A stretch of 46,551 bases of DNA from Fimbriimonadia bacterium. Its GTDB lineage: Bacteria > Armatimonadota > Fimbriimonadia > Fimbriimonadales > Fimbriimonadaceae. Shown here piece after piece: positions 1 through 46,551 of the stretch (positions are counted from its first letter, which is position 1; each line of letters starts with the position of its first letter). Made by a program: the position numbers and the translations under genes. The stretch is taken from positions 1 through 46,551 of the forward strand of contig JALGYA010000008.1 of the NCBI GenBank assembly GCA_029824475.1. Reading direction: 5' to 3'. The notes under the pieces were generated by a model. That model did no database searches. It was not told the origin of the DNA and saw nothing but the letters and a program-made list of their open reading frames with translations.

Positions 1-566
1 TGATTGGCATCATTATGGGAGTGCTCGGAGTTTTCGCTCCCAAGTGGATCCGCATTCCGGTGCTGAGGCTTACGGACGCCATGTTCGCATTCCCCGATCT
101 CCTTCTGGCGATCCTGATCATCGGTGTCGCTGGGCTGGGGATGAAGCCTGTGATCATCGCTCTGGCCATCACTGCTTGGCCGGCGGTGGCGCGCCTTGTG
201 CGCACCCAGGTCGCGAGCCTCAAGGACCGCGAATTTGTGGTGGCCTCGCAGGCGCTCGGCGCAAAAACCGGCTACATGGTGGTGCGGCACATCCTCCCTC
301 ATTTGTGGGGAATCCTCTTGGCCGTTTCGATGGTCGATCTTGCAGCGGTGATCCTGGCTGAAAGCTCGTTGAGCTTCCTCGGCATCGGCGTTCAGGCCCC
401 CATGCCGAGCTGGGGCAGCATGATCAACAGCGCCCGTGAGCAGATGGTGAGCCATCCGATCATGATGCTCTGGCCTTGTCTGTTCCTCAGCGCTTCAATC
501 TTCGCACTCAACTTTGTGGGCGACGGCCTGCGAGAGCTGGCCGATCCAAAGTCAGACGTGAACTGA
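1..566 (+). CDS. ABC transporter permease, OppC/DppC type (C-terminal part)
   Basis: Inner-membrane permease subunit of a dipeptide/oligopeptide-type (or nickel-type) ABC importer. The reading frame enters at base 3 with no start in view, so the N-terminus lies outside the window. About 187 residues are visible, with several hydrophobic helices. The cytoplasmic EAA-type loop that docks on the ATPase is recognisable as ASQALGAK followed by VVRHILPHLWG, and the late stretch AESSLSFLGIGVQAPMPSWG is a hallmark of the OppC/DppC branch. The protein ends at a normal TGA, 2 bases from the stop of the convergent protease gene. Partner permease, binding protein and ATPases would be upstream. The family is clear; the substrate cannot be told. 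Confidence 0.9.
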   Translation, partial: IGIIMGVLGVFAPKWIRIPVLRLTDAMFAFPDLLLAILIIGVAGLGMKPVIIALAITAWPAVARLVRTQVASLKDREFVVASQALGAKTGYMVVRHILPHLWGILLAVSMVDLAAVILAESSLSFLGIGVQAPMPSWGSMINSAREQMVSHPIMMLWPCLFLSASIFALNFVGDGLRELADPKSDVN

Positions 567-568
567 AC

Positions 569-1816
569 CTAGCCGGTCCAGTTTTGAATCACTGAGATCG
601 CTGCGTCGAGCTGACTGTCTGATCCAGGCAGACCCATAATGGGTGAGTTTGAGATGTCCAACTCCATCTCTACATCGGGCTTCAAGCCGCCAGAAACATA
701 GCCACCGTCCTCATCGACAACCCTTGAGATGTCGAGCTGGTTGGGAAGAAGATACTTGGCGATTGTGATCTTGGCGCTGGAGCCTTCGACGAGTGGAATC
801 ACGTTCTGGACCGAGGCTTTGCCATAGCTGTGATCCCCGACAAGAACCGCGAGGCCGTGCTGCTGCAGGGCACCAGCGAAGATCTCTGAGGCGCTGGCAG
901 ATTCACCATTGATCAGGATGACTGTCGGGCCCTTCCAGTTGAGCGTCTTGCCGCGCTTGGCTCTCAGTTCAGCCTGCTTGCCCGATCGGTCCACGACGCT
1001 GACGATGAGGTCACCGTCGAGGAAGAGACTCAGCATCTCCTCCACGGTGTCAAGAAGACCGCCTGGGTTGCCTCGCAAGTCGATGATGAGTCCATCTGGA
1101 CCGGGCTTGATGGCTTCTCGGACAGAGTCTCTGAACTGCTGGGGAGTCGTCTCAGCGAATCCGGAGACGACTACGTAGCCGATATTGAGCTCTTCTAGCC
1201 CCAACGATTCTGCCGTCGGAATGATGACCCTTGCGCGGCGGATCGGAATGTTGATCGGCCGCTCTTCGCCCTGCCTCAAGACACGGAGCCGGACTAGCGT
1301 GCCTTCCTTGCCCAAGATGCCATCGACGATGTCTGTGACGCTCTTGCCGACACTTGGCTCGCCGTCCACAGCGATCACGACATCGCCGATTCTGAGGCCA
1401 GCCTTTTCAGCGGGGAATCCCTTGAAGACGACCGCTATCTGGGCCCCTAGTTCGTGCGGCCCGAGCCGCGCGCCGATGCCTGTGTAGTCGCCACGCGTAT
1501 CGATTGCGAAGCTCTCGGCTGTCACCGGCTCCAGGAACAGAGTGTGAGGATCGCCCAACGCGCCGAAGAGCCCCTGCATCGCCGCATACTTGAGTCGGTC
1601 AGGGTTCGCCTTGCGATAAGAACGGGCCTGGATGAGGCCGTAATGATCTCGGAATATTTCGGTCGGTGTTTTGCTGACCGACCCTCCGACCGCGAGGGAT
1701 TTGAAGGCTTTGTATGAAGGAGTCCGACCGTGAAGAACGTCCTTCAGGGCGAAGCCGGCACAGAAGGCCGCAAACACGAGGAGCAGGATGCCGCCGAAGC
1801 GGATGAACTGCTTCAC
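569..1816 (-). CDS. S41 family C-terminal processing peptidase (CtpA/Tsp-like)
   Basis: Serine peptidase anchored in or exported across the membrane, expected to act on the C-termini of envelope proteins. Residues about 5-24 form an N-terminal hydrophobic helix, a PDZ domain covers about 105-190, and the S41 catalytic domain runs from about 205 to 385. The family Ser-Lys pair is present: S308 in GESASASE and K333 in YGKAS, 25 residues apart as in E. coli Tsp. DLRGNPGG at about 246-253 is also typical. The start is GTG, overlapping the TGA of the upstream homologue in a GTGA, so the two are translationally coupled. It is the last gene of a three-gene operon with a HEAT-repeat protein and a degenerate S41 homologue. 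Length of 415 aa is normal for the family. Confidence 0.93.
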   Translation of the reverse strand: MKQFIRFGGILLLVFAAFCAGFALKDVLHGRTPSYKAFKSLAVGGSVSKTPTEIFRDHYGLIQARSYRKANPDRLKYAAMQGLFGALGDPHTLFLEPVTAESFAIDTRGDYTGIGARLGPHELGAQIAVVFKGFPAEKAGLRIGDVVIAVDGEPSVGKSVTDIVDGILGKEGTLVRLRVLRQGEERPINIPIRRARVIIPTAESLGLEELNIGYVVVSGFAETTPQQFRDSVREAIKPGPDGLIIDLRGNPGGLLDTVEEMLSLFLDGDLIVSVVDRSGKQAELRAKRGKTLNWKGPTVILINGESASASEIFAGALQQHGLAVLVGDHSYGKASVQNVIPLVEGSSAKITIAKYLLPNQLDISRVVDEDGGYVSGGLKPDVEMELDISNSPIMGLPGSDSQLDAAISVIQNWTG

Positions 1817-3114
1817 GATGCGTCCTCCTCATTGGCATACGGCCGGTAAAGGCCGGTGCCGAGCTGATATCCATCGCCAGTGACCAGCTTGACTGTCTCA
1901 ACCCATATCGGCTGCCCAGACATCTCCCTGCCTTGGAGTTGTGCGCCGGCATGTGCGCTGAGTGCTAGAGCAAGGATTTCGGAGACGCCGCTGGTGGTCT
2001 CGTCCACTAGCAGTGTGATATTCGGAGAGTCTTGGGTTCCGGTTTCAACAGTCAGAGTAGATCGGACTTTCCCTGCGGAATCGAGCAGAGCTCCTGCCTC
2101 CCCAGCCGGGAGAAGGACTTCGAGCACAGCGAGCAGTTCATCCGTGGACCCTGAAACCGGACCTCGCAAGTCCAAAACTAAGTCGTTGGATGTGTTGAGC
2201 TGCTTTCGAAGGGCATCGGCGGCGCCTTCAATGAGCGAGAGCCGGAGTGCATTGCCGATCGGTTCGAGCGGCTTGATCGCCTGCTTCGCGCGGACGAGAG
2301 TCTTGGTCACCTCCTCATCTTGGGCGGTGAGAATTCCGACGACGACCTCGCCCGATGTCCCTGTCGTGAGGACCTCATCGACACGCTCGGGCGTCATTCG
2401 TTTATCGGCCTTGTCTGCGAGTTCCTGACGGATTTTGGTCAGCTCAGACTCGTCAATCTCTCCGTTCAGGACCCGCTGATTGATGGCGCGGATGCGCCGG
2501 ACTTCCATCGGCGTAATCACGAAGAAATCGCCAACCTGAACGATCCTATCTCCTGGCTGGATGCCCTGTGCGGCGGCGCTGCTGCCGGGGATGACGGATG
2601 AGACGACGACTTCCGGGATCAGGAGCGCTGTGTCCATCGGCTCGTTGGCGGTTTCTCTAGCACTGGGATCGCTGAATGACTGAAGTTTGGCAAGCGCCTC
2701 CGGGTCGAAGCGGAGATAGATCTCCAGACCCACGCCTTCAAACTGCCCCGACTGGCGCTTGTGGAGGGCTTGGAACTGCTCTTTGTTGAAAAAGTTGGAA
2801 TGCGGATCCGCGAGGCTTAGGATCATGCCTCTGACGGCGCCGGATGAGAAGACCAGGCTGTCAGGAACGGGATTGACGTAGTTAGCGTCGATCAGCTGCG
2901 TGAGTTTGTAGAACAGCTCGCTGGGAGGAATCGTGGCTTCGGTCGAGTTCGAGGCCACGAAGCCTGTCATTGAGGCGACTGGCCGATTGCTCAGCTCAAT
3001 GCCTGGGCCAACCTCAAGCCGTTGCCGCGTGAGGATTCCTGCGCCCACAGCCCCGGCCATACCGAGAATGACCGCCGCACTTGTGAGGCTCCTTGCTCCG
3101 TCCTTCATCTCCAC
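1813..3114 (-). CDS. Degenerate S41 protease homologue (predicted pseudoprotease)
   Basis: Homologue of the following S41 peptidase with the same order of parts: an N-terminal hydrophobic helix (about 10-28), the helical segment ending LADPHSNFF, a PDZ-like domain (about 160-275 with an insertion near 205-245) and an S41-like C-terminal domain. The catalytic positions are lost. The segment matching GESASASE reads ETTSGVSE, putting G376 where Ser should be, and the Lys position is Q401. The spacing of 25 residues matches the active neighbour exactly, so the alignment is firm. DLRGNPGG has become DLRGPVSG. The reading frame is intact, which argues for a retained non-catalytic role, perhaps substrate binding or regulation of the active partner (inference). 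Start is GTG at 3114 or ATG at 3108; the upstream HEAT gene ends 6 bases away. Confidence 0.85.
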   Translation of the reverse strand: MEMKDGARSLTSAAVILGMAGAVGAGILTRQRLEVGPGIELSNRPVASMTGFVASNSTEATIPPSELFYKLTQLIDANYVNPVPDSLVFSSGAVRGMILSLADPHSNFFNKEQFQALHKRQSGQFEGVGLEIYLRFDPEALAKLQSFSDPSARETANEPMDTALLIPEVVVSSVIPGSSAAAQGIQPGDRIVQVGDFFVITPMEVRRIRAINQRVLNGEIDESELTKIRQELADKADKRMTPERVDEVLTTGTSGEVVVGILTAQDEEVTKTLVRAKQAIKPLEPIGNALRLSLIEGAADALRKQLNTSNDLVLDLRGPVSGSTDELLAVLEVLLPAGEAGALLDSAGKVRSTLTVETGTQDSPNITLLVDETTSGVSEILALALSAHAGAQLQGREMSGQPIWVETVKLVTGDGYQLGTGLYRPYANEEDAS

Positions 3115-3120
3115 TACTCT

Positions 3121-5151
3121 CTACCGATTCGACCTGCTCGTCGTTCCGCCATCAAGACCACCGGCGGCCGCTTTTACTTTCGCATCGGTGCTCGCCTGGA
3201 GCCTTGTGCGTACATCTGCAGGCAGGTCAACTTTGCCCTTCTTCGCGAGTTCGATCAGGGCGAGTTGGACGGATGTACTGGGGTCGGTGAACGTGTTCTG
3301 GATTTCGCCTGCCTGGGTCTTGTCCGGTTGTGCGGCGAAGGCGTTGAGCGCGGCCACCCTGACTCGCTCATCCTGGTCGATGACGGCCCTCTGGAGAGCG
3401 GGTCTGTAGTGGGTTTTTCCACGTTTGGCCATCTCTGTCAGCACCTGGATTCGGACGCTGACTGATTCGTCGCGGACGCTGCGCATCGCGTCACTGCGCA
3501 CGACTGTGTCCTCTGAGTCGAGCAGGCGGCTGTAGCTGGCAGCGCGTGTCCGCTGGCTCGGGTCATTGACAGCGATCCAGAGGAGCTTTCGTTCCGCGTA
3601 AGGGTTGAGTTTTGTCGCCGCCACTTTGGCGAATCTGACTCTTGGATCAGGGTCTGGGAGAGCGAATAGGAAGAGTGGGCTCTGGTCAGCGCTGGAGGCT
3701 GCGATCGCCTGGGCGGCGGCTCGGCGGAGCCGCCAGCTGGGACGGGCCAGAAGCGGGCCAAGCCTTGCAGGTGGGAGCAGATCTGGTTTTCCGGTTCTCA
3801 AAGCGTCGCAGGCGAATCGGCGCGAGTGGTCTAGGCCGCTTGTGGTGACAACATTCGCAATCGCCTGCCAGGACGCTTCAGTGTCTTGGTGCTTGAGGGC
3901 TTCGATGGCGAGCCAGGCCTCAGCGGCGCTCGCGTTGCCGAGCATCGGCAGGAGGGCGGGAACTGCATCGGCGTGTGTTGCACGGGTGAGGAGGGAAGCG
4001 GCCGCGAGGCGATCCTCGCGCTGCTCGCTGGCGAGAAGAGTTGAAACTGTCACCCAATCAGCGCCTGAGAGAACTCCGGATAGCCCAGCAAGGCTCGCTC
4101 TGGCCGGGGCGGTGGCAAGGGGTGTGGCCTGTCCATTAGCCTGTGCGACAAGGGGGGAGATGTCCAGGCTGAGGGGTCCGTGCCCTTTCACGTCGAAGTA
4201 ATAACCATTCGGATTGGTGCTGAGCCAAATCTGGTGAATCGGCTCCGCCGTGAGACTCCGAAGATCGACGAGGGCTGACTGCCATTCGCCGTCGACTGGC
4301 AGGTTTAGATCAATGGACTTAGCTGAAGGCGTTTCCAGCTCGCTCGGATGAGGAACGCTGCCATTGAACGAAATGTAGCCCATCAAGAGCCCTTTCTCGT
4401 TGAAGAGCCGCATTCCAACTGCGTGCTGGGTCTCCAGTCGAGCCCTTATCCGCAGCATCGGTGTCTTGCTTGGATCGATCGCCTGATCGCCGTTCTTTGA
4501 ATCGAGCAGCGGAGAATATGTGATCGATGCATCTGAGCTGGACGTGATTCGGAAGAAGTCTCCTGCCGGCCCGCCTGCCATCTGCTCCTTCGACAAGAGC
4601 TTTACGCCCGGAGACTTGAGAAAGCTGAATAAGTGTGCGGCCAAGCTGCCTGCACTCTGACGATCTAAGCTGAAGAAGCCGTTAACTTGAATCCGCATTC
4701 CATCGACGACCGAGTCACTGCTGAGATTCGTTCTCAGGGGATGGATGACGTAGAGCTCGTCATAGGGTCCCAGGGGCGCACCCTGGTCGATCTCGAATGG
4801 ATCGGAGTTGACTTTTGGCAGGGTGTCCAGCTCCACTAAGTCCCTGATGAGCTGCTCATTTAGGCCGTCGGTGGTCGTGACAATCGGCTCGTAATCTGCA
4901 ACGACATCGACTTTGACATTCGCCCCATCACCCAAGGCAGCCTGTCGCCGCTCACGCATGATCTCAGCCGCTTCACGGATGAGATCCATGTCGTCTTCGA
5001 GAATAAAGCCACGACGCAGAAACACGCTGTCAGGCGAGTCGGCTTGGATAATCTGCCCTGTCGTATAGACGACCACTTTGATCGCCAGATCTTTGGTTTG
5101 AGGCGGCGTCGTTGCCAGCCCCAGCACAAACGCAAGGCCTGCGGAAATCAT
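3121..5151 (-). CDS. Exported HEAT-repeat protein of unknown function
   Basis: A 676-residue protein with a short hydrophobic N-terminus (about 2-14) that looks like a signal peptide. Residues about 20-340 form an unrecognised region with many beta-type stretches. The C-terminal half, about 370-660, is a run of HEAT/armadillo-like helical repeats, with recurring patterns such as LLTRATHADAVPALLPML, AAAQAIAASS and RVRVAALNAFAAQPD. Such repeats normally make a curved binding scaffold. It is the first gene of an operon with a pseudoprotease and an active S41 protease, so a scaffold or substrate-presenting role for the proteases is possible but unproven. No enzyme motif was seen. Confidence 0.75.
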   Translation of the reverse strand: MISAGLAFVLGLATTPPQTKDLAIKVVVYTTGQIIQADSPDSVFLRRGFILEDDMDLIREAAEIMRERRQAALGDGANVKVDVVADYEPIVTTTDGLNEQLIRDLVELDTLPKVNSDPFEIDQGAPLGPYDELYVIHPLRTNLSSDSVVDGMRIQVNGFFSLDRQSAGSLAAHLFSFLKSPGVKLLSKEQMAGGPAGDFFRITSSSDASITYSPLLDSKNGDQAIDPSKTPMLRIRARLETQHAVGMRLFNEKGLLMGYISFNGSVPHPSELETPSAKSIDLNLPVDGEWQSALVDLRSLTAEPIHQIWLSTNPNGYYFDVKGHGPLSLDISPLVAQANGQATPLATAPARASLAGLSGVLSGADWVTVSTLLASEQREDRLAAASLLTRATHADAVPALLPMLGNASAAEAWLAIEALKHQDTEASWQAIANVVTTSGLDHSRRFACDALRTGKPDLLPPARLGPLLARPSWRLRRAAAQAIAASSADQSPLFLFALPDPDPRVRFAKVAATKLNPYAERKLLWIAVNDPSQRTRAASYSRLLDSEDTVVRSDAMRSVRDESVSVRIQVLTEMAKRGKTHYRPALQRAVIDQDERVRVAALNAFAAQPDKTQAGEIQNTFTDPSTSVQLALIELAKKGKVDLPADVRTRLQASTDAKVKAAAGGLDGGTTSRSNR

Positions 5152-5192
5152 GGGCCTATTCTAGTCGATTATCGGGCCGCTGATATCCCCAT

Positions 5193-6716
5193 TCAGCGCT
5201 TCAGCAGGGCTGCCTCAGCATTGACTCGATCCACCCAGGCCAGCAGCGCCTTGGACATGCTGGCCGCACGATCGGGCTGGTCCTCGCTCAGGTCGGTCGT
5301 TTCGCCTGGATCTTCCTCAAGATCATACAGCTCCCATTCGTCGCCACCCACGCCATACAGCTTGAAGCGGCCCTCATGCCAGGCGTACTGGCGAGTGGTG
5401 GGGTCCGCGTCGTACTTGACTCCGCGCTGCGGGGAGACGAAGCCGATCGGCGAAAGCCGTACAGCCCGGTCTCCTGTGAGAATCGGAAGAACGCTGACGC
5501 CGTCGAGCTCTTTTTGACCCTCTGGCTGTCGCACTCCGGCAGCTTCTAATAGAGTCGGATAAAAGTCGCTTGTCGTCATCGGCTGGTCGATGATCCGGCC
5601 GCCCTCAAAGCCTTCCGGCCAGCTCACGATAGCCGGAACACGGACACCGCCCTCCAGCAGCTCAGCCTTCTTTCCTCGGAAGGGGCCGGCGGAGTTGAAG
5701 TCATGGATGTAGCTTGGACCGTTGTCTGAGCAGAACCAGAGGATCGTGTTGTCCGTGATTCCGATCCGCTCCAAGTGGGCCCGCAGCCTGCCAATCTGGC
5801 GGTCCATGGCTGTGAGAGTGCCGTACCAGTGCTGCTCCTCCATGGAGAGGTCTGAATAGAGGGCACGGTCCTCATCTCCTGCGACCAGCGGCGTGTGGAC
5901 CGCATGGAACCAGATCTGCGCGTAGAAAGGGCCGCCGACCGCAAACTCGCCATCGATCCACTTGAGTGCACGATCCATGATGATCTCTGAGTCATCGCCT
6001 TCCAGCCACTCGTCGACCATCTGGCCGTCTTCGGTCCAGTAGTGGTCGCGCCAGCGGAAGCCGCCTTCGCGCTGCCCCAGTGCCGTCGGCTCTGTCTGCA
6101 GGTGCCGATAGTCGTCAGTCCCGTAATCTCCGCCCAAGTAGTAGTAGGGGTTGTAGGTGGGCATCATCGACTCGGTTGCGAAGGAGGCATCGAAGCCGTT
6201 GAGCCAAGGCGGGGAGTAGGCTTCTGGCCGGGCCAGGTCACCCTCGAAATAGCTCTGGTTGACAGTTCGTGAGAGTTCGCCAACATGCCACTTGCCGAAG
6301 TGTCCTGTGGCGTAGCCAGCATCCTTCAGGACCTCTGTAATCGTCTGCTCATCTCGGGAGACGAATCCGTCACCCGCCCACGGCACACCTACTCGGAAGG
6401 GGTGACGACCCGTCAGGCAGCTTGCTCGGGTGGGAGAGCAGACCGGCGCGGCCGCATAGAATCTGTCCAGTCGAACTCCTTCTGAGGAGAAGGCATCAAG
6501 GAAGGGCGTTTGTGCAATAGGATTTCCGTTGTAGCCGACATCTCCCCAGCCCTGATCGTCCGCCATCACCATGATGATGTTGGGGCGAGTTTCCTTTGCC
6601 ACGGTGGGATCAGCGCTTGTGTTGCTCGACTCTTCGCTGCTGCACCCGACAGCGACAATCGAAAAAGCGAGTGGCAGTGCCGCTGCCCAGGGCGTCTGTC
6701 TCTTGTCAATGTTCAA
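5193..6716 (-). CDS. Sulfatase (arylsulfatase A-like), lipoprotein
   Basis: Type I formylglycine sulfatase that would hydrolyse sulfate esters, probably on sulfated polysaccharide or another organic sulfate. The N-terminus has a lipobox (VAVGC, lipid-modified C25), so it is expected to be membrane-anchored outside the cytoplasm. The metal site begins with MADDQGWGD (D53, D54). The modification motif is C93-S-P-T-R-A-S followed by LTGRHP, where C93 would be converted to formylglycine. SDNGP at mid-length and a C-terminal LYDLEEDPGETTDL complete the family pattern; 507 aa is usual. The start is TTG, supported by a GGAG Shine-Dalgarno 7 bases upstream; no ATG precedes the signal. The substrate and the modifying enzyme are not in view. 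Confidence 0.93.
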   Translation of the reverse strand: MNIDKRQTPWAAALPLAFSIVAVGCSSEESSNTSADPTVAKETRPNIIMVMADDQGWGDVGYNGNPIAQTPFLDAFSSEGVRLDRFYAAAPVCSPTRASCLTGRHPFRVGVPWAGDGFVSRDEQTITEVLKDAGYATGHFGKWHVGELSRTVNQSYFEGDLARPEAYSPPWLNGFDASFATESMMPTYNPYYYLGGDYGTDDYRHLQTEPTALGQREGGFRWRDHYWTEDGQMVDEWLEGDDSEIIMDRALKWIDGEFAVGGPFYAQIWFHAVHTPLVAGDEDRALYSDLSMEEQHWYGTLTAMDRQIGRLRAHLERIGITDNTILWFCSDNGPSYIHDFNSAGPFRGKKAELLEGGVRVPAIVSWPEGFEGGRIIDQPMTTSDFYPTLLEAAGVRQPEGQKELDGVSVLPILTGDRAVRLSPIGFVSPQRGVKYDADPTTRQYAWHEGRFKLYGVGGDEWELYDLEEDPGETTDLSEDQPDRAASMSKALLAWVDRVNAEAALLKR

Positions 6717-6799
6717 CTGAATGCTCCGTGCGTGAGAGATGTGCTTGCTTGGATTGTGTCACGAACGGCGCGTTCATTCCACAACTCCTGCAGACATAA

Positions 6800-6836
6800 A
6801 AAGGGACACGCTTGGCGATGCCAAGCGTGTCCCTTT
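6800..6836 (-). terminator. Intrinsic terminator of the SBP-mtnP unit
   Basis: A perfect 17-bp inverted repeat (arms 6800-6816 and 6820-6836) with a GAT loop. Read on the minus strand it is followed by five T (complement of 6798-6802). It sits 14 bases after the stop of mtnP and separates that unit from the sulfatase gene. Confidence 0.9.
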
Positions 6837-6850
6837 GATCAGTTCGGCTG

Positions 6851-7687
6851 CTAGTCGAAGATTCGGATGTCGAACTCAGACGTTGCGTGCCCATCACCAC
6901 GTGTGAGCCCGAGCGACTCGCGGCTGCCGATTCCCGACATGTCTTCCGGAATCTGCTTGATGATGTCGACGACGACCTTGCGGGCGTTGTCGGCGTTCTT
7001 CTGGAAGACCTCAAGCACGCTATGAGCTGTGACCGCATCCGTATTGCCGGCCACTCCACTGTCGTAATCCGTGACGAGCGAGATGTTGACCACGCCCATG
7101 CCGAGCTCGTGGCAGAGGTAAGCCTCGGGGTACTGGGTCATGTTGATGATCTCCCAGCCCATGCTGCTGAACCACGCCGACTCCGCTTTGGTGGAGAATC
7201 GCGGCCCGTTGCAGACCACCACTGTCCCGGACTTGTGCAGCGCGATTCCGTGACTCTCAATCACATTGGCTGCGATCGACCGCAGTGTGTCGTCGTACAT
7301 GTCCGCGGGGGAGAAGTGAGCTGTGATCGGTCCATCATAAAACGTGTCTGCGCGGCCTTTGGTGCGGTCGATAAACTGGTCAGCCAGTACGAAAGAACCC
7401 GGTGCGATGTGGCTCTGAAGCGAGCCGACGGCGCAGGGGCTGATCACAGCCTTGACTCCCAGCTTGTGAAAAGCCCAAACGTTGGCTCTGTAGTTAACCT
7501 TGTGTGGCGGGATCGTGTGGCCGCGCCCGTGGCGGGGAAGGAAGACGACGCGTCGGCCTTCGACTTCGGCGAGCATCACGGCGTCGCTGGGAGGGCCGTA
7601 GGGTGTGTCGACCTTGACTTCTTCGACGTTCTCGAGAAGGCTATAGAGTCCTGAGCCGCCAAATACGCCAATTTCAGCTGTTGCCAC
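6851..7687 (-). CDS. mtnP: S-methyl-5'-thioadenosine phosphorylase
   Basis: Cytosolic purine-nucleoside-phosphorylase-type enzyme that splits methylthioadenosine with phosphate into adenine and methylthioribose-1-phosphate, the entry to methionine salvage. Visible signatures are IGVFGGSGLY at the N-terminus, LPRHGRGH with IPPHKVNYRAN (phosphate and subunit contacts), NGPRFSTKAES, and NMTQYPEAYLCHELG. The length of 278 aa is normal. Start is GTG, sharing one base with the TAG of the upstream binding-protein gene, so it is translationally coupled to it. A strong terminator follows. The substrate choice of MTA over inosine or adenosine rests on motif similarity. Confidence 0.92.
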   Translation of the reverse strand: MATAEIGVFGGSGLYSLLENVEEVKVDTPYGPPSDAVMLAEVEGRRVVFLPRHGRGHTIPPHKVNYRANVWAFHKLGVKAVISPCAVGSLQSHIAPGSFVLADQFIDRTKGRADTFYDGPITAHFSPADMYDDTLRSIAANVIESHGIALHKSGTVVVCNGPRFSTKAESAWFSSMGWEIINMTQYPEAYLCHELGMGVVNISLVTDYDSGVAGNTDAVTAHSVLEVFQKNADNARKVVVDIIKQIPEDMSGIGSRESLGLTRGDGHATSEFDIRIFD

Positions 7688-8565
7688 TAGGCCTGCCCCT
7701 CGGCAATCGCAGCTGCGTTGGCGAGCCCGGAAGATAGGCCGTCCATGAGCGTGTGAATTCTGCTGGCTGTCCTCAGCAGGACATCGGCTTCGACATCAAA
7801 AACGAGCCGGTTCTTGACAGCGCTGACTCCTGCAAATCGTGGGTCTTCAAGAATACGGGCGCCCTGGCCATCGCTGAAGATGATCTGTGGATCTTGCACG
7901 AGGAGATTCTCGGCTTGGATCGTGGCGAAGCGGTCCGATTCGGGTCCACGGAGGTCGCCTCCGATCTCGGCCATAAGGCCGGCGAGGAACGACTCTGTGC
8001 CTGCAGCCATGTATTCACTGCCTGGACTGCCGATCATGATCGAGACACGGGGCGGAGTCTTTCCGGCCATCATGCCTCGAGCCTTTTCCCTGGCTGCGTA
8101 AATCTCATCGGCGAATGCTGATGCTCTCAATTCACCGCTGGTCTTTGCGCCGAGCCGGTAGGCGTAGTCCACGACACCATCGACGTCATAAGCCTCCATG
8201 GCGAGCAGCTCAAAGCCCTGATCACGCAGCGGCTTGATCTGGTCCTCGGAGTAGAGCAGCGCGTCGTAGACGATCAGGCTCGGTTTGAGCTCGGTAATCT
8301 GCTCGTAGTCGATGACCGTGTTTTTGACGACGATTGGCCGCTTGTCAATCCACGCAGAAGGGTAGTTGCAGGCATCCGACCAGCCGAGGAAGCTCTTGTA
8401 GGCGCCTACTTTTCCGTAGATTTCTGATGTGCCCGGTGAAAGGCTGAGTACGCTGACCACCGTCGTATTCGGCGTACTGGTCGATTCGTTGACTTCTGGA
8501 TCTGTCGAACATCCAGCTGCCAGCAAGCTCACTGCTGCGGCCAGAGCGGCCCAAGGTCTGATCAT
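7687..8565 (-). CDS. BtuF-like periplasmic binding lipoprotein
   Basis: Substrate-binding protein of the cobalamin/iron-siderophore class (periplasmic binding protein 2 fold). The N-terminus is a lipoprotein signal ending LLAAGC (C19). The mature part begins VVSVLSLSPGTSEI and contains GWSDACNYPSAW and an ITELKPSLIVYDALLYSEDQ stretch, all typical of BtuF-type proteins. The length of 292 aa fits. No permease or ATPase gene is adjacent; instead it is coupled to mtnP, hinting at a link with methionine metabolism such as cobalamin supply (inference). Cobalamin and ferric siderophores cannot be told apart from sequence alone. Confidence 0.85.
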   Translation of the reverse strand: MIRPWAALAAAVSLLAAGCSTDPEVNESTSTPNTTVVSVLSLSPGTSEIYGKVGAYKSFLGWSDACNYPSAWIDKRPIVVKNTVIDYEQITELKPSLIVYDALLYSEDQIKPLRDQGFELLAMEAYDVDGVVDYAYRLGAKTSGELRASAFADEIYAAREKARGMMAGKTPPRVSIMIGSPGSEYMAAGTESFLAGLMAEIGGDLRGPESDRFATIQAENLLVQDPQIIFSDGQGARILEDPRFAGVSAVKNRLVFDVEADVLLRTASRIHTLMDGLSSGLANAAAIAEGQA

Positions 8566-8654
8566 CCTAGTGATTCTGACGCATTTTAGGGGGTGAATCT
8601 ATCCCAGGACCCGTTGAAGGCCCAGTGGCTGGGGTACCTTTGTTCAGCCAACGC

Positions 8655-8730
8655 AGGGGTATAGCTCAGTTGGTAGAGCGACGGTCTCCAAAACCGTAGG
8701 TCGCGGGTTCAAATCCTGTTGCCCCTGCCA
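8655..8730 (+). tRNA. tRNA-Trp (CCA anticodon)
   Basis: A complete cloverleaf of 76 bases. The acceptor stem AGGGGTA pairs with TGCCCCT (one G-T wobble). The D arm begins GCTC, the anticodon stem ACGGT/ACCGT closes the loop CTCCAAA giving anticodon CCA, and the T loop is TTCAAAT. The 3' CCA is encoded at 8728-8730. It is followed by an intrinsic terminator. Confidence 0.97.
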
Positions 8731-8740
8731 TTTCAATTTC

Positions 8741-8774
8741 AACGGTCCTCCAGATGTTCTGGAGGACCGTTTTT
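8741..8774 (+). terminator. Intrinsic terminator after tRNA-Trp
   Basis: A perfect 14-bp stem (8741-8754 with 8758-8771) around a TGT loop, followed by a T run (8770-8774). It closes the tRNA-Trp transcript 10 bases after the CCA end. Confidence 0.92.
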
Positions 8775-8858
8775 GGTTTCTGTGCTCTTCTCATGAATGA
8801 GAATTGGCCCGTTTGCCGTATGATGAAGCGAGGGCCACGCCCTGCCACAAGGTGAACC

Positions 8859-9473
8859 ATGAAGAATTTCCTGTCTTTACTGCTGATTTCGTCACTGCTT
8901 CTCGTCGGATGCGCCAAGAGTGAGGAGGCATCGACAACCGCCGTGCCGGAGAAGCCTGCTGAAACGGCCGTCACTCCTGAACCAATCGAAGAGTCCGAAC
9001 CCATCGTTATGCTCACGGCTGACAACCCCGCCAGCATGAGCGACATGGCCGGAAGCTGGACAGGCGAAATAGACTTTCCCGAAGAGCTCATCGAAGGCAT
9101 GAAGCAGATGATGTCTGGCATGGCCGAGGCGATGGGCGGCACACAGGACGGGAAGACGGCTGATGAACTCAAGCAGGATCTCGACGAAAAGATGGGCGAT
9201 GACCCGTTCGCTGACGCGAAGATCACCATGGAGCTGCGCGAGGATGGAACCTGCACACTGCACGACGATGGCACCGAAGGAAACTCGGAAGAGAGCACTT
9301 GGAGCCTGAATGACGACGGCACTGTTCTCACGGTCGTGACTCCCGCCAAAGAAGGCGAGGTCGGAAACATGATGCCCGACATGGTTCTGGGGATCTCAGA
9401 AGACATGGACACGATGCAGTTCGCCGAGGCTCAGATGGGCTTCGAGATGAAGATCACGTTCACTCGGGACTGA
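8859..9473 (+). CDS. Lipoprotein, copy A of a four-member tandem family
   Basis: Unknown-function exported lipoprotein of 204 aa with a signal ending LLLVGC (C18) and an acidic, Thr/Pro/Glu-rich linker to about residue 55. The rest shares four blocks with the genes at 9502, 10329 and 11205: MSDMAGSWTG, MELREDGTCTL, TWSLNDDGTVL and ISEDMDTMQF, ending FTRD. The alternating pattern suggests a small beta-rich (lipocalin-like) domain; that is inference. A Met-rich acidic segment (about 78-115) lies between blocks 1 and 2. An AGGTGA Shine-Dalgarno precedes the ATG. It is closest to copy B, 28 bases downstream, and probably co-transcribed with it. Confidence 0.85.
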   Translation: MKNFLSLLLISSLLLVGCAKSEEASTTAVPEKPAETAVTPEPIEESEPIVMLTADNPASMSDMAGSWTGEIDFPEELIEGMKQMMSGMAEAMGGTQDGKTADELKQDLDEKMGDDPFADAKITMELREDGTCTLHDDGTEGNSEESTWSLNDDGTVLTVVTPAKEGEVGNMMPDMVLGISEDMDTMQFAEAQMGFEMKITFTRD

Positions 9474-9501
9474 GCCTGGCTGCCTGGGGCGAAGGTGAAT
9501 C

Positions 9502-10095
9502 ATGAAAGGGCTAGTTTTTCTAGTGATCACGGCGTCGGCACTACTCGTCGGCTGCGGCAAGACGGAGCCTGTGGCCAAGTTGGCTTCGGATGGCGGGCTG
9601 GAAAGCGAAATCGCATTCAAGGCCTCTGAAGACCCCACCACGATGAAGGAGATGGCGGGCAGCTGGACCGGCACAATGGTCGCTCCTGGGATGGAGGCGA
9701 TGGTGAAGGAGATGGCCGTTGGTACTGCCGAGATATTCGAGTCTTTCGGGGGCGAGGAAAACGCCAAGTCCACTGAGGAGCTTGAGCAGGACCTGGAAGA
9801 GGAGTTGAAAAACATGAAGTTCTTGCTGGAGCTGCGGGCCAATGGGACATGCACATCAACCAGCAGCGGCCGGATGTACCAGCCAACCCACGGAAGCTGG
9901 TCCCTGAGCGAGGATGGGACAAAGCTCCTTCTCATTGAGAATCCGACATCAAAGACGTTTGAACAGGTCGATGGGAAGATGCAGGCGGTGTCTCAAGAGT
10001 TGGAATTTCAGATTTCGCCGGATAGGAACACCTTTCAACTCCACGACGTGGACGAATTCGTTGGGGAAGTCACGATGACTTACACTCGCGACTGA
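9502..10095 (+). CDS. Lipoprotein, copy B of the tandem family
   Basis: A 197-residue lipoprotein with signal ending ALLVGC (C18), then GK. It keeps all four family blocks: MKEMAGSWTG, LELRANGTCT, SWSLSEDGTKL and ISPDRNTFQL, and ends YTRD. Compared with copy A the linker is shorter and the Met-rich segment is replaced by an acidic helix-like stretch (about 75-108). The same AGGTGAATC leader precedes the ATG as in copy A, consistent with a recent duplication of the pair. Function unknown. Confidence 0.85.
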   Translation: MKGLVFLVITASALLVGCGKTEPVAKLASDGGLESEIAFKASEDPTTMKEMAGSWTGTMVAPGMEAMVKEMAVGTAEIFESFGGEENAKSTEELEQDLEEELKNMKFLLELRANGTCTSTSSGRMYQPTHGSWSLSEDGTKLLLIENPTSKTFEQVDGKMQAVSQELEFQISPDRNTFQLHDVDEFVGEVTMTYTRD

Positions 10096-10157
10096 ACAGC
10101 CGCAGCTCAAGTGCCGTTCGGCTCGTCTAGGCTTCAAACAGGCTCATGAGTTACTAG

Positions 10158-10256
10158 GTGATTTCACTTCCGGTCCTGCTGATCGCTGCTGTGGTTGTAA
10201 TTGGAGTTGTGGTTGCCGCTGTGTGCTTCCTGGTCTTCGGTTCGAAGAAGCGCTGA
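10158..10256 (+). CDS. Possible 32-aa single-pass membrane peptide
   Basis: A short open frame starting GTG, encoding an almost uninterrupted hydrophobic helix (residues about 4-27, rich in Val, Ile, Leu and Ala) and ending FGSKKR, a positively charged tail. It lies between lipoprotein copies B and C on the same strand. The Shine-Dalgarno is weak and an in-frame TAG directly precedes the start, so only the very hydrophobic composition and the charged end support it. It may be a chance ORF. Confidence 0.3.
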   Translation: MISLPVLLIAAVVVIGVVVAAVCFLVFGSKKR

Positions 10257-10328
10257 GCGCGGCTGATCGGGCACACGGTAACGGAGTCTCCGGCCGCGGA
10301 TGTTGATCGAATCCTGTTTGCTAAATAG

Positions 10329-10880
10329 ATGGGATTGAAGACTGTAGGATTGGGGTTGTTTGTGGCAGCCACGTTCGCCGTCGCTTTCGGCTGTGGCAAG
10401 GATAACGGCTCTGAATCCCAGGTTGACATTGATGCGCTGGTCGCTGACTTTCAGCCTCTTGCTTCCGGGAGTTCAGTCACAGCGGGAGAGATGGTCGGGG
10501 TCTACACTGGCTATAACGGACCCAACAAGAAGCTTGCCGATGACTTGAAGTCCAAGGTCGACTTATCGGACGTGCCTGAGGATGAAGCCTGGATGATGCC
10601 GTGGGAGGTTCAAGGCACAAAGTTGGACCTGCGGGCAGATGGGACAGCGATAACTGTAATAACCAAAGTGTCAGGCGAGACGCCGCCAGCACCGGAAGCT
10701 CCGTCAATCTCGACATGGCGGCTCAGCTCCGGAGGGCGAGCTCTGATTGTCGACCACGGGGACGACTTGACGATCAACTACATGATCTCCTCCGACAAGA
10801 AGACGCTCATGCACAGTCTTGACTGGTCTTTCGGCACCGGTTCTGGCATGAAGTCGTATGAGATTGTCACTCGTGACTAG
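10329..10880 (+). CDS. Lipoprotein, copy C of the tandem family
   Basis: A 183-residue lipoprotein with signal ending VAFGC (C22). Family blocks are present in altered form: AGEMVGVYTG, LDLRADGTAI, TWRLSSGGRAL and ISSDKKTLMH, with the end IVTRD. Just before block 1 it has ALVADFQPLA, matched in copy D by ALAAAFQPMA, so C and D form one sub-pair and A and B another. No clear Shine-Dalgarno precedes the ATG. Function unknown; cell-surface or periplasmic location is expected. Confidence 0.82.
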   Translation: MGLKTVGLGLFVAATFAVAFGCGKDNGSESQVDIDALVADFQPLASGSSVTAGEMVGVYTGYNGPNKKLADDLKSKVDLSDVPEDEAWMMPWEVQGTKLDLRADGTAITVITKVSGETPPAPEAPSISTWRLSSGGRALIVDHGDDLTINYMISSDKKTLMHSLDWSFGTGSGMKSYEIVTRD

Positions 10881-10968
10881 GCAGGCTGTAGCCGCTCGCC
10901 TAGGAAACCTGTGAGCATTGAATTTCACTTAGATCAGTCATAATCGCCTCTATGGTGGGAGGTTTCTT

Positions 10969-11133
10969 TTGACGAGGGTTCGTAAGCTTGCCACTGCTTT
11001 CTTTCTCATCTTGGCCTTTTATTCCCTCTGGGGCAAGGAACTGGATTGGGCGATTTGGGTCTCAGCTATTGGAATTCTAGGATTCTTGGCTGCACAGTAC
11101 ATCCCTGACGGTCCGAGCAGGAAGGACGACTAG
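10969..11133 (+). CDS. Small two-TM membrane protein, 54 aa
   Basis: A 54-codon frame starting TTG with an excellent Shine-Dalgarno, GGGAGG at 10957-10962, 6 bases before the start. The product has a basic N-terminus (MTRVRKLA), a hydrophobic helix at about 8-20, a short WGKELDW turn, a second helix at about 27-43 and a charged tail ending PSRKDD. This positive-inside, two-helix layout looks like a real small inner-membrane protein. It lies between lipoprotein copies C and D. No family recognised. Confidence 0.65.
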   Translation: MTRVRKLATAFFLILAFYSLWGKELDWAIWVSAIGILGFLAAQYIPDGPSRKDD

Positions 11134-11192
11134 AAGTCGGCAGCGGCGTTCCTCAGGTGGAGGCGCTGGCTTCGGACTTGGGCAAGATGCTA

Positions 11193-11198
11193 TACAAT
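11193..11198 (+). promoter_or_regulatory. Candidate -10 element giving a leaderless transcript
   Basis: TACAAT (in TATACAATGA) matches the bacterial -10 consensus at five of six positions and ends exactly 6 bases before the ATG of lipoprotein copy D, so transcription would start at or next to the A of ATG. No Shine-Dalgarno is present. A weak -35 candidate is TTCGGA at 11171-11176. Confidence 0.45.
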
Positions 11199-11204
11199 GA
11201 AGAC

Positions 11205-11834
11205 ATGAAAAAGAGAGCATGGGGCCTTGTCATTTTTTGCGCGTTGACAGTTTTGATCCTAGGAGGTTGCGGGAAGGAAGAGCCCGTACCAGTCACGCCG
11301 GTTCCTGCGAAATTCTCGGAATCCGAACCAGAACCTGCAGCAAAAACTAGCCCTGCACCTGTGGCGGAACTGACAGGAATTGATGCGCTTGCGGCGGCGT
11401 TCCAACCCATGGCTTATCATGAGTCCACAAGCTTTGAAGAGATGGCTGGCGATTACGTTGGGTTCGACGGTTCGTCGCGAGAGTTGATTGAGAGCATGCG
11501 GGCGAGAAGTGATGATGAGGAGGAAGAGGACAGCTTTGATCCGTGGGCTACGTATCCAGTCACCTTGAATCTGCACAGCGATGGCACAGCGGTCCTTTCT
11601 TCTGATGACCCTGAAATGACAAGGCGCCTTGAAGGAGAATTTGCAGACCTCAGTTGGAAGCTTAATTCAACTTTAAGACACGTCGCACTCGTTTCGGAGA
11701 AGTGGAACTTCACCATCATGTACGAGATCTCGCAAGACAAGAGAACACTCCTCTTCACCCAGAACAGCGGCATCGATGCCAGCTACAAGTACTTCCAGTG
11801 GCAGATCGTATCAAAGGACGAACTGAAGCTCTGA
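11205..11834 (+). CDS. Lipoprotein, copy D of the tandem family
   Basis: A 209-residue lipoprotein. The start at 11205 is chosen because MKKRAWG opens a proper lipoprotein signal ending LILGGC (C22); an upstream in-frame ATG/GTG would spoil it. A Pro/Glu-rich linker runs to about residue 55. Family blocks: FEEMAGDYVG, LNLHSDGTAV, SWKLNSTLRHV and ISQDKRTLLF. The conserved final TRD is replaced by SKDELKL. Its stop TGA directly abuts the stop of the convergent DUF1501 gene. Function unknown. Confidence 0.84.
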   Translation: MKKRAWGLVIFCALTVLILGGCGKEEPVPVTPVPAKFSESEPEPAAKTSPAPVAELTGIDALAAAFQPMAYHESTSFEEMAGDYVGFDGSSRELIESMRARSDDEEEEDSFDPWATYPVTLNLHSDGTAVLSSDDPEMTRRLEGEFADLSWKLNSTLRHVALVSEKWNFTIMYEISQDKRTLLFTQNSGIDASYKYFQWQIVSKDELKL

Positions 11835-13280
11835 TCACAGCAGCTTATGCAGAAGCTCACCCTCGACATCCGTCAGACGGAAGTCGCGGCCCTGGTGCAG
11901 ATACGTCAGCTGCGTGTGATCCATGCCTAACAGGTGAAGAACCGTCGCGTGAAGGTCGTTCATCTTCACCTCGTCCTCCACGACATTGAAGCCGAGCTCG
12001 TCCGTCTGGCCGAGTGAGACGCCGGGTTTGATGCCGCCGCCTGCCATCCAGATCGTGAACGCACGATTGTGGTGATCGCGCCCCAGGAACGGGGAGTTGT
12101 TGCGCGCCTCGTTCATCGGTGTGCGGCCAAATTCACCGGCCCAGATGACCAGCGTTTCGTCCAGCAGTCCGCGCTGCTTCAGGTCCTTGATCAGCGCTGC
12201 CGCTGGCTGGTCAGTCTCTTTGCAGAGGCGGCCGAGGCCGGTTTTGATGTCTTCGCTCTCGTTCGTGCCATGGTGATCCCAGCCGCGGTGGTAGCACTGG
12301 ACAAACCTGACGCCACGCTCCACCAGCCGCCGGGCCAGCAGGCAGGAGTTGCCGAAATTTCGCTCGCCTGGCTTGGTGCCGTAGAGCTCGTGAGTTGCTT
12401 CGGATTCAGTGTCGATGTCCATCAGCTCCGGCACAGAAGTCTGCATCCGGTAGGCGAGTTCGTACTGGGAGATACGCGTCGAAATCTCAGGGTCCATCAT
12501 CTCCTCGAACTTCATCTGGTTCAGGTCACGGATCGCATCGAGCGTGTCGCGCCGAACTCCAGAAGAGACCCCGTCCGGGTTGTCAACAAACAGCACCGGC
12601 TCGCCCTGCGAGCGGAATTCAACGCCCTGGTAGGCCGTCGGCAGAAAGCCGCTTCCCCAGCAGGATTTGCCGCCGTCGGGGTCGTTTTGACCGGAAAGCA
12701 GCACCACGAATCCAGGGAGATCCTGGTTCTCAGTGCCAAGCCCATAAGTGAGCCACGAGCCCATGCTCGGGCGGCCAGGAATCTGGAAGCCGGTGTTCAT
12801 GAACAGCTGTGCAGGGGCGTGGTTGAACTGCGTCGAAGTCATGCTGCGGATGACAGAAATGTCATCGGCCACAGTCTTCAAATGCGGCAGCATTGAGGAC
12901 ATCCACTGTCCGGATTGGCCCGCCTGCTCAAACTTGTGCGGCGAGCCGAGAAGCTTGGGTGTGCCGCGGATAAACGCGAAGCGCTCGCCTTCGATAATCT
13001 CTTCAGGGATAGGCTGCTGGTGGTGTTTGACCAGGGTCGGCTTGGGGTCAAACATGTCGAGCTGGGAGGGGGCGCCGGCCATGAACAGGAAGATCACGTT
13101 CTTCGCCTTGGGAGCGTAATGCGGCGGCTTAACAGCCATCGGATTCTCCCGCTGCTGGGCGAGGCCAGTCTTGGCGAGCATTGAGGTGAGGGCAACGCCG
13201 CCCATGCCGTAGCCGACCTCCTTGAAGAGGGTTCGGCGGGTCATCGACCGGAGGGCTCTATCGTAGGGTGTTTTTGGCAT
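11835..13280 (-). CDS. DUF1501 family protein (sulfatase-like fold, Tat-exported)
   Basis: A member of the DUF1501 family, widespread in Planctomycetes, Verrucomicrobia and Armatimonadota, distantly related to alkaline phosphatase/sulfatase-type enzymes, with no firmly assigned reaction. The N-terminus has a twin-arginine signal ([16 protein letters not shown]). Family stretches include [31 protein letters not shown] and WAGEFGRTP followed by GRDHH. The start at 13280 is preferred over one 30 bases upstream because AGGAG lies 8 bases before it and it avoids overlapping the upstream gene. It is the last gene of a three-gene operon with a PSD1 protein, its usual partner, and an NHL protein. Confidence 0.92.
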
Positions 13281-13284
13281 GGCT

Positions 13285-16200
13285 TTACTCCTTGGTGATC
13301 GATTCGTCAAGGTTGAGAATCACGTTTGCGGTCATGATCCAGGCGGCCTCATCGGGTGATCCGCCCAGCTTTTTGGCCTCTTCAGGCTTGCCCATGTACT
13401 CCAGCTTGAGCTTCATGTACAGCGCCTGCAGCCGGCGTAGTTCCGCGTCTCGAGGCGTCCGGGATGTGCAGCGGCGGAAGCCGTTGATCAGTCCATTCTC
13501 TTCGGACATCATGATCTTTGCCAGCGCTTTGCTGGCGTCCATAATCGCTTCGTCGTTGAGCAGGGTCAATGCCTGCAGCGGCGTGTTTGTCCTAATCCTT
13601 TGCGGTGTGCAGACTTCCCGGCTGGTGGCATCGAACGCCATGAATGCCGGATAGGATCGCGTGCGCTTCCAGTAGGTGTAGAGGCCGCGGCGAACAAGGT
13701 CGCTGCCCTTGCCGTTGCTCCACCGGGCGTTGTTATACGGGCTGTCCCAGATTCCGGGTGGCTGTTTCGGGAAGACACTCGGCCCGCCGATTTTCCGGTC
13801 GAGCAGTCCGGCAGCTGTCAAGGCTGAGTCCCTGATCAGCTCTGCGCTGAGGCGGAACCGCGGCCCGTGAGACAGGTAGATGTTCTCGGAGTCGATTCTC
13901 TGCTTGTCAGCGGTCGTCGCAGAGGTCTGCTTGTAGGTCTCGCTGGTGACGATCGTTTTGATGAGCGCCTTCAGATCCCAGCCAGAGTCGATAAACTCGT
14001 AGGCGAGCCAGTCGAGCAGCTCTTCGTTGCTCGGTGGGCTGCCTTGGGTGCCGAAGTCTTCGAGCGTCTTGACGATCCCTTTGCCAAAGATGTGGTGCCA
14101 GGTGCGGTTGGCCTGCACGCGTGCGGTAAGCGGGTTGTCCGCGCTCACCAGCCACTCGGCGAGATCTAGCCTGTCGATTCGCTCTTTTGAATCGATCTGG
14201 GGCATCGATTCGGGGACAGCGGCGTAGACTTCGTCTGTCGGGCTGAGGAACTCGCCTCGGCTGTAGACGGGAGCCGTCAGCTTACGATCTCTGTCGGTTT
14301 CCGTCATGACCAGAGTCGTCGGAATCTTCGACTCGATCGCCTGCTTCTCTTTGGCAGTCTTGCTGCGCTCGGAGAGAAGGGGCTGAGTCCTAACTGAGAC
14401 GGATCGGTAGTGCGTGAGGAGCTTTTCGTTGTCATTGACGCCGAGAGCATTGATCGTGGCTGCGTTCAAGGGCCGATACTCAGGATGCGGGTCCGTGGTT
14501 GTCGCGATTTTGAATCTGCCGATCGTGTGCTTGGCCCACCTCGACTTCATTTCAAGCTGAATTTTCAGCTCATGGGTGCCAGCAGAGACAGGCTTGGTGA
14601 ATCCGATCACCAGGTCGTGCTTCTTGCCCTGGCCGCCTCCGACTGCCCAGCCGTGGTCGTCGCCGCCATCGGAGAGCGCCTCGACAGGGAAGTAGTCAGG
14701 CTGGTGGTAGTCAGCGACGGCTGCGTTGAGGGGGACGTCTTTGCCATCCGCTTTGACGATGACTTTGGTGAGGACCAGATTGCCACCGCTGCGGCCTGGA
14801 CCCTTGCTCGGAAGGCTGTCATCGGGCAGAACTGTCAGGCGGATGCCTGACGTCAGGGCGACGCCGTCGTTGATGGTCAGCGTGTAGGTCACCTTGTCAG
14901 GATCAGCACCTGTGGCGAGCAGCGAGCCATCGGACTGTTCAACAAACTTAACACCTCCATCGGAAGATACAGCCGGTTTCGCGGCGCTCCAATTCACGTC
15001 GTTCCGAGCGTTCTTCTTCCAGGCTTCAAACTCAGCGAAGAAGCCTGGATAGGGGTTGGCAAGAGCCTGATCGAGGCCTTTGAGCTTCCCATCAATGACC
15101 TCAAATTGAGCCTTCTGCTCAGCGGTCGGCACCTTCATGGTGTTCTCGTACCACTTCTCGCCGCCCTGCGAACCGACGTTTTCCATCCTGAAATCGGTGC
15201 CCGCGTAGAACGCGTAGAACTTGTAGTAGTCCTTGTGCGTGATCGGGTCGAATTTGTGGTCATGGCAGCGGGCGCAGCCCATTGAAACACCCATCCAGAC
15301 TGAAGAGGTTGTATCGACGCGATCCATGATCATCGTGAATCGGGTTTCGCCTGGATCGACGCCGCCTTCCGTGTTGAACATCGAGTTTCGATGGAAGCCT
15401 GTGGCTATCTTCTGGTCGATGGTCGGGTTGGGAAGCAGGTCGCCAGCGAGCTGTTCAATCGTGAACTGATCAAACGGCATGTTGGCGTTGAAGGCGTTTA
15501 TCACCCAGTCGCGGAACGGGTAGATCGACCTGCCGGGATCTTTCTCGTAGCCATCAGTGTCGGCATAGCGGGCCAGGTCGAGCCAGATCAGCGCCTGTCT
15601 TTCCCCATAGTGCGGGGATGCGAGCAGCCGGTCCACGAGCTTGTCGTAGGCATTGTCAGACTCATCTGCCAGGAAGGCGTCGACCTCTTCAATCGTTGGC
15701 GGCAGGCCGGTGATGTCGAGCGAAAGCCGACGAATCAGTGTCTCTCTGCTCGCCTGTGCGGAGTGCTCGAGGCCCTTCTCTTTTAGCTTCTTGGCGACGA
15801 ATCTATCAACCGGATGGTTAGACCACTCCGCACCTTCGTCTGGCACAGCCGGCGACTCGATTTTGTCAAACGCCCAGTGGTCGAGCTCTTGGTTGGCGGT
15901 TGAGGCTCCTTCGTTGATCCAAGTTTCAATCGCATCGATTTGGCGATCCAAGAGGGGGTTGAATCCCATCGGCATTTTGGCCAGACCATCGAGGCCTCTG
16001 AGCCTCTTGATGAGCAGAGAGTTTGCAGCATCACCGGGGATATAGAGATCGCCGTTGACACCGCCAGCCAGCATCTGATCCACCGACTCGAAGTTGAGGT
16101 CGGCCTCCGGCTCGTCTCCGCCGTGGCATGTGGTGCAGCGGGCGTAGAGGATCGTGAAGACGTCCTTCTTGAAGTTGACTGTTGACGGGGCTGGCAGCTC

Positions 16201-16575
16201 CGCGCCTTCTTCAATCCACTTTTTTAGGATCTCTACTTTTGTGTCCCTGAGTGCTCGCCCGGTCGGGGGCATTCGGAACGGCTTCTCCATCTGCGTACGC
16301 GTGTAGAGCGGAGACTCTTCCGGTTCGCCAGCAACAATGACCGGGCCGCTGATTCCGCCCTTGCGGATTCCTGCAGGCGTAGAAAGATCAAGCTCTCCAT
16401 CGGACTTCGAAGCGTTGTGGCACGGGACACAGCTTCGCTTGAGCACCGGCTCAACATCAACTTTATAGTCCAGCTTTTCTTGAGGCTGACTTGGGCCTGA
16501 GGCGACGGCGGCCACGAGTGGCGCCGATGCCAACAGCATCAGCCAGATGTGCTTCGGTCCGGGGAGCGATTTCAT
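13285..16575 (-). CDS. PSD1 / cytochrome c-like domain protein (PSCyt1-DUF1549-DUF1553)
   Basis: A large exported protein (1096 aa) with the three-part layout known from Planctomycetes. A signal peptide covers about 1-25. The planctomycete-type cytochrome region has two CxxCH haem-binding motifs, CVPCH (C49, C52, H53) and CTTCH (C147, C150, H151). DUF1549 follows, with the typical [13 protein letters not shown], then a beta-rich central domain and DUF1553 near the end ([20 protein letters not shown]). The start at 16575 is used because GGAAG lies upstream and the signal begins there. It is 5 bases from the NHL gene and 4 from the DUF1501 gene, so all three are one operon. It may form an extracytoplasmic electron-transfer or hydrolytic complex; the reaction is unknown. 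Confidence 0.93.
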
Positions 16576-16580
16576 TGCGA

Positions 16581-17618
16581 TTACTTCCGTTTGAGCAGCG
16601 TGACGCGGCCGATGGTGACCCACTCAGCGACGAGGATGTCTCTGCCGTGGTTGACCCAGATCGCGTCGTGCGGATGGACGAATTTGCCTGGGATGAACTG
16701 GTCTCGTGAGGCGCCTCTTAGACTGGTTGGATTGCCATCACCCAGCAGGGCCAGGGGTTTGTTGTCCTTGCCGAGAACTGTCACGACGCTGCTTAGATCA
16801 GGCACGAGCATCAGGTCGCCGCTCATCTTCATGTGGCAGGGCTTTCTCATTCCTTCGGTGGCGAAGTCGATGTGTTTGCCGTCGAGTGTGAAGTTCTGAA
16901 CTCGGTTGTTGCCTCGGTCTGCAACCGCCAGAACGGGAGTATCGCCGCGTTCGTCGAGCCAGAGGCCGTGTGGGTTGCTGACGTGGCCAGCCTCGCGGCC
17001 GGGTGAAATCACTTCGCCTTTGTAGTCGCCATCGGCAGACCATCGGTGGATCCAGTGTGAGCCGTAGCCGTCAGCGACGAAGACATCGCCGTTGGGGTCG
17101 AATGCGACGTTGGTCGGCACATACGCTTTCTTGCCGTCCGCATAGACGTCGTGATCGCTCGGACGCCCCCGCTCCCAGACGACTTCGCCGGTGAGCGTTG
17201 TTTTGACCACCACTCTGCGCCTTGTGTCGCAGTGATAGAGGAATTCTTCGCTGCCCTCTTTGCGAATGTCTAGGCCATGGGCGCCGCCCTTGAATTCTGG
17301 TCCCCAGGAATTGATGAACTTTCCGTCAGGATCGTAGACGGCAACGCCGTCGGTCATGATGCTTGTCGCATGGACTGTATGTGCGACGTAGATGCGGCCC
17401 TGTGAATCTGCGGTGAGGCCGTGCGTGTCGCCCCACTTCATTCCCGGAGGCGCCTCCATCCAGTCGTGGAAGACCTCGTAAGTGTGCTCACCGTCGCCGA
17501 CGATCGGCCGGTTTTGGACGTGCGTGTGCGCCATCAGCGTCTTCGGCAATACTGAGCCGACGCCCACGGCCATTCCTGCCTGCAGCAGGCTTCTTCGGCT
17601 GATCTTATTTGTTCCCAT
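16581..17618 (-). CDS. NHL-repeat beta-propeller protein, Tat-exported
   Basis: An exported six-bladed propeller of about 345 aa. The N-terminus KISRRSLLQAGMAVGVG is a twin-arginine signal. Repeats of the type DSQGRIYVA, DPNGDVFVADGYG, VLAVADRGNNRVQNFTLDG and HDAIWVNHGRDILVAEW are NHL blades, similar to those of peptidyl-glycine alpha-amidating lyase and related exported propellers. The ATG at 17618 is used; a TTG two codons earlier is possible. It is the first gene of the operon with PSD1 and DUF1501 proteins, 5 bases upstream. Tat export suggests a folded or cofactor-bearing product. Specific function unknown. Confidence 0.85.
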   Translation of the reverse strand: MGTNKISRRSLLQAGMAVGVGSVLPKTLMAHTHVQNRPIVGDGEHTYEVFHDWMEAPPGMKWGDTHGLTADSQGRIYVAHTVHATSIMTDGVAVYDPDGKFINSWGPEFKGGAHGLDIRKEGSEEFLYHCDTRRRVVVKTTLTGEVVWERGRPSDHDVYADGKKAYVPTNVAFDPNGDVFVADGYGSHWIHRWSADGDYKGEVISPGREAGHVSNPHGLWLDERGDTPVLAVADRGNNRVQNFTLDGKHIDFATEGMRKPCHMKMSGDLMLVPDLSSVVTVLGKDNKPLALLGDGNPTSLRGASRDQFIPGKFVHPHDAIWVNHGRDILVAEWVTIGRVTLLKRK

Positions 17619-17694
17619 CGTCAAGTTGCTCGTTGAGGACCCGATTATGATGGAAACCTGCCCGAAAACGGAAGGTTTTTCAACCTGATTTTGA

Positions 17695-18240
17695 CTAGAA
17701 ACGGCTGCTTGTAAAGCGGAATCCGAGCGTGATCATCCAGCCGCTAAAATCTGCACCCTCAAACTTGCTGAAATAGTCGTATCTGCCTTCGACGTAGAAT
17801 GTCTCACCGACGAGGATGCCGAGGGTGGCGTTTGAGTTCATGCCGACCTTCGTGTCGTCGATTCCCATCCCGCCGATTCTGACGTCGCCAATGTAGGGGC
17901 CAGCCCGGAACGAAACGTAGGGAGAGACTTCACTGTCAGGGCTCATCAGCTTGGTCACACCAAAAGTGATCGGCAGCAAGGTGGCGCGGTTGCCGTAGCG
18001 CGACTGCCAAAGGTAGGTGACGTCGTAGCTGCTCTCCCAATCCTCCGAACGCTGCGGAGTTTGGGACGAGAATCCGACACGCCACCAAGAGTCACCGAGG
18101 GCATCTTGAACGTCACCGCTTTGCGGGAAAAAGATTCCCACACGCATCCCTTGGGGGGAGTACCGCTGCGCCATGACGCCGACAGCGGAGGCGGCCAGGA
18201 CCGAAATTGCGACGAGTTTGAGCGCAGAGCGTGATCTCAT
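17695..18240 (-). CDS. Small outer-membrane beta-barrel-like protein
   Basis: A 181-residue protein with an N-terminal signal peptide ending VGVMAQ (cleavage near residue 25). The mature part alternates polar and hydrophobic residues in short strands, with Gly- and aromatic-rich segments such as SPYVSFRAGPYIGD, GETFYVEGRYDYFSKF and GWMITLGFRF, and a C-terminal aromatic residue (TSSRF). This is the pattern of small OmpW/OmpX-like barrels. It is transcribed in the direction of gltBD, beginning 17 bases after gltD ends. Function unknown. Confidence 0.65.
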   Translation of the reverse strand: MRSRSALKLVAISVLAASAVGVMAQRYSPQGMRVGIFFPQSGDVQDALGDSWWRVGFSSQTPQRSEDWESSYDVTYLWQSRYGNRATLLPITFGVTKLMSPDSEVSPYVSFRAGPYIGDVRIGGMGIDDTKVGMNSNATLGILVGETFYVEGRYDYFSKFEGADFSGWMITLGFRFTSSRF

Positions 18241-18257
18241 GCCTCAAGTTATCACAT

Positions 18258-19676
18258 TCAGGCCGATTGTGCTGCTTTTGCTGTCGCCCAAGCGTGCATT
18301 TCTGCAGCAGCCTTGCGGCCTTCGGCGATTGCCCAGACCACGAGGGAGGCGCCTCGCCGGGCGTCTCCGGCGGTGAAGATTCCCTCGGAGCTTGTGTGAT
18401 ACCCTTCGTCTGGTGTAACCGGGAGGCCAGGCTTTGTCAGGTCGATATTGAGCTGCTCAATAAGCCCTTCCTGAACCGGGCCGGTGAAGCCGACTGCGAT
18501 TAGGACGAGGTCGACTTCGAGCTCGAAATCGCCGTCTGGCTTCGGCAGATAATCTGGCGGCGGGCCGACGCGCGATCCGCGCATCGTCGTGAGCTTGCCG
18601 TCTGTGGCGACGAACTCCAGCGTCTTGATCCCCCAGACACGCTCGCTGCCCTCTTCCTGACTGCTGTCCGTGCGGAAAATGTTCGGCCACTCCGGCCAGG
18701 GAGTTGTCTCGTTCTCGTCCTGCGGCGGGCGGATGCCGTGAGTGAACTGCCAGACCTTCTTCGCTCCTTGGCGAAGAGCTGTGCCGATGCAGTCGGAGCC
18801 GGTATCGCCGCCGCCGATCACGAGGACATTCTTGTCCTTTGCTGTGATCTGGTTCGGAATCGTGTCGCCGTGGCAGGCCTTGCTCGATTCAATGAGATAG
18901 TCCATCGCCCATTCGACACCCTTGATGTCACTGCCGGCAACGTCAGGATCTCGGGGCTTTTCAGCGCCGATTGCCAGGAGGATTGCGTCGTGCTCTTCCT
19001 GCAGCTCTTCGATCGAGGTGTTCTGCCCGACGTGGGCGTTGGTGACAAACTTGATGCCTTCAGCCTTGAGCTGATTCAGTCGCCGGTCCAGGCGGTGCTT
19101 GGACATCTTGAAGTCAGGTATTCCGTAGCGGATCAGCCCACCGATTCGATCAGCCTTCTCGTAGACGACGACTTCGTGGCCGATCCTCCTGAGCTGCTGT
19201 GCAGCAGCCAGACCAGCAGGGCCAGAACCGATGATGCCCATGCTCAAGCCCGTCTCGTTCCGAGGCGGTTCAGGCTTGACAAGGTCTTCATCCCAGGCCT
19301 TGTCGATGATCGCGCGCTCAATCTGTTTGATCGTGACTTCAGGCTCGATGAGGCCGAGAACGCAGGCCGGTTCACACGGAGCGGGGCAGACCCAGCCGGT
19401 GAATTCAGGGAAGTTGTTGGTGGCGTGGAGACGTTCGAGTGCGTCTTTCCAGCGGTCTTCGTAGACCAGTGAATTCCACTCTGGGATCAGGTTGTTGAGA
19501 GGGCAGCCGGTGTGGCAGAACGGCACACCGCAGTCCATGCATCTGGCAGCTTGAGTGCGAACGCGATGCTGCGGAAGCGGATTCAGGATCTCCTTCCAGT
19601 CCTTGGTGCGCAGGGTTGGAGGCCGCTTCTTGGGCAGCTCCTGGCCGAATTCGAGGAAGCCTGTCGGTTTGGACAT
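18258..19676 (-). CDS. gltD: Glutamate synthase (NADPH), small subunit
   Basis: The beta subunit passes electrons from NADPH through FAD and iron-sulfur clusters to the large subunit, which makes glutamate from glutamine and 2-oxoglutarate. N-terminal Cys clusters are visible at C46, C49, C54 and C58 (CMDCGVPFCHTGC) and C97, C101 and C105 (CPAPCEPAC). The FAD fold is at about 147-165 (GIIGSGPAGLAAAQQL) and the NADPH fold has VIGGGDTGSDC. The length of 472 aa is standard. The ATG shares one base with the TAA of gltB (TAATG), so the two are translationally coupled. Confidence 0.97.
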   Translation of the reverse strand: MSKPTGFLEFGQELPKKRPPTLRTKDWKEILNPLPQHRVRTQAARCMDCGVPFCHTGCPLNNLIPEWNSLVYEDRWKDALERLHATNNFPEFTGWVCPAPCEPACVLGLIEPEVTIKQIERAIIDKAWDEDLVKPEPPRNETGLSMGIIGSGPAGLAAAQQLRRIGHEVVVYEKADRIGGLIRYGIPDFKMSKHRLDRRLNQLKAEGIKFVTNAHVGQNTSIEELQEEHDAILLAIGAEKPRDPDVAGSDIKGVEWAMDYLIESSKACHGDTIPNQITAKDKNVLVIGGGDTGSDCIGTALRQGAKKVWQFTHGIRPPQDENETTPWPEWPNIFRTDSSQEEGSERVWGIKTLEFVATDGKLTTMRGSRVGPPPDYLPKPDGDFELEVDLVLIAVGFTGPVQEGLIEQLNIDLTKPGLPVTPDEGYHTSSEGIFTAGDARRGASLVVWAIAEGRKAAAEMHAWATAKAAQSA

Positions 19677-22600
19677 TAGCCCATCACCTCCGCAGGGTGT
19701 TTCGCAGTTCCGGCCTCGATGACGCGGCGGAAGTCGTGCGGGTAGACCTTGACGAAATCCGGCAGTGACTCAGACCAGTTTTCGATGACGCGCTTTGCCG
19801 CTGGACTGTCTGTCCACTCAGCGTGGCGATTGATGAGGCTGTGCAGCAGGCGGACATCTTCCGGCTCCTGGACGGGCGTCAGGGAGACCATGTCAAGGCA
19901 GCATCGGCCGCCTCTGAACTTTCGCTCAGGGTCATAGACGTAAGCGATTCCTCCGCTCATTCCTGCAGCGAAATTGCGTCCAGTTCCGCCCAGTACTACT
20001 ACGACGCCGCCTGTCATGTACTCGCAGGCGTGATCTCCGACACCTTCGACAACTGTGTGTGCTCCGGAGCAGCGGATCGCGAATCTCTCGCCAGCGCGGC
20101 CGTTGAAGAACGCCTCGCCGGAGGACGCGCCGTAGAGGGCTGTGTTTCCGATGATCGCAGACTCGTCGGGGGCGAGCAGTGACTGTTTGGGCGGTCGAAT
20201 CACGACGCGGCCACCAGACATACATTTGCCGACTCCGTCGTTTGCATCGCCTTCCAGTACGAACGTTGTTCCGGCACTTAGGAAGGCGCCGAAGCTTTGT
20301 CCAGCCGATCCGTCAAATTCGCATCGAATGGTCTCGTCTGCGAGTCCTGCAGAACCGTATCGCCGGGCGACTTCTCCGCTCAGGCCAGCGCCGACGCTGC
20401 GGTGCTGGTTCTTGATAGGCAGTCTCACCTTGACGGCAATCTGTTCTTCCAGGGCGTCCTTGGCGTGAGCGATGAGATCCTCATCGAGCTGGGGTTCGCC
20501 ACTGAGGTTTGGTTCACCGCACCAGCGAGAACTTGGCCCGGAAGTGTCCTGGAGAAGGGCGGAAACATCGAGCTTGGAAGCCTTGAGCTCCTTGGCGACC
20601 TTGCGCTTAACCAAAAGGTCAGCTCGACCGATCAACTCGTCGAAGGTCTTGTAGCCGAGTTCTGCCATGAGCTCGCGAGCGTGCTCAGCAACCGCGAACA
20701 TGAACCGCACGACGTGCTCCGGCTTGCCGCGGAACTTCTCTCTCAAAAGCGGGTCCTGAGTTGCAATGCCAACCGGGCAGGTGTTCAGATGACACTTGCG
20801 CATCATGATGCAGCCCATCGCAATGAGGGGCGCAGTGGAGAAGCCAAACTCTTCGGCGCCGAACATGGCGGCGATGAGCACATCGCGGCCCGTCAGCATC
20901 TTGCCGTCTGACTGGATCCGAACGCGGTCACGCAATCCGTTCTTGACCAGCACCTGCTGGGCCTCGGCCAGGCCGAGCTCCCACGGAACGCCAGCGTGGC
21001 GAATCGAGGAGAGTGGAGCAGCGCCTGTGCCTCCTGAGGCACCGCTGATGACGATGACATCGGAGTAGGCCTTGGCAACACCTGCCGCGACTGTGCCGAC
21101 TCCAACTTCGCTGACCAGTTTGACGCTGATGCGGGCCTGAGGGTTGACACATTTGAGGTCAGCGATGAGCTGGGCAAGGTCTTCAATCGAGTAGATATCG
21201 TGATGCGGGGGCGGAGAAATGAGCCCCACACCCGGCACTGAATTCCTGACATCCGCGATGGTCTGATTGACCTTGCGGCCAGGCAGGTGTCCGCCTTCGC
21301 CGGGCTTTGCGCCCTGAGCCATCTTGATCTGCAGCTCGTCTGCGTTGACCAGATAGCTGGCGGTGACGCCAAATCGGCCAGAGGCGATCTGCTTGATCGC
21401 GCTGCGGCGGTTGTCAGTGAATCGGCCTTCATCCTCGCCGCCTTCGCCGGTGTTCGACTTGCCGCCGATCTCGTTCATCGCGATCGCGAGGGTTTCGTGA
21501 GCCTCTTTGCTGATCGATCCGAAGCTCATTGCCCCAGTGGAGAACCGCTTGACAATCTCCTTGGCTGGCTCGACTTCCTCTGTGGAGATCGGCTTTCGGT
21601 CCGACTTGAATTGAAGCGCGCCACGGATCGTGCAGAGCCGCTCGTTCTGCTCGTCGATCTCCTTGGCGTACTCGTCGAACTTCGCTTGGCTGTCGAAGTT
21701 GACCGAGTGCTGCAGCTTCGAGACAGCGGCCGGGTTGAGCAGGTGCTTTTCGCCCTGAACGCGGTGCTGATACTCGCCGGCTGCGGGGAGCATTCCGCGC
21801 CCATCCTCTTCGGATTGAATCGCCGCAGCGTGCTTCGATTCGGCTTCCTTGGCGATCTCTTCGATCCCGATGCCGGAGAGCCGGGTGGGAGTGCCGTCGA
21901 AGAACTCGTCAATGAACTTCTTGTGAAGTCCGACAGCTTCGAAGACCTGCGCGCCTCGGTAGCTCTCCTGCGTCGAGATGCCCATCTTCGAGAAGATCTT
22001 GAGCAGGCCCTGACCGCACGCATCTATGTAGTTGGAGATCGCTTTCTTGGGGTCGATCTCACCCATGTGGCCGCTGTGGACGCTGGTCGTGATCGTTTCC
22101 AGTGCCAGGTAAGGGTTGACCGCGCTGGCGCCGTAGCCGATGAGGAGCGCAAAGTGCATCACCTCTCTCGGTTCGCCGGATTCGACGATCAGGGCTGTCT
22201 GGCTGCGGAGGCCTTCCTTGATCAGGTGGTTATGAACGGCTGCGGTGGCCATTAAGCTGGGGACCGGGGCGTACTCTTCGTCGCTGCCTCTTGATGACAG
22301 GATTAGAATTGTGTAGCCGTTTTTGACGGCGAGGGCCGCTCTTCGACAGAGGTGCCGGACCGCGCGCCGCAGGCCTTTGCCGCCCTCTTCAACAACGTAG
22401 GTTGCGTTGAGGGTGGTGGCGAGGAGGTCTTGGGTTGAGACTCTTCTCAGCTTCTCCAGCTCCTCGTTGGCGAGGATAGGCTGGTCCAATGTGAGCGTGT
22501 GGCAATGCTCTGGTGTCTCTTCGAGGAGATTGCGTGCTCGCCCGACGGTGGAGCCGAGTGACATGACGAGCTCCTCGCGGATCGGGTCGATGGGGGGGTT

Positions 22601-24193
22601 GGTCACCTGCGCGAAGAGCTGGCGGAAATAGTTAAAGAGCGGCTGCGGCTGCTCAGACATACAGGCCAGCGGGATGTCCGCACCCATGGAGCCGGTCGGC
22701 TCTTTGCCGGTGGTCGCCATCGGTCGGAGGATCATCCGGATGTCCTCTTCGGTCCATCCGTTCATGAGCTGCCGCATGAGCAGGGTGCCCTCGTTGGGCT
22801 CATGGACTCGGGAGGACTTGGGCAGTGTCGCCAGGTGGTGGCGATGTTCTCTGATCCAAGCCTTGTAAGGTCTGCGGCTGGCGAGCTGCTTTTTGAGCTC
22901 GCGGTCCTGCATGACTCGGCCTTCTTCGGTGTCGACGATGACCATGCGGCCAGGCTTGATTCGGCCCTTCCAGACGATATCTTGTGGCGGAATCGGCAGA
23001 GCGCCTGTCTCGGAAGCCATCACGAAGAAACCGTCGGTTGTTTCAAGGCAGCGAGCGGGTCTCAGCCCGTTGCGGTCCTGGACCGCGCCGACGTATCGGC
23101 CGTCCGTAAAGGCGATCGCGGCAGGGCCATCCCATGGCTCCATGAGGGTGGAGTGGTAGTCGTAAAAGGCTCTAACTTCGTCGTCGATGGCGTCGTTCTT
23201 GGTCCAAGCTTCGGGGACCATCATTGCCACGGCGTGGGGAAGACTCCGGCCAGACAGCGTCAGCAATTCAAGCACGCGATCGAACGATGCGGAGTCGCTG
23301 AGGCCGTCATCGATGATCGGCTTGGCCTTGTTCAGCTCATCGCCGAAGAGCGTGCTTTGGAGGGTGGCGCTGCGGGCCTGCATCCACTTGACATTGCCCT
23401 TGATGGTGTTGATCTCGCCGTTGTGCGCGACCATTCGGAACGGGTGCGCGAGCGCCCAAGTGGGGAAGGTGTTCGTGGAGAATCTCTGGTGGACCAGGCA
23501 GATGGCCGACTTGAATTCAGGATCCTGCAGGTCGAGGAAGAACTTGTCGATCTGAGGTGCCAGCAGGAGGCCTTTGTAAACGATAGTCCGGCTTGAAAGA
23601 CTGAGCATGTTGACCGGCAGGGACCTGGCCTCTTCTGATTTCTCGATGAGGCGTCTCATGACGAAGAGCTTCCGCTCAAACGCCATGATGTCGAGGTCTG
23701 CGGGCCGGTTGATGAAGACTTGGTAAAAGGCAGGTCTGGTCGACTGCGCGACCTTGCCGACAGCGTTGGGATCGACAGGCACTTCGCGCCAGCCGAGGAT
23801 CTCAAGGCCCTCCGCCTTGGCCTTAGACTCGACCAACTCCTGACCTGATTTAAGCTGAGCAGGGTCGAGCGGAAGCAGGATCATGCCTGCTGCGTAGTGG
23901 CCCTCTTCAGGGAGTTTGAAGCCTAGACTGCTGCATTCCCGAGACAGAAAGGTGTGGGGCAACTGAGTTAACAGTCCCGCACCATCACCCGTCTCTGGGT
24001 CGCTGCCCGCTGCGCCGCGGTGCTTTAGGCTGATCAGGATTTGAATGCCTTTGGCGATAATCTCGCGGCATTTGTCACCTCTGACATGCGCCACAAAACC
24101 GATGCCGCACGCGTCCTTTTCGTGCCTGGGATCGTACAATCCCGTCTCGGAAGGCAGCCCCCAGCTATCTGCTGATTTGAACTGTTCTTCCAT
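19676..24193 (-). CDS. gltB: Glutamate synthase, large subunit
   Basis: The alpha subunit carries the glutaminase and synthase sites of GOGAT, assimilating ammonium with glutamine synthetase. The N-terminal Ntn-hydrolase domain begins at the catalytic Cys in KDACGIGFV (C29 from the start used), so a propeptide of about 28 residues would be removed. The central and FMN synthase domains are seen, including FSTGAMSFGSISKEAH, PPPHHDIYSIEDLAQ and CHLNTCPVGIATQDP, the last giving the 3Fe-4S cysteines. The C-terminal beta-helix domain has repeated G-rich turns. The start at 24193 is chosen because the propeptide length fits; an ATG at 24247 is also open. The upstream region is shared with the divergent xylA. 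Confidence 0.97.
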   Translation of the reverse strand: MEEQFKSADSWGLPSETGLYDPRHEKDACGIGFVAHVRGDKCREIIAKGIQILISLKHRGAAGSDPETGDGAGLLTQLPHTFLSRECSSLGFKLPEEGHYAAGMILLPLDPAQLKSGQELVESKAKAEGLEILGWREVPVDPNAVGKVAQSTRPAFYQVFINRPADLDIMAFERKLFVMRRLIEKSEEARSLPVNMLSLSSRTIVYKGLLLAPQIDKFFLDLQDPEFKSAICLVHQRFSTNTFPTWALAHPFRMVAHNGEINTIKGNVKWMQARSATLQSTLFGDELNKAKPIIDDGLSDSASFDRVLELLTLSGRSLPHAVAMMVPEAWTKNDAIDDEVRAFYDYHSTLMEPWDGPAAIAFTDGRYVGAVQDRNGLRPARCLETTDGFFVMASETGALPIPPQDIVWKGRIKPGRMVIVDTEEGRVMQDRELKKQLASRRPYKAWIREHRHHLATLPKSSRVHEPNEGTLLMRQLMNGWTEEDIRMILRPMATTGKEPTGSMGADIPLACMSEQPQPLFNYFRQLFAQVTNPPIDPIREELVMSLGSTVGRARNLLEETPEHCHTLTLDQPILANEELEKLRRVSTQDLLATTLNATYVVEEGGKGLRRAVRHLCRRAALAVKNGYTILILSSRGSDEEYAPVPSLMATAAVHNHLIKEGLRSQTALIVESGEPREVMHFALLIGYGASAVNPYLALETITTSVHSGHMGEIDPKKAISNYIDACGQGLLKIFSKMGISTQESYRGAQVFEAVGLHKKFIDEFFDGTPTRLSGIGIEEIAKEAESKHAAAIQSEEDGRGMLPAAGEYQHRVQGEKHLLNPAAVSKLQHSVNFDSQAKFDEYAKEIDEQNERLCTIRGALQFKSDRKPISTEEVEPAKEIVKRFSTGAMSFGSISKEAHETLAIAMNEIGGKSNTGEGGEDEGRFTDNRRSAIKQIASGRFGVTASYLVNADELQIKMAQGAKPGEGGHLPGRKVNQTIADVRNSVPGVGLISPPPHHDIYSIEDLAQLIADLKCVNPQARISVKLVSEVGVGTVAAGVAKAYSDVIVISGASGGTGAAPLSSIRHAGVPWELGLAEAQQVLVKNGLRDRVRIQSDGKMLTGRDVLIAAMFGAEEFGFSTAPLIAMGCIMMRKCHLNTCPVGIATQDPLLREKFRGKPEHVVRFMFAVAEHARELMAELGYKTFDELIGRADLLVKRKVAKELKASKLDVSALLQDTSGPSSRWCGEPNLSGEPQLDEDLIAHAKDALEEQIAVKVRLPIKNQHRSVGAGLSGEVARRYGSAGLADETIRCEFDGSAGQSFGAFLSAGTTFVLEGDANDGVGKCMSGGRVVIRPPKQSLLAPDESAIIGNTALYGASSGEAFFNGRAGERFAIRCSGAHTVVEGVGDHACEYMTGGVVVVLGGTGRNFAAGMSGGIAYVYDPERKFRGGRCCLDMVSLTPVQEPEDVRLLHSLINRHAEWTDSPAAKRVIENWSESLPDFVKVYPHDFRRVIEAGTAKHPAEVMG

Positions 24194-24325
24194 TGGTTTA
24201 GGACTCGCTATTGTATCACACCGTGACTCTGGCTCCGGGCCCCTCATCAGTTCGATTCTGCTTCAAAGTCGGGCAACACTTCTGTGGACCGCTGGGGAAT
24301 AATGAGCGCAGGACATCGGCACGTT

Positions 24326-25636
24326 ATGGCAGAGCACTTTCCAGGCATCGCAAAGATCGAATACGAAGGACCAGGTTCAAAGAATCCGCTGAGCTTCAAG
24401 CACTACAACGCGGATGAGGTCGTCCTCGGCAAGACGATGGAGGACCACATGCGCTTCTCCGTCTGCTACTGGCACACGATGCAGGGGCTTGGGCAGGACA
24501 TGTTTGGCGTCAATACGATGTCCCGCTCGTTCCATATCGCCTCCGACCCGATCAGGGCTGCGGAGCAGACGATGGAGGCTGCGTTCGAGTTCTTCCAGAA
24601 GCTCGGCGTCAAATACTGGTGCTTCCATGATCGAGACATTTCCCCTGAAGCAGGGAGCCTCGCAGACACGAACCGCAACCTGGACCACATCGTCGACCTT
24701 GCCGATAGCCTTCAGAACGACACGGGCATCAAAACCTTGTGGGGCACGGCTTGTCTGTTCGTCAATCCGAGGTACATGGCGGGCGCAGCCACAAACCCGT
24801 CACCAGAGATATTCGCCTACGGCGCAGCTCAGATCAAGAAGGCGATCGAAGTCACGCACAGATTGAACGGCGAAGGCTACGTTTTTTGGGGTGGCCGCGA
24901 GGGCTACGACACGCTGCTCAACACCGACATGAAGCAGGAGGCCGACCAGCTGGCTCGGATGCTTCACATGGCCGTCGACTTCAAGAAGTCGATCGGATTT
25001 GAAGGTCAGTTCTACATCGAGCCGAAGCCGCAGGAGCCGACCAAGCACCAGTACGACTACGACTGCCAGAGCTGCCACGCCTTCCTTCTGGAGTACGGCT
25101 TGGAGAACGATTTCCAGCTCAATATCGAGGCCAACCACGCGACGCTGTCCGGCCATACCTTCCACCACGAGCTGGAGTATGCGGGCGCACGCGGCCTGCT
25201 GGGATCAGTCGACGCAAACCGTGGTGACTACTTGATCGGATGGGACACGGACCAGTTCCCGACCGACATCTACGACACGACGATGGCGATGCTGACGATC
25301 CTCAAGTACGGAGGATTCAAGGCTGGTGGCCTCAACTTTGACGCCAAACTTCGACGTCAGTCCACCGATTTGGAGGACCTGTTCCACGCTCATATCGGCG
25401 GAATGGACGCGTTCGCTCGCGGCCTCAAAACAGCTGCCAAGATCATGGAGGACGGAGTCCTCGAAGGGAAGCTCACCGAGAGATATGCTGGCTGGTCAGG
25501 AGACCTTGGCCAGAGCATCATTACCGGCAGGGCCAGTCTTGAGGACCTGGAAGCACATGCGCTCGAATCGGGCGAGCCGGAGAAGTCGAGCGGACGTCAA
25601 GAGATGCTCGAAAACATCCTCAACGAGTACATTTAA
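24326..25636 (+). CDS. xylA: Xylose isomerase
   Basis: Converts D-xylose to D-xylulose (and glucose to fructose) in the cytoplasm using two divalent metals. It is a class II-like enzyme of 436 aa. The start at 24326 is chosen because MAEHFPGIAKIEYEG aligns with the known N-terminus of E. coli XylA and places the catalytic pair at H101 and D104 (CFHDRD), the same numbers. Other signatures are FWGGREGY, the metal Glu in YIEPKPQEPTKHQYD and NIEANHATLSGHTFHHE. Upstream starts at 24284 (GTG) and 24302 (ATG, with GGGGA) are possible. No xylulokinase or xylose transporter is adjacent; the gene is divergent from gltB. Confidence 0.95.
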   Translation: MAEHFPGIAKIEYEGPGSKNPLSFKHYNADEVVLGKTMEDHMRFSVCYWHTMQGLGQDMFGVNTMSRSFHIASDPIRAAEQTMEAAFEFFQKLGVKYWCFHDRDISPEAGSLADTNRNLDHIVDLADSLQNDTGIKTLWGTACLFVNPRYMAGAATNPSPEIFAYGAAQIKKAIEVTHRLNGEGYVFWGGREGYDTLLNTDMKQEADQLARMLHMAVDFKKSIGFEGQFYIEPKPQEPTKHQYDYDCQSCHAFLLEYGLENDFQLNIEANHATLSGHTFHHELEYAGARGLLGSVDANRGDYLIGWDTDQFPTDIYDTTMAMLTILKYGGFKAGGLNFDAKLRRQSTDLEDLFHAHIGGMDAFARGLKTAAKIMEDGVLEGKLTERYAGWSGDLGQSIITGRASLEDLEAHALESGEPEKSSGRQEMLENILNEYI

Positions 25637-25643
25637 ATTGAGC

Positions 25644-25666
25644 GGCCCCGGGGATGAGCCGGGGCC
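25644..25666 (+). terminator. GC-rich hairpin after xylA
   Basis: Arms GGCCCCGG (25644-25651) and CCGGGGCC (25659-25666) close a 7-base loop 7 bases after the xylA stop. The T run after it is poor (TGATTGAG), so it is a probable but weak intrinsic terminator; it lies between convergent genes and could serve both. Confidence 0.6.
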
Positions 25667-25697
25667 TGATTGAGGTGACGAGAAGTATGCGTGGTCC

Positions 25698-26435
25698 TTA
25701 CAAACCCCGCATTGAATCAGCAGTTGACATCAGGTCTCGAATCTGACGGTCCCCTGCCAAAATGACAATGAATCGGCCTTCGCGCCATGAGACGCAAGGC
25801 AGATCATTCAGTCTGCCGGTCATCATTCCGCTCGCGGCAGGATTTTCAAGTCCCTCCACGGCGCGGGTGTCTTCGATGACGAACAGCATCAAGTTTCCAA
25901 TAGCATCAGAGCATGTGACCCGGGCGGCTTTTTTGCCCTGGATCATGCCTGTTGCAACCTCGTCGATGACGAGCATCGTCTCGTCGAGGCCTGAGGGAGA
26001 AGTGCCGACTCTGGATCGGAGCAGGTCTGAGACGCTGTCTGGTCTCGCACTGCCCTCCATCGGCTTCAATTCTGTAAATAGGCTGGCCATCTCACCTGAT
26101 GTGAGATCGGCTCCTGTTCTGGATGGGCCATAGAAGGCAGCGGTGGCGATTGCGATGACGAAAATTGCGCAGAACGACCAGGCGTACTTTTCGACAAATC
26201 GGTCGGCGCCTTTGGTTCGGTCCATTGCCGCGATCTGCTTCATCGCCTTGGTCCAGCACTCTTCGTCTTCGACCTTGCGGCACTTGCAGCTGAGAAGCTG
26301 CTTGATGCAGACCACCCATCGGTACTCAACTTGTGCTTGAGCGTCGGATGCGACGTGTCGCTCCGCTTCAGCCTTCTGCTCGGCTGTCAGCTCACCGTCC
26401 ACTAAAGCGTGAACATCGAGTTCGTTGTCGTTCAA
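25698..26435 (-). CDS. Membrane anti-sigma factor partner of the adjacent ECF sigma
   Basis: A 245-residue protein with an N-terminal anti-sigma-like domain (HALVDGELTAEQKAEAERHV), one transmembrane helix at about 86-103, and an extracytoplasmic part of about 140 aa. It overlaps the sigma gene by ATGA, the usual arrangement for a cognate regulator. The ZAS zinc motif (H-x3-C-x2-C) is absent, since H27 is followed by no Cys; instead C43, C50, C52 and C60 lie further on. Those could bind metal or respond to redox (inference). It would hold the sigma factor at the membrane until a signal releases it. Confidence 0.8.
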   Translation of the reverse strand: MNDNELDVHALVDGELTAEQKAEAERHVASDAQAQVEYRWVVCIKQLLSCKCRKVEDEECWTKAMKQIAAMDRTKGADRFVEKYAWSFCAIFVIAIATAAFYGPSRTGADLTSGEMASLFTELKPMEGSARPDSVSDLLRSRVGTSPSGLDETMLVIDEVATGMIQGKKAARVTCSDAIGNLMLFVIEDTRAVEGLENPAASGMMTGRLNDLPCVSWREGRFIVILAGDRQIRDLMSTADSMRGL

Positions 26436-27088
26436 TCTACTGTCTCCTGTCCGAGATAGCCCCGCTCTGCGGCGAAGCTTTCCAATTCTTTTCTTAAGAT
26501 CGCTCTTCCTCTGGCGATCCTCGATCTGACCGTGCCGACCGGCACTTCCAGAGCTTCGGCAATCTCATCGTACGAGAGCCCTTCCAGGTCGGAAAGGATC
26601 ACTGCCATCCGGAAAACATCCGGAACCTGTGCCAGTGCCTCTTCAACCTCTTCACCGAGCATCTCATCAAAGATCTGCCGGTCAGGGGCCTCGTGTGCCG
26701 CTGCGACTGGTTCGACTGCATTCTCTTCGTCAAGTGACGATTCGGTGCCGGTGCGCTGCTTCTTTCGATATCTGTTGATGTACAGATTCGTTTCGATGCG
26801 GAGCACCCAGGCCTTGAAGTTCCTTCCATCAAATCGATCGAAGGCATCAAAGGCTCTCACCAACGCTTCCTGAGCCAGATCCTGCGCCTCTTCGTGGTTG
26901 CGGGTCAGGCGCAAGGCCGTGCCGAAAACTGAAGGGAACACAGACTCTGCGAGTTTCTCGAAGCGCTCTCTTTTGGGGCTACCCCGCCGGAAGAGCATGC
27001 TTGGTCGAGTGTACCTGTCGGCACCCTTCAACACCGCTTCTCCGACTCTGGTTCCCAGATCGCCCCAAGTCCCCGAACTCTGGCTCAT
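26432..27088 (-). CDS. ECF-family RNA polymerase sigma factor
   Basis: A 218-residue sigma-70 family factor. Region 2 covers about 45-110, with the core-binding helix RNHEEAQDLAQEALVRAF and the -10 recognition segment FKAWVLRIETNLYINRYRKK. Region 4 covers about 150-205, with the helix-turn-helix LEGLSYDEIAEALEVPVGTVRSR. An unusual N-terminal extension of about 40 residues precedes region 2; a later ATG at 26998 lacks a Shine-Dalgarno, while AGG lies 5 bases before the ATG used. It is co-transcribed and coupled with the anti-sigma gene. The regulon cannot be told. Confidence 0.93.
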   Translation of the reverse strand: MSQSSGTWGDLGTRVGEAVLKGADRYTRPSMLFRRGSPKRERFEKLAESVFPSVFGTALRLTRNHEEAQDLAQEALVRAFDAFDRFDGRNFKAWVLRIETNLYINRYRKKQRTGTESSLDEENAVEPVAAAHEAPDRQIFDEMLGEEVEEALAQVPDVFRMAVILSDLEGLSYDEIAEALEVPVGTVRSRIARGRAILRKELESFAAERGYLGQETVD

Positions 27089-27100
27089 TTACCTGCCTGT

Positions 27101-27132
27101 GCACCCCAAACAGCGTCAGCTGCATGGGGTGC
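27101..27132. repeat. Inverted repeat in the leader of the sigma gene
   Basis: GCACCCC at 27101-27107 and GGGGTGC at 27126-27132 form a 7-bp inverted repeat around an 18-base spacer that contains the palindrome CAGCTG. It lies 13-44 bases upstream of the sigma-factor start, so it could be an operator or a leader hairpin. Support is sequence symmetry only. Confidence 0.35.
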
Positions 27133-27195
27133 TTGGGTAGGTCAACAGGGGTGGGTCGAGGATCGTGCCCGGCGGGGGACTATCGGGTCTCAGAT

Positions 27196-27232
27196 CCAAG
27201 AACGCCAGCTCAAAATGAGCTGGCGTTCTTGG
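27196..27232 (-). terminator. Perfect hairpin after the two-TM gene
   Basis: A perfect 16-bp stem (27196-27211 with 27217-27232) around a 5-base loop, 19 bases past the stop of the gene at 27252. Neither side has a strong T run, so termination is inferred from the stem and its position. Confidence 0.6.
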
Positions 27233-27251
27233 GTTGTCTGCCGCCGAATAT

Positions 27252-27683
27252 CTAGACTGGCGCCTGGTGCGCGGCCATCGCTGCGAGTGCTCGCCGCCTC
27301 ATAATCCCGGCGATCACGCCAAGACTCAGGAGCGAGAAGAGCAGCGCGCCGATGCCTGCCATGCGGACCTGGCTGGCGATGAACCGGACTGTCTGGAGCT
27401 GCACCAGCGAGACATTCTGCTCGTCGATGTAGTTTTGGTCGAGGAGCTTCACGCCCTCATCCGTTGTATCAGCGAGTATCGCGGCGGGGTCGCCGACGAT
27501 GTACTGCTGGGGCTCCCCAACGAGCTCACCGACATCTCCAAAGAGAGAGGCTCCTTCGCTCGGCATAACCCTCTGATAGAGGTCAGCCTTTGAAGCGTAG
27601 GTCGACTCCATCGGGAAGCTGAGAAGCAGCAGGAATCCTGATCCGAATGCGGCTGCGACGAGCAGCCATCTGAGATATCTCAT
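27252..27683 (-). CDS. Hypothetical membrane protein with two TM helices
   Basis: A 143-residue protein not recognised as a known family. An N-terminal hydrophobic helix (about 5-24) and a second near the C-terminus (about 107-127) flank an extracytoplasmic region of about 80 residues, and the tail after MRRRA is basic, fitting a cytoplasmic C-terminus. AGGA lies about 5 bases before the ATG. It stands between the YceI gene and the sigma operon, separated from both by hairpins, so it is probably its own unit. Confidence 0.7.
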   Translation of the reverse strand: MRYLRWLLVAAAFGSGFLLLLSFPMESTYASKADLYQRVMPSEGASLFGDVGELVGEPQQYIVGDPAAILADTTDEGVKLLDQNYIDEQNVSLVQLQTVRFIASQVRMAGIGALLFSLLSLGVIAGIMRRRALAAMAAHQAPV

Positions 27684-27702
27684 GATCTATCCTGAGGGTG
27701 TT

Positions 27703-27731
27703 TTTCTGCGGGGCATAACGCCCCGCAGAAA
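27703..27731. terminator. Hairpin between YceI and the two-TM gene
   Basis: A perfect 12-bp stem (27703-27714 with 27720-27731) with an ATAAC loop, 7 bases after the YceI stop. It ends in A rather than T on the minus strand, so it is not a textbook terminator, but its position suggests it ends or protects the YceI transcript. Confidence 0.5.
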
Positions 27732-27738
27732 CGAAGCG

Positions 27739-28341
27739 CTAGCCAGTCTGGGCGTAGGCGGTGATGTTGATCTTGACCGAGTCATTGACCTTCGCGGCAG
27801 CCATGTCGGGAATCTTGATTCCGTAGTCGCTCATCTTGAAGTTGAAGGTCGACTTGACCTGCAGCACGTCGCCTTTGAAGCCAGCGGCCGTGGACTTGGA
27901 GCTCTCAGCCAGGTGCTTCAACACGGCTTTGACCTTGATTTCCTTGGTGGCGCCGTGGAGGGTCAGCTTGCCGGTGATAGTGTAGTTGTCGCCCTTCTCA
28001 TACTTGATCTTTGTCGACTTGAAAGTGATCGTCTTGTGCTTCTCGGCGTTGAGCCACATCGGGCTGCGCATATGCTCGTCTCTCAGGTCGATGCCTGTTT
28101 TGATCGAGGAGACGTCGACCGTGAAGGTTCCGGAAGCTTTTCGCGTTGCTGGATCAAATTTGACGGAGCCGGTGACCTTGCTGGTGCGGCCAACAAATGT
28201 CTCAAAATCTGTTGCGCTCTCAACGGTTGCGATCTGGTGTGTGGGCTTCTCTCCAGTGACTTTGAAAGTCTGTTCTGCGGCTGATGCCTGGAATGCCAGA
28301 GCGATGAGGGAGAGTCCTGCGACTGCGTGTGTGAATTTCAT
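27739..28341 (-). CDS. YceI family periplasmic protein
   Basis: A secreted lipocalin-like barrel of the YceI family; members bind long isoprenoid or amide lipids, and some are acid- or base-inducible. The start at 28341 is chosen because it has a strong GGAGGAG Shine-Dalgarno and opens a signal peptide (MKFTHAVAGLSLIALAFQASA); upstream in-frame starts lack both. Family features include VESATDFETFVGRTSKVTGS, the SSIKTGIDLRDEHMRS segment with WLNAEKHKTITF, and YTITGKLTLHGATKEI. The length of 200 aa is normal. The true ligand is unknown; menaquinone or its precursors would be one possibility given mqnE in the window. Confidence 0.93.
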   Translation of the reverse strand: MKFTHAVAGLSLIALAFQASAAEQTFKVTGEKPTHQIATVESATDFETFVGRTSKVTGSVKFDPATRKASGTFTVDVSSIKTGIDLRDEHMRSPMWLNAEKHKTITFKSTKIKYEKGDNYTITGKLTLHGATKEIKVKAVLKHLAESSKSTAAGFKGDVLQVKSTFNFKMSDYGIKIPDMAAAKVNDSVKINITAYAQTG

Positions 28342-28497
28342 TTTGGTGTCTCCTCCGTGGGAGTTGTGACCGTAGCAATGCGCAGGAGAACCAGGCAGTT
28401 CCTGACCAAGGGACAACGGCCCCTTTAGGTTCAAATCTGGGCCTACAAATGGCCCTGAGCAGACTCTCCCCTAGTCACAAAACGGTAACCAGCTCAG

Positions 28498-28905
28498 CTA
28501 TCGCTTGATCACCGATTCGTAGAAGGAGATGACGGAATCGACCGAGTGTTTGGCCACTTCAGCACCGATCACATCAAAGGGGATGGCATCCCATTTCTTG
28601 ATGCGAACGCAGCTCTTTCCCATGTCGAGCTTGTGGCCTGTTGCCTTCCACGCGGCAACAAATGCGTCGTGTGCTTCCTCACTCCCATAGATGCACATCA
28701 TGTAGAGACCAATGTGGTTTTTCTGGCTGCCAAGGCTAATATGCGGCAGCGGTTCCTTGGGGTTGCAGTGGTACCCGGCAGGATAGATCGAATGAGGCAC
28801 GGGGAGGTTGTCGTTGATCACCTTGCGCAGGGCGGAAAAGGCCTCGCGTCTCTCTTCAGGGACTTTGGAGACGTAATCGTCCGGCGAGTCAGCCTTGATG
28901 GTCAT
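28498..28905 (-). CDS. DUF1801 family protein
   Basis: A 135-residue cytosolic protein of the DUF1801 (YdhG-like) family, small alpha/beta proteins of unknown role. Recognisable parts are DYVSKVPEERREAFSALRKVI at the N-terminus, PHISLGSQKNHIGLYM and CVRIKKWDAIPFDVI. A -10-like TAGAAC (complement of 28912-28917) ends 6 bases before the ATG and no Shine-Dalgarno is seen, so it may be leaderless. No functional link to its neighbours is evident. Confidence 0.8.
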   Translation of the reverse strand: MTIKADSPDDYVSKVPEERREAFSALRKVINDNLPVPHSIYPAGYHCNPKEPLPHISLGSQKNHIGLYMMCIYGSEEAHDAFVAAWKATGHKLDMGKSCVRIKKWDAIPFDVIGAEVAKHSVDSVISFYESVIKR

Positions 28906-28954
28906 GACAGAGTTCTACCAGGCCAGCCTGACTTTGATTCCAATTAAATGGCAA

Positions 28955-28989
28955 GGCCCCTCCTCCGACATCGCGTCGAAGAAGGGGCC
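28955..28989 (-). terminator. Hairpin after the ammonium transporter
   Basis: Arms 28955-28969 and 28975-28989 pair over 15 positions with two mismatches around an ATCGC loop. The stem lies 8 bases after the stop that would end the intact ammonium transporter, showing that the displaced 3' end still belongs to that gene. Confidence 0.65.
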
Positions 28990-28997
28990 AAGCGCGA

Positions 28998-29186
28998 CTA
29001 GCTGACTGCCAGCTCCGGCTCTCTGTCCGGAACTTCAGCCACTGCTGCAAACGCCGCCTCTGCGGGAACGGGGGCCGGTTCGAGGCCGTAGCCGTCTTCT
29101 CCGTGATAGGCGAGATCGAGACCGAGCTGTTCGCACTCCTCGTTGGAGCGGAGGCCTACGACTTTGTCGATCGCTTTCGCCAAAAC
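28998..29186 (-). pseudogene. amt: Displaced C-terminal 62 codons of amt (out of frame)
   Basis: This stretch encodes VLAKAIDKVVGLR, then EEEC-type and GLDLAYHGEDGYG residues, which are the end of the last helix and the conserved cytosolic C-terminal region of ammonium transporters. It is out of frame with the gene upstream because of a 17-bp tandem duplication. With one copy removed the frame joins exactly after W395 and gives a 457-residue protein of normal length. The segment is not a gene by itself; no start or Shine-Dalgarno precedes it. Confidence 0.85.
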
Positions 29187-30388
29187 CCACGTCCCGCAGA
29201 AAGCCACGTCCCGCAGAACGCGAAGGCAATTGTCGCGCCGGCTGCAGCGAGCTGTACAAGCACCAGCTGCATTCGGCCATTTTCGAGTGCGCCTGCAGCT
29301 GCGGAGTTGACCGCAGGTGAGGCGAAGACACCGGTGAGAATCGAGCCCAGGAGCCCACCAACTCCGTGGACCGCGACGACGTCCAGAGCGTCGTCGTAGC
29401 CGAGCTTGTGCTTCAGGTCCACCGCGAGGCAGCAGACGCCGCCGGCGAGAAGGCCGATTGCCAGCGCACCACCGACTCCCACAAAGCCTGCAGCTGGCGT
29501 GATGCCGACAAGACCCGCGACGAGACCGCTGGCGGCTCCGATCGCCGTGATCTTCTTCTGTTTGATCCACTCAACCGACATCCAACTAATGAGGCCCGCT
29601 GCTGCCGCCAGATGCGTCGTGAGAAAAGCATTGACAGCAATGGAGTCCATAGCCAGAGCGGATCCAGCGTTGAATCCAAACCAGCCGAACCACAACAGGC
29701 CGGCACCGAGCAGAGTGAGTGTGATGTTGTTGGGCGGAAGGCTTTTGCCCTTGCGTGGCCCAAGAATCATGACCAGCGCTATGGCAGAGACGCCGCTTGC
29801 TAAGTGGACAACCGTGCCGCCGGCGAAGTCAAGCGCGCCGAGATTCATCAGCCAGCCGTTGGAGTTCCATGTCCAGCAGGCGAGCGGGGCATAGATCAGG
29901 AGCGACCAGAGCAGCGTGAATACCAGATAGCCGCTGAACTTGATTCGCTCAGCAACAGCACCAGAAATCAGCGCTGGTGTGATGATCGCAAACTTCATCT
30001 GGAACAGCATGAAGAGCGCAGCCGGGATCGTCTGTTCGCCCAGCGGAGTATCGAGCGAGATGTTCTGGCCCCAGAGATACTGGATGCTTCCGATGAAGCC
30101 AGTTGTGGATTCACCGAACGCCAACGAGTAGCCGAGCATCGCCCAGCTGATGCTGGAGACGCCCATCATCACGAAGCTGAGAAGCATCGTGTTCAGAACG
30201 TTCTTCTTCTGGACCATTCCACCGTAGAAGAGGGCCAGAGCAGGGGTCATGAGCAGCACGAGGGCCGTTGACACGATCATCCATGTGGAATCACCTTTGT
30301 CGATGGCTGGCTCGGCGCTTTGGGCAAATGAAAGGGCGGGCAGCGCGATGGCTGCTCCAAGCGCGGATATTCTCTTGTATGCGTTCAC
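29156..30388 (-). CDS. amt: Ammonium transporter, frameshifted near the 3' end
   Basis: Inner-membrane Amt/Mep/Rh channel for ammonium uptake. It has a signal peptide (cleavage near FAQS, residue 24) and about 11 helices. The pore residues match AmtB: D187 and H195 in ALDFAGGTVVH and H341 in VAVHGVGG. After FCGTW (391-395) a 17-bp duplication shifts the frame, adding 15 unrelated residues (LSAGRGFW...) and a stop. The conserved C-terminal region that contacts PII proteins and couples the subunits is therefore lost from this frame. The start is GTG with GAGG 8 bases upstream. No glnK is adjacent. The shift may be a true mutation, a reversible switch or a sequence error. Confidence 0.93.
   Translation of the reverse strand: MNAYKRISALGAAIALPALSFAQSAEPAIDKGDSTWMIVSTALVLLMTPALALFYGGMVQKKNVLNTMLLSFVMMGVSSISWAMLGYSLAFGESTTGFIGSIQYLWGQNISLDTPLGEQTIPAALFMLFQMKFAIITPALISGAVAERIKFSGYLVFTLLWSLLIYAPLACWTWNSNGWLMNLGALDFAGGTVVHLASGVSAIALVMILGPRKGKSLPPNNITLTLLGAGLLWFGWFGFNAGSALAMDSIAVNAFLTTHLAAAAGLISWMSVEWIKQKKITAIGAASGLVAGLVGITPAAGFVGVGGALAIGLLAGGVCCLAVDLKHKLGYDDALDVVAVHGVGGLLGSILTGVFASPAVNSAAAGALENGRMQLVLVQLAAAGATIAFAFCGTWLSAGRGFWRKRSTKS
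29187..29220. repeat. 17-bp tandem duplication inside amt
   Basis: Two adjacent 17-bp units, 29187-29203 and 29204-29220, are identical at 16 of 17 positions (CCACGTCCCGCAGAA then AG or CG). Seventeen is not a multiple of three, and deleting one unit restores the ammonium-transporter frame exactly. Confidence 0.95.
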
Positions 30389-30542
30389 TTTCGTGACCTC
30401 GGTGCAGAGTCGTTCTGCTAGGGGTCACATCTACGGCGATGGCCAGTTGGTTTGGAACAGTCCAAGAGAGGCGGCGGCGCTGCCGCGAAACAGAACTAGT
30501 CTGACACACGCTCGGCCAGCTTTCAAGCCTTTTCGCTGTGGA

Positions 30543-32174
30543 TTACTCAAGACTTGCGCCAACGAAGCCCACCGAGGACGCATCGGCCTCAACACGTGAT
30601 CGTACGACGAGCCGAATAGTTGGGTCGACGTGCTCATGGATGAGAGCTTCAATCTCTGCAACCGTTTCGGGGTCGACGACCTGCGGAGTGCGGGCGGAAG
30701 CGACCACCCGCCAAGCACCGTTTTCTTGACTCAGGTTCAGGGCGGACAGCGTCGCCCCAGGAATGCGGGTGCCGAGCTGATTCTTCAGCGCGGCCTCGAG
30801 CCTGGTCTGAAGACGCTGCTGCTCCTCGGGGACGGTGGGCTCGACAGGACGGTAGAGGAAATTAGACTTGTTCGCGACGATCGTCAAAATCGACCTGACC
30901 CTAAGATTGTAGTTTCGGCCTGTCTGCTCAATGACTGCTTTTTCTAGTGCGGCTACGTCTCCAGGCGAAAGGGCTGTTGGCGTGCTGACTTCGGCAAGAA
31001 CCTCAGAACCTGTTTCGATATTAGGGATCTCGAGCTTGATGAGCCCAGCGCCGCTGAATCCTTGGAGGCTTTGAGTCAGGGAGCTGTAGACGCCGTTGTA
31101 GATGCGCGATCTCTCATTCTGCTCGTGCTGCCGGTCCAGCTCAGCTTGCGGGACGAAAACCGGTCCTGCAGCATTGTGGTCTGAGGAGACGAGCGACCGC
31201 ACGGTCAGGCTCGCATCTCGTCCAATCGCTTCGATGACACTCTCCTGCATCTTGGCCACGAGGACTGGCTCGAATGTCTGCGGCGTCAGATAGGCTGCCA
31301 TGATGATGATCTCGCCCGTCTCCAGGAACTGCACATCGAAGTTTGATAGGGCTGATCCGTTGACTTCGCCAGCCAGCTTGGTCAGCTCCGTCTTGACGAT
31401 GTTGCGTGTCTCCGCCTCCTGGAAGCTGATCGAGAACGATCTGTAGAACCAGTAGGACATGGCGAGCAGAAGAATCGCGCTCCAACCGAACTGCTTCCAG
31501 ACTGAGCTCCAGCCTTTCCAGGACCACCAGGCTCCAAGCTTGTACGCTGCGAAGATGCCGGCAGCAGCCAGCTCAATGGCTAGGATGTTGACCGCGAAGA
31601 GGAGAAACGCGCCGAATGCCAGCCGCCACTCCTCAGCCGCCAGGCAGATGCCGCAGGAAGCGAGCGTAGGGACGAGCGCGGTGGCAATCGCGACGCCCGG
31701 AAGGGACGTGCTCAGCTTGGGATTCACGAGGGCGTATGCTCCAGCCAGACCCGAAGCGAGTGCAATCAGGATGTCGTAGATGCTCGGATTTGTTCTGGAC
31801 AGGATTTCACTGGAGAGATCTATCAGCGGAGCCATGCTCCCGACCACCCAGCCCAGCCCAATGACGAGCGCGATGCCCAAGACTTCAGCCAGCAGCGATT
31901 TGACCAGCAGCCGCTGGTCATCGCGAATAAGCGCTAAAGCGATACCGAAGATCGGCCCCATGAGAGGAGCGACCAGCATCGCTCCGATGACGACAGCTGT
32001 CGATCCTTGGAGGAGGCCATATCCGGCGATGGCGGCGGAGAGAATCGTCAGAACGAAGTACGACCTGACAGGCGTGCTCATCGCCTCAATCTGATGCAGT
32101 GAAGAGGTCTTTTCTTCAGCAGTGAGCTTGAAGGCACCCTCCATGAAGAGGTACCTGCGCAGAGTTGCCAGCAT
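30543..32174 (-). CDS. DUF389 membrane protein with three C-terminal repeats
   Basis: A 543-residue inner-membrane protein. The N-terminal half holds the DUF389 domain with about six helices (roughly 35-245), including the typical GSTAVVIGAMLVAPLMGPI and SLPGVAIATALVPTLASCG. The C-terminal half holds three copies of a repeat of about 52 residues (near 267-319, 369-419 and 466-517), each with TP, then VA and an ending LxVRS. These soluble repeats are not part of the standard DUF389 and resemble BON-like modules. Start choice is uncertain: ATG at 32174 is used, while a TTG at 32183 directly follows the mqnE stop. DUF389 proteins have no established activity. Confidence 0.88.
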   Translation of the reverse strand: MLATLRRYLFMEGAFKLTAEEKTSSLHQIEAMSTPVRSYFVLTILSAAIAGYGLLQGSTAVVIGAMLVAPLMGPIFGIALALIRDDQRLLVKSLLAEVLGIALVIGLGWVVGSMAPLIDLSSEILSRTNPSIYDILIALASGLAGAYALVNPKLSTSLPGVAIATALVPTLASCGICLAAEEWRLAFGAFLLFAVNILAIELAAAGIFAAYKLGAWWSWKGWSSVWKQFGWSAILLLAMSYWFYRSFSISFQEAETRNIVKTELTKLAGEVNGSALSNFDVQFLETGEIIIMAAYLTPQTFEPVLVAKMQESVIEAIGRDASLTVRSLVSSDHNAAGPVFVPQAELDRQHEQNERSRIYNGVYSSLTQSLQGFSGAGLIKLEIPNIETGSEVLAEVSTPTALSPGDVAALEKAVIEQTGRNYNLRVRSILTIVANKSNFLYRPVEPTVPEEQQRLQTRLEAALKNQLGTRIPGATLSALNLSQENGAWRVVASARTPQVVDPETVAEIEALIHEHVDPTIRLVVRSRVEADASSVGFVGASLE

Positions 32175-32183
32175 GTCCCTCAA

Positions 32184-33185
32184 TTAGGACGGTGTTGACA
32201 TCGAAACTGGTGTTAGTTTGCGAGAAGGCTTCGGCGGGGCCGATCGTTCGATTTCGTTGTAGTAGGAGTCGCGCTCGATGGGAGTGCGGCCAGCTTCGGT
32301 GATCATGTGCACCATATTGTCGTAGGTGAGCACCTGAGTCTTGTTGCCGAAATCTCCTTCGTTGTAGGTGATTTCGTACTCGTGGACCAGGCCGTCGCAG
32401 TCGTCGGCGCCGTACCAGAGGGCTGCCTGAGTGATTTCAGGCGTGTTCATGATCCAGAAGCTCTTGATGTGGTCGATGTTGTCGAGCATCAGACGGCTGA
32501 CGGCGATGTTGCGCAGATCCATGTCGCCGGTGAGCGCTTTGACATCTTCCAGCTCAGTGTTCTCTGGGTGGAACGAGAGCGGTGTGAATGAGACAATGCT
32601 GCCGATTTCGTCTTGGAGATCGCGGAGCTGATCCATGTGCTCAACTCGTTCGCGGGCCGTTTCAATATGGCCGTACAGCATCGTCGAATACTGGGGGATG
32701 TTGAGTGAAGCCGCGTCTCGGGCCACGATTTCAACGGCAGTGAACGCCTTGACGTGCGCTCCAGGCACGACCTCTTTGACCGCTTTGCAGAGGTCCATGT
32801 AGTACTCGTACTTTAGCCGCGGGTTGATGCCGCCAACCATGTGGACTTCGGTGATCCCAACCTCTTCGTGCCATCGAAGTCGAGCTTTGACCTCGTCGAT
32901 CGACATCTCGTAGGGGGTTGGGCCGCCCTTCTTGGCGTAGAACGAGCAGAACTTGCAGAACTTGTTGCAGATGTTGGTGTAGTTGATGTGCTGGTTGCGG
33001 ATGAAGTACGCCTTGTCGCCGTTCTTCCGTTCGCGCACGATGTTCGCCATGTAGGCGACACCGGTGAGATTCTTGGTCTCGTAGAGTCGAATTCCATCTT
33101 CGACAGAGAGGCGCTCGCCCTTGTCCACCTTGGTATAGATGTCCATGAGGTCGGCGCCGACAATCCGTTCTGGAGAGAGTCCCAT
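32184..33185 (-). CDS. mqnE: Aminofutalosine synthase (radical SAM)
   Basis: Radical SAM enzyme of the futalosine route to menaquinone, joining 3-enolpyruvyl-benzoate derivatives to adenosyl to make aminofutalosine. The cluster motif is CNKFCKFC (C73, C77, C80 from the start used) within HINYTNIC. The C-terminal half shows FWIMNTPEITQAALWYGADD, and the end TEAGRTPIERDSYYN is typical of MqnE rather than MqnC. The ATG at 33185 has GGAG 9 bases upstream; a TTG at 33209 without a Shine-Dalgarno is the alternative. It is directly followed by the DUF389 gene. Other men/mqn genes are not in the window. Confidence 0.9.
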   Translation of the reverse strand: MGLSPERIVGADLMDIYTKVDKGERLSVEDGIRLYETKNLTGVAYMANIVRERKNGDKAYFIRNQHINYTNICNKFCKFCSFYAKKGGPTPYEMSIDEVKARLRWHEEVGITEVHMVGGINPRLKYEYYMDLCKAVKEVVPGAHVKAFTAVEIVARDAASLNIPQYSTMLYGHIETARERVEHMDQLRDLQDEIGSIVSFTPLSFHPENTELEDVKALTGDMDLRNIAVSRLMLDNIDHIKSFWIMNTPEITQAALWYGADDCDGLVHEYEITYNEGDFGNKTQVLTYDNMVHMITEAGRTPIERDSYYNEIERSAPPKPSRKLTPVSMSTPS

Positions 33186-33285
33186 CTGCAAGAGCTCCGC
33201 TGGTTTCAACTTTGATTGAAATCAGCTTTCTGATTATGGCTTACGCCGCGACGGTCCGTTAAGTTTGCCGCAGGAGGTCCCGGGT

Positions 33286-33909
33286 TCAGATGTTGACGCC
33301 CAGCGACTGCAGGTGCTCTCTCATCTGGGCGGGCGTGTCGGCCATCGGATCGACATTGAACGCCTGCCATCCAGCTTCGCGGGCCGCCAGCGCGTTCTCG
33401 GCCATGTCGTCGTAGAGGATGATTTCGCTGCCATCGAGTCCGATGCGAGATTCTGCAATTGCAAAGATTTCAAGACTCGGTTTCGTGACCCGCAGTTCAT
33501 GCGAGGCCATGGGCGTGTCGAGCAGCTGGAAGTCCGGATAGAGGGATGAGGTGTTCATCGCTTCCCAGTGAGGGCCGTTGGTGTTGGAGAGGCAGGCCAA
33601 GTGGATTCCAGCGGCCTTCAGGTCGCGGCAGAGATCACCGATCCCTGGATACTCGCTTTCGAGGATTCCAGCATGCACCTTCGCTGCATCAGACCTTGAT
33701 TCAAGGCCGAGATAAGCCGCCAGGCCGTCGCAGTACTCATCAAAGTGGATTCGCTCCGCCTGGAAGTCGTCGAGCCCGGCAAAGTCGTTGATTCCCCCCG
33801 GATCCCGGTTTGTGATCACGCAGCCCGCTGCTTCGGCGGCATTTGCCCACTCGTGGTTGATCTGCAGGAACACGCCTCCGAGATCGAAGCAGACCGCCTT
33901 GGGCTGCAT
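33286..33909 (-). CDS. HAD superfamily hydrolase (subfamily IA-like)
   Basis: A cytosolic phosphatase-type protein of 207 aa. Motif I is CFDLGGVF, with nucleophile D9 and Gly at the usual second-Asp position, as in YihX-like members. Motif II is CLSNTN, motif III the Lys of TKPSLEIF, and motif IV LYDDMAEN. Its start shares one base with the stop of the upstream isomerase-like gene, so it is the third gene of that operon. It probably dephosphorylates a sugar phosphate (inference from neighbours). Confidence 0.88.
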   Translation of the reverse strand: MQPKAVCFDLGGVFLQINHEWANAAEAAGCVITNRDPGGINDFAGLDDFQAERIHFDEYCDGLAAYLGLESRSDAAKVHAGILESEYPGIGDLCRDLKAAGIHLACLSNTNGPHWEAMNTSSLYPDFQLLDTPMASHELRVTKPSLEIFAIAESRIGLDGSEIILYDDMAENALAAREAGWQAFNVDPMADTPAQMREHLQSLGVNI

Positions 33910-34658
33910 CAGAAGTCGAGCCCCTGTGATTTCAAGAACTCATAAGAGACACGGATCGATTCGAGCGGATCCAAGGTGGGGTCATCGTGCTCGACGATGG
34001 CGTACTCGACGCCGCAGGTTCTGCAGGAGTCGATGATGTCATCCCAATCCATGACCCCGCTGCCGATTTCCGTGTGCCCGCCCTCTTCGTCGCCGGCCAT
34101 ATCCTTGAAGTGGACCAGCGGGACACGCCCTGCCATTTTCTGAATCCAAGCGGACGCATTCTGACCAGCCTTTTCCAGCCAGTAGAGGTCTAGCTCAGCT
34201 TGCAGAAATGCGCTGCTGGAGGATTTGAAGATCAGGTCAAGTCCCGTCTCTGTACCAGCTGGAACAAGCTCATGCGAGTGATTGTGATAGAACAGCTCGA
34301 GGTCTTGTTCGTCGATCTTTTCCCCGGCGCGGCTCAACTGCCCACCCAGTTCAATCCAGCCAGCGACGGTCTCCTGAGCGGGAGCCCAAGGCACGATGAA
34401 ACGGTTAAAACCGAGAATATCCGCCTGATGCCGGAGGTCGTCGGCACGCTCTTCAGCATCTTCGATCGGAATGTGCGATCCGATTACGGTGAGACCAAAC
34501 TGGTCGAGCTTCGCCTTCCACTCTTCCGGTGTCTTGTCATAGAATCCGGCCAACTCAACGAATCGATAGCCGATTTCCGCCGTTCTCTCCAGGCTTCCCC
34601 AGAGGTCTTCCTTCATGGAAGCGCGGATCGTGTGAAGCTGAACGCCACCCTGCAGCAT
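33909..34658 (-). CDS. Sugar phosphate isomerase/epimerase-like TIM barrel, cytosolic
   Basis: A 249-residue xylose-isomerase-like TIM barrel (AP endonuclease family 2 fold). Typical parts are VQLHTIRASMKEDLWGSL, GYRFVELAGFYDKTPEEW, FYHNHSHEL, the metal Glu-type ELDLYWLEKAGQNA, LVHFKDM and YAIVEHDDP. It has no signal peptide. It starts immediately after the TAG of a related but Tat-exported gene and overlaps the HAD gene by one base. The two barrels are clear paralogues, sharing the Q-L-x-S/T-x-R start, VELAG and H(K)D motifs. Substrate unknown; such proteins often act on inositols or keto-sugars. Confidence 0.88.
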   Translation of the reverse strand: MLQGGVQLHTIRASMKEDLWGSLERTAEIGYRFVELAGFYDKTPEEWKAKLDQFGLTVIGSHIPIEDAEERADDLRHQADILGFNRFIVPWAPAQETVAGWIELGGQLSRAGEKIDEQDLELFYHNHSHELVPAGTETGLDLIFKSSSSAFLQAELDLYWLEKAGQNASAWIQKMAGRVPLVHFKDMAGDEEGGHTEIGSGVMDWDDIIDSCRTCGVEYAIVEHDDPTLDPLESIRVSYEFLKSQGLDF

Positions 34659-35528
34659 CTAGTCTCTCAGCCCCATGTCGCGCAGGAAGTCGCGGCCCAT
34701 TCGAGCCTCAGTGACCGGGTCGATCTTGTTTGCTTCGAACTCCATGATTGCGTAGTCCATGCCAGCCCGTGTTGAGGCCTCTATGATGCCGCCCCAATCG
34801 AGGATGCCCGCACCAGGACAGTAGGTGTCGTGGGACGTGGCCTCCTTAACATCTTTGTAGTGTGAAAGCCGGCACCGTGAGCCCCACTTTTTGAGCCAGG
34901 CGACCGGGTCTGCTCCGCCGACTTTGACCCAAGCGAGGTCTGGTTCAGCGAAGACGACCGACGCATCGGCGTGCTCAAAGAAGATGTCGAGGCCGTGCTC
35001 GCCGTCGATCTTAGCGAACTCCTGAGCGTGATTGTGGAAACCAACGTCGAGGCCATGCTTCTTGTACTTCGCACCGAACTCGCTGAACTCGTTGGCCCGT
35101 TCGATCCAGGCAGCCTTCGTTTTGGGTGTTGGCATTCCAGGCACGACGACGTACTTGAAGCCGATTTCATCGGCCATCTTGCGAACGCCGTCGATGTCCG
35201 AGCGAATCTGGTTGTAGCTGATATGAGCTGAGATCGCCTTCATGCCTCTTTCGTCAAGGCCCTTCTTGAAATCTGTGTTGGAGGCGCCGTAAGTGCCGGC
35301 GAGCTCGACATTCTTTACACCTGTGTCGGCTAGGCGGGACATCGTTCCCCATGCGTCTTTGCCGAACAGGCTGCGAAGGGAATAGAGCTGGATGGCAATT
35401 TGCGGCCCTTTCGCTGGCTTGGCCTTGGGCGCCGCGCTGCCTGCTGAGAGGAGTTTTGTTGGCGCCGCCACGGCCGCCCCAGCAGCCCCGACGAGCAGTG
35501 TTCGCCTCGTGATTCTGTGCTCGCTCAT
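34659..35528 (-). CDS. Sugar phosphate isomerase/epimerase-like TIM barrel, Tat-exported
   Basis: A 289-residue xylose-isomerase-like barrel with a twin-arginine signal (ITRRTLLVGAAGAAVAAP); the start at 35528 is chosen because it opens that signal. The mature domain has IQLYSLRSLFGKDAWGT, VKNVELAGTYG, FHNHAQEFAK, DLAWVKVGGADP and LSHYKDVKE, the same metal-site pattern as its cytosolic neighbour. It is the first gene of the operon with that neighbour and a HAD phosphatase. Tat-exported members of this fold are frequent in Planctomycetes and Armatimonadota, but their substrates are unknown. Confidence 0.87.
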   Translation of the reverse strand: MSEHRITRRTLLVGAAGAAVAAPTKLLSAGSAAPKAKPAKGPQIAIQLYSLRSLFGKDAWGTMSRLADTGVKNVELAGTYGASNTDFKKGLDERGMKAISAHISYNQIRSDIDGVRKMADEIGFKYVVVPGMPTPKTKAAWIERANEFSEFGAKYKKHGLDVGFHNHAQEFAKIDGEHGLDIFFEHADASVVFAEPDLAWVKVGGADPVAWLKKWGSRCRLSHYKDVKEATSHDTYCPGAGILDWGGIIEASTRAGMDYAIMEFEANKIDPVTEARMGRDFLRDMGLRD

Positions 35529-35660
35529 GATAGTTGGGAGTCTAGCCCACGCGAAGCTCCCCACGCATAAGGTGATTAATATCATCCCGGCAATTTTGAC
35601 GATGCGGGTAAATTGAACTCCTTGGAGCCTGAGTTCCAACGGCGGAGCTCAAGTGATCGT

Positions 35661-36482
35661 ATGAAAAAGACGACTGGATTTACTCTCATCGAGCTGCTCG
35701 TAGTCATCGCGATAATCGCGATTCTTGCAGCAATCCTCTTCCCGGTTTTCACGCAGGCAAAGGATGCCGCCAAGAAGACAGTGTCGATCAGCAACATGAA
35801 GCAGATTTCGACCTCGTGCCTCATCTACTCAGGTGACACGAACGACTACTTCCCCATGAGCGCTTACGCGGTGTTCGATGCCCTTCCTCCGCGCATCTTC
35901 TCGACCTATGACGCGATCCAGCCCTACATGAAGAATGTGGACATCTTCGTGAGCCCTGCAAACAACCCAGGCCATCACTGGAGAGGTCGACTGGAGACGC
36001 TTGGACTGCGGCACAGCACAGTCGAGTACGCAAGCTACATCCCGAATCTCGGCCTGTTCGGCGAGAATCTCTGCCCCCTCGGCATCAAGCCCGGCTTCAC
36101 TCGGGTCTCCTCCCAATCAAACCTTCCTGATCCGGTCGGCACGACGATGTTCTTTGAGGGATACATAAAGAAAGCCGCGGCGCTTGAGCACTACAACTTC
36201 ATGGCGCAGTCGCATCATGTTGAAGGCGTCGTGATCAACTACGCGGACGGGCACACCAAGTTCTCCCGCTACAACGGCATCCCGGATGGCGGCCCGATTC
36301 ACCCGGCCTACACGAGCGCAACGGGTGCTACGACGTACTACAGCTGGGATACTTCGATCCCGCTGCAGAACTCGGACGGTCAGCTGCAGGCGATCCCAAC
36401 TTCGCCAACGTATGTCTACACAGACCTCCACGGAATTCCTGGCACGAGCATCACGGATTCCGAAGACGAAAACCCCTGCTGA
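35661..36482 (+). CDS. Prepilin-type N-terminal protein with DUF1559-like tail
   Basis: A pseudopilin-like protein of 273 aa. The prepilin signal MKKTTG is cut before FTLIE (E5 of the mature form conserved) and is followed by a long hydrophobic helix and [14 protein letters not shown]. The C-terminal half contains a DG-type motif ([10 protein letters not shown]) seen in the H-x9-DG domain of this family. Expected to be processed by a prepilin peptidase and assembled by a type II secretion or pilus machine in the envelope. The ATG at 35661 is used because the signal begins there. The start of the helix is nearly identical in DNA to that of the gene at 36719. A strong terminator follows. Confidence 0.9.
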
Positions 36483-36492
36483 TAAGCAGATG

Positions 36493-36526
36493 GCCTCTCG
36501 CTGGGACTCCAGCGAGGGGCTTTTTT
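36493..36526 (+). terminator. Intrinsic terminator after the first prepilin gene
   Basis: A 12-bp stem (36493-36504 with 36509-36520, one G-T pair) with a GACT loop, then six T (36521-36526). It ends the first prepilin transcript, so the riboswitch downstream belongs to a separate unit. Confidence 0.92.
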
Positions 36527-36536
36527 GTGCCCGGTG

Positions 36537-36542
36537 TACAAT
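36537..36542 (+). promoter_or_regulatory. Candidate -10 element upstream of the TPP riboswitch
   Basis: TACAAT matches five of six consensus positions. Transcription would begin near 36549, about 12 bases before the aptamer. No convincing -35 was found because the spacing falls in the preceding terminator. Confidence 0.4.
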
Positions 36543-36560
36543 GAATTCAAGTCTTAGGGC

Positions 36561-36656
36561 TGTCCGCAGGGGGCGCCATCTTGGCTGAGATTTTCGCAGA
36601 GCGAAATGTCCCCTTGAACCTGATCCGGGTAATGCCGGCGTAGGAATTGCGCGGGT
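36561..36656 (+). ncRNA. TPP riboswitch aptamer (THI element)
   Basis: Contains the conserved core of the thiamine pyrophosphate aptamer. P2 pairs GGGG (36569-36573) with CCCC (36610-36613). CTGAGA, the pyrimidine-binding element, is at 36585-36590. A variable P3a hairpin TTTCGC/GCGAAA is at 36592-36606. The pyrophosphate-binding arm has TTGAACCTGATC, a CCGG/CCGG stem and the end GCGTAGGAA (36614-36646). P1 is proposed from CCGCA (36564-36568) with TGCG and GG near 36648-36655. A terminator follows, giving a standard ligand-controlled termination layout. The gene downstream is a prepilin, not a thiamine gene. Confidence 0.93.
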
Positions 36657-36671
36657 GTGCACTTTTCGAAG

Positions 36672-36712
36672 GGCGCCGTCTGGCAATCGCCGGATGGCGC
36701 CTTCGGCTTTCT
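36672..36712 (+). terminator. Terminator of the riboswitch expression platform
   Basis: A 13-bp stem (36672-36684 with 36689-36701, two G-T pairs) around AATC, followed by a T-rich TTCGGCTTTCT. It lies between the aptamer and the start codon at 36719, so TPP binding would be expected to favour termination before the downstream gene. An anti-terminator pairing was not worked out. Confidence 0.75.
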
Positions 36713-36718
36713 GGATAA

Positions 36719-37489
36719 ATGAAAATGAAGAAAGCGTTTACGCTCATCGAGCTGTTGGTGGTCATCGCGATCATCGCGATTTTGGCAGCGATCCTCTTCC
36801 CGGTCTTTGCGCAGGCTAAGGAGTCAGCGAAGATGACAGCCAGCGTCTCCAATGCACGACAGATCGGCATGGCCGTGAAGCTCTACATCATGGATTATGA
36901 CGATGTGATGCCGATCTTCCAGGCATACAACAGCGCCATTCCGCCTTGGGATGATGCTCACCTGGGCACCGAGGTCTATCTGTTCCCGTACGTAAAGAGC
37001 CGTGATATCTTCAAGTGCCCGCTTGACAACGGAGGTCCGTATTTGGCCAGCGACGCTCCCGGGACATCCTCGTATTGGGAGGCCTACGGCTCCTCGTTCC
37101 GATTCACACGATGCATGTTCACGCGGGTCAAGGACTACTCGATGCAGAACAATTGGCCGCTCGATATCCCGAGCACCAGCGTGGTGAGCGAGACGATGAT
37201 TGAGTACCCGGCGAACTCCCGAATAATGCGGTCCGAGATGTTCCCGTTCTTCGACAACAGCAAGGACATCGACTGTGCCCAGTACGGCTATGACTGCCCG
37301 GCACCGTGGAACTTCTACCAGCAGTGGGGAAGCCGTGGCGGCACAGTTATTTTCGCTGATGGGCATGCGAAAACCACTGTCAGCACGGGAGACTTTGACA
37401 GCCAGCACGTCCACTACGCAGGCCACGCTTCGAACGATCCGAATCCGGAAGACACGTGGTTCGGCACGTGGTACGGCCTCTGCGACTAG
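36719..37489 (+). CDS. Prepilin-type N-terminal protein downstream of the TPP riboswitch
   Basis: A 256-residue pseudopilin-like protein: prepilin signal MKMKKA before FTLIE, the hydrophobic helix, FPVFAQAKESAKMT, then a C-terminal domain with a family-type DG motif (FADGHAKT). It has no feature of a thiamine enzyme or transporter. The first ATG is used; a second lies 6 bases later. No clear Shine-Dalgarno precedes it. It begins 7 bases after the riboswitch terminator, so its expression would follow that switch. The next gene (FMN reductase) starts 34 bases downstream with no terminator between. Confidence 0.9.
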   Translation: MKMKKAFTLIELLVVIAIIAILAAILFPVFAQAKESAKMTASVSNARQIGMAVKLYIMDYDDVMPIFQAYNSAIPPWDDAHLGTEVYLFPYVKSRDIFKCPLDNGGPYLASDAPGTSSYWEAYGSSFRFTRCMFTRVKDYSMQNNWPLDIPSTSVVSETMIEYPANSRIMRSEMFPFFDNSKDIDCAQYGYDCPAPWNFYQQWGSRGGTVIFADGHAKTTVSTGDFDSQHVHYAGHASNDPNPEDTWFGTWYGLCD

Positions 37490-37511
37490 GCGCGTTCTAC
37501 GATTGATCGCA

Positions 37512-37517
37512 TAAAAT
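37512..37517 (+). promoter_or_regulatory. Candidate -10 element of the FMN reductase gene
   Basis: TAAAAT matches five of six consensus positions and ends exactly 6 bases before the ATG at 37524, giving a leaderless transcript as at 11205. No Shine-Dalgarno is seen and the -35 is weak. Confidence 0.4.
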
Positions 37518-37523
37518 GCGGCT

Positions 37524-38093
37524 ATGGCAGTAAAGGTTCTTGGTCTCTGTGGAAGCGTCCGGCGTGGATCACATACGCGTCGGGCGTTGGAGGCGAGCCT
37601 TGCCATGGCCGCAGATATGGGTGCAGACGCCTCCTGCTTTGACTTCAGGAGCTTTGAGCTTCCGCTTTTCGATGAGGATCTGGTGGAAGTGGATGGCGTC
37701 CCTGAGACAGTGCTTGAGCTGAAAAAGGCGGTTCAGGCTGCTGACTGCCTCGTGTTCGGCTGCCCGGAGTACAACGCGTCCATCACCCCGCTCATGAAGA
37801 ATGCGATCGACTGGGTCTCAGTCAGCCCTGAGCCCGGAATGCAGAACGAGTGGAGCGGCAAGGTCTGTGCACTGCTCAGTTCATCACCTGGAAAGCTCGG
37901 TGGAATCCGAGGGTTGAGCCATCTGCGCGACATCCTCACCAATGTCGGCGCGCTCGTTATTGCTGAGCAGACAGGAGTAGGCATGGCCTCGAAGGCCTAT
38001 CTGGACGGCTCAGGTGCACCGGACTCAAGAACCGAGGCGATTATGCAGTCGATGATTGAGTCTCTGGTTCAGAAGGCTGAGCGGCTGAAGTAG
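37524..38093 (+). CDS. NADPH-dependent FMN reductase family protein
   Basis: A 189-residue flavodoxin-like oxidoreductase of the SsuE/ChrR/azoreductase group, cytosolic. The FMN phosphate loop is LCGSVRRGSHTRRAL at the N-terminus, and the isoalloxazine contact is GCPEYNASITPLMKNAIDWVS, followed by a SSPGKLGGIRGLSHLR stretch. These proteins reduce free FMN, quinones or metal ions with NAD(P)H; the substrate here is unknown. Its 3' end overlaps the convergent membrane-protein gene by 53 bases. Confidence 0.9.
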   Translation: MAVKVLGLCGSVRRGSHTRRALEASLAMAADMGADASCFDFRSFELPLFDEDLVEVDGVPETVLELKKAVQAADCLVFGCPEYNASITPLMKNAIDWVSVSPEPGMQNEWSGKVCALLSSSPGKLGGIRGLSHLRDILTNVGALVIAEQTGVGMASKAYLDGSGAPDSRTEAIMQSMIESLVQKAERLK

Positions 38094-38796
38094 GCGAGAC
38101 GGCCACTCTGCGATCAGCGTTGGCACGAACCATCACGCCGTATCCGATCCAGATGAAGACGAGGCCCGCAAGCTCCAAAACATAGAGCGCCTCGACCATG
38201 TTGGCCTTGGCCATCGATCCGCCAATTCCTGGGAGCAGCCCGCCAAAGGCGATAAAGACGTTCCCCCAGACCCTCGCGGTGGTGTCCTTGACCTTCTTGT
38301 AGTAGATAGCGCTCATCACTGCGCCCCCGACGAGGAAGATCAGGGCATAGACGTTGATGAACGGAGTCATCAGGCGGACCCACTTCCAGCCGAGGATCGC
38401 ACCCGAAGGTCTATGGACTTCCAGGGCTCCTGCAATGACGGGGCTGGCGATCACACAGATGGCAGCAATCAGCACAAACGCCGTCGTGATGTAGGCCATC
38501 ACGTTGGCTTTGCGGCGCTTCATGTGGAGATAGACCGCACCCTGGGCCAGCGGCCAGCCGCCGAGAAGGGCGCCGGCGATGTACCAGGCCTTATTGAGCG
38601 CCACGGTGTTGCCTGTGAGCGTAATCGCGCTCTCTAGCCCGGTCCCGAGGCCATAGCAGAATATGCCGAACGCCCACCAGAGGAGATGCGGGCCGGTCTT
38701 CCGGTTCTTGGCCGCCAGAACCATGATCGTGCCGAAAATGAGCGACATGATTGTCGTGATGATCGGCAAGTAATGAACAGTGGTGAGCTTCTCCAC
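38041..38796 (-). CDS. Hypothetical integral membrane protein, about seven TM helices
   Basis: A 251-residue protein with about seven hydrophobic helices (near 9-28, 37-57, 66-90, 99-125, 144-166, 180-197 and 204-222) and a cytoplasmic-looking Ser/Thr/Pro tail after RANADRR. No known family was recognised; the layout resembles small sensory or transport membrane proteins. The start is GTG. The last 17 codons overlap the convergent FMN reductase gene, so the tail may be poorly constrained. Confidence 0.72.
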   Translation of the reverse strand: MEKLTTVHYLPIITTIMSLIFGTIMVLAAKNRKTGPHLLWWAFGIFCYGLGTGLESAITLTGNTVALNKAWYIAGALLGGWPLAQGAVYLHMKRRKANVMAYITTAFVLIAAICVIASPVIAGALEVHRPSGAILGWKWVRLMTPFINVYALIFLVGGAVMSAIYYKKVKDTTARVWGNVFIAFGGLLPGIGGSMAKANMVEALYVLELAGLVFIWIGYGVMVRANADRRVAVSPTSAAQPSEPETQSSTA

Positions 38797-38885
38797 AATT
38801 GGAGATTGCCACCTGATACCTAGGGTCCTATTGACGATGCTGAGGGAGGCTTAGGAGTTTTGACGCTTCTGCCCAGGCGGCTCCT

Positions 38886-40358
38886 GTGACGGATGCCAAA
38901 ATGACGCCGATGCCCGAAAAAGTAGCGATCACAGTTGCTCGCGGAGATGGTATTGGTCCTGAGATCATGGACGCCACTCTCCAGATCCTTGAAAAGTGTG
39001 GCGCGGCCCTCGCCTTTGAGGAGATCGAGATTGGGAAAGCCGTTTACGAAAGGGGATTCTCATCCGGAATTGAGCCAGGGAGCTGGGACTCGCTTCGGCG
39101 CACCAAGGTCTTCCTGAAGGCGCCCATCACAACCCCGCAGGGCGGCGGCTTCAACAGCCTCAATGTCACGATCCGAAAGACGCTTGGCATGTTCGCCAAC
39201 GTGCGCCCCTGCGTTTCGTATCACCCGTACGTTGACACCAAGCACCCGGGCATGGATGTGGTCATCGTCAGGGAGAACGAAGAGGATCTGTATGCTGGCA
39301 TCGAGCATCGCCAGACCGACGACGTCTACCAGTGCCTCAAGCTGATCTCTCGCCCCGGCTCTGAGAAGATCGTTCGGTACGCATTCGAATACGCCCGCAA
39401 GAGCGGCCGTAACAAGGTCACCTGCCTCAGCAAAGACAACATCATGAAGCTGACAGATGGCCTGTTTCATGATGTCTTCGATGAGATCGGGGCTGAGTAT
39501 CCAGACATCGAGAAGGATCACTGGATCATTGACATCGGCGCAGCTCGCTTGGCTGACACACCAGAGATTTTTGACGTCGTTGTGATGCCGAACCTCTACG
39601 GCGACATCCTGAGCGATGTCGCGGCCCAGATCACCGGCTCTGTTGGGCTCGGCGGGTCCTCCAACATCGGCCAGCACTGTGCGATGTTCGAGGCGATCCA
39701 TGGAAGCGCCCCTGACATTTCGGGCAAGGGCATTGCCAATCCGTCAGGGCTCCTCTTGGGCGCTGTGATGATGCTCAACCACATCGGTCAGACCGAAGAG
39801 GCGGAGCGTGTCCACAACGCCTGGCTCAAGACGATCGAGGATGGCGTCCACACGGGCGATATCTACAAAGAAGGCCTGAGTACGAAGCGAGTCGGCACCT
39901 CAGAGTTTGCCTCTGCAGTCGTGGACCGCCTCGGCCAAGTGCCAACGAAACTCAAGGCCATCGAGTACGACAAGACGACCAGCGCATGCTTCGTCCTTCC
40001 GCAGCTCAAATCGATGCCGCCTACCGATAAATTGACCGTCGGAGTCGACGTTTTCGTCCACTTCCGGGGCACAGCAGACGAGCTTGCTGCAGGCGTCCAG
40101 AAGAACCTGATGAAGGGGATTGACCTCAAAATCATCACAAACCGTGGGGTTAAAGTCTGGCCTGGCGGCATGCCGGAAACTTTCTGCTCTGATCACTGGC
40201 GTATCAGGTTTGTGCCGACTCACGCAGACCGAATGAGCCACCGGGAGATCGTTGAAATCCTCACAGGCATCAGTGCCGCAGGATTCGATTTCATCAAGAC
40301 CGAAAACCTCTGCACCTTCGACGGTGAGCGGGGCTACTCGCTCGCTCAGGGAGAGTAG
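38886..40358 (+). CDS. icd: Isocitrate dehydrogenase (NADP-type, long form)
   Basis: Oxidatively decarboxylates isocitrate to 2-oxoglutarate in the TCA cycle. It is the approx. 490-residue form known from Thermus, Rickettsia and relatives, with an extra C-terminal domain (about 350-490). Motifs: VARGDGIGPEIMDATL, substrate Ser/Asn region GGFNSLNVTIRKTLGMFANVRP, VIVRENEEDLYAGIEH, and metal-binding Asp in MPNLYGDILSDV. GTG at 38886 is listed; ATG at 38901 or 38910 are equally open. It is followed 2 bases later by an aminotransferase-like gene, so the two form an operon. Its product feeds the GOGAT encoded nearby. Confidence 0.92.
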   Translation: MTDAKMTPMPEKVAITVARGDGIGPEIMDATLQILEKCGAALAFEEIEIGKAVYERGFSSGIEPGSWDSLRRTKVFLKAPITTPQGGGFNSLNVTIRKTLGMFANVRPCVSYHPYVDTKHPGMDVVIVRENEEDLYAGIEHRQTDDVYQCLKLISRPGSEKIVRYAFEYARKSGRNKVTCLSKDNIMKLTDGLFHDVFDEIGAEYPDIEKDHWIIDIGAARLADTPEIFDVVVMPNLYGDILSDVAAQITGSVGLGGSSNIGQHCAMFEAIHGSAPDISGKGIANPSGLLLGAVMMLNHIGQTEEAERVHNAWLKTIEDGVHTGDIYKEGLSTKRVGTSEFASAVVDRLGQVPTKLKAIEYDKTTSACFVLPQLKSMPPTDKLTVGVDVFVHFRGTADELAAGVQKNLMKGIDLKIITNRGVKVWPGGMPETFCSDHWRIRFVPTHADRMSHREIVEILTGISAAGFDFIKTENLCTFDGERGYSLAQGE

Positions 40359-40360
40359 GC

Positions 40361-41590
40361 ATGGCTTCGATCCCCTGCTCTATGACCCAAGAGGTAATCC
40401 GCTCGCAGTTCCCCGGACTGCAGACGGACTTCGTGTTCTTCGAGAATGCTGGCGGCTCTCAGGCTCCCGGCTGCGTGATCGACGCGATGACTGATTTTAT
40501 GAAGACGGCCTATGTCCAGACATGGGCTCCGTATCCGGCTTCTGAAGCTGCGACCAAGGTCTTCGTTGAGGCACACGACTTTGTCAAAGTGATGGTCAAC
40601 GCTGATGGCGTGGGCGAATGCGCACTCGGGCCGTCGAGTTCAGTGCTTCTTTCCCACCTCGCGACTGCTGTGGGGAAGACCTTGGTGCCTGGAGATCGGA
40701 TTGTGATCTCCTCATGCAACCACGAGGCAAACATCAATCCCTGGGTACGGCTTGAGAGCCAGGGGATCGAGATTGTCTTTTGGGACCCCGATCCTGTGAC
40801 CACGGAGAGCAGTGTTGACGAGCTCAAGTCACTGCTCAATGAGCGGACGAAGATCGTTGCGGTCCCTCACACATCCAACTTGCTCGGTGACACGATGCCG
40901 CTGAACGAGATCGTTGAGGCAGCCCATTCAGTCGGTGCTCAGGTCTGCGCCGATGGTGTCGCGTATGCCAGCCACGCAGCCGTTGATGTTCAGGACAGTG
41001 GCGTTGATTTTTACGTCTATTCCTGCTACAAAGTCTATGGGCCTCACATGGCTGTGCTGTTCGGTCGGACAGAAGCACTTGAGCCTCTAGAAGGGCCGAA
41101 CCACTACTTCAACCAGCTGAGTTTGGCAGGGAAGTTTGAGCTGGGATGCCAGTCGTATGAGGGCTGCGCCGGGCTGGTCGCATTGAAGGACTACTTGCGG
41201 CTCCTGGCTGGCGATGTTGAGTTCAGCAGAGACACTGTGGTCAAGGCGTTTCGCGTGGCAAAGTGCCTCGAGATGCCCGTGATGACAGAGATTCTAGGCT
41301 TCCTCAACTCTCGCGATGATGTCCGAGTCATCGGTCCGACTGAAGTTGGGCCAGACAGACATCCGACAATCAGTTTTGTGCACGATACAAAGTCGCCCGA
41401 AGAGATTTCTGACGCGGTCTGCGCTCAGGGAATCGGTGTTCGGTGGGGGCATGCCTACGCGGCGCGCCTCTGTTCGGCAGTTGGGGTCAATCCCGACACA
41501 GGTGTAGTCCGCGCGAGCGGAGTTCACTACAACACGCCCGATGAAGCGATGCGACTTGTTAGTGCCTTGAAGGCTGCCATTGATGCCTAG
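40361..41590 (+). CDS. Class V aminotransferase-fold protein (cysteine desulfurase-like, no catalytic Cys)
   Basis: A 409-residue PLP enzyme resembling SufS/IscS, of the branch typified by VC1184. The cofactor Lys is K224 in SCYKVYGPH, the Asp that holds the pyridine ring is D198 in CADGVAYASHAAVD, and the stacking His is H121 in SCNHEANINPW. The loop that holds the active Cys of SufS (GHHCAMPL) reads GHAYAARL, with Y366 in its place, so persulfide-type desulfurase activity is not expected; this is typical of the branch, whose reaction is not established. GGGAG precedes the ATG, inside the end of icd. Confidence 0.87.
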   Translation: MASIPCSMTQEVIRSQFPGLQTDFVFFENAGGSQAPGCVIDAMTDFMKTAYVQTWAPYPASEAATKVFVEAHDFVKVMVNADGVGECALGPSSSVLLSHLATAVGKTLVPGDRIVISSCNHEANINPWVRLESQGIEIVFWDPDPVTTESSVDELKSLLNERTKIVAVPHTSNLLGDTMPLNEIVEAAHSVGAQVCADGVAYASHAAVDVQDSGVDFYVYSCYKVYGPHMAVLFGRTEALEPLEGPNHYFNQLSLAGKFELGCQSYEGCAGLVALKDYLRLLAGDVEFSRDTVVKAFRVAKCLEMPVMTEILGFLNSRDDVRVIGPTEVGPDRHPTISFVHDTKSPEEISDAVCAQGIGVRWGHAYAARLCSAVGVNPDTGVVRASGVHYNTPDEAMRLVSALKAAIDA

Positions 41591-41649
41591 CGGCAGCCAA
41601 ACTATGCAGATCCACGTCTTATATGTGATCTGCCCGTGCATCAGCGCTC

Positions 41650-42726
41650 ATGACAGAAACAGACATACCCCCTAGTTTCGCCCCGGAGACGGCCGTGACT
41701 CTGCTCGTGATGGTCCTCGTGGTCCTTCTCGGCTCAGCACTCGCCTCCGGCACCGAAGCTGCCCTCTTTTCCGCGCCCATGGTGCGGATCCGTGCTCTTG
41801 TCGAAGATGGCTCACGCCGCGCCAAGATGCTGTTTGACATCAAGGAGAATCTCGGGCGTCCGATTGCTGGCGTCGTGATCCTCAACAACGTATTCAACAT
41901 CGTTGGATCGATCGTCATTGGCGGCACGGCCGCTCAAGCCCTCGATTCCACATGGCTCGGCGTCTTTTCTGGCGTCCTCACGTTCCTCGTGATCGTGGTC
42001 TCCGAGATCATTCCAAAAACGATTGGTGAGCGTCATTCGCTAACGATTTCCCTCGCCGTTGCGGCGCCAGTTAAGGTGTTGACCGTGGTGCTCATGCCGG
42101 TGATCTGGTTCATTGAGCGCCTCACCGGGCCTCTCGATAAAGGGGAACTCGGCAGCCAAGGCATCCGGGAGCAGGAGATCAAGATTCTTGCCAAGGACAG
42201 CCACCAGGCGGGAGGAATCAGCCGCTGGGAAGCGGACCTCGTTCAAAAGGTCTTCCACCTCAAGGAGCAGACCGCCAACGACATCATGACCCCTCGCGTG
42301 AGCATGACCAGCCTGGACGGCGAGAGGACGCTCGAAGACGCCATTACAGACGTGATGGACTCCGTTCACTCTCGCATGATCGTGGTCGGTGAATCTCAAG
42401 ACGATGTCATTGGTGTTGTGCTGAGGCACGAGCTGTTGACGGCGCTTGCGACAGGAGCATCTCAGAGCAGGGTCAAAGACCATGCGAGAGAGGTCCATAC
42501 GGTGCCGCAGAGCGTCTCTGCCCAGGAGCTGCTTTCGTCGTTCCGTGCCCGAAGGGAGCACCTGCACGTCGTTCGCGACGAGTACGGTGGTGTGGCAGGA
42601 ATTGTCACTCTCGAGGATGTGCTGGAAGAGCTGACTGGCGAGATTCTTGATGAGACCGATAAGGTCGCCGATCTCCAGGAAAAAGCCCGCCGGGATCAGC
42701 AGTCCAAGCGGAACGGCGTTGGGTAA
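41650..42726 (+). CDS. CNNM/CorC-type membrane protein with CBS pair
   Basis: A 358-residue inner-membrane protein with an N-terminal CNNM (DUF21) domain of about four helices (10-175), containing LASGTEAALFSAP and VSEIIPKTIGERH, then a CBS pair at about 205-330 (DIMTPRVSMTSLDG and VRDEYGGVAGIVTLEDVLEELTGEI). Members take part in Mg2+ or Co2+ export or homeostasis. The C-terminal transporter-associated domain found in many relatives is absent. It ends 9 bases before the dehydrogenase E1 alpha gene. Confidence 0.9.
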   Translation: MTETDIPPSFAPETAVTLLVMVLVVLLGSALASGTEAALFSAPMVRIRALVEDGSRRAKMLFDIKENLGRPIAGVVILNNVFNIVGSIVIGGTAAQALDSTWLGVFSGVLTFLVIVVSEIIPKTIGERHSLTISLAVAAPVKVLTVVLMPVIWFIERLTGPLDKGELGSQGIREQEIKILAKDSHQAGGISRWEADLVQKVFHLKEQTANDIMTPRVSMTSLDGERTLEDAITDVMDSVHSRMIVVGESQDDVIGVVLRHELLTALATGASQSRVKDHAREVHTVPQSVSAQELLSSFRARREHLHVVRDEYGGVAGIVTLEDVLEELTGEILDETDKVADLQEKARRDQQSKRNGVG

Positions 42727-42735
42727 AGTTTCTGC

Positions 42736-43740
42736 ATGCCCCAGGCGCCCCCATCCGGCTCAAACCGGCCCTCTGACAGCCTGTCAAAAGATGACCTTAA
42801 AGGCATCTATCGGCAGATGTGGATCCTTCGAAAATTCGAGGAGACCCTCTTGGATCTGTCCAAGGCGGGAGACCTCCGCGGATCCCTCCATCTGACCGAA
42901 GGCCAGGAAGCTGGACCAGCAGGAGCCTGTCTCGCCCTGAGAAAAGACGACGCCATCACGATGACCTATCGTGGGCACGGCTACTATCTGGCCAAAGGCG
43001 TGAATATCAAAGAGGTTCTCGCTGAGATCATCGGCCGTGAGAACGGCACGAGCCGTGGCCGCGGCGGAAAGATGCATGTTTTCGACCCTGAGCACGGGGT
43101 TTTGGGTGCAAATGGAATTGTTGCCGGCGGTGTTCCCACAGCAGTTGGTGCTGCGTTTGCCAGCTGGCTGAAGGGTGATGATTCGGTGGCGCTCTCTGCG
43201 TTCGGCGATGGGGCCATGAACCAGGGCGTGATGCACGAAGTCATGAACATGGCTGGCCTCTGGAAGCTCCCGGTGGTCTTCTATTGCGAGAACAACCTCT
43301 ACGCTGAGATGACATCACTTGAGGCGTCTTCTGGAGTCACTGAGGTCCATAAGCGAGTGGCTGCATACGGCTTTGAAGGCGTGAAGATCGACGGCAACGA
43401 CCCCCTGGAAGTCTTCGACGCTGTCACGGCAGCAGTTGAGAAGGCACGAGCCGGTGGCGGTCCGACGCTGATTGAGGCGATGACCTACCGAACCTGCGGA
43501 CACTATCAGCTCGATCCAGGCTTCGGCGGGTACCGAACGAGGGAAGAGGTTGAAGAGTGGAAGGCGAAGTCTCCGCTGATTCGATTCGGTGCAGTTTTGA
43601 AAGAGAAGAAGATCTGCAAGGACAAGGATTTGAAGAAGATTGAAGAAGAGGCCGCTGCTATCGTCGCAGAGGCCAAAGAGTTCGCCCTTGCGGGACCGAT
43701 TCCGTCGGTCGACGGACTTGCTGACGGGGTGTTCGCCTAA
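42736..43740 (+). CDS. ThDP-dependent 2-oxoacid/acetoin dehydrogenase E1, alpha subunit
   Basis: The alpha chain of the E1 enzyme that decarboxylates a 2-oxoacid or cleaves acetoin with thiamine diphosphate. The ThDP motif runs from GDG (157-159, in AFGDGAMNQG) to NN (186-187, in CENNLYA). TYRGHGYYLAKG and SRGRGGKMHVFD are family sites. The length of 334 aa is usual. A -10-like TAAAGT ends 6 bases before the ATG, so it may be leaderless despite the close upstream gene. The stop shares one base with the beta-subunit start. No E2 or E3 gene follows, so the complex or the reaction may differ from pyruvate dehydrogenase. Confidence 0.92.
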   Translation: MPQAPPSGSNRPSDSLSKDDLKGIYRQMWILRKFEETLLDLSKAGDLRGSLHLTEGQEAGPAGACLALRKDDAITMTYRGHGYYLAKGVNIKEVLAEIIGRENGTSRGRGGKMHVFDPEHGVLGANGIVAGGVPTAVGAAFASWLKGDDSVALSAFGDGAMNQGVMHEVMNMAGLWKLPVVFYCENNLYAEMTSLEASSGVTEVHKRVAAYGFEGVKIDGNDPLEVFDAVTAAVEKARAGGGPTLIEAMTYRTCGHYQLDPGFGGYRTREEVEEWKAKSPLIRFGAVLKEKKICKDKDLKKIEEEAAAIVAEAKEFALAGPIPSVDGLADGVFA

Positions 43741-44714
43741 TGTCTGAGATGACTTACAGCGATGCCGTCAAGGACGCGATCCGCATGGAGCTGCGCCGCG
43801 ACCCGGACGTCGTGATGTTCGGCGAGGACATCGCCCACCACGGCGGCATGATGCAGGTCACCAAGGGGCTGCTTGACGAATTCGGCGATAAGCGGATGAT
43901 CGACACACCGATCTCTGAATCCGGCTTTATGGGAATGGGCATAGGCGCTGCGCTTCGCGGGCTCCGACCGGTCGTCGACCTGATGTTCTTCGATTTCGCG
44001 CTCGTCGCGATGGACCAGATCCAGAACCAGCTTGCCAAGACGATCTACATGTCTGGCGGCAAGGTGAAGGTTCCACTGACGATTCGCACACAAGGCGGCG
44101 GCTGGAAGGGCGCTGCGGCTCAGCACTCCCAGATGCTGGAGGCGCTGTTTGTGCACGTGCCTGGGCTCAAGGTTGTGACATCGAGCACTCCTGCAGACGC
44201 CAAAGGCCTTCTGCAGGCGTCGATCCAAGACGACAGCCCCGTTCTCTTTATTGAGCACAAGCAGCTGTATGGCGTGAAAGGTGAGGTGCCGGAAGGCGAC
44301 CACATCGTGCCGCTCGGAAAGGCGGATGTGAAGCGAGAGGGCAGCGATGTCACGATCTTCAGCTACTCCTACTGCGTTCACCTGGCGCTTGAGGCGGCTG
44401 AGAAGCTCGCTGACCAGGGCGTGAGCGCTGAGGTGGTTGACTTGCGGACTCTGAATCCGCTCGACTTTGATACCGTTGCGGCTTCGGTCTCCAAGACGCA
44501 CCGGGCGATGGTTGTTCACGACAGCTACGCTCGCTGCGGCATTGGGGCAGACCTCGCGGCTCAGATTCAGGAGAAGCTGTTCGATGAACTCGATGCTCCG
44601 ATTCTGCGAGTGACGGGCGGCGATGTCTCTGTGCCGTTCGCTGGCGAGCTTGAGAATGCTCTTCTTCCCAATGTGGAGAGGATCGTTGCGACAGCAAATG
44701 AGCTGGTGAGCTGA
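43740..44714 (+). CDS. ThDP-dependent dehydrogenase E1, beta subunit
   Basis: The beta chain pairs with the alpha chain to form the E1 heterotetramer. Family signatures are MTYSDAVKDAIRMELRRDP, FGEDIAHHGGMMQVTKGL, IDTPISESGFMGMGIGAAL, GGWKGAAAQHSQMLEALF and LRTLNPLDFDTV. The length of 324 aa is standard. It is translationally coupled on both sides: TAATG with the alpha gene and TGATG with the SDR gene. Confidence 0.93.
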   Translation: MSEMTYSDAVKDAIRMELRRDPDVVMFGEDIAHHGGMMQVTKGLLDEFGDKRMIDTPISESGFMGMGIGAALRGLRPVVDLMFFDFALVAMDQIQNQLAKTIYMSGGKVKVPLTIRTQGGGWKGAAAQHSQMLEALFVHVPGLKVVTSSTPADAKGLLQASIQDDSPVLFIEHKQLYGVKGEVPEGDHIVPLGKADVKREGSDVTIFSYSYCVHLALEAAEKLADQGVSAEVVDLRTLNPLDFDTVAASVSKTHRAMVVHDSYARCGIGADLAAQIQEKLFDELDAPILRVTGGDVSVPFAGELENALLPNVERIVATANELVS

Positions 44715-45475
44715 TGGGGAAGTTTGACGGTCAGGTCGCGGTTGTTACAGGCGCGGCGCAGGGCATTGGCAAGGCGATCGCAGAGGCCTATGCTCGCGAG
44801 GGCGCGCGGGTTGCTGTCCTTGATTTGAACGAAGAGGCCGCTGTCGCGGTGGCTGAATCGATTGGCGGTATGGCTGTTGGCTGCGACGTCTCAGATCTGG
44901 ATGCTTTGAGTGGGATCGTCGCTAAGATAACCGCTGAGCTTGGAGCTCCTGACCATTTGGTTAACTGCGCTGGCATCTGCCGGACCGTTCCGTTGAGCGA
45001 CGAGGACATGCCGGGCTGGACAAAGACATTTGACATCAATGTCCACGGTGCGTTCCGCCTCTCGCAGCTTTGTGCTGAGAAGATGAAAGGCAAGGGCGGG
45101 ACGATCATGAACATGGCGAGCATGTCTTCTTTCTTGCCCAAGAAGGAGCAGGCGGCGTACGGCGCGTCTAAGGCAGCCGTTGTGAGCATGACCCGGTCGT
45201 GCGCTCTCGTCTGGGCTGAGGATGGGATTCGTGTCAATGCACTGGCCCCAGGCCTGATACGCACGCCTATGATGGAAGGCAACTTCAACCGTCGGGCGGA
45301 GATGCAGGGGATCACTTTTGAGGAGGCGCTCCAGCCGATGCTAAGCACGATCCCCTTGAATCGAGTTGGCACTCCTGAGGACGTGGCCAACGCGGCTGTC
45401 TTTTTCGCCTCTGACGAGGCAAGTTATATTACCGGCCAGACGCTCGAAGTCTGTGGCGGCATTTTGATGAGGTAG
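44714..45475 (+). CDS. Short-chain dehydrogenase/reductase
   Basis: A 253-residue classical SDR. The cofactor loop is VTGAAQGIGKAIA (about 11-23), D37 in VLDLNEE suggests NAD+ preference, NCAG is at about 89-92, and the catalytic set is Ser in MASMSS with YGASK (Tyr and Lys). The end SYITGQTLEVCGGIL is typical. It probably oxidises a sugar or polyol, or a 3-hydroxy compound, linked to the E1 genes. It is coupled to the E1 beta gene by TGATG. Confidence 0.93.
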   Translation: MGKFDGQVAVVTGAAQGIGKAIAEAYAREGARVAVLDLNEEAAVAVAESIGGMAVGCDVSDLDALSGIVAKITAELGAPDHLVNCAGICRTVPLSDEDMPGWTKTFDINVHGAFRLSQLCAEKMKGKGGTIMNMASMSSFLPKKEQAAYGASKAAVVSMTRSCALVWAEDGIRVNALAPGLIRTPMMEGNFNRRAEMQGITFEEALQPMLSTIPLNRVGTPEDVANAAVFFASDEASYITGQTLEVCGGILMR

Positions 45476-45477
45476 GG

Positions 45478-45987
45478 ATGAGTTTTTCTGGCATCTGGCA
45501 CACAAGTTTCACTGTTGACGACATCGAGAAATCGATCGCCTTTTATTGCGACCTGCTAGGCATGGAGCTGGTTCACCGGCAGCAGCAGGCGAACGAGTAC
45601 ACGTCCAAACTAGTCGGCTACCCCAACGCTGACCTTAAGGTGGCAATGCTTCGGATTCCGGGTGCATTCGTCGGCCCATCCAACCATCACTTTGAGCTCG
45701 TTGAATACGTGAACCCGAAAGGGGAGCCGGCAGGAACGGAAACGAACCGCGCAGGATCTCCGCACCTGTGCTTTGTCACTGATGACATCCACGCTGATTA
45801 CGAACGGCTTTCAGCTGCCGGAGTAAGATTCAAAGCGCCAGCACCAATTCCGATTGCAGCCGGTGTGAACAAGGGCGGCTACACCGTCTACTTCCTCGAC
45901 CCGGACGACATCACCCTTGAGATGCAGCAGCCCCCGGCTGGCCGCATCTGGGGCAGTGTGGACGGCGTCGAAGTCGCGCATCCATGA
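45478..45987 (+). CDS. VOC family (glyoxalase/dioxygenase-like) protein
   Basis: A 169-residue vicinal-oxygen-chelate protein with two beta-alpha-beta3 units: HTSFTVDDIEKSIAFYCDLLGMELV, then HLCFVTDDIHADYERLSAAGV. Likely metal ligands are H8, the Glu in HHFELVEY, H in SPHLCF and E in ITLEMQQP. Members are isomerases, epimerases, lyases or ring-cleaving dioxygenases; which one cannot be told. It starts 2 bases after the SDR stop and overlaps the next gene by ATGA. Confidence 0.88.
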   Translation: MSFSGIWHTSFTVDDIEKSIAFYCDLLGMELVHRQQQANEYTSKLVGYPNADLKVAMLRIPGAFVGPSNHHFELVEYVNPKGEPAGTETNRAGSPHLCFVTDDIHADYERLSAAGVRFKAPAPIPIAAGVNKGGYTVYFLDPDDITLEMQQPPAGRIWGSVDGVEVAHP

Positions 45988-46551
45988 GCCGCCTCCGCAT
46001 CGCCGTCCGCGACTGGTCTGCCTTTGAGAGCACGATCGGGCAGCACATCGCTGCGTGGGACGGGGAGGCGGAGTTTGTGTCGTTTGACATCGAGGAGCAC
46101 TACAAGCGGTTCGTTGCAGAAGACGGCTGGTCGAGTGGTGAGTTTGACCTCTTCCTTTCCGTTACAGATTGGCTTCCTGAGGGTGGGCGAAACGGCGCGT
46201 TTGCAGACCTAACCGAACGGTTTCAGAACGACCCACCCGAAGGGTGGCCTGTAGGCTGGCATTCTGCCATGCACCAATTGGTGGAATTCGAAGGCGGCGT
46301 CTATGGCCTGCCGTACCATGACGGCCCTCAGGTGCTGCATTATCGCAAGGACCTGTTTGAAGATCCGGAAGAGCAGAAGCGTTTTAAAGATCTTTCAGGA
46401 TTCGACCTGAGACCGCCAAGAACGTGGCGCGAGTTCCTGGATGTAGCGGTCTTCTTCACGCGGCCGATGGACGCGCTCTACGGGGCCTGCATCGGCGCCT
46501 ACCCCGATGGCCACAACAACGTCTACGACTTCCTCGTCCATCTCTGGAGCC
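45984..46551 (+). CDS. Sugar ABC transporter-type solute-binding protein, no signal peptide (partial)
   Basis: The first 189 residues of an extracellular solute-binding protein family 1 member, cut by the window end. MSRLRIAVRDWSAFE opens directly into the fold; FDLFLSVTDWLPE, VYGLPYHDGPQVLHYRKDLF and PPRTWREFLDVAVFF are typical of sugar-binding proteins. There is no signal peptide or lipobox, and an in-frame stop at 45960 rules out an upstream start, so it may work in the cytoplasm, or export is unusual. Its ATG overlaps the VOC stop (ATGA), tying it to the E1-SDR-VOC operon. Confidence 0.8.
   Translation, partial: MSRLRIAVRDWSAFESTIGQHIAAWDGEAEFVSFDIEEHYKRFVAEDGWSSGEFDLFLSVTDWLPEGGRNGAFADLTERFQNDPPEGWPVGWHSAMHQLVEFEGGVYGLPYHDGPQVLHYRKDLFEDPEEQKRFKDLSGFDLRPPRTWREFLDVAVFFTRPMDALYGACIGAYPDGHNNVYDFLVHLWS

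Follow-up and report, generated by a model that had tools for sequence, protein, structure and literature searches.

The ammonium transporter gene (amt) on the minus strand of the window, the 46,551-nucleotide stretch of DNA that was analysed, carries a short tandem repeat at codon W395, and its reading frame stops shortly afterwards. This raises the question of whether a transporter gene has been lost in this genome, whether the repeat serves to turn it on and off, or whether the break was introduced during sequencing or assembly.

The 17-bp repeat and the interrupted amt frame

The repeat and the two parts of the gene that it separates are located as follows:

29156 to 30388, minus strand: amt open frame with a GTG start, coding for residues 1-395 and then for 15 residues out of frame before it stops (410 aa; PF00909)
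29204 to 29220, minus strand: copy 1 of the 17-bp unit, in gene direction CGTTCTGCGGGACGTGG, ending with codon W395
29187 to 29203, minus strand: copy 2 of the 17-bp unit, in gene direction CTTTCTGCGGGACGTGG, differing from copy 1 by one base
28998 to 29186, minus strand: displaced 3' part of amt, with 62 codons (VLAKAIDKVVGLRSNEECEQLGLDLAYHGEDGYG...) and a stop, encoding the end of the final membrane helix together with the conserved C-terminal region on the cytoplasmic side (PF00909 360-399)

The tandem duplication of the original prediction is present head to tail at 29187-29220, although it is not exact, as the copies match at 16 of 17 bases. The sole mismatch between 29187-29203 and 29204-29220 is 29202 (A) versus 29219 (C), which falls near the edge of the unit, at the third base of an Ala codon in copy one, and leaves 15 bp as the longest identical stretch at offset 17. 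TRF placed the array at 29183-29218 with a 94% match, the highest score of any array in the window, where the repeat was also the only run of at least 15 at periods of 10-59; 200 triplet shuffles of the window gave no run of at least 15 at these periods. By inspection, no clear direct repeat was seen at the single-copy breakpoints that would point to a microhomology origin.

The long frame matched PF00909 over profile positions 2-368 of 399 with 373 bits, above the curated cut-off of 23.2, which places it in the Amt/Mep/Rh family. The pore landmarks WNSNGW, LDFAGG..VHL and VHGVGG all lie upstream of the break, and both conserved histidine regions are present, with motifs at residues 184-199 and 338-345 in the alignment to Archaeoglobus fulgidus Amt-1. 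In having a full pore part and both histidine regions the gene resembles characterised Amt/Mep/Rh transporters (A. fulgidus Amt-1, PDB 2b2f; E. coli AmtB, PDB 2nuu), whereas the standard C-terminal region here lies in the displaced frame and the amt reading frame stops before it. As had been predicted, the frame starting at 30388 ends 15 codons past W395, after 410 aa; the remaining 62 codons occupy another frame (29001-29186, with the stop at 28998-29000), so that 395 plus 62 residues make up an uninterrupted Amt of 457. The 410-aa product would bear LSAGRGFWR instead of VLA in the last helix, and the conserved C-terminal region (R, ExxGxD, Y) is absent from it, being encoded only in the displaced frame at 29001-29186.

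The displaced C-terminal region and the amt genes of relatives

The displaced frame matched PF00909 at profile positions 360-399 (E = 3.6e-4), and residues 402-442 of the Amt from G001, the only genome of the same genus that was compared, align to it. In the alignment to Amt-1, residue 396 of the query corresponds to residue 358 of the chain (offset 38). R408, E414, G417, D419 and Y428, in the numbering of the uninterrupted protein, correspond to R370, E376, G379, D381 and Y390 of Amt-1, and all of them are encoded in the displaced frame. These five residues are universally conserved in the Amt C-terminal region (PMC4852598). Mutations in ExxGxD inactivate Amts, and a change of the glycine abolishes the function of E. 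coli AmtB and plant Amt-1;1 alike (PMC4852598).

Comparison of the first 37 displaced codons with G001 gave 12 identical, 20 synonymous and 5 nonsynonymous codons. Four of the nonsynonymous changes are mild (V/I twice, A/V and E/D) and the fifth is K/M, with the K at this position found again in another family member. This codon pattern is the mark of purifying selection, which would have acted on the displaced tail until recently. Because the tail still shows such selection, the break in amt should be recent, polymorphic or not real.

The amt gene of G001 is 85% identical, and its C-terminal region is read in the same frame as the rest of the gene. It is preceded by the same two upstream genes, in the same order and on the same strand, whose counterparts in the window are:

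30543 to 32183, minus strand: upstream neighbour, which we take to be DUF389-like, homologous to the gene upstream of the G001 amt (76% identity)
32184 to 33209, minus strand: next gene upstream, presumably mqnE-like, whose end comes next in the same order in G001 (69% identity over 52 residues at the contig end)

At the Ala codon that bears the copy mismatch G001 has GCT, pointing to copy 2 as a possible carrier of the ancestral base, though synonymous positions are heavily diverged. The difference between the copies may have arisen before, with or after the duplication; if the base change postdates it, the duplication is older than one would conclude from the intact tail.

A search for amt genes was extended to 85 genomes of the family. 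The possibility raised beforehand, that the relatives all have the same short protein, was not borne out: 42 amt genes from 41 other family genomes, G001 included, are in frame through the C-terminal region and lack the duplication. As far as can be seen, the duplication would be private to the source genome among the family amt genes read. The split profile match, the intact syntenic relative and the conserved displaced tail agree with the predicted break of an otherwise intact Amt.

The amt gene of another family genome, G031, is broken at a different place, around residue 140, where a G run seems to have lost one base (L108; C34, about 26370-26400); this is either a sequencing error or a second, independent break. 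Recurrent breakage of amt in the family was considered and rejected, as there are only two true breaks and these are unlike each other; an apparent break in G100 is merely a run of N, and in G069 the end of a contig cuts the gene.

Origin of the break

Two adjacent copies, a unit length that is not a multiple of three, and relatives with a single copy and an intact frame characterise a tandem-duplication frameshift, and the amt case shows all of these. We regard it as likely that a sporadic event of this kind, recent or still polymorphic, has inactivated or nearly inactivated this solitary amt. The 17-bp duplication would have arisen sporadically within codons 390-395, with one base change added before, during or after it. 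As 17 bp do not make up whole codons, ribosomes would then read 15 wrong codons and meet a stop, and the product would lack the entire C-terminal region as well as the last membrane helix's cytoplasmic end. With the conserved C-terminal residues displaced, and since ExxGxD changes inactivate diverse Amts, loss of function of the 410-aa product is to be expected, and most likely the truncated transporter has lost its activity or is badly impaired. Because the displaced tail has not decayed, the duplication should be recent or still polymorphic. The assembled duplication, the frameshift, the intact relatives free of the duplication and the conserved tail are directly in the data; we infer that the duplication is real in cells and that function is lost. 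Of the three readings offered by the original prediction (a recent event, a switch, or an assembly or read error), the recent event fits best.

An artefact is unlikely, yet it carries a real chance. The real gene would be intact, and either contig ends or strain variants overlapping by 17 bp with one mismatch would have been butt-joined because their overlap went unnoticed, or a rare chimeric read would have entered the consensus. The genome is a fragmented draft of 344 contigs, the copies mismatch close to the unit's edge, where butt-joined variants would put the difference, the displaced tail is undecayed, and the one-base loss in the G run of the G031 amt may be the same kind of error. Set against this, the amt contig is gapless and no N runs were found inside the readable contigs examined, all N being whole masked contigs rather than scaffold gaps, so that there is no sign of scaffold joins. 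Moreover, the array is short, at 34 bp, and its copies differ by a base. Ordinary reads and the usual assembly k-mers are longer than an array of 34 bp in which 15 bp repeat exactly. A scan for repeats over the window and 83 contigs of the same genome, about 662 kb unmasked in all, revealed no other near-perfect tandem duplication of a length that is not a multiple of three; the remaining matches had periods of 18, 36 and 48, all multiples of 3. A duplication-prone genome or a systematic fault of the assembly was rejected, given that the amt case is unique in these ~662 kb.

A phase-variation switch, in which slipped-strand mispairing expands and contracts the unit and so toggles the C-terminal region and ammonium uptake, is very improbable. 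The out-of-frame tandem direct repeat and the intact displaced tail are what such a switch would have, but there are just two copies, these are imperfect, and the sampled contigs hold no similar repeat. Nor does the locus show the conservation expected of a contingency locus, since the repeat is absent from the same place in all 42 amt genes of the 41 family genomes, the same genus included, which read through without it; this part of the original prediction is not upheld. In the phase-variable promoter tandem repeats of M. tuberculosis Erdman (PMC12817950) copy number likewise would decide function, whereas the amt repeat consists of two imperfect copies that are not conserved in relatives. 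Tandem duplications with two copies are commonplace among ordinary mutations, and the mutations in the lrp gene of Xenorhabdus proved not to be phase variation (PMC6786866). A purpose-built switch is thus disfavoured and finds no support. As in any short tandem duplication, reversion by slippage over the 15 identical bases could occur, and nothing suggests that the repeat evolved in order to revert. Equally improbable is a duplication that is polymorphic in the natural population and acts as a slow reversible switch, silencing the solitary amt in some cells while the PII-adjacent Amt described below stays on.

The least probable reading is that the 410-aa protein is itself a working variant or that -1 ribosomal frameshifting reaches the tail: every pore landmark precedes the break, and downstream of the duplication there is a weak tetramer of the A_AAG type (CGA_AAG), but LSAGRGFWR would replace VLA in the last helix, characterised Amts require the region that would be lost (PMC4852598), and no canonical X_XXY_YYZ -1 heptamer was seen by inspection from the duplication to the stop.

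The second transporter and related cases

The same genome encodes a second, intact Amt (C255:1241-2431), directly downstream of which lies a PII-family gene (C255 2476-2778); together, at C255:1241-2778, they are likely an amtB-glnK pair. Two further PII genes are located elsewhere in the genome, and no PII match was found within the window around the broken, solitary amt. We infer that the intact Amt makes the loss of the solitary gene tolerable. The duplication is best read as an ordinary loss-of-function frameshift, recent or polymorphic, that affects one of the two amt genes, although there is a real chance that it is an assembly error.

No precedent closer than the lrp gene of Xenorhabdus was found in the literature searched; in that gene three tandem duplications of 26-116 bp were described as loss-of-function mutations and phase variation was tested and rejected (PMC6786866). 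In both genes a short stretch is copied head to tail and the protein is wrecked; the amt case differs in its length of 17 bp, in the one-base difference between its copies and in coming from a draft genome. It offers a clean example of a short tandem duplication silencing a gene whose displaced end is left intact. It also warns that in a draft genome annotated automatically the shortened transporter would be listed as a normal protein. Should the duplication be polymorphic, it would mark ammonium uptake in this lineage as subject to changing selection; apart from that, the finding is of minor importance.

Other repeated sequences were noted in the genome. At 1579-1750 and 2632-2696 of contig C3, imperfect tandem arrays repeat with periods of 48 and 36 bp (L106), both multiples of 3. 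The first 110 bases of C22 and C215 (L127 and L144) form a shared start with a 24-bp-spaced direct repeat, ACCATGTCCTGTC, which probably marks the boundary of a multicopy element at which the assembly breaks. Within the window, four successive, apparently related small lipoprotein-like genes at 8859-11834 (8859, 9502, 10329 and 11157) look like a tandem paralogue family.
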